From Marinobacter antarcticus (GTDB lineage Bacteria; Pseudomonadota; Gammaproteobacteria; Pseudomonadales; Oleiphilaceae), in contig NZ_DRGY01000046.1 of the NCBI RefSeq assembly GCF_011049865.1, positions 1-64,000 on the forward strand: a stretch of DNA of 64,000 nt, given 5' to 3'. The translations under genes were made by a program, and so were the position numbers. Numbering within the stretch: the first letter of the stretch is position 1; every line of letters begins with the position of its first letter. This document shows positions 1 through 64,000 of this stretch, one piece after another. The notes under the pieces are model-generated. The model did not search any database. It saw only the letters and a list, made by a program, of their open reading frames with translations, and was not told the origin of the DNA.

Positions 1-143
1 CACCTCGCGGTGGACACCCTTGCCGTTCGGCTAACCGTTCCCCTTGCCGGGTCGGTAGCGGACTTGCACCGCCAAGTCATCCCATTGCCACCACAGCTCA
101 GGGAATAGCGCCATCAAGGCGCTGCGCGCCATGCCTGGCGCAC
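1..143 (-). mobile_element. 5' end of a group II intron (class C type), truncated by window edge
   Basis: Read on the minus strand from 143 downwards, the sequence starts GTGCGCCAGGCATGG, which fits the group II 5' boundary GUGYG. It continues with a GGTGCAAGTCC block, then GGTTAGCCGAACGGCAAGG and GTGTCCACCGCGAGG at the window edge. This order of blocks matches the domain I region of bacterial class C introns such as B.h.I1, as I remember it. The intron starts four bases after the T-tract of the lpp terminator, and class C introns are known to insert just downstream of intrinsic terminator hairpins. The reverse transcriptase ORF and the 3' end would lie outside the window. The identification is firm; the subclass is an inference. 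Confidence 0.8.
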
Positions 144-146
144 CAT

Positions 147-174
147 AAAAAAAGGCCGGGAACCCCGGCCTTTT
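147..174 (-). terminator. Intrinsic terminator of lpp
   Basis: The arms GGCCGGG (154-160) and CCCGGCC (164-170) form a short-loop hairpin. On the minus strand it is followed by seven T (153-147). It lies 23 bases after the lpp stop codon. A T-run on the other side (171-174) makes it weakly bidirectional. The group II intron begins directly after its T-tract. Confidence 0.9.
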
Positions 175-196
175 CGCAGTGCTTAAGCGTGAAGCT

Positions 197-478
197 TTAC
201 TTCATGCTTGCACGATCGAGCATACGCTTAGCGCGCTCGTTTGCTTCGTCAGCAGACTTCTGAGCTGCTTTCGCTGCGGCCAGAGCACGGTCTGCAGTGT
301 TCTGTGCAGAACGTGCGGTGCTTGCAGCGCCGTTAGCGGTGTTCATTGCTTTGTCTGCACTCATTTCAGCAGAGTTAGCACTCGCATTGGCTTCGTCAAG
401 AGCGCCCTGGTCGGTAGTTGCACAGCCTGCAGTCAGAGCAGTAGCCAGTGCGATTCCAGCGATCGTCAGTTTACGCAT
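197..478 (-). CDS. lpp: OprI/Lpp-type major outer-membrane lipoprotein
   Basis: This is a small alanine-rich lipoprotein of 93 residues. It has a signal peptide ending in a lipobox (LTAGC, Cys19). The mature chain is an almost pure heptad Ala-zipper coiled coil, expected to trimerise between the outer membrane and peptidoglycan. The C-terminus (DEANERAKRMLDRASMK) closely resembles Pseudomonas OprI. It ends in Lys, the residue through which Lpp is joined to meso-diaminopimelate. A clear ribosome site (AAGGGG) precedes the ATG. It is monocistronic, with its own terminator. The next gene in the same direction upstream is an L,D-transpeptidase, the enzyme class that makes this linkage. Whether the protein is actually crosslinked cannot be seen from sequence. 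Confidence 0.93.
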   Translation of the reverse strand: MRKLTIAGIALATALTAGCATTDQGALDEANASANSAEMSADKAMNTANGAASTARSAQNTADRALAAAKAAQKSADEANERAKRMLDRASMK

Positions 479-704
479 TGTAAATCCCCTTATTGGTCGA
501 GTTATTTCCTGTTTATCCGAAAGTCAGTTCAGACGACTTCCTGTCCGCTTCGGCCCGATAGACATTGACCAACAATTATCGTTGTCTAACAACTATCGGA
601 GTCGTAGACCAGTGTAAAACACTCTGGACGGAAATGTTAACTAAGTGTACGTGAATTTTTTCAGGTCATGACGACAACTTAATGCTTGCGCCGTGGGAAG
701 GTGT

Positions 705-1265
705 TCAGGGAACGATGCGTATTGGCGTGCCGTCGTTCACCAGTTGCCAGATTTCGTCCATTTCCTGGTTGTTAACGGCTATACAACCGTTGGTCCAGTC
801 CAGACCCGTATAAGCGAACGCCATGTCGCCTGAACCATTGGGCAGGCCGTGAATCATAATGCTGCCACCTGGGTCGAGGCCCCAGTTTTGCGCCATTTCA
901 CGGTCATTGCCGCTGGGATAAGAGATATGAATGGACTTGTAAAAATCGCTGCCGGAATTGCGCCAATCCAGCGTGTAGTCGCCTTCCGGCGTGCGTTCGT
1001 CGCCCTCAAAGAGCTTGTGCCCTTCGGGATTATCGCCGAGCGAAATACGATAACTCCGGATCACCTTTTCCCCGTTCATCAAATAAAGACGGCGTTGTCC
1101 TTTTTTTACCAATACCTTGTTAATCACCAGAGATTCGCCTGGCGAATTCTCCATTGCAGGCATGCGAGAGTCTACTTTCGCCAGCAAGTCTGAGCCGCAG
1201 GCGGGCAAGCTTGCGGCAAAAAACAGAGCCAGAACGCACGGGGTTAATAAACGGGAAATAGCCAT
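705..1265 (-). CDS. L,D-transpeptidase (YkuD domain)
   Basis: This is a periplasmic YkuD-fold transpeptidase of 186 residues. The N-terminus is a signal sequence, and LPAC at 20-23 might be an imperfect lipobox. The catalytic motif is visible: IHG with His139, then DWTNGCIAV with the nucleophile Cys161. Family members either form 3-3 peptidoglycan crosslinks or attach Lpp to peptidoglycan. The domain takes up nearly the whole mature protein, with no LysM or peptidoglycan-binding domain, which is short for an ErfK/YbiS protein. It lies just upstream of lpp on the same strand with a gap of 226 bp, so a role in lipoprotein anchoring is plausible but inferred. Confidence 0.88.
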   Translation of the reverse strand: MAISRLLTPCVLALFFAASLPACGSDLLAKVDSRMPAMENSPGESLVINKVLVKKGQRRLYLMNGEKVIRSYRISLGDNPEGHKLFEGDERTPEGDYTLDWRNSGSDFYKSIHISYPSGNDREMAQNWGLDPGGSIMIHGLPNGSGDMAFAYTGLDWTNGCIAVNNQEMDEIWQLVNDGTPIRIVP

Positions 1266-1382
1266 AGCCTTAACTTACCAATGATTAATCTTTGTACATG
1301 ACCGTTTATAACATAACCCATCAACCAGACGTTAAAGGGTTTTGTTAACTTTTACAGTTATCCGTTGCAGCTGCCGAACATT

Positions 1383-3098
1383 TTATGATTTGTCCATTCT
1401 CAGGCCAACCTTGGTAACCTGATCTGCCTCTGTGGCCCTGGCTACCAAGGTAACGGGTCCTAAAACCACGATGTCGCCAACAACCGGGTGGCCTTTGGTG
1501 CGCCGGGCGAAGCATTCCGTAAGCGACAATTCCGGTGGCAATTCATTGAACTCTATGCCGTAAACCTGCTCCACGTCACCGAGCAGGGCATCTCCGTTCA
1601 GCACAAAATCGCCGAAGAAAGCCCTTTCCGCGAGATATTTCGGTGCATGGCGGCCACTCAGCGACTTACCTAGCTCTTTTAGCACGCTGGGCGTGGCAAA
1701 CATGGCAACCATATCGCCGCTGGATACTTCCAGGTCCGCCTTGGGTTGCAGGCAAACCCGATTGCGGAACACCCCGGCCACGGCGGTGTTTTCCGGGAAG
1801 CGAAGCTGACCCAGCACTCGGGGGATTTCCCAGTTTTCGCCTCTCAAAGGGAACAGCATCAGCTCATGGTCGCCCGCCGCGGGCGCGTCCAGCGGCAAGC
1901 GGCGGAAAGGCTCGTCGTTAGCCGGTATTTCAAGGCGCAGTAAGCGCGCAAGCGGAGTAATTGACGTGCCCTGAACCAACAACGAAACCAGCACAATGAA
2001 GAAAGCGGCGTGAAAAACCAACTGTGCTTCGGGCAGGTTGGCGATAATCGGAAACAAGGCCAGAACAATCGGTACAGCGCCCCGGAGCCCAACCCAGCTG
2101 ATAAAGGCCAGTTCCCGGCGATTAAAACCGAAAGGCCAGATGGTAAGCATGACCGTGAGCGGACGAATCACAAAAATCAGCGCCAGCGCCAAAACAAGGC
2201 CGCTTCCTGCCAGTGGCAACAGATCGGAGGGGTTAACCAGCAAGCCGAGAATCAGAAACAGGCACAGCTGTGCCAGCCACGCCAGGCCGTCGTGTACCTG
2301 AAGGATCATCGGCATCATCCTTACCTGGCGGTTACCAATCACAACGCCACACAGATAGATGGCCAGAAATCCGCTGCCACCGAGGGCGTTGATGGCAGAA
2401 AACACCAGAATGCCGGCGGCGACGACCAGCAGTGGGTAAAGAGACGGAGTCAGGCGAATGCGATTGGCAAGTTCGGCAATAAGAAAGCCGCCCACAATAC
2501 CGCCAACGCCGCCAATGCTGAACTGCTTGAACAGCAGAATCAGCGAATCCTGGATGGCGTGTTCACCGCCGCTGCCGATCAGGGTGACCATCATCAGCGT
2601 CAGGAATATGGCCATAGGGTCGTTACTGCCGGATTCAATTTCCAGCGTGGCGCTTACACGCTCATTCAGGTGCAATCCGCGACCCTGCAGCAGGGAAAAT
2701 ACGGCCGCTGCGTCGGTAGAAGAGATGATGGCGCCAATGAGCAGGGCGGTCATCCAGCGCAGGTCGAAAACCAGCCAGGCAACGAATGCTGCCCCCAGCG
2801 CCGTCATGGCAACACCCACCGTTGCCAAAACCAGCGCTGGTTTCAAACCAACCCGGAACGTTTCTGCGCGGGTGCGCATGCCGCCGTCAAGCAGAATGAC
2901 GCCCAGTGCCAGATTGGCAACCAGGAAAGAGAGTTGGAAGTCGTCGAATTGAATGCCGCCCGGGCCGTCCTTGCCCATCATCATGCCCACCGCCAGGAAA
3001 ATCAGCAGTACCGGCATGCCAACCCGGCTGGATAGTGGGCTCAGTACGATGCTGATGACAATCATCAGGGCACCTACCAGGGTGAGCGTTGGATCCAT
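1383..3098 (-). CDS. nhaP2: K+/H+ antiporter, NhaP2/CvrA type (CPA1)
   Basis: This is an inner-membrane cation/proton antiporter of 571 residues, the usual NhaP2 length. Residues 1-390 carry about 12-13 hydrophobic segments of the Na+/H+ exchanger fold, including the conserved acidic stretch SSTDAAAVFSLL. After residue 400 a cytosolic TrkA-C (RCK_C) domain follows, ending in a CorC/HlyC-like tail (SLTECFARRTKGHPVVGD region). In enterobacteria and Vibrio this family exports K+ in exchange for protons and helps control cell volume at low osmolarity. That suits the salt-adapted lifestyle suggested by the ectoine genes here. It appears to be a single-gene unit, divergent from the tRNA-Gly gene. 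Confidence 0.9.
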   Translation of the reverse strand: MDPTLTLVGALMIVISIVLSPLSSRVGMPVLLIFLAVGMMMGKDGPGGIQFDDFQLSFLVANLALGVILLDGGMRTRAETFRVGLKPALVLATVGVAMTALGAAFVAWLVFDLRWMTALLIGAIISSTDAAAVFSLLQGRGLHLNERVSATLEIESGSNDPMAIFLTLMMVTLIGSGGEHAIQDSLILLFKQFSIGGVGGIVGGFLIAELANRIRLTPSLYPLLVVAAGILVFSAINALGGSGFLAIYLCGVVIGNRQVRMMPMILQVHDGLAWLAQLCLFLILGLLVNPSDLLPLAGSGLVLALALIFVIRPLTVMLTIWPFGFNRRELAFISWVGLRGAVPIVLALFPIIANLPEAQLVFHAAFFIVLVSLLVQGTSITPLARLLRLEIPANDEPFRRLPLDAPAAGDHELMLFPLRGENWEIPRVLGQLRFPENTAVAGVFRNRVCLQPKADLEVSSGDMVAMFATPSVLKELGKSLSGRHAPKYLAERAFFGDFVLNGDALLGDVEQVYGIEFNELPPELSLTECFARRTKGHPVVGDIVVLGPVTLVARATEADQVTKVGLRMDKS

Positions 3099-3119
3099 CA
3101 GAACTCCATAAGAGAATGC

Positions 3120-3149
3120 TTGCCGGGGGCCGGTCGAAGCGCTTATATT
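3120..3149 (+). promoter_or_regulatory. Probable sigma-70 promoter of tRNA-Gly
   Basis: A -35 like TTGCCG (3120-3125) and a -10 TATATT (3144-3149) are separated by 18 bp. A GC-rich stretch just after the -10 (cgcggg) resembles the discriminator of stringently controlled stable-RNA promoters. The tRNA begins 22 bases further on. Confidence 0.5.
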
Positions 3150-3171
3150 GCGCGGGTAGTCACGCCTTCTG

Positions 3172-3245
3172 GCGGGTGTAGTTCAATGGTAGAACGGCAG
3201 CTTCCCAAGCTGCACACGTGGGTTCGATTCCCATCACCCGCTCCA
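3172..3245 (+). tRNA. tRNA-Gly(CCC)
   Basis: The 74-base gene folds as a cloverleaf. The acceptor stem GCGGGTG pairs with CACCCGC, T is the discriminator base, and CCA is encoded. The anticodon stem GCAGC/GCTGC encloses the loop TTCCCAA, giving anticodon CCC, which reads GGG. The T-loop is GGTTCGATTCC. It closely resembles E. coli glyU. It stands alone, without neighbouring tRNAs. Confidence 0.97.
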
Positions 3246-3406
3246 TCGTTTCCCCAAGTTTGCCCATCGCGGGCCAAGTAGACAAGCAAGCGTATTCTCT
3301 GTTTTACATATAAGCATAGAAATTCATAATACTTTTAGCTAATTGATGTTTTTCATGGCAGAGAATCAAATCATTTCAGAGGATTTTGACGTTTATCAAT
3401 TAGTCA

Positions 3407-3428
3407 TATATGCACAGTAGTACATATA
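3407..3428. promoter_or_regulatory. Imperfect palindrome upstream of the OFA transporter
   Basis: TATATGCAC (3407-3415) and GTACATATA (3420-3428) form an inverted repeat around a 4-bp centre, in an AT-rich stretch 70 bp before the transporter gene. The TATAT...TACATA layout is reminiscent of ModE operators, though with a longer spacer. The adjacent regulator has a ModE-like helix-turn-helix. The link is inference. Confidence 0.35.
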
Positions 3429-3497
3429 TAAGCTGACAGATGGACCACAACCTCAATGAAACCAATAACAATATGACAAAAACAAAAGGGTTTGTTT

Positions 3498-5162
3498 ATG
3501 GATGGGATAGCCGAAGACCGCTCGTTCAGCGGCGATACCTCGCGCGCTAAGCCTGGCTTTTTCGACCGGGAAAATACCGTTGCCGGCCCGGACTTCAACC
3601 GCTGGCTTGTACCCACGGCGGCACTCGCGATTCACCTGTGTATCGGCATGGCCTACGGCTTTTCGGTATTCTGGTTGCCTATGGCCAATCTTGTAGCCGG
3701 CGCAGACCCGGTTGCCTGCGCGGATGTCGGCTTTTTTCAGGCGCTGACCACCACGTCCTGTAACTGGGCGGTTAGCCACGTTACTTACACCTTCGGTATA
3801 TTTATTGCCATGCTGGGCATCTCGGCGGCGCTTTGGGGCGCTTGGCTTGAGCATGCTGGCCCGCGTAAAGCCGGTGCTATCGCAGCACTGTGCTGGGGCG
3901 GCGGTATGATTCTGGGCGGCGTGGGTGTGATGATGCATCAACTCTGGCTGCTTTATCTTGGCGTCGGCGTGCTGGGCGGCGTTGGCCAGGGGCTTGGTTA
4001 CATCACGCCTGTGTCGACGTTGATCAAGTGGTTCCCGGATCGTCGCGGTATGGCAACCGGTTTTGCGATTATGGGTTATGGCGGCGGCGCCATGGTGGGC
4101 GCGCCTTTGGCCGTTTGGTTGATGGGTAATTTCTCGTCTGACGGTGGTAAGGGTGTTGCCAGCACGTTGATGGTCATGGGTGTGATTTATTTCTTCATAA
4201 TGATGGCCGGCGCGCTGGGCTTTCGGGTACCTCCCAACGGCTGGAAGCCACAAGGCTGGGAGCCGGCTAAGGGTCAACAAGCCAATACCATGATCACTCA
4301 TGGGCATGTGCACCTGAACCGCGCCTGGAAAACAAAACAGTTCTGGCTGATCTGGAGCGCGTTGTTCCTCAACGTAACGGCGGGCATTGCAGTAATCTCC
4401 ATGGCCAGTCCAATGCTGCAGGACGTGTTTGGTGGCGCTCTTGTGGGCATCCAGGATTCGGCAGTGGCGCTCACCGCAGCTCAGAAAACGGCCGTTGTAG
4501 CCGCTGCAGCCGGCTTGGTTGGGCTGATCAGCCTGTTTAACAGCGTTGGACGCCTGTTCTGGGCATCGCTTTCTGACAAGTTGGGTCGCAAAAACACGTA
4601 CCTCACATTCTTTGTGCTTGGCATTGCGTTGTACGGCCTGTTGCCTACCTGGGGACACCTCGGAATGGCCGGCATGTTTGTGATATCCATCTGCATAATC
4701 CTGAGTATGTATGGCGGTGGCTTTTCGACCGTGCCGGCGTATCTTGCTGATATTTTCGGCACTCAGATGGTGGGTGCTATCCACGGCCGCCTCCTGACAG
4801 CGTGGACCGCAGCAGGCCTGGTTGGGCCGGTGGTGATTGCGCTGATTCGAGAAGTACAGCTTAAAGCGGGCATTGAGCCTGCGCTCGTATACGATCGCAC
4901 GCTCTACATCATGGTTGGGTTGTTGGTGCTTGGTTTGATCTGCAACAGCTTGATCAAGCCGGTCGATTCATCATTGCACATGACCGATGACGAGTTGGCT
5001 AAGGAGCGCATGCTGCAGAGGGATAACGGTGTTTCTGCAGACGCCCAGACGGCCGCACGCGGCGCTTTCGGGATTACCGGAGTGCTGGCCTGGTTGGCAG
5101 TGGGCGTGCCCTTCCTGATCGGGCTCTACATTGCCATCGCAAAGGCTTCTGCATTGTTTTGA
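3498..5162 (+). CDS. OFA-family major facilitator (oxalate/formate antiporter-like)
   Basis: This is an inner-membrane MFS transporter of the oxalate:formate antiporter group, 554 residues, with 12 predicted hydrophobic segments. The MFS loop motif appears as DRRGMATGFAIMGYGGG between TM4 and TM5 and as SDKLGRKN in the second half. A 30-residue hydrophilic N-terminus and a charged C-terminal loop before a last membrane span are typical of the long OFA proteins. The start is taken at ATG 3498, preceded at 7 bases by AAAAGGG; a TTG at 3492 is the alternative. It is convergent with the regulator at 5170 and close to the NAD-formate dehydrogenase operon, so formate (or oxalate/formate) transport is the likely job. 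The substrate is inferred from context. Confidence 0.8.
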   Translation: MDGIAEDRSFSGDTSRAKPGFFDRENTVAGPDFNRWLVPTAALAIHLCIGMAYGFSVFWLPMANLVAGADPVACADVGFFQALTTTSCNWAVSHVTYTFGIFIAMLGISAALWGAWLEHAGPRKAGAIAALCWGGGMILGGVGVMMHQLWLLYLGVGVLGGVGQGLGYITPVSTLIKWFPDRRGMATGFAIMGYGGGAMVGAPLAVWLMGNFSSDGGKGVASTLMVMGVIYFFIMMAGALGFRVPPNGWKPQGWEPAKGQQANTMITHGHVHLNRAWKTKQFWLIWSALFLNVTAGIAVISMASPMLQDVFGGALVGIQDSAVALTAAQKTAVVAAAAGLVGLISLFNSVGRLFWASLSDKLGRKNTYLTFFVLGIALYGLLPTWGHLGMAGMFVISICIILSMYGGGFSTVPAYLADIFGTQMVGAIHGRLLTAWTAAGLVGPVVIALIREVQLKAGIEPALVYDRTLYIMVGLLVLGLICNSLIKPVDSSLHMTDDELAKERMLQRDNGVSADAQTAARGAFGITGVLAWLAVGVPFLIGLYIAIAKASALF

Positions 5163-5169
5163 GTGAGGT

Positions 5170-6246
5170 TCAGGTGGTCCCGGCAGTCAGCGCGTCAAAC
5201 GTGGTGATCTCGCCGGGTCTGTCTGGCTCGTAACCCGACACACCAGTGATGCGATCTACCAGAGTTGGTGATTGCAGAAGCGTTGTCAGATAGCGGAGTG
5301 TGGCAGGAGGCATACGATCCTGGCGGTATATCAGCATGTAGTGCTCGCTGGCCATTTCAATAAAATTCAGATTGAACTGCTCTGCCGCTGCCTGCACGCC
5401 AAAACCGATTTCTGCCATACCCGAAGCCACGAAAGCCGCGATGGCGGTATGAGTGAATTCAGGTTGGAAGGTTCGATTGATGCTGTCCTCAGCGAGGCCT
5501 TGTTGCTTCAGCAGTAGGTTGAGGAGGATTCGAGTACCGGAATGGCGGTCACGGCTGACGAAGCTTAGCCCGGAAGCGCTCAGGTCATGCAAAGTGCGAA
5601 TGTTGTCATGCTCGCCTTTACGCATCATCAGACCTTCGCGACGGATAACAAAGCGAATCAGCCGGTGATTGTCGTCGTCGAGGTGGTGCTGATAGTGGCT
5701 GATGATCTGTCGGGCGAGTCTCGGGCAGGTCGGCAAGTGAAAGCTTGCAACATCGCACTCGCCGCGATTGAGTGCAGACAGTGCTTCTTCGGGATTGCGG
5801 TACTGCAGGTTTATATTTATCTGTTCGGAGAACTCCGGCAGCAAAGCAACGGCATAGCCGTGGCTGGCATGCAGGCGCAAAGTAGGATGCGCACCGGACA
5901 GCAGCTGCTGTATCTGGTCGTTTAGTTCTGCGGCCATGCTGTCGATCTGTGGGCCCAGGCGGGCTTTTACCCGGTGTTCCGCCCACAGCAATTTTTCGCC
6001 CAAGGCAGAGAGCTGGCTACCATGGCCTTTGCGCATAATCACCAGTGGTAAGCCCAGAATATCGGCGCCACGATTAAGAAGGTTCCAGGCGTGGCGGTAG
6101 GAAATGCCGGCCGCGGCGGCGGCAACGGTAAGTTTGCCGGTATCACGGATGCTTTCCAGCAGCCGAAACAGAACCGGTTCAAAGAGTTCGTCGGTGTCGG
6201 TACGAAAGACCCACGCAGGGGATATGGTCAATTTTTTATTATGCAT
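5170..6246 (-). CDS. ModE-like HTH / periplasmic-binding-fold transcriptional regulator
   Basis: This is a 358-residue regulator. Residues 15-90 form a LysR/ModE-type winged helix (LTVAAAAAGISYRHAWNLL, then the LSALGEKLL wing). Residues 115-330 look like a type 2 periplasmic-binding domain of the molybdate/sulfate-binding kind, in place of the ModE molbindin domain. Related one-component regulators sit next to molybdoenzyme operons. Here the gene is divergent from fdsG with a 94-bp gap, so it probably controls the formate dehydrogenase operon in response to formate, molybdate or another anion. It ends 7 bp from the oppositely oriented transporter gene. The ligand cannot be read from the sequence. 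Confidence 0.75.
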   Translation of the reverse strand: MHNKKLTISPAWVFRTDTDELFEPVLFRLLESIRDTGKLTVAAAAAGISYRHAWNLLNRGADILGLPLVIMRKGHGSQLSALGEKLLWAEHRVKARLGPQIDSMAAELNDQIQQLLSGAHPTLRLHASHGYAVALLPEFSEQININLQYRNPEEALSALNRGECDVASFHLPTCPRLARQIISHYQHHLDDDNHRLIRFVIRREGLMMRKGEHDNIRTLHDLSASGLSFVSRDRHSGTRILLNLLLKQQGLAEDSINRTFQPEFTHTAIAAFVASGMAEIGFGVQAAAEQFNLNFIEMASEHYMLIYRQDRMPPATLRYLTTLLQSPTLVDRITGVSGYEPDRPGEITTFDALTAGTT

Positions 6247-6340
6247 TTTTATTCATATTCCGTGGTGGTGTTTGGAGTGCTAATTTGGCGTAGTTGATAG
6301 CTTCGCTACTGTATCAGAATAAAAACAGGTAGGAACAGTT

Positions 6341-6877
6341 ATGCATATGTCAGAGAGAGCTGACCCCAAAACGACAGACACAACGTTGCCCAATGCCGGC
6401 GACTGGAACACCGACACCATCCGTGAAGAAGTCGCAGCCCTGCAGCACGAGCCAGGGGCGCTGTTACCCATTTTGCACGCCATCCAAGACCGCATTGGCT
6501 ACGTGCCAGAGGCGGCCATACCTATTATTGCTGACATGCTGCAGCAGACCCGGGCTGATATACACGGGGTGATCAGCTTCTATCATCATTTTCGTACTCG
6601 TCCAACGGGCAGCAACGTGCTGGAGGTCTGCCGAGCCGAAGCTTGCCAGGCCCGCGGCGGCCGCGCCTTTGAGCGCCATGTTCAGGAAAGGCTGGGCGTG
6701 GGCTATCACGATACCACCGCCGATAATGAATTTACGCTCGAACCGGTCTATTGCCTTGGCAACTGTGCGTGCGGCCCCTCTATCCGGGTGAATAACGACA
6801 TTATCGGACGAATGACCCCACAGAAATTTGATCAGCTTGCGGACAAACTGACAACGTCCGTTTTGCAGCTAAAATAA
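6341..6877 (+). CDS. fdsG: NAD-dependent formate dehydrogenase, gamma subunit
   Basis: This is a NuoE-like [2Fe-2S] subunit of the cytoplasmic Fds formate dehydrogenase, 178 residues. The thioredoxin-like cluster ligands are Cys97, Cys102, Cys138 and Cys142 (VCRAEAC and YCLGNCACGPS), the C-x4-C...C-x3-C spacing of the family. The start at 6341 has an AGGTAGGA site 6 bases upstream; an in-frame ATG at 6347 is less well placed. It is the first gene of fdsG-fdsB-fdsA-fdhD-fdsD, and fdsB begins 17 bp downstream. The complex passes electrons from formate oxidation in FdsA to NAD+ at FdsB. Confidence 0.93.
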   Translation: MHMSERADPKTTDTTLPNAGDWNTDTIREEVAALQHEPGALLPILHAIQDRIGYVPEAAIPIIADMLQQTRADIHGVISFYHHFRTRPTGSNVLEVCRAEACQARGGRAFERHVQERLGVGYHDTTADNEFTLEPVYCLGNCACGPSIRVNNDIIGRMTPQKFDQLADKLTTSVLQLK

Positions 6878-6894
6878 AAGCAGGAGCAAGTCCG

Positions 6895-8454
6895 ATGACA
6901 ACAACAATTTATGTGCCCTGCGATACCACTGCTCTCTCTCTGGGCGCCGACCGTGTGGCGCAAGAGTTGCAGCTTGCGGCCGCCGCGCAAAGCCGGGATA
7001 TCCGCCTGGTGCGCAACGGCTCTCGTGGACTGTTCTGGCTGGAGCCGCTGGTTGAGGTGGAGACACCCCATGGCCGCGTGGCTTACGGCCCGGTGGAACC
7101 GGATCAGATAGAAGCTTTGGTCGCTGGCGGTTTATTGGATGGCAACGCCGAACACCCATTGTATCTGGGTGATATTGCGCAGCACCCCTACCTGAAACAG
7201 CAGCAGCGCCTTACTTTTGCGCGCATTGGCATCACAGACCCCATTTGTATTGACGATTACATCGCTCACGGTGGTTTTGCCGGCCTGAAACAGGCCGCAG
7301 TGATGACGCCGCAAGAGATTGTAGACGAAGTGAAAACCTCTGGCCTGCGCGGCCGTGGCGGCGCCGCCTTCCCGGCAGGTATTAAATGGCAGACCGTGCT
7401 GGATGAGCCTCAAAACCAGCAAAAATACATCGTTTGCAACGCCGACGAAGGCGATTCCGGCACCTTTGCCGACCGCCTGGTAATGGAATGCGATCCGTAC
7501 ATGCTGATTGAAGGCATGACCGTCGCAGGCCTTGCTGTCGGGGCAACCCAGGGTTTTATTTACGTACGTTCGGAATATTTGCTGTCGCAAAAGTTATTGG
7601 ATGAAGCCATTCGCAGGGCCGAAGCGCAAGGCTATCTGGGCGATAACGTGTGTGGCACGGGTCGCGCCTTCCGCCTTGACGTACGGCTTGGTGCCGGCGC
7701 CTATATTTGCGGTGAGGAAACCTCCTTGCTGGAAAGCCTCGAAGGCAAACGTGGGCTGGTACGGTCCAAACCGCCCTTACCTGCCATCAAGGGCTTGTTT
7801 GGCCAGCCCACCGTGGTGAATAACGTGCTGTCACTGGCAGCCGTGCCTTACATCCTCGCCCACGGTGGCAAAGCTTATGCCGATTACGGCATGGGGCGCT
7901 CGCTGGGCACCCTGCCCATTCAGCTAGCCGGCAATATCAAACAGGGCGGCCTGATTGAGTTGGCGTTTGGCGTTACCCTGCGCAAGATACTGGACGATTT
8001 TGGTGCCGGCACATTCACCGGTCGGCCCATGAAAGCCGTGCAGGTAGGCGGACCGTTGATGGCGTATATGCCAGAAGATCAGTGGGACACGCCGATGGAT
8101 TATGAAGCCTTCGCCAAACTCGGCGCCGGCATCGGCCACGGTGGCGTGGTGGTGTTTGACGACACCGTGGATATGGCCGAACAGGCGCGTTTTGCCATGG
8201 AGTTCTGCGCAGTGGAATCCTGTGGTAAATGCACGCCGTGCCGAATTGGTTCGGTGCGTGGTGTAGAAGTGATTGATCGAATCCGCGCCGGTGACGATCG
8301 TGATAACAATCTGGTTTTGCTGGAAGAACTGTGCGAAACCATGGTGGACGGTTCTCTTTGTGCTATGGGCGGCATGACGCCTTTTCCGGTACAGAGCGTT
8401 ATGAAATATTTCCCTGAAGACCTGATGGCCAGCCCGCGCCCAGTGGAGGCATGA
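6895..8454 (+). CDS. fdsB: NAD-dependent formate dehydrogenase, beta subunit
   Basis: This is a NuoF-like diaphorase subunit, 519 residues, which reduces NAD+. An N-terminal thioredoxin-like extension of about 110 residues (NuoE-like, without cluster cysteines) precedes the FMN/NADH-binding region. The glycine-rich GRGGAAFPAG starts near residue 153, and GEETSLLESLEG follows around 280. The N3-type [4Fe-4S] ligands are Cys443, Cys446, Cys449 (SCGKCTPC) and Cys489 (SLCAMGG). The extended N-terminus is normal for FdsB. One base separates its stop from the fdsA start, so the two are translationally coupled. Confidence 0.94.
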   Translation: MTTTIYVPCDTTALSLGADRVAQELQLAAAAQSRDIRLVRNGSRGLFWLEPLVEVETPHGRVAYGPVEPDQIEALVAGGLLDGNAEHPLYLGDIAQHPYLKQQQRLTFARIGITDPICIDDYIAHGGFAGLKQAAVMTPQEIVDEVKTSGLRGRGGAAFPAGIKWQTVLDEPQNQQKYIVCNADEGDSGTFADRLVMECDPYMLIEGMTVAGLAVGATQGFIYVRSEYLLSQKLLDEAIRRAEAQGYLGDNVCGTGRAFRLDVRLGAGAYICGEETSLLESLEGKRGLVRSKPPLPAIKGLFGQPTVVNNVLSLAAVPYILAHGGKAYADYGMGRSLGTLPIQLAGNIKQGGLIELAFGVTLRKILDDFGAGTFTGRPMKAVQVGGPLMAYMPEDQWDTPMDYEAFAKLGAGIGHGGVVVFDDTVDMAEQARFAMEFCAVESCGKCTPCRIGSVRGVEVIDRIRAGDDRDNNLVLLEELCETMVDGSLCAMGGMTPFPVQSVMKYFPEDLMASPRPVEA

Positions 8455-8455
8455 C

Positions 8456-11392
8456 ATGTTGCACTATTACGATCCGAGCACCCAAAGCTACGAGCCCGGC
8501 AAGAACGGTCTGAACCCCGATTTTGACCGTTTTTCCCTAGATCTGGGAACCCCGGCTAGCGTGTCCGAAAACCTGGTGTCCATGTCTATTGATGGCCGTG
8601 AGATCACCGTGCCGGAGGGCACCTCTGTGTTGCGTGCCGCCGCGTTGGCAGGCATCAATATTCCCAAACTGTGCGCGTCTGACAACCTGGAGCCTTTTGG
8701 CTCGTGTCGTCTGTGCGCGGTCGAAATTGAGGGTCGCCGAGGTTATCCGGCCTCCTGCACCACGCCCGTGGCCGAGGGCATGGACGTAACCACCCAGAAC
8801 GGAAAACTGGCAAAACTGCGTCGCAATATCATGGAGCTGTACATTTCTGATCATCCGCTCGATTGCCTGACCTGTCCGGCGAATGGTGATTGTGAATTGC
8901 AGGACGTTGCCGGTGCGGTCGGCCTGCGTGAAGTGCGTTACGGTTTTGAAGGCGAGAATCACCTGGATGCCGAAATTGACGATTCCAACCCGTATTTCAG
9001 CTTCGATCCGAGCAAGTGCATTGTATGTTCACGCTGTGTGCGAGCCTGCGAAGAGGTTCAGGGCACCTTTGCACTGACCATTGAAGGCCGGGGTTTCGAT
9101 TCCAAAGTGGTCGCCAGCCAGAACGACCCGTTCATGGATTCCGAGTGCGTATCCTGCGGCGCCTGTGTACAGGCTTGCCCGACGTCCACGCTGATGGAAA
9201 AGACCGTGATTGACGCCGGCCAGCCAGAGCACAGCGTGGTGACAACCTGCGCGTATTGCGGCGTGGGCTGTTCGTTCAAAGCGGAGATGAAGGGCGACCA
9301 GTTGGTGCGCATGGTGCCTTATAAGGGCGGCGACGCGAACCATGGACATTCCTGTGTGAAGGGCCGGTTTGCTTTTGGCTATGCCACGCACAAAGACCGC
9401 ATTAAAGAACCGATGATTCGGGATTCCATCAACGACCCGTGGAAGGTTGTGTCCTGGGACGAAGCGCTGGCGTTCTCCGCCAGCAAGCTCAAAGGTATTC
9501 AGGCCCAATACGGCCGTGAAAGCATTGGCGGTATTACCTCCTCGCGCTGCACCAACGAAGAAACCTATCTGGTACAGAAGATGGTGCGCGCAGCCTTCGG
9601 CAACAACAACACCGACACCTGTGCGCGTGTGTGCCACTCCCCCACCGGTTATGGCCTCAAAACCACGCTGGGCGAATCGGCGGGCACCCAAACCTTTGAT
9701 TCGGTTATGAAAGCCGACACCATTGTGGTTATTGGTGCCAACCCCACCGACGCTCACCCGGTGTTTGGTTCGCTGATGCGTAAGCGTTTGCGCCAGGGTG
9801 CGAAGCTGATCGTAATTGATCCACGTCAAATCGACATACTGAATACACCCCATGCCAGCGAAGGCCTGCATCTTCCATTGCGCCCGGGTACCAACGTGGC
9901 CATGGTGAACGCCATGGCCCACGTCATTGTGAACGAGGGCCTGGAAGACACAGACTTTATCAACAGCCGCTGCGACACCGAGGCTTACAGCACCTGGCGC
10001 ACCTTTATTGCCCAAGAACGCAACTCTCCGGAAGCCATGGAAGAAGTGACCGGGGTGTCGGCTGCCAAGGTACGCGAAGCGGCCCGGGAATACGCCAAGG
10101 CCGGGAACGGTGCTATTTATTACGGTTTGGGCGTGACCGAGCACAGCCAGGGGTCCACCATGGTGATGGGCATCGCCAACCTGGCGCTGGCGACCGGTAA
10201 CATTGGCCGCGAAGGTGGCGGTGTAAACCCGTTGCGCGGCCAGAACAACGTGCAGGGCTCCTGCGACATGGGATCGTTTCCCCATGAGCTACCCGGTTAC
10301 CAACATGTGAACGATCCCGCCGTGCGTGGACGCTTCGAAGCTGTGTGGGGCGTACCCATCGACAGTGAGCCGGGCCTGCGTATTCCCAACATGTTTGACG
10401 CAGCCATCGCCGGAACCTTCAAGGCGCTGTATGTGCAGGGTGAGGACATTGCCCAGTCGGATCCCAACCTTCAGCACGTGGAAGCGGCACTGAGAGCTAT
10501 GGACTGCGTGATCGTGCAGGATATCTTCCTTAACGAAACCGCCAAGTTCGCTCATGTATTGTTGCCAGGCTCTACCTTCCTGGAAAAGAACGGCACCTTC
10601 ACCAACGCGGAGCGCCGCATCAACCGCGTGCGTAAAGTGATGGAACCCGTTGCCGGCATGGAAGACTGGGAAGTGACCGTGGCGCTTTCGAATGCGTTGG
10701 GTTACCCGATGAGTTACAACCATCCCTCTGAAATCATGGAAGAGATTGCGCTGTTGACCCCCACATTCACCGGCGTCAGTTACGACAAGCTGGAGCAGCA
10801 AGGCAGCATACAGTGGCCGTGTAACGACGAGCATCCCGATGGCACGCCGACCATGCATACCGTTGACTTCCCGATCGGTAAAGGTCGTTTTGCGGTAACC
10901 GAATACCTGGCTTCTGAGGAGCGAGCTACACGTCGCTTCCCGCTGTTGCTGACCACCGGACGCATATTGTCCCAGTACAACGTGGGCGCGCAGACCCGCC
11001 GTACCAGCAATAGCGACTGGCACGAGGAAGATTTGCTGGAACTGCATCCCAGCGATGCAGAATTGCGCGGCGTGAAAGACGGTGACTGGTTGGGTATCAG
11101 CAGCCGCGTGGGCCACACCGTGCTGCGTGCAAAACTCAGCACCCGCATGTTGCCCGGCGTGGTTTACACCACCTTCCATCACCCTGGAAGCGGCGCCAAC
11201 GTTATCACCACCGACAACTCGGACTGGGCAACCAACTGCCCGGAATACAAGGTAACGGCGGTGCAGGTGGAAAAAGTGTCTCAGCCATCCGACTGGCAGC
11301 GCAACTTTGTCGATTTCGACAAGCGCCAGCAGGCATTGTTGAAACCGGCCATGGATGAGCAGGACAACAGCCATGCACACGCACTCAAGTAG
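8456..11392 (+). CDS. fdsA: NAD-dependent formate dehydrogenase, catalytic alpha subunit (Mo-bis-MGD)
   Basis: This is the formate-oxidising subunit, 978 residues, with a NuoG-like front and a molybdopterin oxidoreductase body. In order: a plant-type [2Fe-2S] domain with CASDNLEPFGSCRLC near residue 75; the HPLDCLTCPANGDC His-Cys3 cluster; two ferredoxin motifs (CIVCSRCVRAC and CVSCGACVQAC); the MopB [4Fe-4S] motif CAYCGVGC; then the catalytic site ARVCHS. Cys393 should ligate the molybdenum, with His394 next to it. Cysteine, not selenocysteine, is encoded. The C-terminal domain is the MGD-binding beta-barrel. All cluster motifs are present, so the enzyme looks functional. The last 38 bases overlap the first possible fdhD start. 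Confidence 0.95.
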   Translation: MLHYYDPSTQSYEPGKNGLNPDFDRFSLDLGTPASVSENLVSMSIDGREITVPEGTSVLRAAALAGINIPKLCASDNLEPFGSCRLCAVEIEGRRGYPASCTTPVAEGMDVTTQNGKLAKLRRNIMELYISDHPLDCLTCPANGDCELQDVAGAVGLREVRYGFEGENHLDAEIDDSNPYFSFDPSKCIVCSRCVRACEEVQGTFALTIEGRGFDSKVVASQNDPFMDSECVSCGACVQACPTSTLMEKTVIDAGQPEHSVVTTCAYCGVGCSFKAEMKGDQLVRMVPYKGGDANHGHSCVKGRFAFGYATHKDRIKEPMIRDSINDPWKVVSWDEALAFSASKLKGIQAQYGRESIGGITSSRCTNEETYLVQKMVRAAFGNNNTDTCARVCHSPTGYGLKTTLGESAGTQTFDSVMKADTIVVIGANPTDAHPVFGSLMRKRLRQGAKLIVIDPRQIDILNTPHASEGLHLPLRPGTNVAMVNAMAHVIVNEGLEDTDFINSRCDTEAYSTWRTFIAQERNSPEAMEEVTGVSAAKVREAAREYAKAGNGAIYYGLGVTEHSQGSTMVMGIANLALATGNIGREGGGVNPLRGQNNVQGSCDMGSFPHELPGYQHVNDPAVRGRFEAVWGVPIDSEPGLRIPNMFDAAIAGTFKALYVQGEDIAQSDPNLQHVEAALRAMDCVIVQDIFLNETAKFAHVLLPGSTFLEKNGTFTNAERRINRVRKVMEPVAGMEDWEVTVALSNALGYPMSYNHPSEIMEEIALLTPTFTGVSYDKLEQQGSIQWPCNDEHPDGTPTMHTVDFPIGKGRFAVTEYLASEERATRRFPLLLTTGRILSQYNVGAQTRRTSNSDWHEEDLLELHPSDAELRGVKDGDWLGISSRVGHTVLRAKLSTRMLPGVVYTTFHHPGSGANVITTDNSDWATNCPEYKVTAVQVEKVSQPSDWQRNFVDFDKRQQALLKPAMDEQDNSHAHALK

Positions 11393-12251
11393 CCAGAGGG
11401 CAGTTGCCGTGGCTGATGATTCAACCTCCAGTGCTTCGCCACCCACCGTGAGTGAAGTCTGGGTGAGCGTGCGAGGTGGTGTTGAGGGCGCCCAGTCACA
11501 CGATCTGGTTGCGGAAGAAATTCCAGTTGCCATGGTCTATAACGGCGTATCCCACGCCGTAATGATGGCGTCGCCCTGTGATCTTGAAGATTTTGCTCTG
11601 GGGTTCAGCATAAGCGAAGGCATTTTGCAGAGGCCGGACCAGTTGTTCAGCGTAGAGATAAGGCCGGGCGAAGAGGGCATAGAAGTAGACATGCACATCG
11701 CCGGCGATTGTTACGCACGGTTGCGGGAGCAGCGCCGCAACATGACCGGCCGAACCGGTTGCGGCTTATGTGGCACCGAATCCCTGGCCCATGTGGTTCG
11801 AACCCTTGGCCGAGTAGTGTCACAGCCGCTGCCTGACGATGGGGCCGTGCAGATTGCATTGCAAGATCTGAAACAGCATCAGCCGCTGCAGCAGCAAACG
11901 GGCGCCACGCACGGCGCCGCCTGGTGCGATGCCCAGGGCCGCATTGTTCAGGCCCGGGAAGACGTGGGCCGCCACAATGCGCTGGACAAGCTCATAGGCG
12001 CCCGCCTGCGTGAACAGGGTGATCAGGCCTTTATCAATGGCTTCGCGCTGATCTCCAGCCGGGCCAGTTTTGAAATGGTACAAAAAAGCGCCAGCGTAGG
12101 CATAGGAACGCTGGTGGCCGTGTCTGCACCTACCGCTCTTGCCATTCGTGATGCGCGCAAAAGCGGCATGAACCTTATCGGCTTCGCTCGCCCCGGCCGC
12201 CACGTTATTTACGCACGCGGTAATGAAACTGCTCAGGAGAATGCGTTGTGA
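11355..12251 (+). CDS. fdhD: FdhD sulfurtransferase for formate dehydrogenase maturation
   Basis: FdhD carries sulfur from a cysteine desulfurase to the Mo-bis-MGD cofactor, which formate dehydrogenases need for activity. The protein is about 298 residues. The sulfur-relay CxxC is GCGLCGTES, Cys136 and Cys139 when numbered from 11355. The GRHNALDKLIG segment and the C-terminal SAPTALA region are typical. Two starts are possible: ATG 11355, inside the fdsA end, or ATG 11373. The N-terminal 35 residues are poorly conserved either way. The stop overlaps the GTG start of fdsD by 3 bases. In other fds operons this gene is called fdsC. Confidence 0.93.
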   Translation: MSRTTAMHTHSSSQRAVAVADDSTSSASPPTVSEVWVSVRGGVEGAQSHDLVAEEIPVAMVYNGVSHAVMMASPCDLEDFALGFSISEGILQRPDQLFSVEIRPGEEGIEVDMHIAGDCYARLREQRRNMTGRTGCGLCGTESLAHVVRTLGRVVSQPLPDDGAVQIALQDLKQHQPLQQQTGATHGAAWCDAQGRIVQAREDVGRHNALDKLIGARLREQGDQAFINGFALISSRASFEMVQKSASVGIGTLVAVSAPTALAIRDARKSGMNLIGFARPGRHVIYARGNETAQENAL

Positions 12252-12499
12252 GTGACCAGCAATTAAACAACCTGATCAAAATGATCGACCAGATTATCGC
12301 CAATAATCGGCATCACGGTGATGACGACAAGGTAACCGACGTGGCTGCCGATCATCTGCATAAGTTCTGGGCCCGCAGCATGAAGCAACAAATCATTGCC
12401 TACGCTAACGAAAACCCGGCAGAGCTGTCTGCATTGGCCCGAGCGACTATTTCCAAACTTGAGGCCGTGCCGGAAAACACGGCATCGAACAGGGTTTAA
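12248..12499 (+). CDS. fdsD: Formate dehydrogenase delta subunit
   Basis: This small 83-residue protein closes the fds operon and starts with GTG inside the fdhD stop region (GTGA overlap). It has the family layout: an N-terminal LIKMIDQIIANN helix, then HHGDDDKVTDVAADHLHKFW and a terminal ARSMKQQI helix. FdsD co-purifies with some Fds complexes and is needed for full activity, but its exact role is not settled. No cofactor-binding residues are visible. A weak stem with a T-run follows at 12515-12530. Confidence 0.88.
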   Translation: MSDQQLNNLIKMIDQIIANNRHHGDDDKVTDVAADHLHKFWARSMKQQIIAYANENPAELSALARATISKLEAVPENTASNRV

Positions 12500-12582
12500 C
12501 CGTATTTAACAGAGCGCATGCTTTTTTTGTACTAAATTCGTGGGATGATCAAGTTAGGGCTTTTCATTTTTAGGCGAGAGCG

Positions 12583-13926
12583 ATGCGCGGCACGTACAGT
12601 GAGCTTATTGAAACCCAGATCGATGTGGCCGATCTGGAAATTGGCATGCATGTGACCCGCTTGGATAGATCCTGGGAGGAAACAGACTTTCTCGTGCAGG
12701 GATTTGTTATCAATCATATGTCAGAAATTCATGCGCTGCGTCGTCAGTGTGATGTCGTTGTTGTACAGGGTGTGGTCAAAAAACAGAGGGAATCCGGCAA
12801 GAAAGCTGCAGGCCCGGGTCGTCTCGCGGGGATGTTCAAGCGCAAACAGACGGATGCGCAAGCGCCTAAACCCGGTGCAACTCGGCCTGCGTCCCGAAAG
12901 CGCGTTTCCTACATGAATCAGGTAAGCGTGGGCCGCGAAATGCAAACGGCCACTATGCGCTTTGAAGAGGCTCAGAGCACGGCCAAGTCGATCATGTCTG
13001 GCTTGCGTATTAGCCGCACGTTGGATATTAACAACGCCCGAACGGTCGTTAATAGCTGTGTAGAGAGTGTGCTGCGCAATGAGAATGCCTTGATGCTGCT
13101 CACCAAGATCAAGAATCAGGATGAGTATACCGCCGAGCATTGCATCAACGTTTCCATTCTGGCCGCCGCGTTTGGAAAGTCTCTGGGCTTAATGAAGGGT
13201 GAGATTCAGAATTTGGCGCTATGCGGCCTGCTGCACGATGTTGGTAAAGTCAGAATTCCGAACGAGGTGTTGAATAAACCATCCAGCCTGACTGACGAAG
13301 AGTTTGCGTTAATGCGAAACCATACGGTTCATGGGCGTGCCATTCTTATGAGCACTGGCGCCCCCCTGAAAACCGCAGTGGATGTGGCGTTTTGTCATCA
13401 CGAACGGGTCGACGGGAAAGGCTACCCCAGGGGACTCCCGGCGGAAAACATACCCTACTTTGCGAAGATCATCGCGCTGGTGGATACCTATGATGCAATT
13501 ACCAGCAAGCGTGTTTATCAAAAAGCCCTGGCGTCCATGCATGCTCTGGACATCATCTACAATAATCGCGGAACCCAGTTTGACACCGAGCTGGCTGATG
13601 CGTTTATCCAGATGGTGGGCATTTATCCACCCGGATCCATTGTCGAAATGGTGAACGGAGAAGTGGGTATCGTGGTCGAAAGCCATGCCCAGCACAAACT
13701 CAAGCCGAAGGTGTTAATGGTTCGGGATGCGAATAAAGCACCAATATGCTATTCCAGAGTATTGGATTTACAGGTGGCTTTAAAAGACGATAGCGGAATG
13801 GTTTATCAAATCGCCAAAGAGGTTCCAGACGGGACTTACGATATTGTGTTGCAGGACTTTGTGAGGGACGGTTTGATTGTAACAACGCCTTTGCCCGAGA
13901 ACGCCCACATTGAACAAACAAGGTAG
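12583..13926 (+). CDS. DUF3391 / HD-GYP domain protein, probable c-di-GMP phosphodiesterase
   Basis: This is a cytosolic protein of 447 residues. Residues 1-140 match the DUF3391 domain (the IDVADLEIGMHVTRLD opening is typical). An HD-GYP domain follows at about 165-330, with HD at His218-Asp219 (LLHDVGK), HHERVDGKGYPRG with GYP at 280-282, and an IALVDTYDAI stretch. The core metal-binding residues are intact, so hydrolysis of cyclic di-GMP to GMP is expected. The final 100 residues are a small beta domain. It is transcribed alone; its 3' end overlaps a decayed DUF3427-like fragment in another frame. Confidence 0.88.
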   Translation: MRGTYSELIETQIDVADLEIGMHVTRLDRSWEETDFLVQGFVINHMSEIHALRRQCDVVVVQGVVKKQRESGKKAAGPGRLAGMFKRKQTDAQAPKPGATRPASRKRVSYMNQVSVGREMQTATMRFEEAQSTAKSIMSGLRISRTLDINNARTVVNSCVESVLRNENALMLLTKIKNQDEYTAEHCINVSILAAAFGKSLGLMKGEIQNLALCGLLHDVGKVRIPNEVLNKPSSLTDEEFALMRNHTVHGRAILMSTGAPLKTAVDVAFCHHERVDGKGYPRGLPAENIPYFAKIIALVDTYDAITSKRVYQKALASMHALDIIYNNRGTQFDTELADAFIQMVGIYPPGSIVEMVNGEVGIVVESHAQHKLKPKVLMVRDANKAPICYSRVLDLQVALKDDSGMVYQIAKEVPDGTYDIVLQDFVRDGLIVTTPLPENAHIEQTR

Positions 13927-14014
13927 AGCAGATAACCATCGCTATGTGGACCACTGGATAGACGGGCAGCAATTTCGTTGGCAAAGCCAAGATAAGACCA
14001 GCCCGGAGAACAAA
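13922..14014 (+). pseudogene. Fragment resembling the C-terminal part of a DUF3427 protein
   Basis: Between the HD-GYP gene and the oppositely oriented ndh, one plus-strand frame reads NHRYVDHWIDGQQFRWQSQ followed by DKTSPENK. I recognise the FxWQSQxxTxPE pattern as characteristic of DUF3427 domains, found at the end of some DEAD-box helicase/nuclease proteins and as short stand-alone proteins. There is no room for a full gene: upstream is HD-GYP coding sequence, and after 14014 the frame runs into antisense ndh. A decayed remnant is most likely. The assignment rests on remembered motifs and needs a profile search. Confidence 0.4.
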
Positions 14015-14044
14015 CTTTTCGCCAATCGGCCGGCCATTAGCCCA

Positions 14045-15355
14045 TCAATGCAACTTCATCCTCGGATGCATCGCCCGGCCGATTTTATCCATAAACCAGA
14101 TCACGCCCGTGCGGAAAAACCCGTGCAGCGCTACCTGGTGCATGCGGTACAGCGACACATAAAACATCCGCGCTACCTTGCCTTCAATATACATGCTGCG
14201 GCCTGAGAGGCTGCCCATCAGGTTGCCAACGGTGGTGTAGTGGCTGAAGTTGATCAGCGAGCCGTAATCGCTGTAAACAAAGGGCACAGCGTCTTCGTTT
14301 TCCAGCCGGTTACGCAGGGTTTTAAACAGTGTGTTGGCTTGCTGGTGAGCGGCTTGCGCTCGGGGTGCCACGGGACGTTCTGAATTTGGTTGCGGGCAGG
14401 CAGCACAGTCACCGAAGGCGAATATGTTGGCGTCGCGGGTGGTTTCCAGCGTTTGGTGCACAACCAGTTGATTGCCCCGGTTGGATTCCAGCCCGTCCAG
14501 ATCGGCCAGAAAAACGGGCGCCTTGATGCCAGCAGCCCAAATGGTCATTTCCGAGGGCAGTTCTGTGCCATCTTTCAGCACCACAAGGCCGGGGCGAATT
14601 TCGCTTACGGGTTGGCCATTCAGAACCTTCACGTGCTGGTTTGCTAATTCTTTGGCGGCCGCCGCCGATAGCCGTTCAGGGAGTGCGGGCAAAATCCGGT
14701 TGGCCGCCTCGATCACGGTGATGCACACATCGGAATCTTTCAGGTAGTTCATGCCGTACACCGGCAACTCACGGGAAGCCAGCCGCAACTCTGCGGCCAG
14801 CTCAACGCCGGTGGCCCCGGCACCTATAATGCTGATGTTCAGCATATGCTCCCGGCCTTGTCGGCCTTCGTGGTTTTTGCGCAAGAAGGCGTTCAGCATC
14901 AGGTCGTGGAAGCGCCGGGCCTGCTTCAGGCTGTCCAGAAACAGGCAGTTATCCTGCGCGCCGGGCGTGCCGAAATCATTGGCGGTACTGCCGACTGCGA
15001 TAACCAGAGTGTCGTACCGAAGATTACGCTCGGGTACCACCTCATTGCCGTCTCCATCGAGGAAGGGCGATATCGTCAGTGTTTTGGTTTCGCGGTTAAT
15101 ATCGCTCATTCGCCCAAGCTGGAACTCATAGTGGTGCTGGCGGGCGTGGGCTCTGTAGTTCACTTCATTGGAATTGGCATCCAGAGAGCCAGATGCAACC
15201 TCGTGCAGCAGGGGTTTCCACACGTGGGTAAGGCCAGCATCCACGAGGGTAATGCGTGCTTTGCCCTTTTTTCCAAGCTTTCTACCCAGGCGGGTAACAA
15301 GCTCAAGACCGCCGGCACCGCCGCCGACGACAACAATATGATGAGGACTATCCAT
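14045..15355 (-). CDS. ndh: Type II NADH:quinone oxidoreductase (NDH-2)
   Basis: This is a single-subunit, non-proton-pumping NADH dehydrogenase of 436 residues on the cytoplasmic face of the inner membrane. The FAD-binding VVVGGGAGGLE lies at residues 8-18, the NADH-binding SIIGAGATGVELAAEL lies near 170, and FAFGDCAACP near 310. The text ITLVDAGLTHVWKPLLHEVA is very close to E. coli Ndh. The C-terminal 70 residues include the amphipathic membrane-anchoring helices. It is a single gene. A strong hairpin (15381-15411) lies 26 bp before its start and could sit in its leader. It gives an extra route for NADH made by the formate dehydrogenase. Confidence 0.94.
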   Translation of the reverse strand: MDSPHHIVVVGGGAGGLELVTRLGRKLGKKGKARITLVDAGLTHVWKPLLHEVASGSLDANSNEVNYRAHARQHHYEFQLGRMSDINRETKTLTISPFLDGDGNEVVPERNLRYDTLVIAVGSTANDFGTPGAQDNCLFLDSLKQARRFHDLMLNAFLRKNHEGRQGREHMLNISIIGAGATGVELAAELRLASRELPVYGMNYLKDSDVCITVIEAANRILPALPERLSAAAAKELANQHVKVLNGQPVSEIRPGLVVLKDGTELPSEMTIWAAGIKAPVFLADLDGLESNRGNQLVVHQTLETTRDANIFAFGDCAACPQPNSERPVAPRAQAAHQQANTLFKTLRNRLENEDAVPFVYSDYGSLINFSHYTTVGNLMGSLSGRSMYIEGKVARMFYVSLYRMHQVALHGFFRTGVIWFMDKIGRAMHPRMKLH

Positions 15356-15380
15356 AGTAATCAGACCTGTAAGTAAAGAA

Positions 15381-15411
15381 AGCCAAGCGCTCTTTCAGAA
15401 AAGCGCTTGGC
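15381..15411. other. Strong hairpin in the ndh upstream region
   Basis: AGCCAAGCGCT (15381-15391) and AGCGCTTGGCT (15401-15411) are perfect 11-bp arms around a 9-base loop. On the minus strand it is followed by TTTCTTTAC, a weak U-rich tract, so it could be an attenuator ahead of ndh or the terminator of a gene lost from this spot. Confidence 0.6.
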
Positions 15412-15558
15412 TGTCGTCACTGGGGATTGCTTGCAAGGTAGGGTACTGACCAGGGTACTGCTAACACTGCGGAAATTATTCTAACGCGCTGCGGGCAGGC
15501 AGTACAATTGGTCGGAACACGTATTCACCATTCAACATACAGCAAGAGACATTAAAGT

Positions 15559-15794
15559 ATGAGGGTAGCAGTTTACGGTGGTTCCCGCTCAGGCAACGTT
15601 GGCCTCATGGGGATAATTGCCGATGCGGTGTCTGCACGCGGGAGGAAGTATTCGAGGTGTGGACCTGGGCGCAGATCGGTTTTCATCAAAAGCGAAACAG
15701 CCAAGTCTCGACATGGTGGTGCAGGCAAAAACACCAACAGAACTGGTTGATGGGTTCAGGCGCTACACAGCGCCGCGGGAAAAGTGGGCTTGAG
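15559..15794 (+). pseudogene. Decayed LOG-family gene (TIGR00730-type) with internal deletions
   Basis: Three pieces of one LOG/lysine-decarboxylase-like protein lie in the right order but in different frames. Piece 1, from ATG 15559, reads MRVAVYGGSRSGN joined directly to VGLMGIIADAV; the 30 or so residues normally between them are gone. Piece 2, from about 15642, reads EEVFEVWTWAQIGFHQK, the family's GTLEE...WTWAQ region without the preceding PGGxGT motif. Piece 3 reads DMVVQAKTPTELVDGFRRY, the family C-terminus. An intact member would be about 180-200 residues and cleave nucleoside monophosphates at the N-glycosidic bond. This copy lacks the catalytic PGGxGTxxE core and cannot work. Confidence 0.75.
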
Positions 15795-15817
15795 GCAGCC
15801 TCTTTCTCCGGCTGGAC

Positions 15818-16558
15818 TCAAAACCTGCTAACCCTGCTCATTAGCCGGCTCCAGTCGATCGGCAGTCGCTTCTCAAGCCTGGCAAGTGACGGATCTTTTG
15901 GGTGAATGTCTGCGAACGGCTGTTTGCTTGCGTACACAATGGTGTTGTTGGTTTTGCTTTGGAATACCAACAGCGCGGCAAAGTGTTTCTTTAACTGGCG
16001 GAAGTAGGGGCCATCGGGGTCGGGAGTGCGGTGGTAGTTCAGAACCAGCCAGCCATCGGGGCTCAATGCCCGACTGCAGCCTTCTATAAACTGGCGCTGC
16101 GCCTGTGCCGGGCTCATTCGGTCTGCGTTGTACAAGTCGGCCAGAATTATGTCGGTACTGGCACCGGGAATACTGTTCAGCGCATTGCGGGCATCGGCAA
16201 TGGTAACGCTGAGGCGTTCGCTGTCGGGCAGTCCGAAGTATTCCCTGGCTACATCCAGTACCGCCTGGCGCAGTTCCACCGCGTGCACGTGGCACTCCGG
16301 ATAAAGGTGGTGAAAGGCGCTGGCCATCACGCCGCCGCCTAACCCCAGTATGGTGACGTGTTGCGGACTGCTAAAGGCGGCGGGCAGCAGCATGGCCCGG
16401 CTGTATTCGTGTATTGGAAGGTGCGGGTATCGCCGGTCGATTTTGCTTTGCTCGAACATCGAGTTGAAGGTCAGTACCCGGTGTTTTCGGTAGTCGATCA
16501 CCAGAATGCTGCCGAGTTTGTCCCGGCTGTGATGAATAATTTCGCCATTGTTGAACAT
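15818..16558 (-). CDS. Spermidine-synthase-like methyltransferase-fold protein
   Basis: This is a 246-residue member of the spermidine synthase superfamily. The Rossmann glycine motif TILGLGGGVMASAFHHLYP and the acidic HAVELRQAVLDVA that binds the nucleoside follow, then TIADARNAL and a DIILADLYNAD active-site segment. The N-terminal beta domain is short and the family's usual DExxYHE motif is replaced by EYSRAML, so a true putrescine aminopropyltransferase is doubtful. The start is set at ATG 16558, 25 bp after the ankyrin gene stop; an in-frame upstream extension would overlap that gene. The pair probably forms a two-gene operon. Confidence 0.75.
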   Translation of the reverse strand: MFNNGEIIHHSRDKLGSILVIDYRKHRVLTFNSMFEQSKIDRRYPHLPIHEYSRAMLLPAAFSSPQHVTILGLGGGVMASAFHHLYPECHVHAVELRQAVLDVAREYFGLPDSERLSVTIADARNALNSIPGASTDIILADLYNADRMSPAQAQRQFIEGCSRALSPDGWLVLNYHRTPDPDGPYFRQLKKHFAALLVFQSKTNNTIVYASKQPFADIHPKDPSLARLEKRLPIDWSRLMSRVSRF

Positions 16559-16583
16559 GTGCTGCTCTTTGAGAAATTCGGGG

Positions 16584-16916
16584 CTAACGCTCCAGGTGTT
16601 TGATCGCGTCCTGCGCGCCTGTTGCGCGGGCAAGGCTCAGTGCCGTATTGCCATCTGTATCCTGCAGTTCCGGATTGGCGCCTTTTTCCAGCAGCAGTTG
16701 CACGGTATCAGCATGGCCATTCGAGGCGGCGAGCATCAGCAGGCTTTCGCCACTGCTGGTGCGCATGTTTACGGGCACGCCGGCTTCCAGCATAGGGCGC
16801 AGCATGTTGGTGCCGCCGTTGCGCGCCAGTTCAAAAATGCCCTGTGCGAAGGCGATGGCGTCTTCATCCAGCTGGTTCTGTGGTTGTTGGGGCTGGCCGG
16901 GCTTGTGCTCGCTCAT
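16584..16916 (-). CDS. Small ankyrin-repeat protein
   Basis: This is a 110-residue cytosolic protein. A polar, Pro/Gln-rich start (MSEHKPGQPQQPQNQ) is followed by two to three ankyrin repeats, seen in GESLLMLAASNGHADTVQLL and DGNTALSLARATGAQ. Such proteins bind other proteins; no enzyme motif is present. The start at ATG 16916 has ACGGAGAC just upstream. The longer reading frame to 17006 has no better start. It sits directly before the spermidine-synthase-like gene on the same strand. Confidence 0.82.
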   Translation of the reverse strand: MSEHKPGQPQQPQNQLDEDAIAFAQGIFELARNGGTNMLRPMLEAGVPVNMRTSSGESLLMLAASNGHADTVQLLLEKGANPELQDTDGNTALSLARATGAQDAIKHLER

Positions 16917-17055
16917 CTGGTCTCCGTTTATACGTTGGCTGAATATAGTACGATACCGTTGATACGACGTTTTAGCACAGAATGGGCTGGTCTCTGGCAC
17001 AATCACACAGATAAAGCCCCGTTGTTAACTGCAATAATCGACAGGAGAAGCTGCT

Positions 17056-17679
17056 ATGAAACTGAACGTTGAGGGTATTGAAGAGGGCAAGCCGGTCCCG
17101 GAAATATTCGCGTTCGGCGTGTTCAGCCCGGAAGATCACATGAGCTTTGGTGCCAACCGTAACCCGGAAATGTTCTGGGAAGACGCACCGGAAGGCACAA
17201 AGAGCTTCGTTGTGATGATGTTTGATCCGGATGTGCCCAGTGTGGCGGAGGATGCAAATCAGGAAGGTAAAACGATTTCCAAAGACCTTCCGAGGGTGGA
17301 TTTCTTTCACTGGTTGCTGGTGGATATCCCTGCGAATGTCAGCCGCATTCCGGAGGGTGAAGACAGCGATGGCGTTACACCCAAAGGCAAAGAGGGCGGT
17401 CCCGGCCCGGTAGGCCTGCGCGGGGTCAATAATTTTACCCAGTTCCTGGCTGGAAATCCCGACATGGCAGGCACTTATAGCGGTTATGACGGCCCTTGCC
17501 CGCCCTGGAATGATGAGCTTTTGCACCACTATCACTACGAGGTGCATGCGCTGGATGTGGAGTCGCTTGGCCTGCCGCGGGAATTTGATGGCGAGGCCGT
17601 GCGCAACGCTATGGATGGCCACGTGTTAGCCAGTGGACGCGTGACCGGAACCTATTCGTTAAATCCTGATCTGCGTTAG
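17056..17679 (+). CDS. YbhB/YbcL-type phosphatidylethanolamine-binding-family protein
   Basis: This is a 207-residue cytosolic protein of the PEBP/RKIP family. Typical parts are the FVVMMFDPDVP strand, FFHWLLVDIP and GYDGPCPPWNDELLHHYHYEVHALD, which form the anion-binding pocket (Asp, His and the DGPCPP turn). There is no signal peptide. A strong site (ACAGGAG) precedes the ATG at 17056. E. coli YbhB and YbcL have no firmly known substrate, so the function stays open. It is divergent from the ankyrin gene and convergent with the YiiX-like gene. Confidence 0.88.
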   Translation: MKLNVEGIEEGKPVPEIFAFGVFSPEDHMSFGANRNPEMFWEDAPEGTKSFVVMMFDPDVPSVAEDANQEGKTISKDLPRVDFFHWLLVDIPANVSRIPEGEDSDGVTPKGKEGGPGPVGLRGVNNFTQFLAGNPDMAGTYSGYDGPCPPWNDELLHHYHYEVHALDVESLGLPREFDGEAVRNAMDGHVLASGRVTGTYSLNPDLR

Positions 17680-17706
17680 GGGCACCGGGTCTTGCTGGGC
17701 GGATTA

Positions 17707-18459
17707 TTAGTCTGTCCAGTCCAAAGCTCTGAAATCGAAGTTGCCCTCCAGCGTTGGCTTAACGATTTTGAAATAAGGAGATGCGTCGAAATCCCGCGGT
17801 GTAAACAAAGACGTTTGCCGGATTCGAAAGTGCTCGCGGATACAATTCGCGCAGTGCGGATCGTTTGACGGCAACGTTTGAACCGTTGGGAGTATCGGGT
17901 AGCGCAAACGCTGGAACCCTTCGGCAATAAACGTTGAACAGATAGTCCGTGTTGGGTCGCCGCTGCCGAATGTCAGCAGTTTGTGCCGGTGTCGCGAGGG
18001 AACCGGGGGTGTCTGAATCAGATAGCGCGCCAGGTCAAACACGTTTTTCAGATCATACTGGTTGCCCAGTCTGCTCAGCGAATAGTCAGTGAGCAAACGG
18101 ATGTCATTGTCATTCAGCCCCACGGGGCGACAAATGCGCATGTGGCTGTGCCGGTAAAAGGACAGTGGCAAGGTGCGAATGCCAAACTCCAGATCCGCCT
18201 CGATCAGCGTATACGGCTCGCCGTCTGGCGTTGTTCCCAGCCCGGCCTCCGGCCCCAGATAGAGAACGGCGTGGGACCAGGTAGATTGGGTCAGGTACTT
18301 TATGGCCACACTGATGCGTGTCTCACCGTCAATCAGCAGAACATCTCCGGGTTTGAGTGTTTTTTCCAACGCTTCGTAGGTCGAGGTGCGCACAGAATTC
18401 TGTGAAACTTGTTTGGAAAGGTAAGCGGCGAGATGCTTCGCAAGCCAGTTCAGGAACAT
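17707..18459 (-). CDS. YiiX/YaeF-like permuted papain-fold protein
   Basis: This is a 250-residue protein of the NlpC/P60-like superfamily with permuted topology (DUF830/C92 group, related to E. coli YiiX and poxvirus G6R). The catalytic-type His is in STWSHAVLYLG and the catalytic-type Cys in TRTICSTFIAEGF, in the permuted order His before Cys. An N-terminal hydrophobic helix may tether it to the membrane. Family members are thought to be amidases or lipid-linked hydrolases. It overlaps the end of the TetR gene by 10 bases, so the two are probably co-transcribed. Confidence 0.75.
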   Translation of the reverse strand: MFLNWLAKHLAAYLSKQVSQNSVRTSTYEALEKTLKPGDVLLIDGETRISVAIKYLTQSTWSHAVLYLGPEAGLGTTPDGEPYTLIEADLEFGIRTLPLSFYRHSHMRICRPVGLNDNDIRLLTDYSLSRLGNQYDLKNVFDLARYLIQTPPVPSRHRHKLLTFGSGDPTRTICSTFIAEGFQRLRYPILPTVQTLPSNDPHCANCIREHFRIRQTSLFTPRDFDASPYFKIVKPTLEGNFDFRALDWTD

Positions 18460-19061
18460 TCTTCACTCCGGTAAGCGTCAAGAATATGCGCCATATCGTC
18501 CCCCAAAGCCTCCAGATCCCCGGCACAGAGGTTCCGCTCTGCAATAGAGCGCAGACCCATGATCTGACTCTGCATCAGTCGGGCCAGACGGGCGCAATCT
18601 GTTGAGTCTTTCAGTTCGCCCCGCTGTTTAGCATTCACCAGCAATTCCGAGAAAGATTGCTCGATAGCTTCGAGGATTTCCCGTGCTTGGCCTGAATGCC
18701 CCGTGTGTGTGTTGCTCGCCTCCAGCAGCGTTTTAACGATGAGGCAGGCCCGGGAGGGTACTTCGTCCTTATTGACACAGCCGCTTGCGATTTTCCGCAG
18801 GTAGCCTTTGAGCCCGTCCACAATGGAATCGTAGCCGGCCATATGCCTGGCCAGCTCCGCACCGCCAGCCTCAGCATAGCGGGCCAGAGCTTCAGAATAG
18901 AGGCCATCTTTGCTACCAAAAGCTGCGTAGATGCTGCCGGGACGCATATCCAGAGCATGTTCAATCTGCTTCATGGAGCTGCCGTGATAGCCCCTCTTCC
19001 AGAACAGGCCAATGGCTTGGCCAAGGGCCGCCTCCCGATCAAAACTGGGACTTCTCGCCAT
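18450..19061 (-). CDS. TetR/AcrR-family transcriptional regulator
   Basis: This is a 203-residue repressor. The N-terminal helix-turn-helix is clear: REAALGQAIGLFWKRGYHGS then SMKQIEHALDMRPGSIYAAF and SKDGLYSEAL. The C-terminal ligand domain is all-helical, with Cys residues (ASGCVNKDE, RACLIV, NLCAGD) that could sense electrophiles or sulfur species; that last point is speculation. The start is taken at MARSPSF (19061); an in-frame ATG 13 codons upstream is possible. Two 14-bp palindromes lie in the divergent promoter region shared with the AhpD-like gene, and similar ones lie further right. It probably represses itself and that gene set. Confidence 0.9.
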   Translation of the reverse strand: MARSPSFDREAALGQAIGLFWKRGYHGSSMKQIEHALDMRPGSIYAAFGSKDGLYSEALARYAEAGGAELARHMAGYDSIVDGLKGYLRKIASGCVNKDEVPSRACLIVKTLLEASNTHTGHSGQAREILEAIEQSFSELLVNAKQRGELKDSTDCARLARLMQSQIMGLRSIAERNLCAGDLEALGDDMAHILDAYRSEECS

Positions 19062-19108
19062 GGATATCACCGTTAATTGCGATTTTGAATGCTTGCTCAA
19101 TTATATCT

Positions 19109-19161
19109 TGAATGATCGTTCAGTAACAGTTACGGTAAGGATGTTTTTGAACGATCACTCA
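19109..19161. promoter_or_regulatory. Two probable TetR operators in the divergent promoter region
   Basis: TGAATGATCGTTCA (19109-19122) and TGAACGATCACTCA (19148-19161) are near-perfect 14-bp palindromes, about 39 bp apart centre to centre. They lie between the TetR gene and the AhpD-like gene, the classic place for an autoregulated TetR operator. Copies occur at 20264 and, more diverged, at 26008 and 26105. Confidence 0.65.
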
Positions 19162-19178
19162 TGAATCTGGAGGTGAAC

Positions 19179-19733
19179 ATGATAGTTTTTAAAAAGCACG
19201 ATTTGGACAGTGCACCGGAAGAAGCCAGGCCGTTTCTGGAAAACTCACAGAAGAACATGGGCAGGATTCCAGGACTTCATGGGGTAATGGCGGAATCACC
19301 CCAGGTTATTGAAGGTTATCAGAAGCTGCATCAGCTGGTCCTGGACAGCAGCTTCGACAACGACGAGAAAACCGTGGTCTGGCAAACCATCAACGTTGAG
19401 AATGCCTGTCATTACTGCGTGCCGGCGCACACTGGCATCGCCAAAATGATGAAAGTGTCCGACGACATCACCAACGCCCTGCGGGATGAAACGCCGCTGC
19501 CCAGCGATAAACTGGAAGCATTGCGCATTTTCACACTGGCTGTTATGCATAAACAGGGCAATGTCAGCCAGGATGATCTGGGGGCATTCCTCGCGGCCGG
19601 TTATAAGAACCGTCAGGTGCTGGAGGTGATTCTGGTGCTGGCACAGAAAGTGATGAGCAACTACATCAACCATATTGCCGACACGCCCTTAGACGAGCCG
19701 GTCAAGAAATATGCCTGGAGTAAGAGCCAGTAA
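19179..19733 (+). CDS. Carboxymuconolactone decarboxylase/AhpD-like protein
   Basis: This is a 184-residue alkylhydroperoxidase-D-like protein. The redox motif NACHYCVPAHTGIAK contains Cys77 and Cys80 plus His84, numbered from ATG 19179. That is the E...CxxCxxxH proton-relay/disulfide arrangement of AhpD, so a thiol-peroxidase or disulfide-relay role is likely; decarboxylase activity is not. The start at 19179 has TGGAGGTG at the right distance, and a longer in-frame start at 19161 would bury the second operator. It is the first gene right of the TetR regulator and likely its main target. Confidence 0.85.
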   Translation: MIVFKKHDLDSAPEEARPFLENSQKNMGRIPGLHGVMAESPQVIEGYQKLHQLVLDSSFDNDEKTVVWQTINVENACHYCVPAHTGIAKMMKVSDDITNALRDETPLPSDKLEALRIFTLAVMHKQGNVSQDDLGAFLAAGYKNRQVLEVILVLAQKVMSNYINHIADTPLDEPVKKYAWSKSQ

Positions 19734-19739
19734 GAACTC

Positions 19740-20177
19740 TTCAGGTCGCGCTACCGTTCCGCGTGGCCTGAAAATTTTCGAAAATCCTTCCCGCCTCACT
19801 CTTCTGATCATTGTCGCACTCTTGATGGGGGCCTTTGTTGCTGATGCTGTTGATGATCCTCGCAGTGGTTGTCGGGCCGATTCCAACACTGCCTATCAGT
19901 GCTGCCGCGGGGCTTGTTTACGGCATGTTCACCGGAACCGCGATTGCGGTGTTGGGCGCCCTCGCGGGATCCATCGAGGCTCAGAAAGAGTCCGTAGCCT
20001 TCTGGGTTAATGCCTACAATTTTTTCATGCTCGAACAGATTCTTACCGAGCGTCCGGATGGTCAGCTCGTGGCATCCGTCTGGGATTACGGCGGCCGGGA
20101 CGTCGGCGCTGGATTACATCGACTATGACTGGTCTCTTAATCTGCCGTCCAACGTGGGGGTGGCAGGTTTCGAGTGA
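19740..20177 (+). pseudogene. Fused remnants of a TVP38/TMEM64 gene and a DUF547 gene
   Basis: The interval has no intact gene. A first frame reads ENPSRLTLLIIVALLMGAFV, a membrane-span start. A frame change near 19835 leads to VVVGPIPTLPISAAAGLVYG and MFTGTAIAVLGALAGS, the core of a TVP38/TMEM64 (VTT-domain) protein. That runs in frame into SVAFWVNAYNFFMLEQIL, a DUF547 hallmark (AFWxNxYN). After another frame change, ALDYIDYDWSLNLPSN looks like the DUF547 C-terminus and ends at TGA 20177. The pieces imply two neighbouring genes collapsed by deletions. Residual reading frames are below 100 codons. Confidence 0.6.
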
Positions 20178-20263
20178 CGTGGAAAAAATGATGGAAATAT
20201 TCTCCATTTGCATAGACCAAAAGAGAATAGGGGCGCGCCTATGCATAACGAACGTAAAAATCC

Positions 20264-20277
20264 ATAATGATCGTTCA
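20264..20277. promoter_or_regulatory. Third TetR-type operator, upstream of the rhodanese gene
   Basis: ATAATGATCGTTCA matches the 19109 site in 12 of 14 positions, including the full AATGATCGTTCA core. It lies 30 bp before the start of the sulfurtransferase gene, so the same TetR protein may control the sulfurtransferase-permease pair. Confidence 0.55.
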
Positions 20278-20306
20278 AAAATGAACTCCAAGTTGGAGGT
20301 GGTTCG

Positions 20307-21266
20307 ATGAATCGTTTAACGACATTGCTTGTACTGATGCTGCTTAGTGCGTTTTCCTACGGAGCAGAGCCGGGAGTGCCTGCCCTGGTGGATGCCCAAT
20401 GGCTGAATGAGCGCCTGAATGAGGAGAAGCTTGTTGTGCTGGATGTGCGCTCGGGCATCGATAACGGCGGCGATCGGAGCAGCTTCCAGAAAAGCCATAT
20501 TCCCGGTTCGGTTTACAGCAATTACACCAATGATGGTTGGCGGGAAACCCGCGACGGTGTGGCCGGTTTGATGCCTCCGGTCCGCTCCCTGGAACGCCTG
20601 ATTGGCAGTCTGGGGATCGCCAACGGGAATACAGTGGTTCTGGTTCCGGCCGGCACCGGCCCGACCGATTTCGGCAGCGCCGCACGGGTATATTGGACTT
20701 TCAAGGTACTGGGTCATGAGTCAGTGACCATTCTTAATGGCGGTCTTGCCGGTTGGAAAGCCGCAGGCTACGAGGATGCCGAGGGAGAGGGCGCCCGCTT
20801 GCCGGTGGCGCAATTTAACGCTGAACTTCAGGAGCACCTGATTGCCAGTCTGGAAGAAGTTCAGGCCGCCCGGGACACCCAGGCCCAACTGGTCGATGCC
20901 CGCCCCGTGGACTATTTTCGTGGCGAAACCAAGTCTCCGGCCGCTAAGGCCCCCGGCACCATTCCCGGGTCAATAAACCTGCCTCACCACTCGTTCATCA
21001 AACAGCAAAACCAGGTGTTTTATCTGGACCAGGATGCCATTAGCGATAAGGTCAACACCGCTGAACTGAACCCTCAGGCCCGGACAATTGCCTTTTGCAA
21101 TACCGGCCACTGGGCAGCCACGGACTGGTTCGTTCTGAGCGAACTGGCGGGCTTTCAGGAGGTTGCGCTTTATGACGGCTCCATGGCGGAATGGTCTCAA
21201 GACAGCAACCGTCCGCTGCAGGTTGCCCAAAAAGGATTGAGCAAACTCCTGGACCTTTTTAACTGA
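20307..21266 (+). CDS. Periplasmic two-domain rhodanese-like sulfurtransferase
   Basis: This is a 319-residue sulfurtransferase with a Sec signal peptide (cleavage expected near Ala20). The first rhodanese domain (about 25-155) lacks a loop cysteine: its position reads VPAGTGPTDFG. The second (about 185-310) holds the active-site loop FCNTGHWAATDW with Cys264. It resembles thiosulfate or 3-mercaptopyruvate sulfurtransferases but is exported. A strong TTGGAGGTGG site precedes ATG 20307. A YeeE/YedE permease starts 11 bp downstream, which suggests uptake of thiosulfate-derived or other reactive sulfur. A TetR-type operator lies just upstream. Confidence 0.88.
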   Translation: MNRLTTLLVLMLLSAFSYGAEPGVPALVDAQWLNERLNEEKLVVLDVRSGIDNGGDRSSFQKSHIPGSVYSNYTNDGWRETRDGVAGLMPPVRSLERLIGSLGIANGNTVVLVPAGTGPTDFGSAARVYWTFKVLGHESVTILNGGLAGWKAAGYEDAEGEGARLPVAQFNAELQEHLIASLEEVQAARDTQAQLVDARPVDYFRGETKSPAAKAPGTIPGSINLPHHSFIKQQNQVFYLDQDAISDKVNTAELNPQARTIAFCNTGHWAATDWFVLSELAGFQEVALYDGSMAEWSQDSNRPLQVAQKGLSKLLDLFN

Positions 21267-21277
21267 GTGGGGACGTA

Positions 21278-22492
21278 ATGACTGATTCCGCAGTTCTCCA
21301 GCCTGGTCTGCAACAGCCAGGTTGGGAGGTGGACCGTTTTATTGTATCAACCGCCCTGTTTGGCCTTGCCCTGTTGGGTGGTCTGATCTGGCTGGAAACA
21401 GCACCGTTCATGGTGGCGCTGTTTGTGGTGGGCACGGTGCTTGGCATGGCGCTTTACCACGGAGCTTTCGGCTTCACTGCCGGCTGGCGCAACCTGGTGG
21501 TCAAAAAGCGCGGTGCCGGCATGCGGGCCCAGTTGCTGCTATTCGGTGTGACCTCACTGATCATGGTGCCCATGCTGCACAGTGGCCAGGAAGGCCTGGT
21601 GGGTGCGGTGGCCCCGGTAGGCACCTCTCTGGTGTTGGGTTCCTTCCTGTTCGGGCTGGGCATGCAACTGGGTGGTGGCTGTGGCTCTGGCACCCTTTTT
21701 ACCGTCGGTGCCGGTAATATACGGATGGTGGTGACACTGGTGTTCTTTATCGCTGGTGCGGTTCTTGGCTCCATTCATCTGCCCTGGTGGCTGGATCGGC
21801 CCGGGTTCGATCCGGTGCCACTGGTCAACACCTTCGGCATTAGCGGTGCCATCCTTGCCCAGCTTGTCGGCCTGGGGCTGATTGCCTGGTGGGTCAACCG
21901 CATTGAGCGCAAGGCCCATGGCAATGTTGAACGGGATGAACTGCTCTGGAAAAACCAGGGGCACGGGGTATTGCGTACTTTGATCAGCGGCCGCTGGCCA
22001 TTCACCTGGGCAATTCTGATTCTGGCCGCCGGCAATGCCCTCACTCTGGCCATCGGTGGCGCACCCTGGAGCATCACCTTTGCGTTTAACGTCTGGGGCG
22101 CCAAGGCCCTCGAGGTAGTGGGGGTAAATATGTCCCAGTTCGAGTTCTGGCAATGGGATTATCCCGCCATGGCTCTGAAGGATTCGGTGCTCACCAACAT
22201 CCCTTCAGTGATGAACTTCGGGTTGCTGCTCGGCGCCATGCTCGCGGCGGGCTTGGCCAATCGGTTCAATGAAGCCAGTCGCAACAAGCCCGAAGGCCGA
22301 CAGTTTCTGGCGGCGGTGGTCGGAGGATTGCTGCTCGGTTATGGCGCCAGGCTGGGCTTTGGCTGCAACATCGGGGCGCTGTTTTCCGGCATTGCCTCAG
22401 CCAGTCTGCACGCCTGGGTGTGGTTTGCCTGCGCATTCGCCGGCTCGCTGATTGGTATCCGGCTACGGTCCTGGTTCCGGCTGCCAAACTGA
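21278..22492 (+). CDS. YeeE/YedE-family (TsuA-like) sulfur-compound permease
   Basis: This is an inner-membrane protein of 404 residues with about 10 hydrophobic segments. It carries the two family signatures: GGGCGSGTLFTVGAGN in the first half and GFGCNIGALFSGIASAS in the second. The paired conserved cysteines are those used by TsuA to pass thiosulfate through the membrane. Direct coupling to the periplasmic sulfurtransferase upstream (11-bp gap) supports sulfur-compound transport. The exact substrate (thiosulfate, persulfide or other) is not determined by sequence. Confidence 0.87.
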   Translation: MTDSAVLQPGLQQPGWEVDRFIVSTALFGLALLGGLIWLETAPFMVALFVVGTVLGMALYHGAFGFTAGWRNLVVKKRGAGMRAQLLLFGVTSLIMVPMLHSGQEGLVGAVAPVGTSLVLGSFLFGLGMQLGGGCGSGTLFTVGAGNIRMVVTLVFFIAGAVLGSIHLPWWLDRPGFDPVPLVNTFGISGAILAQLVGLGLIAWWVNRIERKAHGNVERDELLWKNQGHGVLRTLISGRWPFTWAILILAAGNALTLAIGGAPWSITFAFNVWGAKALEVVGVNMSQFEFWQWDYPAMALKDSVLTNIPSVMNFGLLLGAMLAAGLANRFNEASRNKPEGRQFLAAVVGGLLLGYGARLGFGCNIGALFSGIASASLHAWVWFACAFAGSLIGIRLRSWFRLPN

Positions 22493-22509
22493 TGAAGGGG
22501 TCTGAAACC

Positions 22510-22704
22510 ATGGAGCGAGCTTACAGCCGCACCCGTATCCTGGTGATGCTGGGATTTATTCTGGCACTGATCCTGGTGGATCATTTGAACAGCCCAACCT
22601 TTGCATTCAATTCCGGGCAGGGAAATGTGGAAACCGCACTGAGCCAGCGGGATGAAACAGCCTGCGCGCCTTGCGGTGCGCCTTGTCCGTCAACACGGAA
22701 TTGA
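22510..22704 (+). CDS. Small single-span membrane protein of unknown function
   Basis: This is a 64-residue protein starting 17 bp after the permease stop; an in-frame ATG at 22492 overlaps that stop and is an alternative. One hydrophobic helix (ILVMLGFILALILVDHL) is followed by a short polar tail with CAPCGAPC, a paired-cysteine motif. Its position directly after the sulfurtransferase-permease pair suggests it belongs to that operon. I do not recognise the family. The Cys-rich end could handle sulfur or a metal, which is only a guess. Confidence 0.5.
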   Translation: MERAYSRTRILVMLGFILALILVDHLNSPTFAFNSGQGNVETALSQRDETACAPCGAPCPSTRN

Positions 22705-22883
22705 GCATGTGGGATGCGATGTTGGCAGCGTGCCAACGCATTGGGGACGTTCTGTAAGAGACTGAGCGCAACATGCCTGGTCCGAGGCTATCGACAAGAC
22801 CGGATGATACTGACGCCGGAACCGACCGGGGTCGTCTGGCGGTCAGGTAAGAGTAGATTAATAGGTGACAAAGGGAAAAAGCG

Positions 22884-22964
22884 ATGAGCAGATCAAAGGT
22901 TGAGTTTTAAAATCCGCAAGGGGCCAAACTGGCCGGCCTGGTCGAGTCGTTATCTGTTATTTGA
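22884..22964 (+). pseudogene. Stub of an alpha/beta-hydrolase/OsmC fusion gene
   Basis: ATG 22884, preceded by AAAGGGAAAAAGCG, begins MSRSKVEF, then a TAA stop, then NPQGAKLAGLVES and a second stop at 22962. The text with the stop replaced by one residue reads like the first 20 residues of bifunctional alpha/beta-hydrolase/OsmC proteins (VxFxNxxGxKLAGxLE). Nothing of the remaining roughly 400 residues follows. The rest of the 22705-23005 gap holds no gene I can see. Confidence 0.55.
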
Positions 22965-23005
22965 AATGAAAGGATGTCCGAGATGGTTAAAAAAAGGAGC
23001 GTTCA

Positions 23006-23704
23006 ATGAACAAAGTGTGCGTGATCATTGGTGTAGGTCCCGGTAACGGTGAAGCATTGGCCCGCCGTTTCAGTGAGGGAGGCTTCCAGGTGGCGATGCT
23101 GGCGCGCAGCCGGGACTACCTTGAATCCTTGGTGCAACAGATTCCGAATACCCATGCCTACGAGTACGATGCCACAGAGATTGATAGCGTGGATTCAACG
23201 TTCCAGGCGATTGAGCAGAAACTCGGCCCGGTATCGGTGCTGCTCTACAATGCCGGGGCTGGTGTTTTCAAGAATGTGGAGGAGGCTAGCTTCGACGATT
23301 TCGAGGCCAACTGGCGCACCAACGTCCAGGGCCTCGTAGCGGCGACCAAGGCGGTTTTGCCGCAGCTGCGCCAGCACGACACGGCCAGTATTGTGGTGAC
23401 CAGTGCGTCTGCGGCGACCCGGGGTCGGGCGAATTCCGCGCCTTTCGCTTCGGCCAAGGCGGCCCAGCGCAGCCTGGCGCAGTCAATGGCCCGGCAGTTG
23501 GGGCCAGAAAGAATTCATGTGGCCAGTGTGGTGATCGACGGCGTGGTGGATTTGCCGCGCACCCGTGAGTGGCTGCATGACAAACCGGATGATTTTTTCG
23601 TCAAGCCCTCTGCCGTGGCGGATGCCATCTGGACTCTGTGTCATCAGGATCCGTCAGCCTGGACCTTCGAGCTGGATGTCCGGCCATTCGGGGAAATCTG
23701 GTAA
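23006..23704 (+). CDS. Short-chain dehydrogenase/reductase-fold protein
   Basis: This is a 232-residue Rossmann protein. The cofactor loop is IIGVGPGNGEALA near residue 8, followed by LARSRDYLE, where the Arg pair hints at NADPH. The NAG motif is LLYNAGAG and the active-site Ser is in VVTSASAA. The position of the catalytic Tyr in YxxxK is Phe (PFASAKAAQRS), so only Lys of the dyad remains. This Phe variant recurs in some SDR groups. Redox activity is therefore uncertain. A good site (AAAAGGAGCG) precedes ATG 23006. Its last 67 bases overlap the only available start of the next frame. Confidence 0.85.
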   Translation: MNKVCVIIGVGPGNGEALARRFSEGGFQVAMLARSRDYLESLVQQIPNTHAYEYDATEIDSVDSTFQAIEQKLGPVSVLLYNAGAGVFKNVEEASFDDFEANWRTNVQGLVAATKAVLPQLRQHDTASIVVTSASAATRGRANSAPFASAKAAQRSLAQSMARQLGPERIHVASVVIDGVVDLPRTREWLHDKPDDFFVKPSAVADAIWTLCHQDPSAWTFELDVRPFGEIW

Positions 23705-24195
23705 CGGCTGCAAATTGCCGTCTGAAGATACTGGATGATCAGGCCATCGAGCCTGGACGTCCGGATGATGGCCGGTGGCAACTGGTTGTAGTCTATCGTG
23801 GTCTGCATTGTCCTATCTGTAAGGCCTACCTGAGCCAGATAGAAACCGTCAAGAACGAGTTTGACGGGATCAATGTGGATATCATTGCCATTTCCACGGA
23901 TCCGGAGGAAAAAGCCAGACAGTTCCGAGACGATAATGACCTGAGCTTCGCCGTAGGTTACGGGCTGTCGATCCGTGATGCCCGTGCCTTGGGTTTGTTC
24001 ATTTCGGATCCTTTGAGCAGTGCCGAGACTGACCAACCTTTTGCCGAGCCCGGCACTTATCTGATTCGCCCGGACGGCACGCTCGAGATTATGGATGTCG
24101 CCAATGCCCCCTTTTCAAGGCCGGACCTGCGGATGCTGAAATCCGGCATAGAATTCATTCAGAAGCAGGACTACCCGCCCCGGGGCCTTGCGTAG
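23638..24195 (+). pseudogene. Peroxiredoxin-like (AhpC/TSA) gene lacking its own N-terminus
   Basis: From about 23745 the frame encodes a peroxiredoxin-like protein with VVYRGLHCPICKAYL (a CxxC active site), IIAISTDPEEKARQF, GLFISDPLSS and a PGTYLIRPDGTLEIMDVANA end. That is all of the family except the first 15-20 residues (the PVPDLTLP-type strand). No ATG exists in the coding part. The only in-frame start is a GTG at 23638 inside the SDR gene, giving 185 residues with an unrelated first 25. A deletion joining the SDR end to the truncated gene explains this best. A still-translated hybrid start cannot be excluded. Confidence 0.6.
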
Positions 24196-24265
24196 ATCCG
24201 TATTCCGGGTTCAGGAAGTGGTTCTAAGATCACAAGGCCGCAACACTTTCAAACTGTGGCTGTGT

Positions 24266-25906
24266 TCACAGCTGGCATGTTTTCTCCTTGAGCATGACGT
24301 TGAGAATTTCGTGATTGAGTGAGTAATCCACGGGCAGCTCGATGACGTGAACGCCACTAGACGTCAAGCAGGTGTCCAGGGTTTGCTGAAAGTGCTCGTC
24401 GTTTTGTATCCGGTAGCCGTGGGCACCGTAACTTTGGGCGTAAGTAACAAAATCCGGGTTGGCGTACTCCAGGCTGAATGGGTCAAAACCCATGGCTTGC
24501 TGCTTCCATTTGATCATGCCAAAGGCGTTGTCGTTGACAATGATCACCACGAGGTTCAGCTTCAGGCGGACCGCGGTTTCCAGTTCCTGTGAATTCATCA
24601 TGAAGCCGCCATCACCACAGACAGCGACGACTGGGGTATCGGGGTACAGTATCTTGGCCATGATGGCGCTGGACAAGCCCGCGCCCATGGTGGCCAGTGC
24701 ATTATCCAGCAGCATGGTATTGGCGGAGTAACATTTGTAGTTGCGGGCAAACCATATTTTGTACACGCCGTTGTCCAGACAGAGAATCGCATCCTCCGCC
24801 AGAGTTTCCCGCAGCAAATGTACCAGGCGTTGCGGCAGCATCGGGAACCGGGTGTCGTGAAAATACTTTGACAGATGCTGGTCTATTTCTGTTTTGATGG
24901 TTTTGAAAAAGGACAGGTCCCAATGTTGTTTTTTTTCAATAAGCTTCGCCAGTTGTTGCACGGAAAAAGCGATATCCCCCACCACGTTGAGCTGGGGGAA
25001 GTACACCGCGTCCACCTCGGCGGGTGAGAAATTCACATGAATGACTTGCGTGCCACCATGTTCCATAAAGAACGGTGGCTTTTCCACGACATCGTGACCC
25101 ACATTGATAATCAGATCCGCCCGGTCAATGGCGCAATGTATAAAATCGTGGTCGGACAAGGCGGCTGACCCCAGGTAAAGAGGGTGGCGTTCGTCGACAA
25201 CTCCCTTGCCCATTTGGGTGGTGAAAAACGGAATGCCGGTGGCCTCGACGAAATCCGTCAATGCCTTGCTGACACGTTTGCGGTTGGCACCTGCCCCGAT
25301 CAGCAGTAGTGGGCTTTTTGCCGCCTCGATCATGCGGGTTGCCTTGTGCAGCACGTCGTCCGTGGCGTAGGGGCGGCGATGACCAATGGGCGGAAAAACC
25401 ATCTCCGCGCACTCCTCGTCTGCGATGTCCTCCGGTAATTCCAGGTGCACCGCCCCTGGCCTTTCTTCGATGGCCAGGCGAAACGACTCGCGCACCAATG
25501 AGGCGATGGTGTTGCCATTGACGATCTGCTTGGTAAATTTAGTAACCGAGCGCATCACATCCACCACGTCGAGGATTTGAAAGCGACCTTGCTTGCTTGT
25601 TTTGATCGGTTTTTGCCCGGTAATCATGAGCATCGGCATGGCGCCCAACTGGGCGAAAGCCGCAGGCGTGATCAGATTGGCTGCGCCAGGACCAAGCGTT
25701 GCCAGGCAGACGCCGGGCTGACCCGTTAAACGGCCATAGGTGGCGGCCATGAACCCCGCGCCTTGTTCGTGACGGGTGAGAATCAATCGGATACTCGAGT
25801 TTTTTAATGAATTCAGTAAATCGAGATTTTCTTCGCCGGGAACGCCAAAAATGTACTGGACTCCCTCATTTTCCAACGCTTTTACGAATAAGTCAGATGC
25901 TTTCAT
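24266..25906 (-). CDS. Acetolactate-synthase-like thiamine diphosphate enzyme
   Basis: This is a 546-residue enzyme of the acetolactate synthase/pyruvate oxidase group. The catalytic Glu47 is in TRHEQGAGFMA. The TPP/Mg motif is CGDGGFMMN with the following NDNAFGMIKWKQQ. A central nucleotide-fold domain spans about 190-340. No small regulatory subunit gene is adjacent. This fits a catabolic AlsS-like or a specialised carboligase rather than IlvB/IlvI. In related bacteria such proteins sit beside aldehyde dehydrogenases, which are absent here. It is transcribed leftwards, away from the TVP38-flavoprotein gene, with TetR-like palindromes between. Confidence 0.85.
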   Translation of the reverse strand: MKASDLFVKALENEGVQYIFGVPGEENLDLLNSLKNSSIRLILTRHEQGAGFMAATYGRLTGQPGVCLATLGPGAANLITPAAFAQLGAMPMLMITGQKPIKTSKQGRFQILDVVDVMRSVTKFTKQIVNGNTIASLVRESFRLAIEERPGAVHLELPEDIADEECAEMVFPPIGHRRPYATDDVLHKATRMIEAAKSPLLLIGAGANRKRVSKALTDFVEATGIPFFTTQMGKGVVDERHPLYLGSAALSDHDFIHCAIDRADLIINVGHDVVEKPPFFMEHGGTQVIHVNFSPAEVDAVYFPQLNVVGDIAFSVQQLAKLIEKKQHWDLSFFKTIKTEIDQHLSKYFHDTRFPMLPQRLVHLLRETLAEDAILCLDNGVYKIWFARNYKCYSANTMLLDNALATMGAGLSSAIMAKILYPDTPVVAVCGDGGFMMNSQELETAVRLKLNLVVIIVNDNAFGMIKWKQQAMGFDPFSLEYANPDFVTYAQSYGAHGYRIQNDEHFQQTLDTCLTSSGVHVIELPVDYSLNHEILNVMLKEKTCQL

Positions 25907-26249
25907 CGGTCTCGCGTTCTCCGTTTTGGTTGGGAGCTATCTTCGGTTGTTGGTCATTGGCATTCAAGGAAGTGCCCGCCTGGCGCCAGCTGTGCTGTTT
26001 TTTCTTATGAGCAATTGTTCAAGAATAGCAGTAAGTTTGGAAAGCTGGCGAAAAGCCCCCGGCGGGTCATCCACCGGGGCCGTGACCAAATTGTTAGATA
26101 TTCATGAGCAATCGTTGACACAATGCCGGGCTGAACAACGTACAACATGAAGAAACCGTTGAAGGAAACAAAACGGAAGCGGCCGATTCAACACTTTCGC
26201 GACTGGCGTGTCTTTGCGGTATCACGTTAATGATAATAAGGATTATTTC
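25907..26249. other. 343-bp divergent intergenic region
   Basis: No gene is visible. It contains a GC-rich hairpin (CCCCGG 26058-26063 with CCGGGG 26075-26080) that, on the minus strand, ends in CTTTTC and could be an old terminator. It also holds two diverged TetR-like palindromes (26008, 26105), and a TTGACA at 26115 that could be a -35 for the plus-strand cluster. Confidence 0.5.
26008..26118. promoter_or_regulatory. Two diverged TetR-like palindromes
   Basis: TGAGCAATTGTTCA (26008-26021) is a near-perfect palindrome. Its reverse complement agrees with the 19148 operator at 11 of 14 positions. TGAGCAATCGTTGA (26105-26118) agrees with the 19109 operator at 10 of 14. They lie between the acetolactate-synthase-like gene and the TVP38-flavoprotein gene. 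They may serve the same TetR or another one. Confidence 0.35.
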
Positions 26250-28442
26250 ATGACATCGAAAAAATGGATTCTGGTCGGGTTGATCGTGGCAGTGATCATC
26301 GGCTTTATCGCCAGCGGTGGTAATGACCTGCTGACGTTACAGAATCTCAAGGATAACCAGCAGCTTTTGGAGAGCTGGATTGGGCAGAATCTGGTGGTAG
26401 CGGTGCTCGGCTTTGTGGCTATCTATGTTGTGGTCACAGCGCTGTCGCTCCCAGGGGCGACGATCATGACCCTCGCTGGCGGTGCTTTTTTCGGTAACTT
26501 GTACGGCTTGGCGGCGGTGTCGGTTGCCTCCACCATCGGTGCTTCTCTGGCGTTTCTGGTCGCCCGCTTCCTGATGCGCGATACCTTGCGCCGACGCTAT
26601 GCCGAGACGGTGGCGAAAATGGACCGGGGCATTGAAAAGGACGGCGCTTTCTACCTGGCAACCCTGCGACTTGTGCCGGTATTCCCGTTCTTTCTGATCA
26701 ACTTGGCCATGGGTCTTACAGCGATGAAGTTGCGGACCTACGCACTGGTCAGCTGGATCGCCATGCTTCCGGGGACCTTTGTTTATGTCAATGCCGGCAC
26801 CCAGTTGGGCCAGATCCAGTCCACCGGCGACATCGTTTCCGCCGATCTGCTGATTTCCTTTGCGTTGCTTGGGCTGTTCCCGCTGATTGCCAAGGTTGTG
26901 GTGGGCTTTATACGCCGTCGCAGGGTGTACGCGGGCTGGCAGAAGCCTGAGAGCTTTGATTACAACCTGCTGGTGATCGGTGGCGGCTCGGCCGGTCTGG
27001 TCGCTGCCTACATCGCGGCTGCCGTCAAGGCGAAGGTAGCGCTGATTGAAAAGCACAAGCTGGGGGGCGACTGCCTCAACACCGGTTGCATCCCTTCGAA
27101 AGCGTTGATTCGCAGTGCCAAAGCGGCAGACACAATGCGCCATGCCAACCGTTACGGGCTGGAATCTGTGCCGGTAAAGGGTTCCTTCAAAAACATCATG
27201 AACCGGGTTCGCGACGTGATTGCAAAGGTGGAACCCCACGATTCTCCCGAACGCTACCAAAAGCTGGGTGTGGACTGCATCTTCGGCGAGGCCAGCTTCG
27301 TATCTCCCTGGGAACTGGAAGTGAAACACAACGACGGGCGCACGGAGCGCCTGACCGCGCGTAGCATTGTGGTGGCAACCGGCGGCAAGCCGGCCATGCC
27401 TCCGATACCCGGCCTTCAAGATATGAATCCGTTGAGCTCAGACAACTTGTGGGAACTGGACGAGCAGCCAGAACGGTTGTTGGTTCTGGGCGGCGGACCC
27501 ATCGGGTCGGAGTTGGCCCAGGCTTTTGTGCGCCTGGGCAGCAAGGTTATCCAGGTCGAAATGGGTGACCGGTTGTTGGCTAAAGAAGACGACGATGTGT
27601 CCGCCCTGGTGAAGAAGCAGTTTGAGGCCGATGGTATTGATTTGCGCTTGAACCATGCCGCTGCGAAATTCTGCATGGAAGATGGCGAGAAGGTGGTCTA
27701 TTGCGATCACAAAGGCGAGCGGGCGCGTATCCCGTTTGATCAGGTGCTCGTGGCTGTTGGTCGGGCGGCGAATACCGCCGGCCTCAATCTTAACCGGATA
27801 GGCGTTGAAACCCGGCCCAATGGCACAGTGCCGGTGGATGACGACATGAGCTTGCGGTACCCCAATGTGTTCGCGTGCGGCGATGTGGCAGGGCCTTACC
27901 AGTTTACCCACGCTGCGTCGCATCAGGCCTGGTATGCCGCTGTGAACGGTCTGTTCGGTCAGTTCAAACGCTTCAATGTGGACTACCGGGTTATGCCTTG
28001 GGTAACGTTCACCTCGCCCGAAGTGGCCCGTGTGGGCCTGAGCGAAGCGGAAGCGAAAGAACAGGGCGTCGCGTACGAGCTTACCCGTTACGGTCTGGAT
28101 GATCTCGACCGCGCCATTGCAGACAGCGACAACTATGGTTTCATCAAGGTGCTCACGCCGCCGGGCAAGGACAAAATCCTCGGCGCCGTGGTTGTGGGCG
28201 CCCACGCCGCTGAAATTCTGGCGGAGTTTACGCTGGCCATGAAGCACGGCCTGGGCCTGAACAAGATTCTGGGTACCATTCATCCGTACCCCACCTGGAA
28301 CGAATCGGCCAAGTTTGCGGCCGGTGAGTGGAAGCGCGCCCATGCCCCTGAGGGCATTCTCAAACTACTGGAAAAGTTGCACGGTTGGCGGCGCGGCAAA
28401 AACCAGCGCCGTTCATCCGCTACCACAAACGTGACGCATTAA
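26250..28442 (+). CDS. TVP38/TMEM64 membrane domain fused to a mercuric-reductase-like flavoprotein
   Basis: This is a 730-residue fusion. Residues 1-230 hold about 5-6 hydrophobic segments with the VTT/DedA-like core (LSLPGATIMTLAGGAFFG, then LRLVPVFPFFLINLAMG). Residues 235-715 form a class I pyridine-nucleotide disulfide oxidoreductase: FAD motif LLVIGGGSAGLVAAY, redox pair GGDCLNTGCIPS (Cys275, Cys280), NAD(P) motif LVLGGGPIGSELA, and HPYPTWNES at the dimer end. That end replaces the HPTxxE of typical family members, and there is no mercury-binding C-terminal Cys pair. It may be an electron-transfer enzyme docked on the membrane. Start ATG 26250 has AAGGAT upstream. The radical SAM gene follows after 22 bp. 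Confidence 0.87.
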   Translation: MTSKKWILVGLIVAVIIGFIASGGNDLLTLQNLKDNQQLLESWIGQNLVVAVLGFVAIYVVVTALSLPGATIMTLAGGAFFGNLYGLAAVSVASTIGASLAFLVARFLMRDTLRRRYAETVAKMDRGIEKDGAFYLATLRLVPVFPFFLINLAMGLTAMKLRTYALVSWIAMLPGTFVYVNAGTQLGQIQSTGDIVSADLLISFALLGLFPLIAKVVVGFIRRRRVYAGWQKPESFDYNLLVIGGGSAGLVAAYIAAAVKAKVALIEKHKLGGDCLNTGCIPSKALIRSAKAADTMRHANRYGLESVPVKGSFKNIMNRVRDVIAKVEPHDSPERYQKLGVDCIFGEASFVSPWELEVKHNDGRTERLTARSIVVATGGKPAMPPIPGLQDMNPLSSDNLWELDEQPERLLVLGGGPIGSELAQAFVRLGSKVIQVEMGDRLLAKEDDDVSALVKKQFEADGIDLRLNHAAAKFCMEDGEKVVYCDHKGERARIPFDQVLVAVGRAANTAGLNLNRIGVETRPNGTVPVDDDMSLRYPNVFACGDVAGPYQFTHAASHQAWYAAVNGLFGQFKRFNVDYRVMPWVTFTSPEVARVGLSEAEAKEQGVAYELTRYGLDDLDRAIADSDNYGFIKVLTPPGKDKILGAVVVGAHAAEILAEFTLAMKHGLGLNKILGTIHPYPTWNESAKFAAGEWKRAHAPEGILKLLEKLHGWRRGKNQRRSSATTNVTH

Positions 28443-28464
28443 TATCACACACCTAGGAGCATCT

Positions 28465-29436
28465 ATGCCCCTGACCGAAACCAGACCGGCCCGTAGTAAA
28501 CGCATTCCGGCCGTGGAAGTGCTTGAGCCCAGAGCTCGCGACAGCTGGACCCGCACCCGCAACGGCGATCCCCGCGGCTATATTGACGCGAATACGCTCA
28601 AAGAGCTGTGGATCCACACCGGTACCGCCTGCAATCTGGCCTGCCCGTTTTGTCTGGAAGGCAGCCATCCTGGCGATGGCCGCATTCCCGGGATGAAACT
28701 GAGCGATGTGAAGCCGTTTATCCACGAGGCCATGGATATGGGCGTGGAGCAGTTTTCCTTCACCGGTGGCGAACCGTTCGTGATTCGTGATTTTGTGAAC
28801 ATTCTGGATTACGCAAGCCATCATCGCCCCTGTTTTGTGTTGACCAACGCCACCGAGCCGCTGCTGAAGCGTCGGCATCAGGTGTTGCCATTGCTGGACA
28901 ACCCCTATCCGATTCACTTCCGTGTAAGCCTGGATTTCCCTGACCGCGCCCGCCACGACAAGGATCGCGGCGACGGCAGTTTTGAGCAGGCGCTGGAAGG
29001 CATTCACTGGCTGATTGAACAGGGTTTCAAGGTGTCTATTGCCCGCCAGACCGATCCTGATGAAGTGCCGGCAGAGGTAGAAACGGCGTTTCGCGGGATC
29101 TTCCGGGAATGGAAAATTCCGGAGAGCCTGGCGTTTACGGCGTTTCCTGATCTGGGTACGCCGGGCTCGGAGGACGGCAGCCCTGAGATTACCGAGAACT
29201 GTATGGAGAAGTACCCCACCGTCGATAGTCGTGCGCATTTCATGTGCACGTACACCCGCATGCTGGTGAAGAAAGGCGATGCGGTGCGGGTTTATGCGTG
29301 CACGCTGGTGGACGACGACCCGGAATACGATCTGGGCGGTACGCTGGCGGAAAGCATGGAGGAGCGGGTGATGTTGCGACACCACCGATGCTTCTCGTGC
29401 TATCGCTATGGCGCCAGTTGTTCGGCGCCTGCCTAG
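28465..29436 (+). CDS. Radical SAM enzyme of unrecognised subfamily
   Basis: This is a 323-residue radical S-adenosylmethionine protein. The [4Fe-4S] motif is CNLACPFC (Cys56, Cys60, Cys63), followed by FSFTGGEPFV, which binds SAM. A second set of cysteines, Cys261, Cys279, Cys309, Cys312 and Cys319 (MCTY, YACT, CFSCYRYGASC), looks like a SPASM/twitch-type auxiliary cluster with a shortened pattern. It is not the ArsS or MoaA sequence as I know them, and no precursor peptide gene is visible nearby. It lies between the TVP38-flavoprotein and a sodium:solute symporter, so it probably modifies a small molecule. The reaction is unknown. Confidence 0.82.
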   Translation: MPLTETRPARSKRIPAVEVLEPRARDSWTRTRNGDPRGYIDANTLKELWIHTGTACNLACPFCLEGSHPGDGRIPGMKLSDVKPFIHEAMDMGVEQFSFTGGEPFVIRDFVNILDYASHHRPCFVLTNATEPLLKRRHQVLPLLDNPYPIHFRVSLDFPDRARHDKDRGDGSFEQALEGIHWLIEQGFKVSIARQTDPDEVPAEVETAFRGIFREWKIPESLAFTAFPDLGTPGSEDGSPEITENCMEKYPTVDSRAHFMCTYTRMLVKKGDAVRVYACTLVDDDPEYDLGGTLAESMEERVMLRHHRCFSCYRYGASCSAPA

Positions 29437-29473
29437 TCTGTCGGGGCACGATGAATCGGGGGAATAAACAACA

Positions 29474-30880
29474 ATGAGTATCACGGAAGCGTCGCTTTTT
29501 TGGGGGTTCTTGCTGGTTTATGGCGTGGTTATGTATGTGTTGTCGCCGAAAAGCAGGAATTCGAAGTCTTTTTACAAAGGCGCAGATGATCAGGGTAACC
29601 CGGTTAGTCAGTGGTCGCTCACGGCCAGTATTTTTATCAGCTGGATTTTTGCCAAGTCGGTGACCAACGCGGCGAACCTGGGGGCGGCATACGGGGTGAC
29701 CGGAGGCCTGGCCTATGCCAGCTATTGGCTTTCCATTCCGGTGGCGGGTTACGTTATTTACCTGATCCGCACGCAGACCGGTGCGCGCAGCCTGCAGGAT
29801 TTCCTGACCTCACGGTTTGGCCGATTTGCGGGGGTGGCGTTTGCGGCCGCCATTCTGATCCGGCTTTACAACGAAGTGTGGAGCAATACGGCCGTGGTGG
29901 GCGGTTACTTCGGGTTGCCCGGTGAGTGGGAATACTACGTGGCTGCGATGGTGTTCACCGCGTTTACGCTGGCCTACAGCCTTAAAGGCGGGCTGCGTTC
30001 TTCGATTTTCACCGATGTTATCCAGACTTTCGTATTCGTGTTTTTTCTGGGTGCCGTTTTGTTCATGATTGTCCCGGCTAACGATACCTCCGCGTTGCTG
30101 AGCGAGGGTGAGTTCCGGTTGAACGCAGGGTTTGACCTGCTGCTGGTGGCCCTGTTGCAAATGTTCAGCTACCCGTTTCACGATCCGGTACTCACGGATC
30201 GGGGTTTTGTGAACAATGAAAAAACCATGCTCAAGAGCTTTGTGGTGGCCGGGTTGCTGGGCTTTGTGGCGGTGTTTTTGTTCAGCCTGGTGGGGGTTCA
30301 CGCGCGTTTGAACGATATTGATCCCATGGGCAATGCGCCGGCAGCGGTAGGGCAATCGTTGGGTCTGGCCGCGCTGTTTTTCATGAGCGTAGTGATGATG
30401 ACCTCGGCCGGCTCAACGCTGGATTCCACGTTTACGTCGCTGGCTAAATCGTTGGCGGTCGATCTGCCGCGTTTGGCGCAGCGGGCAAAAGACCGGCTGC
30501 CGAGCGTGCGAGTGGGCGCGATCGTGATGATTGTATTCGCGGTGATTGGCAACCTGCCGATGTTTGCCGGAACGGATATCCTCAAAGCCACCACCGTTTC
30601 CGGCACCATGGTTATGGGGCTGGGGCCGGTGTTTCTGTTCTACGGTTTCACCCGCTGGTCGCCGTGGAGTTTTCATCTGAGCTTCTGGACGGGCCTGGCA
30701 CTCGGCGTTTTGATGGCGGCCGGGTTGATTCCGGTGAGCTGGGCCATCGGGGATGGCGCGTACGCCACGCTGCTGGGCGTCAACGCCTATGGGTTCCTTA
30801 TCTGCACCGCCGGCTTTTTCTTGCCGCTTGTTGCGCGCCGCCTCGCCGGAAAATCGTGGGCGGCGGGTGAAGCACGGTGA
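29474..30880 (+). CDS. Sodium:solute symporter family (SSF) transporter
   Basis: This is an inner-membrane protein of 468 residues with 12-13 hydrophobic segments in the LeuT-like SSF arrangement. Family features are SQWSLTASIFISWIFAKSVT at the unwound TM1, the YSLKGGLRSSIFTDVIQTF segment, and SVVMMTSAGSTLDSTFTSLA at the TM8 sodium site (the SxxST part). The substrate cannot be predicted: the best-known members carry proline, sugars or carboxylates. Its stop overlaps the GTG start of the phosphoesterase gene (GTGA), so the two are translationally coupled. It starts 37 bp after the radical SAM gene. Confidence 0.85.
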   Translation: MSITEASLFWGFLLVYGVVMYVLSPKSRNSKSFYKGADDQGNPVSQWSLTASIFISWIFAKSVTNAANLGAAYGVTGGLAYASYWLSIPVAGYVIYLIRTQTGARSLQDFLTSRFGRFAGVAFAAAILIRLYNEVWSNTAVVGGYFGLPGEWEYYVAAMVFTAFTLAYSLKGGLRSSIFTDVIQTFVFVFFLGAVLFMIVPANDTSALLSEGEFRLNAGFDLLLVALLQMFSYPFHDPVLTDRGFVNNEKTMLKSFVVAGLLGFVAVFLFSLVGVHARLNDIDPMGNAPAAVGQSLGLAALFFMSVVMMTSAGSTLDSTFTSLAKSLAVDLPRLAQRAKDRLPSVRVGAIVMIVFAVIGNLPMFAGTDILKATTVSGTMVMGLGPVFLFYGFTRWSPWSFHLSFWTGLALGVLMAAGLIPVSWAIGDGAYATLLGVNAYGFLICTAGFFLPLVARRLAGKSWAAGEAR

Positions 30881-31827
30881 GCGAGGGTCGCAGCTGTCCC
30901 TTGGCTTACCGTTATCGGCCAGCGTCTTTATGCCACGAGATAACACCGGTTGCCGACGATGTTCTGTACATTATTGGCGGGCTTTACGGCAATCCGTTTG
31001 CGCTCGATGAAATTGAAAGCATGGCGCTGGCGGAAGAACGGCAGGGGCGCAGCGTAAAGCTGGTTTTCAACGGTGACTTCAACTGGTTCAATGCCAGTGA
31101 CCAACGGTTCCGTGACATCAATAAACGGGTGCTGAGCCACACCGCCATTTTGGGCAATGTGGACTATGAACTGGCAGCTCCAAGCACCGGTGCCGGATGC
31201 GGTTGTGCCTACCCGGATTTTGTTGATCAGGGCGTGGTTGAACGCTCCAATCAGATAATGATCAGGCTTCAGGAACTCGCCGAAAAACATCCGGATATTC
31301 AGGCGCGGCTGGCCGCTCTTCCGCAATATCGGTGCTTGTTATTTGGAGGCCTAAAGATTTCGGTGTTGCACGGCGATCCTGAGTCTCTGGCCGGTTGGGG
31401 TTTGGCCCATGAATCCGTCGTTGCAGGGAACAGGCAGAGTCTTGAAGAGTGGTTCCGGGCATCCGGGGCGGACCTGCTGGTTTCAACCCATACCTGCCTG
31501 CCTGTGCTCTGGTCGGGAGAGGTAGATGGACGCCCTCGTATGGTGGCCAATAATGGCTCATCGGGTATGGGCAACCTGCGCGCCGACCCCCGCGGATTGG
31601 TTACTCGCATAAGCCGCATAGCCCCGGCGACTGAGCCTGTCGCCGGGATAGTCAGTCACGGTTTGCACGTGGATCTTATGCCGGTTGCTTACGATGTAAA
31701 GGCCTGGCTTGCAGAGTTTGACGGCCTTTGGCCTGCAGGTTCACCTGCCGCCGTTTCATACCGCACACGCCTTCTTGAAGGCAGTGCCCTCGCTCCAGAC
31801 GATCTTGTATTTCCTTCTGCTTTTTAA
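30877..31827 (+). CDS. Calcineurin-like metallophosphoesterase
   Basis: This is a 316-residue protein with a degenerate-looking but complete metallophosphoesterase layout: IIGGLYGN (in place of GDxHG), FNGDFNWF (GDxxxxG), ILGNVDYE (GNHE-like), LHGDP, and STHTCLPV (GHTH-like). The first motif lacks the usual Asp, so metal binding at that site may differ. An insertion with CGCAYPDF is unusual. It starts with GTG inside the symporter stop and is the last gene of the cluster. It might act on a phosphorylated product of the pathway or on a nucleotide. No signal peptide is seen, so it is cytosolic. Confidence 0.8.
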   Translation: MSEGRSCPLAYRYRPASLCHEITPVADDVLYIIGGLYGNPFALDEIESMALAEERQGRSVKLVFNGDFNWFNASDQRFRDINKRVLSHTAILGNVDYELAAPSTGAGCGCAYPDFVDQGVVERSNQIMIRLQELAEKHPDIQARLAALPQYRCLLFGGLKISVLHGDPESLAGWGLAHESVVAGNRQSLEEWFRASGADLLVSTHTCLPVLWSGEVDGRPRMVANNGSSGMGNLRADPRGLVTRISRIAPATEPVAGIVSHGLHVDLMPVAYDVKAWLAEFDGLWPAGSPAAVSYRTRLLEGSALAPDDLVFPSAF

Positions 31828-31912
31828 TCTTTCTGTCCCTGACGAATGCTGTGATCGGGTCTATTATACTAAGGTGCGCTGGTTGCCCCGGGGAACTGCT
31901 TATGGGTTCGAC

Positions 31913-31940
31913 TTGAAATATATTTTGTGGTCTATATAAT
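31913..31940 (+). promoter_or_regulatory. Sigma-70 promoter of the ectoine operon
   Basis: TTGAAA (31913-31918) and a consensus TATAAT (31935-31940) are separated by 16 bp, 37 bp before the ectA start. A second -10-like TATACT lies upstream at 31865. An AT-rich stretch with T-run follows the -10. Osmotic induction is known for ect promoters generally but is not visible here. Confidence 0.65.
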
Positions 31941-31976
31941 TTAACCCTAACTTTTTTAAGGCGAACGACTCACGTT

Positions 31977-32492
31977 ATGACATCAGAAGGATCGAATACC
32001 ACCGCCATCGCCCTGCGTACACCCGTTAAGGACGATGGCTTCAGGCTCCACCAATTGGTGGCCGAATGCCCACCCCTGGACGCCAACTCGATTTACTGCA
32101 ACCTGTTGCAGTGCAGCCATTTTGCCGAGACCGGCGTGGCGGCGGAGAAAGATGGCGATCTGGTCGGCTTTATTTCCGGTTATATCCCCCCCGGCAAGGC
32201 TGAAACCGTTTTTGTCTGGCAGGTTGCGGTTCACGAGAAAGGTCGTGGACAGGGTCTGGCCAAGCGGATGCTCAAAGCCATTGTGGCGCGAGATGCGTGC
32301 GAAAACGTGACGCATATGGAAACCACCATCACCGCCGATAACGAAGCCTCATGGGCGCTGTTTCGCTCGTTTGCTCGGGACATGGGCGCCGAGATTGAGC
32401 ACCACGAGCACTTTGAGAAAGACACGCACTTCGGCGGCAAGCACGATTCTGAATTTCTGTTGCGCATAGGGCCGTTTACCCAAAAGCCCTGA
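31977..32492 (+). CDS. ectA: L-2,4-diaminobutyrate acetyltransferase
   Basis: EctA acetylates 2,4-diaminobutyrate with acetyl-CoA to N-gamma-acetyldiaminobutyrate, the second committed step of ectoine synthesis. The 171-residue GNAT protein shows LAVHEKGRGQGLAKRML-type acetyl-CoA binding (VAVHEKGRGQGLAKRM), the ANSIYCNLLQCSHFAETG block and TTITADNEASWALFRSFA, all typical of EctA. It opens the operon ectA-ectB-ask. The gap to ectB is 97 bp. Confidence 0.95.
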   Translation: MTSEGSNTTAIALRTPVKDDGFRLHQLVAECPPLDANSIYCNLLQCSHFAETGVAAEKDGDLVGFISGYIPPGKAETVFVWQVAVHEKGRGQGLAKRMLKAIVARDACENVTHMETTITADNEASWALFRSFARDMGAEIEHHEHFEKDTHFGGKHDSEFLLRIGPFTQKP

Positions 32493-32589
32493 GAATTTTT
32501 GCAGGCTCCCCGCCTGCTCAAGCGCCCCAGCGCCAGATTCATCGTTAAAGAATTCTACTGAATAGGCCATATGGTCGAGAGGTAATATC

Positions 32590-33858
32590 ATGGATATTTT
32601 CAATTCCACTGAATCCGAAGTGCGTGTTTATAGCCGTGCTTTTCCAGTGATTTTTAATCGCGCCAAAAACGCGCACCTGTATACAGAAGACGGCAAACAG
32701 TACCTGGACTTTCTGGCCGGTGCCGGCTCACTGAACTACGGCCACAACAACGATATCCTGAAAAAATCACTGCTTGAATACATCGAAGCAGATGGCGTAA
32801 GCCAGGGCCTGGACCTGTTCACAACGGCCAAGCACGACTTTATCGAGTCGTACAAGACACATATTCTGGATCCTCGCGGCCTGGACTATAAAATGCAGTT
32901 CACTGGCCCTACCGGCACCAATTGCGTGGAAGCGGCCCTGAAGCTGGCCCGTAAAGTAAAAGGCCGTACCGGTATTATCTCGTTCACCAACGGTTTTCAC
33001 GGTGTGACCATGGGTGCCGTTGCCGCAACCGGTAACAAGCATCACCGCGGTGGTGCTGGTATTCCCCTGACCGGGGTAGATTTCATGTTCTACGACGGCT
33101 ACCTGGGGGAAGACGTTGATACCCTGGCCGTTATGGACAAGCTGCTGTCCGATAGCTCCTCCGGTATTGAGCTGCCGGCTGCAGTAATCGTGGAGGCGGT
33201 TCAGGGCGAAGGTGGTTTGAACGCGGCCCGTGCCGAGTGGTTGAAGGGGCTGGAGACTCTGTGCAAGAAGCACGACATTCTGCTGATTCTGGACGATATC
33301 CAGGCCGGTAATGGCCGTACCGGGGAGTTCTTCAGCTTTGAGTTTGCCGACATCAAGCCGGATATTGTGACGGTGTCCAAGTCCCTGAGCGGCTACGGCC
33401 TGCCCATGGCGCTGGTATTGTTCAAGCCGGAGCTGGACGTTTGGGATCCGGGCGAGCACAACGGCACCTTCCGGGGTAATAACATGGCGTTCATCACCGC
33501 GCGTGCCGCTGTGGATACCTATTGGAAAGACGACACGTTTGCCAATGAGGTGAAGGAAAAAACTCAGGTTCTGGGTGACGGTTTGCAAGCGATTTGCAAC
33601 AAGTATCCGGGGCAGTTCAAACTGAAAGGACGCGGTTTGATGCGGGGCATCGAATCAGCCAACGCTGATATTACCGGTCTGATTACCCAGCGCGCTTTTG
33701 AGCACGGCCTGATCATCGAGACCAGTGGTCCGAATGATGAAGTCATCAAATGCCTGATGCCGCTGACAACCAGCAAGGAAGATCTGAAACTGGGCGCCGA
33801 ACTGCTGGCAAAGAGTGTGGATGAAATCATGCAGGAAGGAATCAGCGAGGCGTCGTAA
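32590..33858 (+). CDS. ectB: Diaminobutyrate--2-oxoglutarate transaminase
   Basis: EctB converts aspartate semialdehyde and glutamate to 2,4-diaminobutyrate, the first committed ectoine step. The 422-residue class III PLP aminotransferase carries [38 protein letters not shown] and the PLP lysine in [13 protein letters not shown]. Full length for the family, with GGTAATATC upstream of the ATG. In a normal operon ectC would follow. Here ask starts 52 bp after the stop. Confidence 0.96.
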
Positions 33859-33909
33859 GACGCTCCGCAACCCGGTATATTCATTCTGCAGGTAAGGCAA
33901 GGTAAAACT

Positions 33910-35352
33910 ATGACAAATCAATTACATACCGTCGAGAAAATCGGTGGTACTTCGATGAGCAACTACGAAGCCGTACGCGATAACATCATTGTCGCGAATC
34001 GTAGCAAGGAAGATCTTTACCAGCGTATTTTTGTGGTGTCTGCCTACGCCGGCGTAACCAACGAGTTATTAGAGCATAAGAAAACGGGCGAGCCGGGCGT
34101 ATACGCGCTGTTCGCGGATGCGGAATCTGACTGGGCCTGGGGCGATGACCTCACCAAGTTGATAAAGTTTATTACGGACATCAACGGTGAGCTGTTTGAA
34201 GACTCGATGCTTAAGCAACAGGCAGATCAGTTCATTACCGATCGTATTGAAGGCGTTCGCGGATGCCTGATTGATCTCCAGCGCCTGTGTTCATACGGGC
34301 AGTTCCAGCTCGAAGAACATCTGCTGACCGTTCGTGAAATGCTTGCAGGTATTGGTGAAGCCCACAGTGCTTTCAACACCACCTTGAAGCTCCAACAGGA
34401 AGGGATCAATGCGCGGTTTGTGGATTTAACCGGTTGGCGCGACGCCGAACTGTTGCCGCTGGATGAAAAGCTGAAGCAGGCGTTCGATGCCGTTGATCTC
34501 ACCCGTGAGCTGCCAATCGTTACCGGTTATGCCCAGTGCAGGGAAGGCCTGATGCGCTCTTTCGACCGGGGCTACAGTGAGATGACATTCAGCCGTGTGG
34601 CGGTTATTACCGAGGCCCGTGAAGCGGTTATTCACAAGGAATACCACCTGAGCTCCGCAGATCCCAACATTGTGGGTGCCGACAAAGTGGTTCCTCTGGG
34701 ACGCACCAACTACGACGTGGCTGACCAGTTGGCAAACCTGGGCATGGAAGCGATTCATCCCCGTGCTGGCAAGGGCCTACGCCAAGCGGAGATTCCGCTG
34801 AGGGTGATGAATACCTTTGAGCCCGAGCACACTGGCACCCTGATCACTCGGGGCTACGTGAGCGAAAAGCCACAGGTTGAGATTGTTGCCGGCGCCAAGG
34901 GTGTATTTGCCATCGAAGTGTTTGATCAGGACATGCAGGGCGAGCCGGGTTCGGATCGTCGCATTCTGGATATTCTGAGCCGCTACAAAGTGCGCTTCAT
35001 GGCCAAGGATACCAATGCCAATACGATTACCCACTACGTTGGCAGCACGCTCAAGCACGTCAAACGCGTGGTGAGTGCGTTGAAAGATGAGTTTCCCAAC
35101 GGTGAGATCAGTACCCGTAAAGTGGCAATAGTTTCAGCCATTGGCAGTGATCTGAAAGTGCCGGGCGTTCTCGCGCGGTCGGTCAAGGCGCTGGCTGATG
35201 AGGAAATCAGCGTGTTGGCTATGCATCAGTGCATGCGTCAGGTTGATATCCAGTTTGTGATCGATGAAGACAACTACGAGAAAACGATCATTGCGTTGCA
35301 CGGTGTTCTCATCGAACCCCTCAATCATGAGTACGCTATCGCGGCGGCCTGA
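33910..35352 (+). CDS. ask: Ectoine-pathway aspartate kinase (Ask_Ect)
   Basis: This is a 480-residue aspartokinase of the ectoine-specific class. It starts VEKIGGTSMSNYEAVRD, the Ask_Ect form of the KFGGTS motif. It has the FDRGYSEMTFSRVAVITEA catalytic segment and two C-terminal ACT domains (about 330-470, including IVSAIGSDLKVPGVL). It phosphorylates aspartate and so feeds the aspartate semialdehyde used by EctB; this class is thought to escape normal lysine/threonine feedback. Its presence marks the locus as a true ectoine operon even though ectC is missing. Confidence 0.94.
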   Translation: MTNQLHTVEKIGGTSMSNYEAVRDNIIVANRSKEDLYQRIFVVSAYAGVTNELLEHKKTGEPGVYALFADAESDWAWGDDLTKLIKFITDINGELFEDSMLKQQADQFITDRIEGVRGCLIDLQRLCSYGQFQLEEHLLTVREMLAGIGEAHSAFNTTLKLQQEGINARFVDLTGWRDAELLPLDEKLKQAFDAVDLTRELPIVTGYAQCREGLMRSFDRGYSEMTFSRVAVITEAREAVIHKEYHLSSADPNIVGADKVVPLGRTNYDVADQLANLGMEAIHPRAGKGLRQAEIPLRVMNTFEPEHTGTLITRGYVSEKPQVEIVAGAKGVFAIEVFDQDMQGEPGSDRRILDILSRYKVRFMAKDTNANTITHYVGSTLKHVKRVVSALKDEFPNGEISTRKVAIVSAIGSDLKVPGVLARSVKALADEEISVLAMHQCMRQVDIQFVIDEDNYEKTIIALHGVLIEPLNHEYAIAAA

Positions 35353-35574
35353 ATGGACCCTGAATGGACAAGGCCCCGGGTGGATTTGCGGCAAAGGCCG
35401 GCATGCTGGGGCCGTCTGTCACGTAAGCTAATCCTTTGCTATCGCGTCATTTGTGCAGAATGACTCTGCCTGATGACACCCCGCAAACGCTCCGCCTTGC
35501 TAATGCCTGCCGCCGTAAAATCATGCAGAGCAACCTGCGCCTGGCCGTTCATATTGCGGAAAATCGTTCAGGCT

Positions 35575-36060
35575 TTAAAGGCCCTGGCCTGCATGAAGCA
35601 GGAAGAACCAGGCGCCCACCGTCAACTGACAGGCAACTGCGACAAGGGTCAGAACAAGGCGCAAGCGTAGATACCAGGCTGGCCAGTATACCTTCATCCA
35701 ACGGGCATCGACGGCATACAGGCTGAGATACGCAAGCGTGTAGAGCACAATCTGCGCCTGTGTATTCAATAAAAGACCGACCCCCGCCGTAATAAAGAAC
35801 ACCTGGCTTAGCAGCACGGTTACCAACGGTGACAGCGGATAGCAGCGATTTTCGAGCTGCATGGCGATGGGCCAGTAAACACCCGCCATAAAGGCCAGAA
35901 TGCCTGCGCTGTAGAGATAAAAATAACCCAGAACTGAGACGCTGTGTTGCGGCATGGCAAACAGTGCGGCGACGCAGGCAATGAACGGTATTAACCCGCC
36001 TAACCCCACCAGAAACGCTAGTCTTGCGACTGAAATCACGTTTTTTGCCTCTGAGTCCAT
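35575..36060 (-). CDS. DUF3429-family membrane protein
   Basis: This is a 161-residue inner-membrane protein with five predicted spans. The YLYSAGILAFMAGVYWPIAM segment and the overall layout fit DUF3429, a family of unknown function related to eukaryotic TMEM69. Its start overlaps the end of the next minus-strand gene upstream by 25 bases, so they are probably co-transcribed. Confidence 0.75.
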   Translation of the reverse strand: MDSEAKNVISVARLAFLVGLGGLIPFIACVAALFAMPQHSVSVLGYFYLYSAGILAFMAGVYWPIAMQLENRCYPLSPLVTVLLSQVFFITAGVGLLLNTQAQIVLYTLAYLSLYAVDARWMKVYWPAWYLRLRLVLTLVAVACQLTVGAWFFLLHAGQGL

Positions 36061-36356
36061 TGTTTCTGAACGCTGATTCTCAAAGGTTCGATATTTGCAG
36101 GCTCCATGCCGATCATCTCGTGGTAGGCAGAGGGATGAACCACTTGAGTTTCCCGGATGGCAAAGGAGGCGAGAGTGTCTTGAAGCGTCCAGGCGCTGGG
36201 GAAAAGGCGGGTAACCCCTTTCTTGTCAGACAGCAGGAACTGGTCATCGCCTAGACTCAACCTGGCCATGTATTGCTGGCCTTCAATGGAGATAATTTCA
36301 AGCAGATCAATGACCTGTTTTGGCTGAATTGCGAGTTGTTCCTGGGTAATTCTCAA
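36036..36356 (-). CDS. Small conserved hypothetical protein (DUF6482-like)
   Basis: This is a 106-residue cytosolic protein with no membrane segment or signal. It has a beta-rich core (GQQYMARLSLGDDQFLLSD, then GVTRLFPSAWTLQDTLA) that resembles the short DUF6482 proteins of marine gammaproteobacteria. No function is known and no catalytic motif is visible. It overlaps the DUF3429 gene by 25 bases. Confidence 0.6.
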   Translation of the reverse strand: MRITQEQLAIQPKQVIDLLEIISIEGQQYMARLSLGDDQFLLSDKKGVTRLFPSAWTLQDTLASFAIRETQVVHPSAYHEMIGMEPANIEPLRISVQKQWTQRQKT

Positions 36357-36413
36357 AGTGACGCTCCAGAATGCCTGATTCTTGAGAACTTACGAGGCGG
36401 CTGGCATTTAAGA

Positions 36414-37034
36414 TCATTGGGCCAGCGAACGGCACTGTGTGTGCTGCGGGCAAAAAATCATGTGATCGTTGACCATCCCGGTGGCCTGCATGAACGCGTA
36501 AACAATGGTAGGGCCTACAAACGTAAACCCTGCGCGCTTGAGAGCCCGGGACATGGCCTCGGATTCCGGTGTGGTAACCGGTACTTCACCAAAGCTGCGC
36601 CAGCTGTTTTGCATGGGTTTGTTGTTCACAAACGACCAGAGAAACCCGGAAAACCCGCCGTCTTGCGACTGCAACTCCAGGAAACCCCTGGCGTTCTTGA
36701 TAATCGACCGAACTTTTAGTTTGTTGCGAACGATGCCCGGATTTGCCAACAGGTCGGCAACCTTGGCATCGTCATAATGAATGATTTTCTCCGGCTTGAA
36801 GTCATCATAGGCGGCCCGATAATTCTCCTGTTTTCGCAGGATGGTAATCCAGCTCAGGCCTGCCTGCTGTCCGTCCAGGCAGAGTTTTTCGAATAACGCC
36901 AGGTCGTCGTATTCGGGCCGGCCCCAAACCGTGTCATGGTAGTGAACATAGAGGGGATCTGTGCCGCACCATGAACAACGCTGGTCAGAGGCGGAAGCTT
37001 CGGCGGGTCTGTTATCTAATCCTGTAACAGGCAT
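36414..37034 (-). CDS. tag: DNA-3-methyladenine glycosylase I
   Basis: Tag removes 3-methyladenine from alkylated DNA. The 206-residue protein has the zinc-snap residues Cys20 and His33 (RCSWCGTDPLYVHYHD) and, near the end, His191 and Cys195 (NDHMIFC), with the E. coli spacing. FEKLCLDGQQAGLSWITIL and FVGPTIVYAFMQATGMVNDH line the base pocket. The N-terminus is about 15 residues longer than in E. coli. It is constitutively expressed in E. coli; nothing here suggests otherwise. Confidence 0.95.
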   Translation of the reverse strand: MPVTGLDNRPAEASASDQRCSWCGTDPLYVHYHDTVWGRPEYDDLALFEKLCLDGQQAGLSWITILRKQENYRAAYDDFKPEKIIHYDDAKVADLLANPGIVRNKLKVRSIIKNARGFLELQSQDGGFSGFLWSFVNNKPMQNSWRSFGEVPVTTPESEAMSRALKRAGFTFVGPTIVYAFMQATGMVNDHMIFCPQHTQCRSLAQ

Positions 37035-37064
37035 GTGGCAAACTCCCGGTGCTTTTATCAGCGA

Positions 37065-37898
37065 TCAGCACTTTGCGTGTATCTTCCGTTGAAACATGGG
37101 TTCCCAGTGAACATCCATGGGTTCGGTTTCACTCAGGCTGTAATCTTCAGGAGGCGGCTCCAGCAGCGTAATGCGGGGCCATGGGCGCGGAGCGTCGTCT
37201 GGAGAACCATTTGGAGAGCCGTCTGGCGAGCCATCTAAAGAGCCATCTGCGGTTTGCCGATAAACCAGTGTGCCCAGAAACCCTTCTATATAAAAGCAGC
37301 AGGCTTGCCATTGGTCGTCTGGCTGGTCGCCGTAGAGCTCAAAACCCCGACGCACTTCCAGGGTTTGCAGGTTGCCTGCGATACCTCGACCAGTCGCTTT
37401 CAGCCAGGCTTCCTTCAATGTCCAGGCCCGGAGAAACATGTGAGGGTCATCTTCCTGAAACAGCCATTCCTGCTCAATGGGGGAGAACCAGCGCTTGACC
37501 ACCTTTTGCCATTGCGGGTGCCGCTTGCTGGGTTCAATGTCTATTCCCAGCGCAGACCCAAATTGGGTGCTGCAAGCCGACAGCCCGTGGCTATGGCTCA
37601 GGGAAAGGTGCCAGCCCGCCGGGCTGGCCGACGTTGTCGGGCGACCTTCAGCTGGCCAGCACTGGCTTGGCTCCAAAGCGCTGGCTCGGCTTAACGCCTG
37701 GCGTATCAACCATCTGCTGGTGAGGAACTCCGACGCATGCGTGCCGCTGAACCCGGCGAACCGTTCGCGTTCATGGGGGGTTAGCCACTGGGGCGCAGCA
37801 TCGGGCACTTGTCCGGTTTGATGGCACAGTTTGATCGTCGGTTTATGCCGAATGCCGGCCAGATCAGGGCTGGAGTCGTTGGATGTGCCAGTCATCAC
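37065..37898 (-). CDS. 4'-phosphopantetheinyl transferase (Sfp/Gsp type)
   Basis: This enzyme transfers the phosphopantetheine arm of CoA to carrier proteins. In 277 residues the Mg-binding motifs are visible: LGIDIEP (Asp120, Glu122) and RAWTLKEAWLKATGRG (Glu163). Residues 218-234 carry a repeat of Asp-Gly-Ser-Pro type, encoded by four 12-bp units, inserted near the C-terminus. No NRPS, PKS or siderophore genes are in view, so the carrier partner is unknown. The first 35 bases overlap the pdxH end. Confidence 0.87.
   Translation of the reverse strand: MMTGTSNDSSPDLAGIRHKPTIKLCHQTGQVPDAAPQWLTPHERERFAGFSGTHASEFLTSRWLIRQALSRASALEPSQCWPAEGRPTTSASPAGWHLSLSHSHGLSACSTQFGSALGIDIEPSKRHPQWQKVVKRWFSPIEQEWLFQEDDPHMFLRAWTLKEAWLKATGRGIAGNLQTLEVRRGFELYGDQPDDQWQACCFYIEGFLGTLVYRQTADGSLDGSPDGSPNGSPDDAPRPWPRITLLEPPPEDYSLSETEPMDVHWEPMFQRKIHAKC
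37201..37248. repeat. 12-bp minisatellite inside the PPTase gene
   Basis: Four tandem units, GGAGAACCATTT, GGAGAGCCGTCT, GGCGAGCCATCT and AAAGAGCCATCT, sit in frame. They encode the DGSL/DGSP/NGSP run near the C-terminus of the PPTase. In-frame copy-number change would lengthen or shorten a linker without breaking the gene. Confidence 0.85.
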
Positions 37899-38499
37899 TT
37901 TCCTTTACGTATTCAAACCGGTCGTGAAGGCGGCTGGGGCGGCCTTGCCAGAACTCGATGCGTTCAGGAACAACGCGGTAACCGCCCCAAAAGCCGGGCA
38001 ACGGTACGTCGCCTTCGCCAAATTTACGTTTAATTTCCGCCACCTTCTGTTCGAGCAAGCCTCGGGAGGTGATGGCTTTACTCTGCTCTGATACCCAGGC
38101 GCCAATCTGGCTGCCTCTCGGGCGCGAGGCAAAGTATTTCAGGGATTCGGTTTTGCTGATCTTTTCAACCCGGCCCTGAATGCGCACTTGCCGGTTTAGC
38201 CCAATCCAGGGGAAAAGCAGCGCAGCGCGGGGGTTCTGCTCAATTTCATGGGCCTTGCGGCTTCCGTAATTGGTGTAAAACACGAACCCGCGCTCATCGA
38301 AGTACTTCAGCAGAACCGTGCGTATATCCGGCATGTTGTCGGCACCGGTGGTCGCCAGGGACATGGCGTTGGGCTCGAGAATACTGGCTTCCCGGGCATC
38401 GCTGAACCAGGTCTCGAATTGCCTGACCGGGTCGCTGCTCAGCGCCTCGCGATCAAGCCCTTCACTTTCAAAATCGCGACGCATATCGCCAATGTCCAT
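37864..38499 (-). CDS. pdxH: Pyridoxamine 5'-phosphate oxidase
   Basis: This is the FMN enzyme that makes pyridoxal phosphate from PNP or PMP, in the salvage and final synthesis step. It has 211 residues from ATG 38499, which has CGAGGG 6 bases upstream; a GTG five codons earlier is possible. Family segments are RTVLLKYFDERGFVFYTNY, RKAHEIEQNPRAALLFPW, ASRPRGSQIGAW and the C-terminal FWQGRPSRLHDRFEY with its substrate-binding Arg-x-His. It overlaps the PPTase gene by 35 bases. Confidence 0.95.
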   Translation of the reverse strand: MDIGDMRRDFESEGLDREALSSDPVRQFETWFSDAREASILEPNAMSLATTGADNMPDIRTVLLKYFDERGFVFYTNYGSRKAHEIEQNPRAALLFPWIGLNRQVRIQGRVEKISKTESLKYFASRPRGSQIGAWVSEQSKAITSRGLLEQKVAEIKRKFGEGDVPLPGFWGGYRVVPERIEFWQGRPSRLHDRFEYVKESDDWHIQRLQP

Positions 38500-38734
38500 A
38501 AATTTCCCTCGCACGCGCGTGTCAAAAACACGGGATGGATACGACGGCTGAGCCTATAGGGTTCAGGGACACCTGTCAGCAATCCTTATGTCGTATCCGT
38601 TTACACAAACCCAACAATAAAATGAAAACCGGTTCACATTCAATTCGTACTACTGGGCGCGTTGCCTCAGGCCAGCAACACCCCAGGTGTCCGAACTGGC
38701 CAATTCATGCTCACGAAAAGAAGAGTCGATTAAG

Positions 38735-40021
38735 ATGATAACCGAATATGATCTATCCCTCGTGGTGTCTTCGTTCCTGGTCGCTGTGCTGGCGGCCTAC
38801 GCGGCCCTGTATTTCGGCGCCAGGCTGGCCAGTGCCGCTGATGGCGAGCGCCGCCGTTGGCTGTTTGCGGGCGCGCTTTTGATGGGTACCGGCGTCTGGG
38901 CCATGCACTTCGTGGGGATGCGGGCGATGCCCATGAAAGTCTCCATGTCGTTTGACATCACGATGACCATTGTTTCGTGGTTTGCCGCGGTGTTTGCCTC
39001 TGGCGTTGCCCTGCACATTATTGGCCGCAAACGCCTGGGCAGTGCACTGTTCACCGGTGCAACCCTCTCCATGGCAAGCGGTATCGTGGTCATGCACTAC
39101 CTTGGCATGTACGCCATGAGGATGTCTGCACCACCGGAATTTAATGTGGGTCTGCTGGTGCTGTCCATTGCGATTGCCGTGATTGCGTCCGGTACCGCTC
39201 TGGCCTTGTGCCGGAAACTGCAAGGAACAGAAGGTTCCAGTGCGCTGGCGGTTCAGTTTGTGGCTGCGTTGGTGATGGCGGCTGCCATCTGCGGCATGCA
39301 CTACACCGGAATGTTGGCGATGACCTTCCCCGAGGGTGCTGTTCCAGCGGCTGATAATGGTTTGCGTGGGGATTGGATGGGCATCCCGCTGGCAATCTCC
39401 TGCATCACCCTGCTTGCCGTTGCCCTGAACGTGACTGTGCGGGACGTTCGTTATCGCCAGGAATTGGCCGAACGCAAGGCTGAAGATGAGGCGCGAGTGG
39501 CGAAACTGGCGTTCTCCGACGCCGTTACAGGCCTGCCAAATCGTTCGGCTCTCGAACAGCGGATGCTGGATATTTTTGCCCGGAACGATGCCCGTAAAAA
39601 CCCGTTTGCGCTGATCTACATGGAGGTTGCCAATTTCCGGGAACTGTCCTCCGGCATGAGCGATGAATCGGCTAACGTGATGGTAAATGAAATTAGCCAG
39701 TCGCTTAGGGGGCAGATGTCCGAGGATGTATTTCTGGCACGTTACTCAGCCAGCGGTTTCTTTGCGTTGGTGCCGGAACATGAGAGCACCCACCATGCCT
39801 TTATGTACAAGCGAATCCGGATGATGGGTGAGCGTAGTGGCATGACTGCCATGCCGGCAAACTGGCGCATCGGCCAATCCGTTTATCCGGTAACGGGCAA
39901 TTCAACGCGCAAGCTTATACGGGCGGCGATGGTGCCGCGCGACCCGGGCCAGATTGGCCAATTCACAGACATGGCCGCAGATCGGGAACAGGTCTTGCCC
40001 AGTCAGAACTTGAGTGGCTGA
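38735..40021 (+). CDS. MHYT-domain sensor with degenerate GGDEF domain
   Basis: This is a 428-residue membrane protein. Residues 1-245 contain the MHYT sensor, with three repeats at WAMHFVGM, VVMHYLGM and CGMHYTGM. These His/Met sites are proposed to bind copper or sense O2, CO or NO. A diguanylate-cyclase-like domain follows (AFSDAVTGLPNR), but the signature GGDEF is replaced by SASGF (RYSASGFFALVPEH), so it should not make c-di-GMP. There is no EAL domain. The start at MITEYDLS is chosen by similarity of MHYT N-termini; an upstream in-frame ATG at 38687 is weaker. Confidence 0.85.
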   Translation: MITEYDLSLVVSSFLVAVLAAYAALYFGARLASAADGERRRWLFAGALLMGTGVWAMHFVGMRAMPMKVSMSFDITMTIVSWFAAVFASGVALHIIGRKRLGSALFTGATLSMASGIVVMHYLGMYAMRMSAPPEFNVGLLVLSIAIAVIASGTALALCRKLQGTEGSSALAVQFVAALVMAAAICGMHYTGMLAMTFPEGAVPAADNGLRGDWMGIPLAISCITLLAVALNVTVRDVRYRQELAERKAEDEARVAKLAFSDAVTGLPNRSALEQRMLDIFARNDARKNPFALIYMEVANFRELSSGMSDESANVMVNEISQSLRGQMSEDVFLARYSASGFFALVPEHESTHHAFMYKRIRMMGERSGMTAMPANWRIGQSVYPVTGNSTRKLIRAAMVPRDPGQIGQFTDMAADREQVLPSQNLSG

Positions 40022-40111
40022 CACACAAGCGGGCTGACAAAGAGCCACTTGGCCGACTATCCTTAGGTAAAGGCTCTTTAATCAGCCATAAACACCCGAA
40101 AGGAGAAGTCA

Positions 40112-42928
40112 GTGGCTCAAAGCCGTCAGCGCAGTCGCCTCCCCAGAAATCTGGTCATCGGCCTGCTCGTGCTTATCGTGTTATACAGCCTCGCAGGCTT
40201 TCTGTTATTGCCGTGGTGGCTCAAGCGTGCCCTGCCCGATCAGTTGGAACAGCGCATGGGGTGGCAGGCGGATGTGGGTGACATCAGCAGCAATCCGTTT
40301 GCGCTCAGTGTTGAAGCACTGAATCTGTCTGCCGAAGACAGCGACAAGGTAAAGGTTGTCGGGTTTGATCGCCTGTATATCAATCTGAATTTTTTCGATT
40401 TGATTCAGGGTATTGTCGGTTTTGAAGCGGTTGAGATTGATGAGCCGTTCATTCGCCTCGATCTGCTTGAAGATTACAATGTGAACTTCGCGCGGGACTT
40501 TCGAGAGGACAAAAACAGCAACCGAGAAGACAAAAACAGCAAGCCGGCAGACGATCAGGCGCCGCTCTCGCTTTATGTTCGGCAGTTCACGGTAAACGGT
40601 GGCGAGCTGCTGTTCCGGGATTTTACTCAGCCCGAGATGGCAGAGTTCCGGATTACACCGCTGGATCTCACCCTGAGCGATTTTGCCACCTGGCAAAGGG
40701 ACGATCGCAGCAGCGACTATCATTTGCAGGCAGCCCTTGGCAGTCAGACCGTCGAATGGCAGGGGAATCTCAGCGTAACGCCACTTTATTCCAGCGGAAA
40801 CCTGGCTATTTCCGGTGTTGATCACAAAACCCTCCGGCACTTTCTTGCGCCTTATCTTCCCTATGATTTGCGCGGTGGCAAGGTAACGGTGCGCTCGGAT
40901 TATGAGGTGCAGGCAGACGACTCCCTGTACCTTTCCACCAGCAACGGCCGGTTGTCTGTGGACGATCTGGCCGTTGCTCCGGATACGCAGAGCGAGCAGC
41001 CAAAACTGACCACGGCATCCATTGCCATTGATGATATCGGGTTTGATCTCAATGCCCGTGAACTGCGCTTGGGACAAATTTCCGTCGAAAAACCTGATAT
41101 TGTGCTGGCGCGTAACAAAGCGGGGGACATCGACTGGATTGCGTCGCTTGGCGCATTTAGCAAGGACAGCGAGAAAAAGGAGCCGGAGGCGCTGGATTCC
41201 GCCGGGGCCGGGCGGCCTTTGCGCTGGTCGCTGGAGGGCATCCGTGTTTCCGATGGCAATGTGCGCTGGCAGGACCAGCAACCGGACTCGCCCGCCGATC
41301 TGACGTTGGAACAGCTATCACTGACCACCGGTAAGATTAACAGCACAATGGACGATCCGGTGTCGTACCAACTGCAGACAGCGCTGGGCACCGGTGGCAA
41401 GTTTTCTCTGAACGGCCAGGTGACACCTCAACCGTTTACACTGGAAGCGGCTATTGCCGGCTCCGGAATTCTGCTTGCAGCATTTGAGCCGTATTTACAG
41501 GAATCGGCCAATCTTGCCGTTGCAAGTGGCACCCTGGCGCTGGACGGAAATCTCAACCTGGACAGCCAACAGGACCCGCTAACCGGCACGTTCAGCGGCA
41601 CAGCAGAGGTTTCCGGGCTGAACCTCAAGTTGCCAGACAGCCGCGAACCGCTGGTCTCGTGGCAAACCCTGCGCCTGGCGCCGATTGAGTACAACGTGAA
41701 TCCTGCCAGGTTGGAAATTAGTACCGTGACTTTTTCCCAGCCGGCCATCAATCTGGTTCGCAACACCAACAGTGTTTACAACGTGGAGCAGATTATCCGG
41801 CGGTCCGAGGCTGTCGGCAACGCGACGCAGCCAAAAAAGGATGCCAGCGAAGACGCGCAATTTATCTTCCGCATTGGCCAGTTGATGGTCGAAAAAGGGG
41901 AACTCGATTACACAGACCGTACTCTGGATCCGGCTTTTACAACCACACTCGATCAGCTCAATGGCACAGTAACCGGCCTCAGCAATATTTCACCCCAACA
42001 AGGAAAAGTCTCCGTAAAGGGGCGTATGGGTCGCGGTGCCAGCGTCGAGTTTGATGGCACGATTGGCACCTTGGGAACGGAAGAAACCAGCGATTTGAAA
42101 CTGACCATGAAAGATCTGTCACTGCCGGTGCTTTCGCCTTACTTCGGGCGCTATCTAGGCTACGGCGTCGACAGCGGCAAACTTGCGCTGAATCTTGATT
42201 ATAAAATTACCGGCAGCCGGATTGACGCATCGAACCAAATTGTTATGGATCGCCTCGAGCTTGGGCGGGCGATTGCCAGCAAGCAAGCTGTAGATGCGCC
42301 AGTGAAACTTGGGTTGGCTCTGCTTCGAAACAGTGCGGGAGTGATCGAAGTGAATCTGCCCATCAGCGGGGATATGGGAAGCCCTGATTTCAGCGTTGGC
42401 CAGGTGGTTATGCGGGCATTTGTGAACCTGCTTGCCAAAGCGGCGACGTCTCCGTTCAGCGTGCTTGGGTCGATCGCTGAGCTGGCTGGCTTGAGCGGTG
42501 AAGAGCTGGGTCAGGTGAACTTTGAGCCCGGCAAGATCAAGCTGGCACCGGGTGAGGCGGAGAAGCTCGCCGCTTTGGCAGACGCGCTGCTTGACCGCCC
42601 GGATCTGTTGCTGAACATCCGTGGTGGTGTTGCGCCCTCTGCCGATGGGCTTGTGCTTCTGCGTAATCAGTTGGCCGCCGGCCAGAATGGCAAGCTTTCC
42701 GAGCAGGATTGGGAAAAGGCCCGTAAGGCCTATCTGGCAGGAGAGCGGGCATTGGCGCCCGAGGCGCTCAACAACCTTGCCAATGCGAGGGCTTCTGAGC
42801 TGGAGGAAATGCTGCGAAACACCCACAAGGTTCCGGCTGACCAACTGTTCATGCTCGACCCTTCACGCGATGCCAAGCTGTCGGATGATGGCAAGGTCAT
42901 CAATGGCTTTACGCTGGATATCCGCTAA
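40112..42928 (+). CDS. Large AsmA-like DUF748 protein
   Basis: This is a 938-residue protein anchored by one N-terminal membrane helix (LVIGLLVLIVLYSLAGFLLL), with the rest in the periplasm. It belongs to the AsmA-like/DUF748 group, whose repeating beta-sheet grooves are thought to bridge inner and outer membrane for lipid transport. Recognisable blocks are ALSVEALNLS, FDRLYINLNFFDL and, near the end, LLNIRGGVAPSADGLVLLR. GTG start with AAAGGAGAAG upstream. A tandem 7-residue duplication (EDKNSNR, EDKNSKP) lies at residues 132-145. Confidence 0.85.
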   Translation: MAQSRQRSRLPRNLVIGLLVLIVLYSLAGFLLLPWWLKRALPDQLEQRMGWQADVGDISSNPFALSVEALNLSAEDSDKVKVVGFDRLYINLNFFDLIQGIVGFEAVEIDEPFIRLDLLEDYNVNFARDFREDKNSNREDKNSKPADDQAPLSLYVRQFTVNGGELLFRDFTQPEMAEFRITPLDLTLSDFATWQRDDRSSDYHLQAALGSQTVEWQGNLSVTPLYSSGNLAISGVDHKTLRHFLAPYLPYDLRGGKVTVRSDYEVQADDSLYLSTSNGRLSVDDLAVAPDTQSEQPKLTTASIAIDDIGFDLNARELRLGQISVEKPDIVLARNKAGDIDWIASLGAFSKDSEKKEPEALDSAGAGRPLRWSLEGIRVSDGNVRWQDQQPDSPADLTLEQLSLTTGKINSTMDDPVSYQLQTALGTGGKFSLNGQVTPQPFTLEAAIAGSGILLAAFEPYLQESANLAVASGTLALDGNLNLDSQQDPLTGTFSGTAEVSGLNLKLPDSREPLVSWQTLRLAPIEYNVNPARLEISTVTFSQPAINLVRNTNSVYNVEQIIRRSEAVGNATQPKKDASEDAQFIFRIGQLMVEKGELDYTDRTLDPAFTTTLDQLNGTVTGLSNISPQQGKVSVKGRMGRGASVEFDGTIGTLGTEETSDLKLTMKDLSLPVLSPYFGRYLGYGVDSGKLALNLDYKITGSRIDASNQIVMDRLELGRAIASKQAVDAPVKLGLALLRNSAGVIEVNLPISGDMGSPDFSVGQVVMRAFVNLLAKAATSPFSVLGSIAELAGLSGEELGQVNFEPGKIKLAPGEAEKLAALADALLDRPDLLLNIRGGVAPSADGLVLLRNQLAAGQNGKLSEQDWEKARKAYLAGERALAPEALNNLANARASELEEMLRNTHKVPADQLFMLDPSRDAKLSDDGKVINGFTLDIR
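40505..40546 (+). repeat. 21-bp tandem duplication in the DUF748 gene
   Basis: Two 21-bp units starting at 40505 and 40526 encode EDKNSNR and EDKNSKP. They differ at few bases (GAG/GAA, AAC/AAG and the last codon), which suggests a recent slip event in a hydrophilic loop. Confidence 0.8.
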
Positions 42929-42972
42929 GCAAAGCACAGATGACACCATGATGCTAAAGAGGAAGAAAGCGA

Positions 42973-43566
42973 GTGCCAAAGGCCAGTAGTCATTTTTTTG
43001 CTTACGTTTCCCGGCTGCGCTGGATCAAGCGCTGGGGGTTGATGCGCAATGCCATTGAAGAAAACGTAGCAACCCATTCGTGGGAGGTAGCCACCCTGGC
43101 CCACGCGCTGGCCCTCATTCGCAACCGGCATTTTGGCGGGCAGGTGAACGCCGATAAAATCGCTGCAGCAGCGCTGTATCACGATGCGACCGAGGTGATA
43201 ACCGGCGATATGCCCACGCCTGTAAAATATCACTCCAAAGTGATGCGAGAGGCGTTTGGCGACATTGAACACAAGGCGGAGGCAGAGTTACTGGCCTTGT
43301 TGCCGGAGGATTTGCGCGAGGATTTTTCGCCCTATCTGCGGGAATCTCAACTCCCCGCGGAAGATCGTGAGCTGATCAAGGCGGCGGATCGCCTGTCGGC
43401 GTGGCTGAAGTGTCAGGCAGAAGTGCGCGCGGGGAATCGTGAGTTCGAGCCGGCGGAGAAACAGATCCGGCAAAAGCTTGAGCAGGAGGGATTGCCGGAA
43501 GTGACCTACTTTATGGACGTGTTTGCACCCAGCTATGAAGAGCCTCTGGACAACCTGCTGGGCTAA
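42973..43566 (+). CDS. yfbR: 5'-deoxynucleotidase YfbR-like HD protein
   Basis: This is a 197-residue HD-domain phosphohydrolase that removes phosphate from deoxyribonucleoside 5'-monophosphates. The metal ligands are visible: NVATHSWEVA (His), YHDATEVITGDMPTPVKY (His-Asp plus the family's TGD), and KAADRLSAWLK (Asp). GTG start at 42973 behind AGAGGAAGAAAGC. It follows the DUF748 gene by 44 bp and may share its transcript. Confidence 0.92.
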   Translation: MPKASSHFFAYVSRLRWIKRWGLMRNAIEENVATHSWEVATLAHALALIRNRHFGGQVNADKIAAAALYHDATEVITGDMPTPVKYHSKVMREAFGDIEHKAEAELLALLPEDLREDFSPYLRESQLPAEDRELIKAADRLSAWLKCQAEVRAGNREFEPAEKQIRQKLEQEGLPEVTYFMDVFAPSYEEPLDNLLG

Positions 43567-43597
43567 GCCCAACGGGTTGTCCGTGGGTTCGTAAGGA

Positions 43598-44632
43598 TCA
43601 GATGTTGCCAGCGCCGCCTACGAGACCGCCGCGCAGACCGTCTTTTTGCAGTGATTGACGAACCGCATCTTCAGGGCTGCCGGCCAGATCCCGGAACATG
43701 CCCATGGAACCCAGCAGAGCAGACGACTCGTAGGGTACAAACACTCGTTCGCCGTCTTTTGCCATGTTCGGCAGCACCTTGATGTAGCTCTGCCCCAGCA
43801 AATAGCCGATAACCGTTTGCTTGTTGTCTTCAGAGTCGCCGATGGCGCTGAGCACCAGACGAATGGATTCCTGCTCGCCCTGAGCGCGCAGAATGGCCGA
43901 TTCCTTGTCGCCCTGGGCGTTGAGAATGGCGGATTCGCGCTGGCCCTGTGCCTTGGCAATAGCCGCAGTCTTTTCACCCTCGGCTTCGGTTACGGTCGCC
44001 CGGCGCTTACGCTCAGCGGCCATTTGCAAGCGCATGGCCTCTTCCACTTCTTCCGGCATGCTGATGTCCTGAACTTCCACCCGGGTCAGTTTTACACCCC
44101 ATTTTGAAGCCGGCTCTTCCATTTCGGCCTGAATGGCGTTGTTCACCTCGGCGCGGGATTCAAACAGCTTGTCCAGCTCCATTTTACCCACCACCGAGCG
44201 CAGCGTGGTTTTAGCCAGTACTTCCACCGCCTGGCTCATATTGGCGACTTCGTAAACGGCACGGCGCGGATCGATAATCTGGTAATACAGGGCGCCGTTG
44301 ATGGATACCGTAACGTTATCGGTGGTCACGACCGGCTGGCCGGGAAAATCCATGACCGTTTCGCGGCGGTCAATGCGGGTTTCATCGGTCATCATGGCCT
44401 GATATTCCGAACCGGCGCGCAAATAGCGGATCATGGTGATGGGGCGGGGCCGTTCGATAAACGGAATGATGATATTAACACCGCTTTCCAGAACGCGATT
44501 AAACGAGCCCAGGCGCTCAATGACCATCACTTCCGACTGCCGGATGATTACCAGCCCTTTGGCGATGATGAAAATACCGATGACGACAACAATCAAGCTG
44601 ATAATCAGCCCGGGTGAAAGATAGGATTCCAT
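43598..44632 (-). CDS. qmcA: SPFH/Band-7 membrane protein, QmcA-like
   Basis: This is a stomatin/prohibitin-type protein of 344 residues with one N-terminal membrane helix and a Band-7 domain (about 25-190: QSEVMVIERLGSFNRVLE onwards). A long Ala/Glu coiled coil follows, with repeated QGxxESAIL units. Such proteins form large ring assemblies at the inner membrane and are linked to FtsH or to membrane microdomains. ATG 44632 has AAGGAG 7 bases upstream. It begins one base after the nfeD stop, the usual nfeD-SPFH pairing. Confidence 0.92.
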   Translation of the reverse strand: MESYLSPGLIISLIVVVIGIFIIAKGLVIIRQSEVMVIERLGSFNRVLESGVNIIIPFIERPRPITMIRYLRAGSEYQAMMTDETRIDRRETVMDFPGQPVVTTDNVTVSINGALYYQIIDPRRAVYEVANMSQAVEVLAKTTLRSVVGKMELDKLFESRAEVNNAIQAEMEEPASKWGVKLTRVEVQDISMPEEVEEAMRLQMAAERKRRATVTEAEGEKTAAIAKAQGQRESAILNAQGDKESAILRAQGEQESIRLVLSAIGDSEDNKQTVIGYLLGQSYIKVLPNMAKDGERVFVPYESSALLGSMGMFRDLAGSPEDAVRQSLQKDGLRGGLVGGAGNI

Positions 44633-44633
44633 A

Positions 44634-45092
44634 CTACTGCTCCTTATGTGTGACCGTTTGAACAACGGCGGTGGTGCCGTCGAACTGTTTGAAAACGACG
44701 TGGGTTCCTTCGGGAAAATCGGTGGTGCCGGTTGAGTCGTCTTTGAGACGATAAAAGTCGCCGTTGACCTTTATACCGGTCGCACCGTCAAAATCCCGCT
44801 TCAGTGTGCGATAGCGCTGGCCCTGCTCGACGCCGGTTCCGGTGGTGCCATAAGCCACACCCTTGGGTGAAAAGCGCGGTCGTAGCCAGCGGATAGCGAT
44901 GGGCACCAGCAGGCCCGACAGCACGCCCATACCCACCAGCTGCCATTCGAACGACAAGCCGACGAACGCCAGCACGCCGGTCAGAGCAGAAGCGATTGCC
45001 AGTGCCAGCAACACAAGCACGCCGGATGTCAGCTCAGCCAGGCCCAGCACAAGGGCCAGAATCAGCCAGAAATGCGTAAGACTCCATTCCAT
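44634..45092 (-). CDS. NfeD-family membrane protein
   Basis: This is a 152-residue partner of the SPFH protein. Three hydrophobic segments (about 8-75) are followed by a small OB-fold (KRDFDGATGIKVNGDFYRLKD). This is the short NfeD class, without the N-terminal serine protease domain. The two genes overlap in function and are almost fused in position, so coexpression is certain in practice. Confidence 0.9.
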   Translation of the reverse strand: MEWSLTHFWLILALVLGLAELTSGVLVLLALAIASALTGVLAFVGLSFEWQLVGMGVLSGLLVPIAIRWLRPRFSPKGVAYGTTGTGVEQGQRYRTLKRDFDGATGIKVNGDFYRLKDDSTGTTDFPEGTHVVFKQFDGTTAVVQTVTHKEQ

Positions 45093-45349
45093 ACAGAAAA
45101 TCCGCAGGTTCAGGGTTCAAGAAATCTGCGAGGGGCCGCCCTCACAGCCATATTCCAAGCTCACGTAGTCGCCAGTAGGTGCTAGAGTATCTGTTTTAAG
45201 GAACACAACACACAACAAGAGGCCTTTGGCCGTGAAAGACTTGAAAAACAAAGCGATCTTGATCATCGGTGCGATAAAAGGCAGGTTGAAGTGCCTGTTC
45301 CACACGACTTTATCTCTGACGTCGTTACGGCAAGGAGCCGCATCGCTTT

Positions 45350-46135
45350 ATGTGTGAACTGCTGGCCATGAGTGCTAACACACCAACCGATCTGTGCTTC
45401 AGCTTTACCGGGCTGACCCGCAGAGGCGGCGATACCGGGCCGCACAAGGATGGCTGGGGCGTGGCGTTTTACGAGGGCAAGGGCGTGCGCGCCTTTCACG
45501 ACGTGGATGCCAGCGCCAACTCACGGCTTGCCGAAGTGGTGCAAACGCATCCCATCAAGAGCGAGGTGGCGATTTGCCATATTCGCCAGGCTAACGTGGG
45601 CGAAATCTGCCTGGCCAACACCCATCCTTTCATGCGCGAACTCTGGGGCCGGTACTGGGTGTTTGCCCATAACGGACAGCTTTCGGATTTTCGGGCTTCG
45701 CCGGGGTTTTATGAGCCTGTAGGCGGCACCGACAGCGAGGCGCTGTTCTGCGACATTCTTAACCACCTGCGCCACCACTGTGACAGAAACGATTCGGCAG
45801 AAATCATTGCGGAGCGGTTGGTCAAGCTTTCAAACGCCTATGCCCGCCAGGGTGTTTTCAATTTGTTGCTCAGCAACGGCGACTGGCTGTTCACCTACTG
45901 CACCACCAAAATGGCGAGTATCACGCGCCGCGCGCCTTTCGGCCCGGCAAGGCTCAAAGACGCAGACGTGATCGTGGATTTTGAGTCTGAAACCACGCAC
46001 AACGACATTGTCAGCGTGATCGTAACCGAGCCGCTGACCACCGATGAAGAGTGGGATACATATCAACCCGGCGAGTGGCGGTTGTGGCGCAAGGGGGTTG
46101 TGGAACTCAGAGGGCAGCCCCATATAAAGAGTTGA
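45350..46135 (+). CDS. Class II glutamine amidotransferase (YafJ-like)
   Basis: This is a 261-residue stand-alone Ntn-type glutaminase domain. Cys2 is the N-terminal nucleophile after Met removal (MCELLAMSAN). HKDGWGVAFYEG, AICHIRQANVG and NTHPF, FAHNGQLSDF and GGTDSEALF are the conserved pocket segments. There is no synthase domain, so the ammonia acceptor is unknown. E. coli YafJ is the nearest known relative and is also uncharacterised. Confidence 0.9.
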   Translation: MCELLAMSANTPTDLCFSFTGLTRRGGDTGPHKDGWGVAFYEGKGVRAFHDVDASANSRLAEVVQTHPIKSEVAICHIRQANVGEICLANTHPFMRELWGRYWVFAHNGQLSDFRASPGFYEPVGGTDSEALFCDILNHLRHHCDRNDSAEIIAERLVKLSNAYARQGVFNLLLSNGDWLFTYCTTKMASITRRAPFGPARLKDADVIVDFESETTHNDIVSVIVTEPLTTDEEWDTYQPGEWRLWRKGVVELRGQPHIKS

Positions 46136-46159
46136 ATTCCACTGTTGCCGGAAACCACT

Positions 46160-46567
46160 ATGATTGATCGACCGAATACGCACAGCATGTTGTTTGGTTA
46201 TTTGCTCTGGATTTTCGGATTTTTGGGTGCCCACCGCTTTTATTACGGCAAACCGATTACCGGAACCATCTGGTTCTTTACGTTCGGTCTGTTCTTTATT
46301 GGCTGGATTATCGACCTGTTTCTCATTCCTTCCATGGATAAGGAGGCAGATAACCGGTTCCGTGGCGGCGAGGTCAATTACAACATTGGCTGGTTGCTAC
46401 TCACGTTCACCGGCGTGTTTGGGCTCCACCGGCTGTATATGGGCAAGTGGATCAGCGCGATTATTTACTTTCTGACCGGCGGCCTGTTTCTGCTGGGCGT
46501 GCTTTACGATTTCTGGACATTGAACGACCAGATTTCGGAGCGTAACGGCGAAGTGACATTTAACTGA
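46160..46567 (+). CDS. TM2-domain membrane protein
   Basis: This is a 135-residue inner-membrane protein with two TM2 units (GAHRFYYGKPITGTIWFFTF and FGLHRLYMGKWISAIIYF), each a GxHRFYxG turn between two spans. The DF/DL after the second span of each unit is also typical. The function is unknown. The start is taken at ATG 46160; TTG 46145 is an alternative. Its last 8 bases overlap the oppositely oriented WS/DGAT gene. Confidence 0.85.
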   Translation: MIDRPNTHSMLFGYLLWIFGFLGAHRFYYGKPITGTIWFFTFGLFFIGWIIDLFLIPSMDKEADNRFRGGEVNYNIGWLLLTFTGVFGLHRLYMGKWISAIIYFLTGGLFLLGVLYDFWTLNDQISERNGEVTFN

Positions 46568-47966
46568 GGTTGCCCTGCTCCAGCTCCACAAGGCCGTCTT
46601 CGAGGTAGTCCAGCATCCGCTGCAGGCTTGGAAGCGTGCGGCGGCAGCCAATCAGCCCGAATTCGATCTGGTCCTTGTAGCTGGTTAGTGTCATGTTCAG
46701 GGCCAGCCGGTCCATAGCGATGGACACAGGGTACATGCCCTCCAGTTTGGCGCCGTTCCAGTAACGGGTCTCTTTCGGCCCGGGCACGTTGGATATCACC
46801 ACATTGAATGTCTGCCACTTCGGGGCCACCCCGGTGAGCAGATGAAACGCCGCCGGCGCCAGAGTCAGTGCGGTGTAGTTGACGATTTCTTCCGGCGACA
46901 TGTGCGCGTAACGGTCTTTCCCTTCCTGCATGCTTTGATGGATTTTCCGCAGTCGCGTGCCGGCATGGCTTTCATCCGTATACAGGTTGGCCAGGATAAC
47001 GCCCACCTGATTGCCCTCGGCCTGGCTGCCATCCGCTTTATCGCCGGCAGACTTTTCATACTTGCGCAGCGATACCGGAACCATCGCGATCAATGGTTTA
47101 TCGGGGAGCGCGTCCTGATTCATGAGGTAGGTGCGCAAAGCACTGGCGCACATGGCCGTAACCACGTCATTCACGGTAGTGCCGTAGGCCTGGCACACCG
47201 TTTTTATCCGTTTTAGACAATACGATTGGGCCGCGAAACGCCGGGAACCGGTAATTTTCTGATTCAGCAGGCTGTGCGGTGCGTGAAAAATGGAGTTGTA
47301 GGCCGGGTCTTTGCGGGCGGTGTTTATGGTGCGCAACAGCTCCTTCGCGACAGCCGGCACAGTGCCCAGTTGTTTTCCCGATGCCCCCAGCAAATGGCTG
47401 ATACTGCGCCATAGCGAAGAGCCGCTACTATCCTCATCCCTCCGGGGTCGCGCCGATAAGTTCCAGATGGGAGGCATATTGCGCTTTGCGGGGTCCGCGG
47501 ACAGCATTCTCTGAAACATCCGCATTGCAGACACGCCATCCATCAGGGAGTGGTGCACCTTGGTGTAAATCGCAAACTGCCTTTCGCCCAGCCCCTCTAA
47601 AAGATGGAACTCCCACAGCGGCCGCTCACGGTCCATCAGGTGTGAGTGTTCCGCAGAGACAAACCCCAGCAGTTCACGGATGCGGCCCGGAGTAGGCAGA
47701 GCTTCAAACCGGACGTGGTGCTCCAGGTCCAGATGTTTGTCGTGTACCCAAACCGGTTGTGCGAACCGGCTGTCGAGACGACGATCAAAGGGCGCCGTCA
47801 CGTCGGTATCCTTGCGAAGCTGCTCGGCCAGCCGGGTCACATAATCGTCCGGTGCATCCTCGGGAAACGAAAAAATCTGTAGCCCGCCCACATGCATGGG
47901 TTGCTGGCGCTTCTCCAACCAGAGGAAAAGCTGGTCGGTGGGGCTGAGAGGCTTCACGGGCGACAT
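46560..47966 (-). CDS. Wax ester synthase/diacylglycerol acyltransferase
   Basis: WS/DGAT enzymes esterify fatty alcohols or diacylglycerol with acyl-CoA, making storage wax esters or triacylglycerol. The 468-residue protein has the catalytic HHSLMDG (His138, His139, Asp143), the NVVISNVPGP segment and the PLSPTDQLFLWLE start of the family. Several paralogues are normal in Marinobacter, and which lipid this copy makes cannot be told. It is monocistronic and lies downstream of nirD without an obvious terminator between. Confidence 0.93.
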   Translation of the reverse strand: MSPVKPLSPTDQLFLWLEKRQQPMHVGGLQIFSFPEDAPDDYVTRLAEQLRKDTDVTAPFDRRLDSRFAQPVWVHDKHLDLEHHVRFEALPTPGRIRELLGFVSAEHSHLMDRERPLWEFHLLEGLGERQFAIYTKVHHSLMDGVSAMRMFQRMLSADPAKRNMPPIWNLSARPRRDEDSSGSSLWRSISHLLGASGKQLGTVPAVAKELLRTINTARKDPAYNSIFHAPHSLLNQKITGSRRFAAQSYCLKRIKTVCQAYGTTVNDVVTAMCASALRTYLMNQDALPDKPLIAMVPVSLRKYEKSAGDKADGSQAEGNQVGVILANLYTDESHAGTRLRKIHQSMQEGKDRYAHMSPEEIVNYTALTLAPAAFHLLTGVAPKWQTFNVVISNVPGPKETRYWNGAKLEGMYPVSIAMDRLALNMTLTSYKDQIEFGLIGCRRTLPSLQRMLDYLEDGLVELEQGNLS

Positions 47967-48070
47967 CCTTTTATGGGCGTTTTCCTGATAGTAGCTCAGG
48001 TTACCCGGGAGTGTTGGTCCTCCGGTGGATTCCGGCCCGTCAAAGTGCCCGGATTCAGCTTCCTGACCGG

Positions 48071-48439
48071 TCAGGCAGCCACGGCTTCCCGCTGCTTATG
48101 GGCGGTTTCCAGAAGGATTCGGTTACCGTCCAGCAGAACGGCGTAGGTTTTGACCCTGACCGAATCGTCTTCCAGACAGACACCGGTGTTCAGATTGAAG
48201 TGTTGCTTATACAGCGGCGAGGCTACGATGGGCTCTCCTTTAAGGTCCCCCGTGATGCCGCGCGCCAGAACATTAGCGCCGCTGAACGGGTCGGTGTGGC
48301 TGATGGCAAAGAGCGCCGGCAGCCGGTGTGGCAGATAAAACACCGCCACCGGCCCATCTTCCGTCCAGACGGCAATGCCGGATTCCGGCACAAGATCTTC
48401 AACCGTACAAACCGCATTCCAACAAGTACGAGCTTTCAT
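48071..48439 (-). CDS. nirD: Assimilatory nitrite reductase small subunit
   Basis: This is a 122-residue Rieske-fold subunit that partners NirB in reducing nitrite to ammonium with NADH. The fold is recognisable (AVFYLPHRLPALFAISHTDP, then ITGDLKGEPIVASPLYKQHF). The Rieske cluster ligands are absent: where Cys-His pairs should be, there are SHTDPF and SPLYKQHF, which is the rule for NirD. It is the last gene of the FAD reductase-nirB-nirD operon, 40 bp after nirB. Confidence 0.93.
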   Translation of the reverse strand: MKARTCWNAVCTVEDLVPESGIAVWTEDGPVAVFYLPHRLPALFAISHTDPFSGANVLARGITGDLKGEPIVASPLYKQHFNLNTGVCLEDDSVRVKTYAVLLDGNRILLETAHKQREAVAA

Positions 48440-48479
48440 CTGTGTTCTCCTTGAGTTTTTAACTTTCGATAACCAAACG

Positions 48480-50987
48480 CTACGCAGATTCCGAAACAGG
48501 CCGCCTCTGCCCTCGTTCGGTTGTCCACTCCTGCACCGGATCTATCTGCTGGGGCAAGTTCACAAACTCCCGGAACCGCTTGCGCTTCTCCGGGTCTTCC
48601 ACCGCCGTTTTCCACTCACACTGATAAGTGCCTGCAATGTTATTCATGTGCTCCTCCAGCTCCGCACAAATGCCCAGGCTGTCTTCCAGAACCACCTGCT
48701 TCAGATAGTCCAGACCACCCTCCAGATTCTCCATCCAGACACTGGTGCGCTGCAGCCGGTCGGCCGTGCGCACGTAAAACATCACCACCCGATCAATAGT
48801 GCGGATTAATGCTTCATCAGACAGATCGGTGGCAAACAGATCACCGTGGCGCGGTCGCATACCACCGTTCCCGCAAACAAAAAGGTTCCAGCCATTCTCA
48901 GTAGCAATCACCCCGAAATCCTTGCTTTGAGCCTCCGCACACTCGCGCGTGCAGCCAGACACCGCCATCTTGACCTTGTGCGGCGCCCGCAGGCCCTTGT
49001 AGCGATTCTCCAGGTGAATGGCCATGCCCACGCTGTCCTGCACCCCATAGCGGCACCAGGTATTGCCCACGCAGGATTTTACCGTGCGCAGGGACTTGCC
49101 GTAGGCGTGGCCGGTCTCGAAGCCCGCCGCAATAAGCTGCTCCCAAATCTCCGGCAGCTCACTCAAGGTGGCGCCGAACAGATCAACCCGCTGGCCGCCG
49201 GTGATCTTGGTATACAGGTTGTATTGTTTGGCCACCTCGCCCAGCACAATCAGCTTATCTGGCGTGATCTCGCCACCGGGAATGCGCGGCACGATGGAGT
49301 AGGTGCCGTTTTTCTGCATGTTGGCCATGAAGGTGTCGTTGGTGTCCTGCAGCGGCACGTGATCGGTGGCCAGAATGTGTTCGTTCCAGCAGGTCGCCAG
49401 AATGGAGCCGACGGCCGGCTTGCAGATATCGCAACCCTGGCCCCTGCCGTGCTGGCTGATCAGCGTGCGGAAGGTGCGAATGCCATTAACCTTCACCAGA
49501 TGGAACAGGTCCTGTCGGCTGTACGGAAAGTGCTCGCACAGATCGGTGTTGACCTCGACGCCACGCTTTTCAAGCTCACTGTCGACCACGTTCTTGAGCA
49601 GAGCCGTACAACCACCGCAGCCGGTGCTGGCCTTGGTCTCGGCCTTGACGCTGGCAAGATCGCCGCAGCCTGCGTCGATCACGTTGCAAATATCGCCTTT
49701 GGTAACGTTGTGGCAAGAACAGATAGACGCCGTTTCCGGCAGCGCATCCGGGCCCAGGGCCGGAGCGCCACCCTGGCCTTCCGGCAGGATCAGGGTTTCC
49801 GGGTTGGTTGGCAGGGCGATGCCGTTCAGGGCGTATTGCAGCAAGGTGTCGTAATGACTGTTGTCGCCCACCAGAATGGCGCCCAGTAACGTCTTGCCGT
49901 CTTCGCTGATCACCATGCGACGGTAATGACCGGCCTGCTCATCGTTAAAACGTATGTTGCGGGCGCCGGGGGTTTGGCCGTGGGCATCGCCGATCGAGCC
50001 GACGTCCACGCCCAGCAGTTTCAGCTTGGTGCTCATATCCGCGCCGGTAAAAGCGGCGTCGCGATCACGGTTCAGAACCGCCGACAAAGTGCGGGCCATG
50101 GTATAGCCGGGGGCCACCAGCCCGAAAATCCGTTGGTCCCAAAGCGCGCACTCGCCAATGGCATGAATGTGCGGGTCTGAGGTGGTGCACTGGTCGTTGA
50201 CCACGACGCCACCGCGCTCACCTATCTCAAGGTCGCTGGAACGAGCCAGAGCATCCTGCGGGCGAATACCGGCCGAAAACACGATCAGATCGGTTTCCAG
50301 GTGGCTGTCATCGCTGAAGTTCATGCGCAGGCGCGCGTTTTCGCCTTCAACGATAGCGGTCGTGGCTTTTTCGGTGTGCACCTGAACACCCAGTTCTTCG
50401 ATCTTGTGGCGCAACAGAGCGCCGCCGTCGGTATCCAGCTGCACCGGCATCAGGCGGGGCGCGAATTCCACCACGTGCGCCTGCAGGCCAAGATTTGTTA
50501 GCGCGTTGGCGGCCTCCAGGCCCAGCAGGCCACCGCCCACAACAACGCCGGATTTGCCTTCCCGGGCGCTGGCGCGAATGGCGTCGAGGTCGTCCAGGGT
50601 GCGATACACAAAACAGTGGGGGTGCTCGCGACCCTCGATCGGCGGCACGAACGGAAAGGAGCCGGTGGCCAGCACCAGCTCGTCGTAGCCGTATTCGCCT
50701 TTTGGTGTGGTCACCCTTTTCCGGTCACGATTCAGGGTGGTTACCGACTCATCCAACCGCAGCTCAACGCCCTGGGCGGAGTACCAATCGGCCGTGCCCA
50801 TGGCGAGATCTGCGTGCGTGGAGCCGGTGAAATATTCCGACAGGTGCACCCGGTCGTAGGCCAGCTGTTTTTCTTCCCCGAAAACGAGTATGTCGTATTC
50901 AGCGGCGCCGGGGCTGGCGACGAACTGTTCCAGGAAGTGATGGCCGACCATGCCGTTGCCAATCACGATCAGGGTTTTCTTGCTCAT
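48480..50987 (-). CDS. nirB: Assimilatory NADH-nitrite reductase large subunit
   Basis: This is an 835-residue siroheme flavoprotein. Residues 1-400 are the FAD/NADH reductase domain (LIVIGNGMVGHHFLE; VVVGGGLLGLEAANAL). A BFD-like [2Fe-2S] domain follows (CSCHNVTKGDIC...STGCGGC). The sulfite/nitrite reductase part ends with the siroheme-[4Fe-4S] ligands NTWCRYG and SGCTRECAEAQSKD. The start at ATG 50987 is preceded by GTGGAGGACAC; an upstream in-frame extension has no merit. Reaction: nitrite + 3 NADH to ammonium. Confidence 0.95.
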   Translation of the reverse strand: MSKKTLIVIGNGMVGHHFLEQFVASPGAAEYDILVFGEEKQLAYDRVHLSEYFTGSTHADLAMGTADWYSAQGVELRLDESVTTLNRDRKRVTTPKGEYGYDELVLATGSFPFVPPIEGREHPHCFVYRTLDDLDAIRASAREGKSGVVVGGGLLGLEAANALTNLGLQAHVVEFAPRLMPVQLDTDGGALLRHKIEELGVQVHTEKATTAIVEGENARLRMNFSDDSHLETDLIVFSAGIRPQDALARSSDLEIGERGGVVVNDQCTTSDPHIHAIGECALWDQRIFGLVAPGYTMARTLSAVLNRDRDAAFTGADMSTKLKLLGVDVGSIGDAHGQTPGARNIRFNDEQAGHYRRMVISEDGKTLLGAILVGDNSHYDTLLQYALNGIALPTNPETLILPEGQGGAPALGPDALPETASICSCHNVTKGDICNVIDAGCGDLASVKAETKASTGCGGCTALLKNVVDSELEKRGVEVNTDLCEHFPYSRQDLFHLVKVNGIRTFRTLISQHGRGQGCDICKPAVGSILATCWNEHILATDHVPLQDTNDTFMANMQKNGTYSIVPRIPGGEITPDKLIVLGEVAKQYNLYTKITGGQRVDLFGATLSELPEIWEQLIAAGFETGHAYGKSLRTVKSCVGNTWCRYGVQDSVGMAIHLENRYKGLRAPHKVKMAVSGCTRECAEAQSKDFGVIATENGWNLFVCGNGGMRPRHGDLFATDLSDEALIRTIDRVVMFYVRTADRLQRTSVWMENLEGGLDYLKQVVLEDSLGICAELEEHMNNIAGTYQCEWKTAVEDPEKRKRFREFVNLPQQIDPVQEWTTERGQRRPVSESA

Positions 50988-51018
50988 TGCAGTGTCCTCC
51001 ACTCTTGTAGACAACGGT

Positions 51019-52260
51019 TCACGCCGCCGCCTGACAAAACGGCTTGCCAAAAGGCAGTTGGGCCCGGAACGGGTCGATGTTCGCTTTGCCGATAATCAGC
51101 TCTTGATACCAGGGACCCTGGCTGGTGTTGCCCACCAGGATGGCGCCGACGAGCTGGTTATCACGAACCAGCAGGTGGCTGTAGCTGCCTGTGGCAAAGT
51201 CCTGCCAGACCAGGGATTCGGTGTGTTGATCGGGTGCTTGCTGGCCACAGGAAAAAACGGGTATGCCGCTGATTTTCAGTCTTGTGGCAGTGACGGATGG
51301 CTCGTATGCGGCACCCTCGGTTGCCCCGGCAAGCACGGTTGCCAGAGTTTTCGCGTGCTGATAGCCCGGCTCCACAAGTCCGAAGGTTTCGCCGTTGAAC
51401 TCACAGCACTCGCCAAGGGCAAATATGCCCGGCGCGCTGGTTTGCAGTTGCGCGTTGACTTGAATGCCCCGGCCGCAGGCCAGCCCGGCGGTTTGTGCCA
51501 GTTCGCGGTTGGGTGTGATACCCGTGGCAATAATGACCAGATCGGTGCTGATCAGGGTCTGGTCATCGAGCTGGACGGCGCGAACACTGTCCCGCCCCAG
51601 CAACCGGGTTGGCGACGTCGATGTTCGAATGTTGATGCCGCGGGCGGTCAGTGCATCGCACAGAAGCTTGCCGCTGTCCGCATCCAGCTGTCGGTTCAGA
51701 AGGTGGCCACTGCGGTGCAGAACGGTGACTTCCATGCCCCGGCGTTTCAGGCCCTCGGCGGCTTCAAGCCCCAGAAAACCACCACCGACCACAACGGCCC
51801 GTTGCCGGCGCCGGCTCAGTTCAATCAGGGAGCGGGTATCGTTCAAATCCCGGAAGTTCATAACGCCATTCAGGGTTTCCCCCGGGATTCCAAGGCGTGT
51901 CGGGTTGGCCCCGGTTGCCATAACCAGTGCGTCGTACCTGTAAACCTCGCCCGTGCTCGTTGTCACGGTTTTACTGGCTGGAGCAATAGCCCGGACGGAT
52001 TCGCCGTGGTGAATCTTAATCCCATGACGGGCAAACCAGGAATCAGGCTTCAGGGCCAGGCTCTGTTCGTCGGTGTCGCCGCTGAGAAGGGCGGAAAGCT
52101 GGATCCGGTTATAGGCCGCAGACGTCTCGCCGTTGAAGACAATGATATTCCGGTAGGGTATCGGGGCCTTGCCCACCAACTCTTCCAGAAATCGCTGAGC
52201 CACCATTCCGTGGCCACAGACAATCAGCGTAGGTTGCGCAGGTTGCATTTTCCGGATCAT
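51019..52260 (-). CDS. FAD-dependent reductase, NasC-like partner of nitrate reductase
   Basis: This is a 413-residue NAD(P)H-dependent flavoprotein, homologous to the first half of NirB (LIVCGHGMVAQRFLEEL; VVVGGGFLGLEAAEGL; GIFALGECCEF). It lacks the BFD and siroheme parts. In Klebsiella a small NADH flavoprotein, NasC, passes electrons to NasA; this protein is the likely counterpart, although nasA here is in another operon. It is the first gene of the minus-strand operon, 31 bp before nirB. A leader terminator and sigma-54 site precede it. Confidence 0.82.
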   Translation of the reverse strand: MIRKMQPAQPTLIVCGHGMVAQRFLEELVGKAPIPYRNIIVFNGETSAAYNRIQLSALLSGDTDEQSLALKPDSWFARHGIKIHHGESVRAIAPASKTVTTSTGEVYRYDALVMATGANPTRLGIPGETLNGVMNFRDLNDTRSLIELSRRRQRAVVVGGGFLGLEAAEGLKRRGMEVTVLHRSGHLLNRQLDADSGKLLCDALTARGINIRTSTSPTRLLGRDSVRAVQLDDQTLISTDLVIIATGITPNRELAQTAGLACGRGIQVNAQLQTSAPGIFALGECCEFNGETFGLVEPGYQHAKTLATVLAGATEGAAYEPSVTATRLKISGIPVFSCGQQAPDQHTESLVWQDFATGSYSHLLVRDNQLVGAILVGNTSQGPWYQELIIGKANIDPFRAQLPFGKPFCQAAA

Positions 52261-52285
52261 CTCAGCACCTCTGCCTCTTCAAACC

Positions 52286-52331
52286 AAAAAAAGCCGGAGC
52301 ATCTCATTCCCGAGGGAAATCAATGTCCGGC
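52286..52331 (-). terminator. Leader terminator (attenuator) before the FAD reductase-nirBD operon
   Basis: Minus-strand RNA: GCCGGA (52331-52326) pairs with TCCGGC (52298-52293) and is followed directly by seven T. Inside is a second small stem, TTCCC/GGGAA (52307-52318). It lies about 25 bp before the first start codon and some 60-70 bases after the predicted transcription start. A functional terminator there must be overcome for expression, as in the Klebsiella nasF leader. Confidence 0.7.
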
Positions 52332-52403
52332 GCCAATGCCAATACAGTGTTCTGGTCAACCGGCCGAGTCCCTGGCCGCTATTCACATCCTTGCAGTTGT
52401 ATA

Positions 52404-52419
52404 AGCGATGTTCGTGCCA
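52404..52419 (-). promoter_or_regulatory. Sigma-54 promoter of the FAD reductase-nirBD operon
   Basis: On the minus strand, TGGCACGAACATCGCT has the -24 GG and -12 GC exactly 10 bases apart and matches TGGCAC-N5-TTGCW with one mismatch (TCGCT). This implies nitrogen-limitation control through NtrC. Transcription would start near 52393. Confidence 0.7.
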
Positions 52420-52595
52420 ACTTAAAAAGTGTTTTAATATCAGTATTTTATATTTTTTTGATGCGTTTTTTGCATAAAGGCACGGATTTTACGCCCTTTG
52501 TCGGGGCGGCTTGCACGACTTTGAGGCCTTTCGCTGGCGCGGTAATTGCTCCGGTTTTGGTAGCGCAAACGTGTCACCACATTCGGAGCTTTGAA

Positions 52596-53900
52596 ATGAA
52601 TAGCCGTAAACGTCAACGCAACCCGGGTCAGCCCTCGGCTGAGCAGTACCTGATCGCATCCCGACGCTGCGAACTGATGAACCTCCAGCATTTTTTGCAG
52701 ATGGGTAAACTGATACAAAGCATCAGCAATCTTGTGCACGGGCTGCAGCGGGAACGCGGCGCGTCCACTATTTTTCTGGGATCGGACGGTGAACGGTTTG
52801 GCTTGGAGCGACAGACAATGATCGCGGAATCGGCGTGTCTGTATACCGTTTTTGAGCGGGCTCTGGCCGAAATTCACGAAGAGCTGACGACGCACCCCGT
52901 CAGCAGCCACTTGCTGGCCCACATCGCCAGCGCACTCCACGGACTTTCGAGCCTGCCAGCCCTGCGCGAGGAGGTAAAAACCCGCGCATTACCCTTGTCT
53001 GATGCAACCGCAGCCTACAGCGCGCGCATTCACCGCCTGATTACCGTGGTGTTTGAGGCGGCGGACACCGCCGTTGACCCCTCGCTTGCGCGTTTGCTGG
53101 TGGCCATGGTGCACCTGATGAATGGCAAAGAGTTCTGCGGACAGGAACGAGCAGCAGGCTCCGCCGGCTTTGCCAAAGGGCGCTTTGATATCGCACTGAC
53201 CCGGCGCATAACGCACCTTGTTGACGCACAGGAGCGGTGTTTTGAGGTGTTTCTCGGGTTTGCAGACGCGCAGAGCCGCGGGCTTTTAGAGGATCTGCGT
53301 GCCCATGAGCGCGAACGGGAAATACAGCGCCTGCGGGAACTCGGATGCTCCGTTGGCCGATACAAGGGGTTGGCCCCGGAGCTTCCCGACCACTGGTTCA
53401 AGTTGATGAGCGAACGTATGGACGAACTCAAAAAGGTGGAAGAGTCGGTAGAGGGCCGATTTCACGAGCGCTGTGTGGAACGGTTTGCCGAGGCACGGAA
53501 TTCATTGGCACATCATGGGACGCTGATTGCCTCACTGGATCAACCAGAGAATCCCGCCCGGCCCCAACTGATTCTGTGTGAGTTCGCCAGTAGTGAAGAG
53601 CCTCGGCCTTTGGAGGCCTGGGGCAGTGATGGCATCGGGCAGCGGTCCGGGCGATCGATTTTTGACCTGGTTCAGGCACAGTCACGTCGGCTTCAACAAA
53701 TGAACGAGGATTTGCAGGGCGCCAAGGAAGCGTTGGAAGAACGAAAAACCCAGGAAAAAGCGGTCTTGTTGCTGATGCGCCACCGCAAAATTGACAACGA
53801 CGAAGCCCACCGGGTTTTGCGAAAGCTGGCCATGGACCAGGGCAAAAAGCTGCCCGAGGTTGCCCGGGCGCTGTTGTCCATGGCGGATTTGCTGAGGTAA
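52596..53900 (+). CDS. nasR: Nitrate/nitrite-responsive antiterminator NasR (NIT-ANTAR)
   Basis: NasR binds nitrate or nitrite and then binds leader RNA to prevent termination ahead of nas genes. The 434-residue protein has an all-helical NIT domain (about 30-300, with VHGLQRERGASTIFLGSDG at its nitrate-binding helix) and a C-terminal ANTAR domain (VLLLMRHRKIDNDEAHRVL onward, residues 375-434) that grips the RNA. ATG 52596 has GGAG 7 bases upstream. It lies between the two operons it should control, divergent from FAD reductase-nirBD and convergent with nrtD (8 bp). Confidence 0.92.
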   Translation: MNSRKRQRNPGQPSAEQYLIASRRCELMNLQHFLQMGKLIQSISNLVHGLQRERGASTIFLGSDGERFGLERQTMIAESACLYTVFERALAEIHEELTTHPVSSHLLAHIASALHGLSSLPALREEVKTRALPLSDATAAYSARIHRLITVVFEAADTAVDPSLARLLVAMVHLMNGKEFCGQERAAGSAGFAKGRFDIALTRRITHLVDAQERCFEVFLGFADAQSRGLLEDLRAHEREREIQRLRELGCSVGRYKGLAPELPDHWFKLMSERMDELKKVEESVEGRFHERCVERFAEARNSLAHHGTLIASLDQPENPARPQLILCEFASSEEPRPLEAWGSDGIGQRSGRSIFDLVQAQSRRLQQMNEDLQGAKEALEERKTQEKAVLLLMRHRKIDNDEAHRVLRKLAMDQGKKLPEVARALLSMADLLR

Positions 53901-53908
53901 CCGACCTG

Positions 53909-54775
53909 TTAACGCTCTGCGGTGAGGCGTGCGCTCTTCCCGGCGCTTGTCTCAGCCGGTTTTTCAACCCGGCGTGGTGCGATGCTTTCCAGCTTGCGTT
54001 GTTTCTCGTAGAGAAACCTGAGAACGTTCTGTCGGTAGCACACATACACGGGATCGTCGGCCAGAGTGACCCGGTTACGAGGCCTTTGCAGGTCGATATG
54101 CACGTCTTCCCCAACGGCAGCAGCGGGTCCGTTGGTCATCATGATGATGCGGTCAGACAGCAGCACGGCTTCATCCACATCGTGGGTAATCATGATTACG
54201 GTGTTGTTCAGGTCCTGCTGAATATCCATCAGAGAATCCTGCAGCTGGGCCCGGGTCAGTGCGTCCAGGGCGCCGAACGGCTCGTCCATCAGCAACACGC
54301 TGGGCTTCATTGCCAGTGCCCTCGCAATACCCACCCTCTGCGCCATACCTCCCGAGATTTCGCCCGGCCGTTTGTTGGCGGCGTGGGCCATGTTCACCAG
54401 TTCCAGGTTGTGCTGAATCCAGTCCCGGCGTTCCTGCCTTGCCATGGTTTTGCGAAATACCTGCTGTACCGCCAGTTCTACGTTCTCGTAAACCGTCAGC
54501 CAGGGCATCAGGGCGTGGTTCTGGAACACCACTGCCCGTTCCGGGCCCGGAGAATTGATCTCGTGGCCATCCAGTATGCAGCCGCCTTTGGTTGCCTGTA
54601 GCAAACCGGCGACAATGTTCAGGACCGTTGATTTGCCGCAACCGGAATGGCCGATCAGGGAGACAAACTCGCCCTTTCTGATTTTCAGGTTGAGGTTGTC
54701 CAACGCGACAAAGGAGCCTTTGGGTGTTTCAAAGGCCATTTCCACGCCGGTCAGTTCCAAATGGGGTTTCGTCAT
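53909..54775 (-). CDS. nrtD: Nitrate ABC transporter ATPase
   Basis: This is a 288-residue ABC ATPase of the nitrate/sulfonate/taurine class. Walker A is GHSGCGKST, the signature is ISGGMAQR (ISGGM), Walker B is VLLMDEPFGALD, and the H-loop is ITHDVDEA. A C-terminal extension of about 40 residues is charged. It energises import of nitrate through NrtB and closes the operon nrtA-nrtB-nrtD. It lacks the NrtA-like extension of cyanobacterial NrtC. Confidence 0.93.
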   Translation of the reverse strand: MTKPHLELTGVEMAFETPKGSFVALDNLNLKIRKGEFVSLIGHSGCGKSTVLNIVAGLLQATKGGCILDGHEINSPGPERAVVFQNHALMPWLTVYENVELAVQQVFRKTMARQERRDWIQHNLELVNMAHAANKRPGEISGGMAQRVGIARALAMKPSVLLMDEPFGALDALTRAQLQDSLMDIQQDLNNTVIMITHDVDEAVLLSDRIIMMTNGPAAAVGEDVHIDLQRPRNRVTLADDPVYVCYRQNVLRFLYEKQRKLESIAPRRVEKPAETSAGKSARLTAER

Positions 54776-54787
54776 GATCGTCTCCTT

Positions 54788-55783
54788 TTATTCGTTCCAC
54801 GCAACTTTTTTCTGAATCATCAGCATGATGCGATCCAACAGAAAGCCGATAAAACCGATGGCCAGCACGGCCACCATGATCCGGCTGAGTGACTCGCTGC
54901 TGCCGTTCTGGAACTCATCCCAGACAAACTTGCCAAGCCCCGGGCTCTGAGCCAGCATTTCGGCGGCGATCAACACCATCCAGGCAATGCCCAGCGAAAC
55001 CCGAAGCCCGGTAAATATCATGGGTATGGATGATGGCAGCACGACCTTTCTCACATGAGTCCAGAACGACAATCGCAGAACCCGGGATACGTTCAGCAGA
55101 TCGGGGTTCACCGCCGCCACGCCAACGCTGGTGTTGATCAGCGTAGGCCACAGGCTGCACAAAGTGACGGTGATCATGGACGTGAGGAACGATTTCTCGA
55201 ACATGGGATCGTCACTGACGTAAGTGGCGGAAACCACCATGGTGACCAGCGGCAACCAGGCCAGCGGCGACACCGGCTTGAAGATCTGGATCAGCGGGTT
55301 AACCGCCGCCTGAAAATAGTGGTTAAGGCCAAATACGATGCCCAGCGGCACGGCAATGACCGTCGCCAGAACGAAGCCGGCCAGCACAGTGATCAGGCTG
55401 GTGACAACCTGGTCCGGAAAGGTCGGGGCACCGGGATAGCCGCGAATCTTCACCTTGGCGTCCGGGTTGTCCGCCAGAATGCCGGCGTTCCGCTCCTCCT
55501 GCATGGTCACGAACTTGTCTGCCCGCTCCCGCTGGTTGGCGTGTTCTTGCCAGAGTTGTCCACTTTGCTCCCAAACCTGCGCCGGGCCAGGAAAGGTGCC
55601 CAGCGAGGTGTTCACCTGGGGCGCGGCCAGGTGCCAAAAGCCAACGAAAATCAGGATGCCGACCATTGGCAGCAAAAGCTGCTTTCCGGCCTGAGCCAGT
55701 TCGATGCCCGTCAATCGGTCTGTCAGGGCTTTCAACCAGCCGCGAATGCCGGCTTCGGCTCTTGGGGTGGTTAGCGTACTCAT
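54788..55783 (-). CDS. nrtB: Nitrate ABC transporter permease
   Basis: This is a 331-residue inner-membrane permease. It has one N-terminal span, a periplasmic insertion of about 70 residues (NQRERADKFVTMQEERNAG region), then five spans with the BPD EAA-loop (MVLIAAEMLAQSPGLGKFV region). The long insertion is usual for proteobacterial NrtB. It is separated from nrtA by 23 bp and from nrtD by 12 bp. Confidence 0.92.
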   Translation of the reverse strand: MSTLTTPRAEAGIRGWLKALTDRLTGIELAQAGKQLLLPMVGILIFVGFWHLAAPQVNTSLGTFPGPAQVWEQSGQLWQEHANQRERADKFVTMQEERNAGILADNPDAKVKIRGYPGAPTFPDQVVTSLITVLAGFVLATVIAVPLGIVFGLNHYFQAAVNPLIQIFKPVSPLAWLPLVTMVVSATYVSDDPMFEKSFLTSMITVTLCSLWPTLINTSVGVAAVNPDLLNVSRVLRLSFWTHVRKVVLPSSIPMIFTGLRVSLGIAWMVLIAAEMLAQSPGLGKFVWDEFQNGSSESLSRIMVAVLAIGFIGFLLDRIMLMIQKKVAWNE

Positions 55784-55806
55784 GTCGTTCTCCTGGATAC
55801 TGCCGG

Positions 55807-57195
55807 TTACGGTGTGTCGGCGCCTTTCAGGCCGATATCAAAACGGTCGATATAAGCGTTGGGCTGGCGTGGCGTGAACGCGACGCCGTCAATCAGCTCA
55901 CCTTGATGCGGGCGGGTAAAATTTTCCTGGCTGAAGTCGGGGAAATCCGCCGCCGCCATCAAGCCATCGTCGATCAGGGATCTGGCGGCCTGGGCATAGA
56001 TATCTCCGCGGTAAACCTGCGCGGCCGTTTTCATATACCAGTCGTCCGGCTTGGCCTCGGGGATCTGGCCCCATCGACGCATTTGCGAGAGGTACCAGAT
56101 GGCGTCGGACGGGTACGGATAAGTGGCGTGGTAACGGAAAAATACATTGAAGTCGGGCACTTCGCGGATATCACCTTTCTCATACTCGAAGGTGCCGGTC
56201 ATGGAGTTGGCGATGACTTCTGTATCGGCCCCCACGTAGCTCGGGCGAGCGAGGATTTCGACGGCCTCTTCCCGGTTTGCATTGTTGTCCTCATCCAGCC
56301 AATGGGCGGCGCGGATCAGGGCGCGCAGGAGGTGCAGATGGGTATTGGGGTTCTCCTCGGCCCAGGCCTGGCTGACACCGAACACTTTTTCCGGGTTGTT
56401 GGGCCAGATTTCGTAGTCGGTGATGACCGGAACGCCTATACCTTTGAACACGGCTTGCTGGTTCCAGGGTTCGCCCACGCAGTAGCCCTGAATGGTGCCT
56501 GCTTCCAGGGTGGCGGGCATCTGCGGTGGCGGTGTGACAGACAGGTGCACGTCCGCTTTCAGGGTGCCGCTGGTGTCACCTCGCTGGGGCGCGTAATAGC
56601 CGGGGTTCAGCCCACCTGCCGCCAGCCAGTAGCGCAACTCGTAATTGTGGGTCGAAACCGGAAAGACCATGCCCATGCGAAAGCGTTCGCCCCTCGCAAG
56701 GGACGCTTCAACCGCCGGTTTCAGCGATTTGGCGCTGATTGGGTGCACGGGTTTGCCGTTCTGCGTCGGGATGTGTTGGCTCATGATCTCCCAGACATCG
56801 TTGGAGACGGTGATGCCGTTGCCGTTCAGGTCCATGCTGAATGCAGTAATGATATCGGCCTGGGTGCCGTACCCGATGGAGGCACCCAGGGGCTGGCCCG
56901 CCAGCATGTGGGCGCCATCCAGCTCGCCGGTAATAACCCGGTTCAGCAGGACCTTCCAGTTGGCCTGGGCTTCCAGCTCCACGAACAAACCTTCATCCAG
57001 AAAGAAGCCGCGCTCCCAGGCGACGGCCAGCGGCGCCATGTCTGTGAGTTTGATAAAGCCAAGTTTCAGATCCGGCTTTTCAGGCGCTCCGATCTCCGCC
57101 TGGGCGATGCCGGCGACGGTTATCAGGGAAACCGCGGCGGTCAGCCCAACCAGTTGGTGGAATGTTCCGGTGATGATGTTCAGGGGTGTTTTCAT
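55807..57195 (-). CDS. nrtA: Nitrate ABC transporter substrate-binding protein
   Basis: This is a 462-residue periplasmic nitrate-binding protein with a Sec signal peptide (cleavage near AQA-E, residue 33). [39 protein letters not shown] and [13 protein letters not shown] are family blocks of NrtA/NasF. There is no lipobox, so it should be soluble in the periplasm. It is the first gene of nrtA-nrtB-nrtD. Its leader holds a perfect 11-bp terminator hairpin behind a sigma-54 type promoter. Confidence 0.93.
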
Positions 57196-57225
57196 GAATT
57201 CTTACCTCGTGACATTCCTTCGTGC

Positions 57226-57262
57226 AAAAAAAAAGCCTGCCCTCCGCTGTTGGAGGGCAGGC
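57226..57262 (-). terminator. Leader terminator (attenuator) before nrtA
   Basis: On the minus strand, GCCTGCCCTCC (57262-57252) and GGAGGGCAGGC (57245-57235) pair perfectly over 11 bp around a hexaloop AACAGC, followed by nine T. It lies 30 bp before the nrtA start codon and within about 75 bases of the predicted transcription start. This is a complete intrinsic terminator inside the leader, the hallmark of antitermination control. Confidence 0.85.
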
Positions 57263-57310
57263 GTCTTTGCCCGTTTGATTTGTATGGTCCCGAATGTTCG
57301 GTTGAGCTAT

Positions 57311-57326
57311 TGCACAGTGTGTGCCA
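57311..57326 (-). promoter_or_regulatory. Sigma-54 promoter of nrtABD
   Basis: The minus strand reads TGGCACACACTGTGCA: -24 GG and -12 GC are 10 bases apart, one mismatch to TGGCAC-N5-TTGCA. The predicted start is near 57300. TGCACC half-sites at 57366, 57432 and 57506 lie upstream of it and could be NtrC sites shared with nasA. Confidence 0.72.
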
Positions 57327-57547
57327 GTGATAAAAAAACATTTTAAAACAACACGTAAGGGGAAATGCACCGTTCCAGAAGGTGTTTTTACAGGTCTTGC
57401 CGGATTGCTTTAGTGCAGGCGGGCGGTCTTTTGCACCATTGTGAAACGAACCCCGCACATCGGTTTAGCGGTTGTCAAAGCCTGGTCGCCGGGCCACGAG
57501 CGCCATGCACCGCGTTTAAAGCCATTTTCTTGTCCGCAGGCCGCTGC

Positions 57548-57563
57548 TGGCCCTGTTATTGCA
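57548..57563 (+). promoter_or_regulatory. Sigma-54 promoter of nasA
   Basis: TGGCCCTGTTATTGCA matches TGGCAC-N5-TTGCA with one mismatch, with GG and GC 10 bases apart. The predicted start is about 57574, roughly 45 bases before the nasA start codon. No terminator hairpin lies between, so nasA seems not to be attenuated. Confidence 0.65.
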
Positions 57564-57618
57564 GCCGGCCCCGGGTATGAACGGAACAACCACCCAACAC
57601 AGACAAAGAGGGCAAGAC

Positions 57619-60303
57619 GTGGATCCCATGGTTAAACCGACTGTCAGCACGCAAACCACTTGCCCTTATTGTGGCGTGGGTTGCGGCGTTACGGCGACGC
57701 CATCAGGCGTAACCGGCGACGAAAGCCACCCGGCCAATCGGGGGCGGCTGTGTGTGAAAGGTTCGGCGTTGCATGAAACACTGGTGCCCCGGGGAAGGCT
57801 GTTGAGGCCCCGAATTGCGGGTGAGGACCGGAGCTGGTCAGAGGCCCTGGACCAGGTATCCAGCGCTATTCGTGATGCAGTCTCCCGGTTCGGCCCGGGG
57901 TCGGTGGCTTTTTACTTGTCGGGTCAGTTGTTGACGGAGGACTACTTCGTAGCCAACAAGCTCGCCAAGGGCTTTATTGGTACGCCCCATGTGGATACCA
58001 ACTCCCGTCTTTGCATGTCCTCGGCAGTGGCCGCCCACAAACGCGCGTTTGGCGAGGACTGTGTGCCAGGGTGTTATGAAGACCTGGAGCTCGCGGACCT
58101 TCTGGTGCTGGCGGGTAGCAACGCCGTCTGGGCTCATCCCGTTCTTTACCAGCGGATGCAGGCTTCGCAACGGGCCGGCCGTCGGGTGGTGGTTATAGAC
58201 CCCCGCCGAACCGCAACGGCAGAGCTTGCGGACATGCACCTCAAACTGAAACCGGGTACCGACACGATTCTGTTTAACGGCTTATTGGTGTGGCTGGTGC
58301 AGCACGAAGCCACAGACCAGAGCTACATTGTGGAACACTGCAGCGGGTTTGCACAAACGCTGGCTTGTGCACAAGAGATTGCGCCATCGGTGGTGTCAGT
58401 TGCGGCCCAATGCGATCTTGACGAAGACGACGTCGAGAGATTTTACCGCTGGTACGCCGAAACCCCTCTTACTGTGACAGCGTTTTCCCAGGGGGTTAAT
58501 CAGGCGGTAACCGGCACTGACAAGTGCAACGCCATTATTAACTGCCATCTGGCTACGGGTCGTGTGGGCCGGCCGGGCGCCAGCCCCTTCTCGCTGACCG
58601 GCCAGCCCAACGCCATGGGTGGCCGGGAAGTCGGGGGCCTGGCCAATACTCTGGCCGCTCATATGGAATACGACACGGTAGGGGCTCGCGAACAGCTGGC
58701 CGGATTCTGGGGTACAGATCGCCTTCCGGAGGGCCCCGGGTTGAAGGCCGTTGATCTGTTTGAGGCCGTGCATCGCGGCGACATCAAGGTACTCTGGATT
58801 ATGGGTACGAATCCGGCGGTTAGCCTGCCGGATTCGGCGCGGGTTTGTGAAGCGCTGGAACGTTGTCCGACGGTAATCGTGTCCGATTGTATGGCGAATA
58901 CGGACACCACGGCGTTTGCCGATATTTTGCTACCGGCGGCTGGCTGGGGCGAAAAAGACGGCACCGTAACCAATTCGGAGCGTTGTATTTCCCGCCAGCG
59001 CGCCTTCCTGCCTTTGCCCGCCGAGGTTTGGCCAGACTGGCGCATACTGGCTTCGGTGGCGCGCGGGCTTGGGCATGCCAAGGCCTTCCCGTATCAGAGC
59101 CCTGGGGATGTTTTCCGGGAGCACGCGGCGCTTTCAAGCCTCGCTTGCAAGGTCAGTGATGGCCGTCAGATGTTTGATATCGGAGCGTTGGCCCACCTGA
59201 CAGAGGCCCGGTACAACCAACTGAAGCCGATCCAGTGGCCTGTAACGGTGGATGAGGCCGGTGTTGCAACCGGCACCCCCCGATTGTTCGCTGACGGGCG
59301 TTTTGTCACAGATGACCGACGGGCCCGGATGGTGCCCATCTCTGCCGGGCTGCCCCGCCAGACCCCAACTCGCCATTATCCTTTCGTGGTCAACACCGGT
59401 CGGATTCGTGATCAATGGCACACCATGACACGGACAGCGCTGGCACCGCGGCTTCTGACACATCGCCAGGAACCCTTCGTTGAGATTCACCCGCGCGATG
59501 CGCTTCGCCTTGATGTTTGCGAAGGCGCTTTGTGTGAGCTCACCGGCCCCGGGCCTGCGCCCTTTATTGGTCGGGCCCGGATTACATCAGACCAGCGACC
59601 CGGGGACGTGTTTATACCGATTCACTGGAGTGGATGTTTTGCGTCACAAAGCGTGGCAACGAATCTGATCTCCGCCGTAACGGACCCGATTTCCGGGCAG
59701 CCGGAAAGCAAGCACGGTGTTGCCAGCCTTCGCCGGCTGCCCTGCAGGTGGCAGGCCCGTCTGATGCTGCGCCCTAAAGACGACAGGCAGCTGCGACTAA
59801 CAGAGCTTTGTGACTACTGGTGCCGCCAGCCCTTGGCCCACAGTGATAGTTGGTGGCTGGCAGGCAGCCAGAGAATGAACTGGGAGTTTGAGGCGACTGG
59901 ACTGTTGTCGGGAGAACCGCAGATGGTCATGGCCGATTCGGCGCAAGGCCGATTCCGGGCGGCCCGGGTGGTTGATGGCAGGTTGGCGGCCGTTCTTCTG
60001 GTGGATAACGCTGTTGATCTCCTGCCGGATCTGGCCTGGCTGGATGAATGCTTTGCCGCGGACCGGCTGAGCCAGGATCAGCGGAACTGTTTACTGGCGG
60101 GGCGAGCGGTTGACACAGAAGAGATCGGCGCGCTGGTGTGCAGCTGTTTTCAGGTGGGAGACCGTCAAATCATCAACGCCATCCGTGGCGGGCAGGATAC
60201 GGTAGAGACACTGGGGAAAGCCCTGAAATGCGGCACCAACTGCGGCTCCTGTGTTCCCGAGATTCAGGAGCTGTTGCAGCATGAGCTGACAGAAGCCGGG
60301 TAG
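57619..60303 (+). CDS. nasA: Assimilatory nitrate reductase catalytic subunit
   Basis: NasA reduces nitrate to nitrite at a Mo-bis-MGD centre. The 894-residue protein has the N-terminal [4Fe-4S] motif CPYCGVGCGV with the distant GRLCVKG, the molybdopterin body (NSRLCMSSAVAAHKRAFG with the Mo-ligand Cys) and a C-terminal BFD-like [2Fe-2S] domain (CSCFQVG...CGTNCGSC). That added domain is typical of the Klebsiella-type enzyme. The start is taken at GTG 57619, which has AGAGGG 6 bases upstream; ATG 57628 is the alternative. A hairpin without T-run follows the stop. Confidence 0.93.
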   Translation: MDPMVKPTVSTQTTCPYCGVGCGVTATPSGVTGDESHPANRGRLCVKGSALHETLVPRGRLLRPRIAGEDRSWSEALDQVSSAIRDAVSRFGPGSVAFYLSGQLLTEDYFVANKLAKGFIGTPHVDTNSRLCMSSAVAAHKRAFGEDCVPGCYEDLELADLLVLAGSNAVWAHPVLYQRMQASQRAGRRVVVIDPRRTATAELADMHLKLKPGTDTILFNGLLVWLVQHEATDQSYIVEHCSGFAQTLACAQEIAPSVVSVAAQCDLDEDDVERFYRWYAETPLTVTAFSQGVNQAVTGTDKCNAIINCHLATGRVGRPGASPFSLTGQPNAMGGREVGGLANTLAAHMEYDTVGAREQLAGFWGTDRLPEGPGLKAVDLFEAVHRGDIKVLWIMGTNPAVSLPDSARVCEALERCPTVIVSDCMANTDTTAFADILLPAAGWGEKDGTVTNSERCISRQRAFLPLPAEVWPDWRILASVARGLGHAKAFPYQSPGDVFREHAALSSLACKVSDGRQMFDIGALAHLTEARYNQLKPIQWPVTVDEAGVATGTPRLFADGRFVTDDRRARMVPISAGLPRQTPTRHYPFVVNTGRIRDQWHTMTRTALAPRLLTHRQEPFVEIHPRDALRLDVCEGALCELTGPGPAPFIGRARITSDQRPGDVFIPIHWSGCFASQSVATNLISAVTDPISGQPESKHGVASLRRLPCRWQARLMLRPKDDRQLRLTELCDYWCRQPLAHSDSWWLAGSQRMNWEFEATGLLSGEPQMVMADSAQGRFRAARVVDGRLAAVLLVDNAVDLLPDLAWLDECFAADRLSQDQRNCLLAGRAVDTEEIGALVCSCFQVGDRQIINAIRGGQDTVETLGKALKCGTNCGSCVPEIQELLQHELTEAG

Positions 60304-60330
60304 CCAGAACCCTGGACCCTGGACCCTGCC

Positions 60331-61047
60331 TCAGGGTGTCTTGCGCAGCATCGATATGGGAACGCGATAGCGCCGACCGCGGAATTTACCCGTTCCATCT
60401 ACGGTACAGGTTTTCCGGTTGACCCGGATGATCACTCCGTGGAACTCCCGAGTGCCAGAGCCAAAGGCGACCGCATCCTCTACTTGCCAGGGCGACGGCT
60501 GGAGCGCCGGATCGGGGAGCTCGAAAGGTTCACTGGATAAAGGAATCTGGCGCTCAACCGCCCGCTTTGCCAGTGCTTCCCGAACCGCGTCAGAACGACC
60601 ACTTTCACGCAACTCATCAAGAATGGCGTAGAAGTGCCGGTTGTGGACCGAACCGCGATAACGCTTGCCGGCGCTGTGTTGCAGCAGATGCGCAAACTCA
60701 TGACAGCAGGTGTGCGCCAAAAGATTGAGCGTGCTCAACTCGCCGCCGAAATAGTCTTGTTTATGGATTTCCCGAGCCGAGAGCCAGCCACTGGCGGTGT
60801 CAGGCTGATGTTTGGCCTGAATCATGCGGAGGCCGTAGGTAATCTGATGCTGTTGTAATTGCGGGTCAAAACGATGGTAGGTCGCCTGCCCGGAACCCAC
60901 ACGGCACGCCAGAGTGCTGCCAGGTGCCCGTTGCTGGACGCTGGCTGCGGCGGGTTGCCAGAGTATGCTGTGCGTGACCTCGCACATCACATTGCCAAGA
61001 TTCTGCGCGTGTATCGTGGATATGATCATAAAGATCAACGATGTCAT
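60331..61047 (-). CDS. SprT-like zinc metallopeptidase-fold protein
   Basis: This is a 238-residue protein with the zinc-binding HEFAH (His116, Glu117, His120 in HTCCHEFAHLLQ) and the following HNRHFYAILDEL, as in SprT/Spartan-like domains. The C-terminal 70 residues form a small basic beta-domain (FHGVIIRVNRKTCTVDGTG). Genomic context gives no substrate. The N-terminus is uncertain: the longest frame is given, with Met21 (60987) as an alternative, and neither has a good ribosome site. Confidence 0.75.
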   Translation of the reverse strand: MTSLIFMIISTIHAQNLGNVMCEVTHSILWQPAAASVQQRAPGSTLACRVGSGQATYHRFDPQLQQHQITYGLRMIQAKHQPDTASGWLSAREIHKQDYFGGELSTLNLLAHTCCHEFAHLLQHSAGKRYRGSVHNRHFYAILDELRESGRSDAVREALAKRAVERQIPLSSEPFELPDPALQPSPWQVEDAVAFGSGTREFHGVIIRVNRKTCTVDGTGKFRGRRYRVPISMLRKTP

Positions 61048-61120
61048 GTTTACGTGCTAAAAACTATTTCCCCCGCGTATTTTCGCCCGCTTTTTTTGGA
61101 TTTCGGTGTTTTTGTGGAAC

Positions 61121-61157
61121 AAAAAAGAGAGCCGCAGCAAGGCTGCAGCTCTCTTTT
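61121..61157 (-). terminator. Terminator downstream of hcp
   Basis: AGAGAGC-C-GCAGC (61126-61138) pairs with GCTGC-A-GCTCTCT (61142-61154) around AAG, with A-runs on one side and T on the other. It works for the minus-strand hcp and also looks bidirectional. Confidence 0.85.
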
Positions 61158-61172
61158 ATAAGCGGGTAGGTA

Positions 61173-61691
61173 TTACGCCTCGATTGGCGAACGCCAGTCG
61201 TCTGCACCGGACGTGCCGGCAACGGCGTGTTCCCAGGTTACCTTGCGGTAGGACAGGGAAACGGTGACCAGCTGTGTGAAATCAGCGCTGGCGGTGTCCT
61301 GGCAGTGTGGCATGTTGCAGTTAACGTCGATGATGGTGGCGTCTTCCAGAATGGTGGAGAAGAAGTGCTCCTGCTTGCCCTCTACAGAGGTGCGGTACCA
61401 CTTCAATTCTACCTTCGGCAACATTTCGCCAGACGCCAGAGCGTTGTACATCAGCGGTGTGGCTTTGTTCAGTGCGGATGTGAATTTGAACGGCTTGTGC
61501 ACGCGCTGGCCGGAAGGCTGGCCAGACTGGGGATCTGTGGGAACGGTAACAACGTGGCTGAATTCCTGAACCAGCACTTCGTCTTCGTGCCCTTCAACGT
61601 AGATGTTACCGACCGAATCGGATGTGAAGGCACCGGCGGTGATGTTGCCCTGAGTTTGGCCTTCGATAGAGATATAACAAGGAGTTGGCAT
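61173..61691 (-). CDS. hcp: Hcp-family type VI secretion tube protein
   Basis: Hcp forms hexameric rings that stack into the type VI secretion tube. The 172-residue protein has the family start (MPTPCYISIEGQTQGNITAG), the FTSALNKATPLMYNALASGE segment and the closing VTVSLSYRKVTWEH strand. There is no C-terminal toxin extension. No other T6SS gene is in the window, so it is an orphan copy. GGAG lies 6 bases before the ATG. A sigma-54-like site lies 67 bp upstream and a strong terminator follows, so it is monocistronic. Confidence 0.93.
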   Translation of the reverse strand: MPTPCYISIEGQTQGNITAGAFTSDSVGNIYVEGHEDEVLVQEFSHVVTVPTDPQSGQPSGQRVHKPFKFTSALNKATPLMYNALASGEMLPKVELKWYRTSVEGKQEHFFSTILEDATIIDVNCNMPHCQDTASADFTQLVTVSLSYRKVTWEHAVAGTSGADDWRSPIEA

Positions 61692-61757
61692 TGTCTGCTC
61701 CGTGACATTTAAGTGAATGTTCGTCCCCGGGGTGTTCCCTGGACGGGCTTTCTCATT

Positions 61758-61773
61758 ACAATGTGTATGCCAA
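61758..61773 (-). promoter_or_regulatory. Sigma-54-like site upstream of hcp
   Basis: The minus strand reads TGGCATACACATTGTA, close to TGGCAC-N5-TTGCA, but the -12 is GT instead of GC. Orphan hcp genes are sigma-54 dependent in several bacteria, for example Vibrio. The imperfect -12 keeps confidence low. Confidence 0.4.
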
Positions 61774-61896
61774 CATAATAAAAATCTTTAAAAACAAAGA
61801 GATAAAAATATTTCCGGCCGAGGCTTCAGAGTGATGAGCAAACCCTTGCCTGGCGATCGGGCGAGCTTTTGCTGGTCGGGCAACAAGTTGCCCGGA

Positions 61897-63627
61897 TTAC
61901 AGTCGATAGACGAACGACAGCACGAGGGCGAGCAGCAACAGGACCGACAGCCCTTGCCAGAAGCCCAGCGGATGGCGCTCGATCAGAGGTTTACGATGTT
62001 GTTTTTGCCAGTGATGACCGGGCTGGCGCAGATCGAACATAAATTCAGACAGTGCCGGATAACGTTTGTGGGGTTCCGGATGCAGGGCCCGCGCGAGGGC
62101 CTCATCCACCCAGCCTGGCAGGTCGTCGCGGTACAGGCGGGCGGGGTGGTAGGTAAGCCGGCGCAACTGGTTCTGATTGCGGATGCCTGGCACGCGGGTG
62201 CCGTAGGGCAATTGGCCGGTTAGCAGCTGGTAGGTAATCACACCAAGGGAAAACTGGTCGGCCTGCCAGTTGGTGGGTTCGCCCAGAAAGGTTTCCGGTG
62301 CGCTGTAAAGTGCTGCGCCCCGGGGCCAGGTGGGTTCGTTATGCTCCCGGAGTTCCTGCAGGCCGGCGATGCGGGTTGCGCCAAAGTCGATCAGCACTAA
62401 GGTGCCCTGGTCGTCGATCAGAATATTGTCCGGCTTCAGGTCCTGGTGCACCATTTCCAACCGGTGAAAAGCCCGCAGCCCCCGGGCTATTTGTTCCACC
62501 AACTGGCGCACGGTCTCCAGGGGTGGGTTCGGGTTGTCCAGCAACCATTGCTTGAGACTGGTTCCCTGCACGTATTCGGTGGCCAGGTACAGACAACTGC
62601 GTTGCCGTTGTGGCGCAAAGGGTCGCACCACATGGGGGCTGTTGATGCGCTGGGCCACCCATTGCTCCGTGTTGAAGTGTTCCAGCGCTCTGGGGTCTTG
62701 CTGCATGTCCATGGCCGGTACTTTGATGGCCACTTGTCGATTGCTGGCCTCGTCCACCGCCAGGTAGACATGGCTGCGGCTGCTGGCATGAATCAGCCGC
62801 AGGGCCCGGTAGCCGTCCAACAACTGCCCCGGCAACAGCTCGGGAGCGAACGGCAGTTGGTGGGCATCCAGAGTAATGTCTTCATTGCTCTTTTGAGTGG
62901 GTATCGAGTCCACTCGCACAATCTGCGCACTCAGATTATCGTCGCTGCCGTGAGCGAGTGCCGCTGCGATCAACTGCCTGGCTGCAGCGTCCGGATCGTC
63001 GCCGGATTCCCGGATGATTCCGGCCATGTCGCCTTCCGACAAGTGCTCGTACACGCCATCGGTTGCCAGCACAAAGGTGTCACCGGGCCACACAGGTACG
63101 GTCAGGTAGTCAATGTCCAGTTGCGAGCTCAGGCCCATGGCCCGATTCAGGCAGCTTTCGTCCCGAGACAGCCAGACCCGGTGATCGGTTGTCAGTTGTT
63201 CCAGAACCTTACCCTGTAATCGATAAATGCGAGCGTCGCCCACATGGAAGAGGTGGGCTGTGGCGGATTTCAGGATCAGCACACTGAGGGTGCACACATA
63301 ACCGCGATCCTGATCATACCGGTACCGGCTTTGCCGGGTCTGGGCATGCAGCCAGGCGTTGCTTGCTCGCAATACCCGTTGAGCGGACTGTTTGACCGAC
63401 CAGCTCTCCGGAGTCGAGTAGTAGTCACTCAAAAACCCCGCGACCGCAGACTCACTGGCAATCTGGCTGACGTTGCTGGAGCTGATGCCGTCGGCGATGG
63501 CCACCGCGATGCCTTTGGACTGCAGTTGTTGATTGCCTGGAATAATCAGGCCATGGAAGTCCTGGTTAACCGGCTTGTGGCCTTTGTCCGAGTGCTGGCC
63601 AGTGGTAACCGAAAGCTGGGAGATCAT
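61897..63627 (-). CDS. Fused PP2C phosphatase / Ser-Thr protein kinase
   Basis: This is a 576-residue bifunctional signalling protein. Residues 1-240 are a PP2C phosphatase (VNQDFHG, AIADGISSS, HVGDARIYRL, LATDGVYEHL, GSDDNLSAQIV). Residues 270-530 are a Hanks-type kinase (HQDLKPDN with catalytic Asp396; IDFGATR with Asp414; YSAPE). A single C-terminal membrane span (LSVLLLLALVLSFVYRL) anchors it. In Pseudomonas aeruginosa a similar kinase lies within the nitrate assimilation cluster. Here it follows the FNT transporter gene, which it may regulate. ATG 63627 is used; GTG 63654 is possible. Confidence 0.88.
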   Translation of the reverse strand: MISQLSVTTGQHSDKGHKPVNQDFHGLIIPGNQQLQSKGIAVAIADGISSSNVSQIASESAVAGFLSDYYSTPESWSVKQSAQRVLRASNAWLHAQTRQSRYRYDQDRGYVCTLSVLILKSATAHLFHVGDARIYRLQGKVLEQLTTDHRVWLSRDESCLNRAMGLSSQLDIDYLTVPVWPGDTFVLATDGVYEHLSEGDMAGIIRESGDDPDAAARQLIAAALAHGSDDNLSAQIVRVDSIPTQKSNEDITLDAHQLPFAPELLPGQLLDGYRALRLIHASSRSHVYLAVDEASNRQVAIKVPAMDMQQDPRALEHFNTEQWVAQRINSPHVVRPFAPQRQRSCLYLATEYVQGTSLKQWLLDNPNPPLETVRQLVEQIARGLRAFHRLEMVHQDLKPDNILIDDQGTLVLIDFGATRIAGLQELREHNEPTWPRGAALYSAPETFLGEPTNWQADQFSLGVITYQLLTGQLPYGTRVPGIRNQNQLRRLTYHPARLYRDDLPGWVDEALARALHPEPHKRYPALSEFMFDLRQPGHHWQKQHRKPLIERHPLGFWQGLSVLLLLALVLSFVYRL

Positions 63628-63700
63628 GGGTAATTTTGCCTCAGACAACGGCACAAAGCCCGGAAGATGCAGCTTCGGGCTTCGTGCGCTCTGCAGTGGT

Positions 63701-64000
63701 TTAGTTGGCGCGGGTTTTCACACCCTCGTAGCTGCCAGGGAAGTTACGCTTGGGCGCAGTGCGAATGTGCGTGGCATAGAGAGTAAGACCGGTAAAGGAC
63801 AGGCCGCCCACCAGATTGCCCAGCACAGTCGGGATCTCGTTCCAGACGAAGTAGTCCAGGATGGAGAACTCGCCGCCCATCATCAGGGCGAACGGGAACA
63901 GGAACATGTTGACGATTGAGTGCTCAAAGCCCATGTAAAAGAACAGCATGACCGGCATCCACATGGCCAGCACCTTGCCCGGCACCGTTGTGGAAATCAT
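63701..64000 (-). CDS. FNT-family formate/nitrite transporter (C-terminal part)
   Basis: Only the last 99 residues are in the window; the gene continues beyond 64000. GFEHSIVNMFLFPFALMMGG is the FNT signature region of FocA/NirC channels, followed by a final span (GGLSFTGLTLYATH). The pentameric channel passes nitrite, nitrate or formate. Position beside the nitrate assimilation genes and the kinase/phosphatase favours nitrite or nitrate; formate from the distant fds locus is possible but less likely. Confidence 0.88.
   Translation of the reverse strand: MISTTVPGKVLAMWMPVMLFFYMGFEHSIVNMFLFPFALMMGGEFSILDYFVWNEIPTVLGNLVGGLSFTGLTLYATHIRTAPKRNFPGSYEGVKTRAN

Follow-up and report, generated by a model that had tools for sequence, protein, structure and literature searches.

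We analysed a window of 64,000 nucleotides from Marinobacter antarcticus (assembly GCF_011049865.1, contig NZ_DRGY01000046.1, positions 1-64,000 of the forward strand; the source genome is 95.5% complete), in which four consecutive genes on one strand encode a TVP38-flavoprotein fusion, a radical SAM enzyme, a sodium symporter and a protein with a phosphoesterase fold (Table 1). The first gene starts at an ATG at 26250, its frame being open already from 26208; the intergenic distances are 22 bp and 37 bp, and the symporter and phosphoesterase genes overlap by 4 bp. The reading frames, gaps and overlap all agree with the original prediction of a single four-gene unit on the plus strand. Its interpretation as one transcription unit is qualified by the relatives, where the radical SAM and symporter genes are separated by 174-452 bp in 10 of the 11 cases inspected, with palindrome-like repeats (recognized by eye) inside this gap in 10 of the 11.

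Table 1. Genes of the four-gene unit, with the main evidence for each assignment.
Feature	Position	Strand	Evidence
TVP38/VTT-flavoprotein fusion, 730 aa	26250..28442	+	Pfam VTT_dom 3.8e-26, Pyr_redox_2 8.1e-62
Radical SAM enzyme, 323 aa, in the ArsS slot	28465..29436	+	Pfam Radical_SAM 3.8e-17
Sodium:solute symporter (SSS) family transporter, 468 aa	29474..30880	+	Pfam PF00474 41.3 bits (gathering score 22.8)
Metallophosphoesterase-fold protein, 316 aa, altered metal motifs	30877..31827	+	Predicted structure, alignment of 14 members

Among the 80 loci listed, the four-gene order is kept in 25 of the 27 from Marinobacter/Tamilnaduibacter; the symporter and phosphoesterase genes are absent from the stretch fetched for loci L077 and L090, and the symporter match in L072 is only 62 residues long. 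All four genes are present in L082, from M. nauticus DSM 50418. The original prediction had made co-occurrence of the four families beyond close relatives a decisive point. The exact adjacent set was seen only in Marinobacter and Tamilnaduibacter, and that part did not hold up, whereas the recurrence of its halves elsewhere speaks in its favour.

The radical SAM enzyme carries the CxxxCxxC motif as C56/C60/C63. A second set of cysteines, claimed earlier, consists of C246, C261, C279, C309 and C312 and is invariant, together with the motif, in an alignment of 42 sequences, where C319 is kept in at least 90%. The C-terminal cysteine cluster reads CxxC, six residues, C. Endings of the CxxC..C type are usual in SPASM/twitch enzymes, and the best structural matches of the predicted model (pLDDT 87) are BlsE, SkfB, SuiB and MoaA, enzymes of this type. 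The ArsS model TIGR04167 gives 40.5 bits against a cut-off of 300, consistent with the earlier statement that the protein is not ArsS. None of the best 25 of the 37 NCBIfam models matched scored above its cut-off, the top one being NF049973 (Rv1681 family) with 99.8 bits and a cut-off of 380. In hhalign comparisons the family aligns with ArsS over 262 columns with 98% probability, but a MoaA-like protein outscores ArsS on the core: single sequences compared with the family profile gave 100.0 for the MoaA-like L250 (a label given by eye), 90.3 for L253, 77.1 for L251, 69.7 for the ArsS of L236 and 55.0 for L252. Through the C-terminal cysteines of the family only ArsS aligns (271 columns versus 132 for the MoaA-like protein). 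Because the MoaA-like protein outscores ArsS (100.0 versus 69.7), the reading of the enzyme as a divergent ArsS by descent was not upheld; independent recruitment and descent from ArsS are equally possible. A peptide-modifying (RiPP) context was also rejected, since the recurrent neighbours are relatives of arsenic genes and include no peptide genes.

In the TVP38-flavoprotein, a VTT membrane domain is fused to a pyridine-nucleotide disulfide oxidoreductase of the MerA/dihydrolipoyl-dehydrogenase type. Its redox CxxxxC lies in GGDCLNTGCIPSKAL, and the sequence has no cysteine pair at the C-terminus. Among solved structures it comes closest to mercuric reductases and dihydrolipoyl dehydrogenases; the MerA model TIGR02053 scores 377.3 bits, below its cut-off of 454.45, and no NCBIfam cut-off was exceeded among the best 25 of the 62 models matched. 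TVP38 and flavoprotein genes, either fused or separate, are found near ArsS as well as near the new radical SAM enzyme. The symporter scores 50.3 bits with TIGR00813 (cut-off 184), and its nearest solved relatives are the sodium/glucose cotransporters SGLT1/SGLT2 (2e-6), a relationship that sets no substrate.

The fourth protein has no Pfam or NCBIfam match at E<=0.001; the source protein matches no phosphoesterase model, whereas at E<=1 Metallophos_2 is matched by 5 of the 14 members of its family (best 4e-9), and a profile search of PDB sequences returned only a chance-level match. Its predicted model (pLDDT 92.8) has a calcineurin-like fold, with Z scores of 20.7-21.1 to five such chains, the nearest being 1nnw (Z 21.1) and the SapH Ap4A hydrolase 3qfn (Z 20.8). 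Canonical dinuclear metallophosphoesterases have the motifs DxH, GDxxD, GNH(D/E), H and GHxH, and this set is incomplete here. The altered first metal motif and the cysteine insertion noted in the original prediction are both present in all 14 members, as G35-L36-Y37 in place of DxH and as C108-G-C110; moreover, GDxxD reads GDxxW and the second histidine of GHxH is Cys207. D67, N94, H165 and H205 are retained in 14/14, and C7, C108, C110 and C207 are the invariant cysteines of the alignment. With DxH lost and GHxH changed in every member, a canonical metal enzyme is ruled out by the motifs, and the protein seems to lack part of the metal site. The family is rare, occurring in 10 of 369 genomes of the class and 5 of 299 genomes of the phylum, the source genome being counted in each.

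An indication of function comes from the neighbourhoods of the radical SAM gene. We considered 61 loci outside Marinobacter, omitting L040, which shares its contig with L115, as well as the Marinobacter loci L099 and L101. At least one relative of ArsM, TIGR04282 or TIGR04283 (model names in which "arsenosugar" is annotation) is found within 6 kb in 50 of the 61 loci and at least two in 36, in keeping with the earlier remark that the locus recalls arsenosugar-type loci. The individual counts are 38 for TIGR04283 relatives, 37 for TIGR04282 relatives, 24 for the flavoprotein, 23 for ArsM, 21 for TVP38 and 8 for an MTAP-type phosphorylase. Representative neighbours fall slightly under the cut-offs of TIGR04283 (160.5-171.4 bits, cut-off 182) and TIGR04282 (104.8-126.1, cut-off 134), and a representative MTAP neighbour exceeds its NCBIfam cut-off. 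A representative ArsM neighbour matches the solved arsenite methyltransferase 5evj at 8e-101 and is under the NCBIfam cut-offs (NF008823, 175.1 versus 263). For comparison, one or more of these three markers accompany ArsS in 18 of 20 canonical loci, with ArsM in 9, TVP38 in 8 and the flavoprotein in 6. In the remaining 11 of the 61 loci all three are missing within 6 kb; these 11 include five of the seven relatives nearest in sequence (68-72% identity), and some of the contigs are short. The 27 Marinobacter-type loci have ArsM within 6 kb in one case and no TIGR04282 or TIGR04283 relatives within this distance.

The relationship to ArsS is also seen at the level of genomes. Of the 369 class genomes, 182 have ArsS (E<=1e-40), 8 have the new enzyme (E<=1e-20) and none has both; with genomes that are not independent of each other, this mutual absence has a one-sided Fisher probability of 0.004 (0.008 minus the source genome). 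When the 187 ArsS-free genomes are considered, TIGR04283 (E<=1e-35) occurs in 7 of the 8 with the new enzyme versus 11 of the 179 without it (p 1.7e-7, subject to the same non-independence), whereas the association reaches only p 0.049 when ArsS is not conditioned on. No ArsS over the cut-off was detected in the 20 genomes checked, of which 19 carry the new enzyme and the other, G112, only the phosphoesterase. TIGR04283 is over its cut-off in 60 of 61 genus genomes; the source genome has both TIGR04283 (270.9 bits) and TIGR04282 (173.7 bits) over their cut-offs, adjacent to each other on another contig. ArsM had no match at E<=1e-10 in the source genome with one ArsM query, and is full-length in only 4 of 61 genus genomes, one more having an 88-residue part. 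A further case is locus L236 of genome G687, from the same order, where ArsS (450 bits, cut-off 300), a Na+ symporter, the phosphoesterase and the TVP38-flavoprotein follow each other on one strand, TIGR04283 being over its cut-off on another contig. This locus has the content of the source unit with ArsS replacing the new radical SAM enzyme; the two enzymes are exchanged within matching gene content in this one genome.

ArsS is described in passages of PMC12159101 as a radical SAM enzyme that adenosylates arsenic in oxo-arsenosugar biosynthesis; the same passages report oxo-arsenosugars from cyanobacteria, and arsenosugars are reported from seaweeds. We consider it probable that the four genes form an operon for the biosynthesis of arsenosugar-type compounds (organoarsenicals), with the radical SAM enzyme acting in place of ArsS. 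Because the neighbours place it with a known arsenosugar type, the unit is better described as a variant than as the undescribed system announced originally. What appears to be new, from sequence comparison, is the presence in arsenosugar loci of a second radical SAM family, together with the rare symporter-phosphoesterase pair.

We infer every chemical step of such a pathway. The radical SAM enzyme would cleave SAM reductively and attach its 5'-deoxyadenosyl moiety to an arsenical that is trivalent and probably dimethylated; removal of the base from the resulting arsenic-bearing deoxyadenosine would give an arseno-ribose for the TIGR04282/TIGR04283 glycosyltransferases. The TVP38-flavoprotein, as a putative membrane-docked NAD(P)H-dependent disulfide reductase, would most likely hold the arsenical or a carrier thiol reduced. 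What the symporter transports and what the phosphoesterase does is speculative. The former most likely imports a substrate; since the source genome is without an ArsM match, import of a methylated arsenical, standing in for the missing ArsM, is possible. The latter may act on a phosphorylated or thiol-bound intermediate. A bolder version, which we find doubtful, is that a second radical SAM family, recruited independently, makes the arsenosugar C-As bond, that Marinobacter has given up de novo methylation for scavenging, with the symporter importing an arsenical that is methylated beforehand, and that thiolates of the phosphoesterase (C108, C110, C207), with metal ligands swapped for cysteines, hold or process the arsenical.

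There is some chance, if a rather low one, that two independent modules abut in Marinobacter, an arsenosugar-type half (TVP38-flavoprotein and radical SAM enzyme) and an unrelated uptake and hydrolysis half (symporter and phosphoesterase), e.g., for a nucleotide or osmolyte. Of the 10 phosphoesterase loci outside the genus, 7 have the symporter within 6 kb, none has ArsM, TIGR04282 or TIGR04283 relatives at this distance and only one has ArsS nearby; L077 and L090 hold the first half only, the wide gap parts the halves in 10 of 11 relatives, and the presence of ArsS or the new enzyme in 8 of the 10 phosphoesterase genomes has p 0.06. However, the pair sits between canonical ArsS and the TVP38-flavoprotein in L236, the flavoprotein is 4.7 kb from the phosphoesterase in L048, and TIGR04283 is present in 9 of the 10 phosphoesterase-bearing class genomes (source included) versus 187 of the 359 others (Fisher 0.016). 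We regard it as quite improbable that the radical SAM enzyme makes another organoarsenical, e.g., by 3-amino-3-carboxypropyl transfer as in ArsL, or handles a different metalloid, e.g., selenium: its core has no particular kinship to ArsS, and ArsL, according to passages of PMC8552651, is another radical SAM family forming C-As bonds beside ArsM, but a 5'-deoxyadenosyl product would suit both the MTAP-type phosphorylase (8/61 loci) and the glycosyltransferase relatives, and ArsS fills the same slot in L236. That an enzyme unrelated to arsenic (a twitch/SPASM dehydrogenase/decarboxylase or Rv1681-type protein) drifted beside arsenic genes, as its best NCBIfam model, its structural matches and the 11 loci without arsenosugar genes nearby might suggest, is very unlikely given neighbours that recur across many lineages and the mutual absence with ArsS.

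If the arsenosugar-type reading is true, the filling of the ArsS slot by another radical SAM family would widen the known arsenosugar makers to genomes that look ArsS-negative, offer a natural comparison for radical enzymes forming C-As bonds, and suggest a transporter by which an organoarsenical may be taken up; passages of a recent review (PMC12608789), concerned with cells in general and with humans in view, call the uptake of small organoarsenicals largely unknown. Among the papers listed from the open-access literature on arsenosugars, ArsS and Marinobacter arsenic, we saw no description of the new family. Culturable strains make the idea directly testable in Marinobacter, where 35 of 37 genus genomes have the radical SAM gene.

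The individual proteins resemble known ones in part. The phosphoesterase shares its fold with the asymmetric Ap4A hydrolase SapH (3qfn) and with 1nnw, 2gju and 3rqz (rmsd 3.0-3.2 over 215-238 residues) but differs from them in GLY for DxH, GDxxW, Cys207 and the C108/C110 insertion. Mercuric reductase and dihydrolipoyl dehydrogenase have the CxxxxC flavoprotein half in common with the TVP38-flavoprotein, which differs in being fused to TVP38, in being under the MerA cut-off and in having no C-terminal cysteine pair. The Rv1681 family gives the best NCBIfam score for the radical SAM core, yet only about 170 residues are aligned (99.8 bits versus 380). As described in passages of PMC8552651, the ArsL/ArsM/ArsQ arsinothricin cluster of Burkholderia gladioli resembles the new-enzyme loci in having a radical SAM gene beside an arsenite methyltransferase, but ArsL has 428 residues and a predicted aminocarboxypropyl transfer activity, and its transporter gene encodes a GntP-related efflux permease. 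Compared with canonical ArsS (TIGR04167) loci, the source unit has another radical SAM family and an added symporter and phosphoesterase, in a genome without an ArsM match and with the glycosyltransferases on another contig, whereas the new-enzyme loci have ArsM, TIGR04282/TIGR04283 relatives, TVP38 and the MerA-like flavoprotein in common with them.

The unit is an arsenosugar-type locus in which a radical SAM family other than ArsS, the canonical arsenosugar radical SAM enzyme (TIGR04167), occupies the ArsS slot, together with a rare symporter-phosphoesterase pair. Its membership in an arsenosugar-type pathway is reasonably supported, and all chemical steps of the proposed pathway are ones that we infer. 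The original prediction had noted a likeness to arsenosugar-type loci, and this is borne out by relatives of the arsenite methyltransferase ArsM and of the arsenosugar glycosyltransferase families TIGR04282 and TIGR04283 near the radical SAM gene in loci outside the genus, as well as by an ArsS operon in genome G687 of the same order. The four open reading frames lie exactly at the predicted positions, separated by 22 and then 37 bp, and the last two share 4 bases. Family scans identified a disulfide-reductase flavoprotein joined to a VTT (TVP38) domain in the first protein, a Radical_SAM domain in the second and a sodium:solute symporter in the third, and gave no assignment for the fourth.

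Coordinates of the unit and of features observed near it or in compared loci
Feature	Sequence	Position	Strand	Observation
TVP38-flavoprotein	window	26250-28442	+	
Radical SAM protein (323 aa)	window	28465-29436	+	
Na+ symporter	window	29474-30880	+	
Phosphoesterase	window	30877-31827	+	
EctA, EctB, aspartate kinase	window	31977-35352		directly after the unit; each over its NCBIfam cut-off
Symporter and phosphoesterase remnants	locus L072	11142-11944		symporter down to a 62-residue match running into a shortened phosphoesterase match
Methyltransferase-like ORF (named by eye)	L064, contig of the same genome	8742-9518		upstream of the TIGR04283/TIGR04282 pair

EctC usually lies between EctB and aspartate kinase, which in the window are too close together to hold it; the same adjacency occurs in loci L057 and L059.

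Among the named loci listed, the nearest to that of the window are from Marinobacter (92%), and the genome is Marinobacter-like. Strong matches to the radical SAM gene were found in 35 of 37 genomes of the genus, the window's genome counted in, and in only 2 of 21 other genomes of the order, the weaker matches in this survey being other radical SAM proteins. The best 80 loci examined include 27 from Marinobacter/Tamilnaduibacter, of which 25 have the order TVP38-flavoprotein, radical SAM, symporter, phosphoesterase, while the symporter and phosphoesterase are missing from the other two, L077 and L090. The shortening in L072 looks as if it arose by deletion. In 10 of 11 relatives read (L070, L071, L073, L078, L080, L083, L084, L086, L099 and L101), 174-452 bp separate the radical SAM and symporter genes, and palindrome-like repeats can be seen there by eye; the gap is 34 bp in L082 and 37 bp in the window. 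In the originally proposed check for co-occurrence of the four families across genomes, the exact set was seen side by side only in Marinobacter/Tamilnaduibacter among the loci listed, and two halves of it recur elsewhere.

The first half was followed in 61 radical SAM loci outside the genus (53 from the best 80 listed and 8 more). Relatives of ArsM, TIGR04282 or TIGR04283 lie within 6 kb in 50 of these, at least two of the three in 36; the TVP38 part is present in 21, the flavoprotein part in 24 and an MTAP-type phosphorylase in 8. These labels were checked on representatives with NCBIfam and PDB: the glycosyltransferases score slightly under, ArsM well under and MTAP over the curated NCBIfam cut-offs, and the PDB match of ArsM to an arsenite methyltransferase of solved structure reached 8e-101. 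When 64 loci were clustered without supervision, the same families came out as the most recurrent neighbors. Counting against the arsenosugar reading, none of the three genes is found within 6 kb in 11 of the 61 loci, including 5 of the 7 closest relatives. Loci L095, L097, L100, L102 and L105 (the last cut by a contig end) are close relatives (68-72% identity; Pseudohongiella, Litchfieldella and others) without an arsenosugar gene in this range. Six of the 64 clustered loci share an ORF that by eye resembles a photolyase.

The second half is a symporter within 6 kb of the phosphoesterase in 7 of 10 phosphoesterase loci outside the genus; within that distance, ArsS occurs in one of the ten, and the new radical SAM gene and relatives of ArsM, TIGR04282 and TIGR04283 in none. 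In class-sample statistics, here and below, which count genomes as independent although they are not, 9 of 10 phosphoesterase-bearing genomes (the window's included) hold TIGR04283 (p 0.016) and 8 of 10 hold one of the two radical SAM enzymes, ArsS or the new one (p 0.06). The TIGR04283 frequency is a weaker sign of a pathway link than G687.

AlphaFold with the family alignment gave a confident model of the fourth protein (mean pLDDT 92.8) with a calcineurin-like fold, nearest among solved structures to the Ap4A hydrolase SapH and similar phosphoesterases; 5 of 14 family members reach Metallophos_2 (Pfam) at E<=1. Both peculiarities originally noticed are family traits: the altered first metal motif (DxH) reads G35-L36-Y37 in 14/14 members, and C108 and C110 of the cysteine insertion are invariant in the alignment (n=14), as is C7. 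D67, N94, H165 and H205 are retained in 14/14, and an invariant Cys207 stands in for the second His of GHxH, the motifs being placed on the strands of the model by what we take to be the canonical pattern. Therefore, of the two metal sites one seems to be broken, and cysteines may have rebuilt it; a bold proposal is a putative thiolate site for an arsenical.

The window's genome carries TIGR04283 and TIGR04282 adjacent on another contig, both over cut-off, and no ArsM match at E<=1e-10. TIGR04283 exceeds its cut-off in 60 of 61 genomes of the genus, and full-length ArsM is found in 4 (a fragment in one more); in L093 and L094 ArsM lies upstream of the operon. We take this to mean that methylation was probably lost within the genus; the symporter would then be an attractive candidate importer of a methylated arsenical. 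The ORF in L064 has no NCBIfam match at 1e-15 and could be a substitute methyltransferase.

As originally suspected, the new enzyme is not ArsS by family model, scoring 40.5 bits against a cut-off of 300; its best family model, Rv1681, is likewise far under cut-off. Profile comparison with ArsS extends over 262 columns, through the C-terminal cysteines. The core is nearer a MoaA-like protein, so descent shared specifically with ArsS is unsupported. In predicted structure, the new enzyme resembles enzymes of the twitch/SPASM type (BlsE, Z 19.5; SkfB, Z 19.4). ArsS is reported to adenosylate arsenic in oxo-arsenosugar biosynthesis (PMC12159101), and by analogy the new enzyme would perform 5'-deoxyadenosyl chemistry.

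The two enzymes never coincide in the class sample: among 369 genomes, ArsS occurs in 182, the new enzyme in 8 and both in none (Fisher p 0.004, or 0.008 when the window's genome is left out). A direct test of 20 genomes, 19 that carry the new enzyme plus G112, which has the phosphoesterase but not that enzyme, gave no ArsS over cut-off. In the 187 ArsS-less genomes, TIGR04283 accompanies the new enzyme in 7 of 8 and is found in 11 of 179 without it; over all 369 genomes the association is weak (p 0.049), because half of the class has TIGR04283. In 11 of the 369, TIGR04283 (E<=1e-35) is present and both radical SAM enzymes are absent, and therefore a third enzyme may fill the ArsS slot in some class genomes.

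The 20 canonical ArsS loci taken as a comparison set have the same neighbors as the new enzyme: one or more of the three arsenic genes in 18, TVP38 in 8, the flavoprotein in 6 and ArsM in 9. The phosphoesterase profile, run across 299 genomes of the phylum, matches in five, namely the window's genome, three of its genus and G687. G687, a single genome, offers the best evidence for assigning the ArsS role to the new enzyme and for counting the symporter and phosphoesterase among the genes of the pathway. There the symporter (59% identical), the phosphoesterase (40%) and the TVP38-flavoprotein (60% in its flavoprotein part) follow one another in this order, with canonical ArsS (450 bits) immediately upstream of the three, and TIGR04283 over cut-off lies on a separate contig, as in the window's genome. 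The G687 operon has the gene content of the window, with ArsS in place of the new enzyme.
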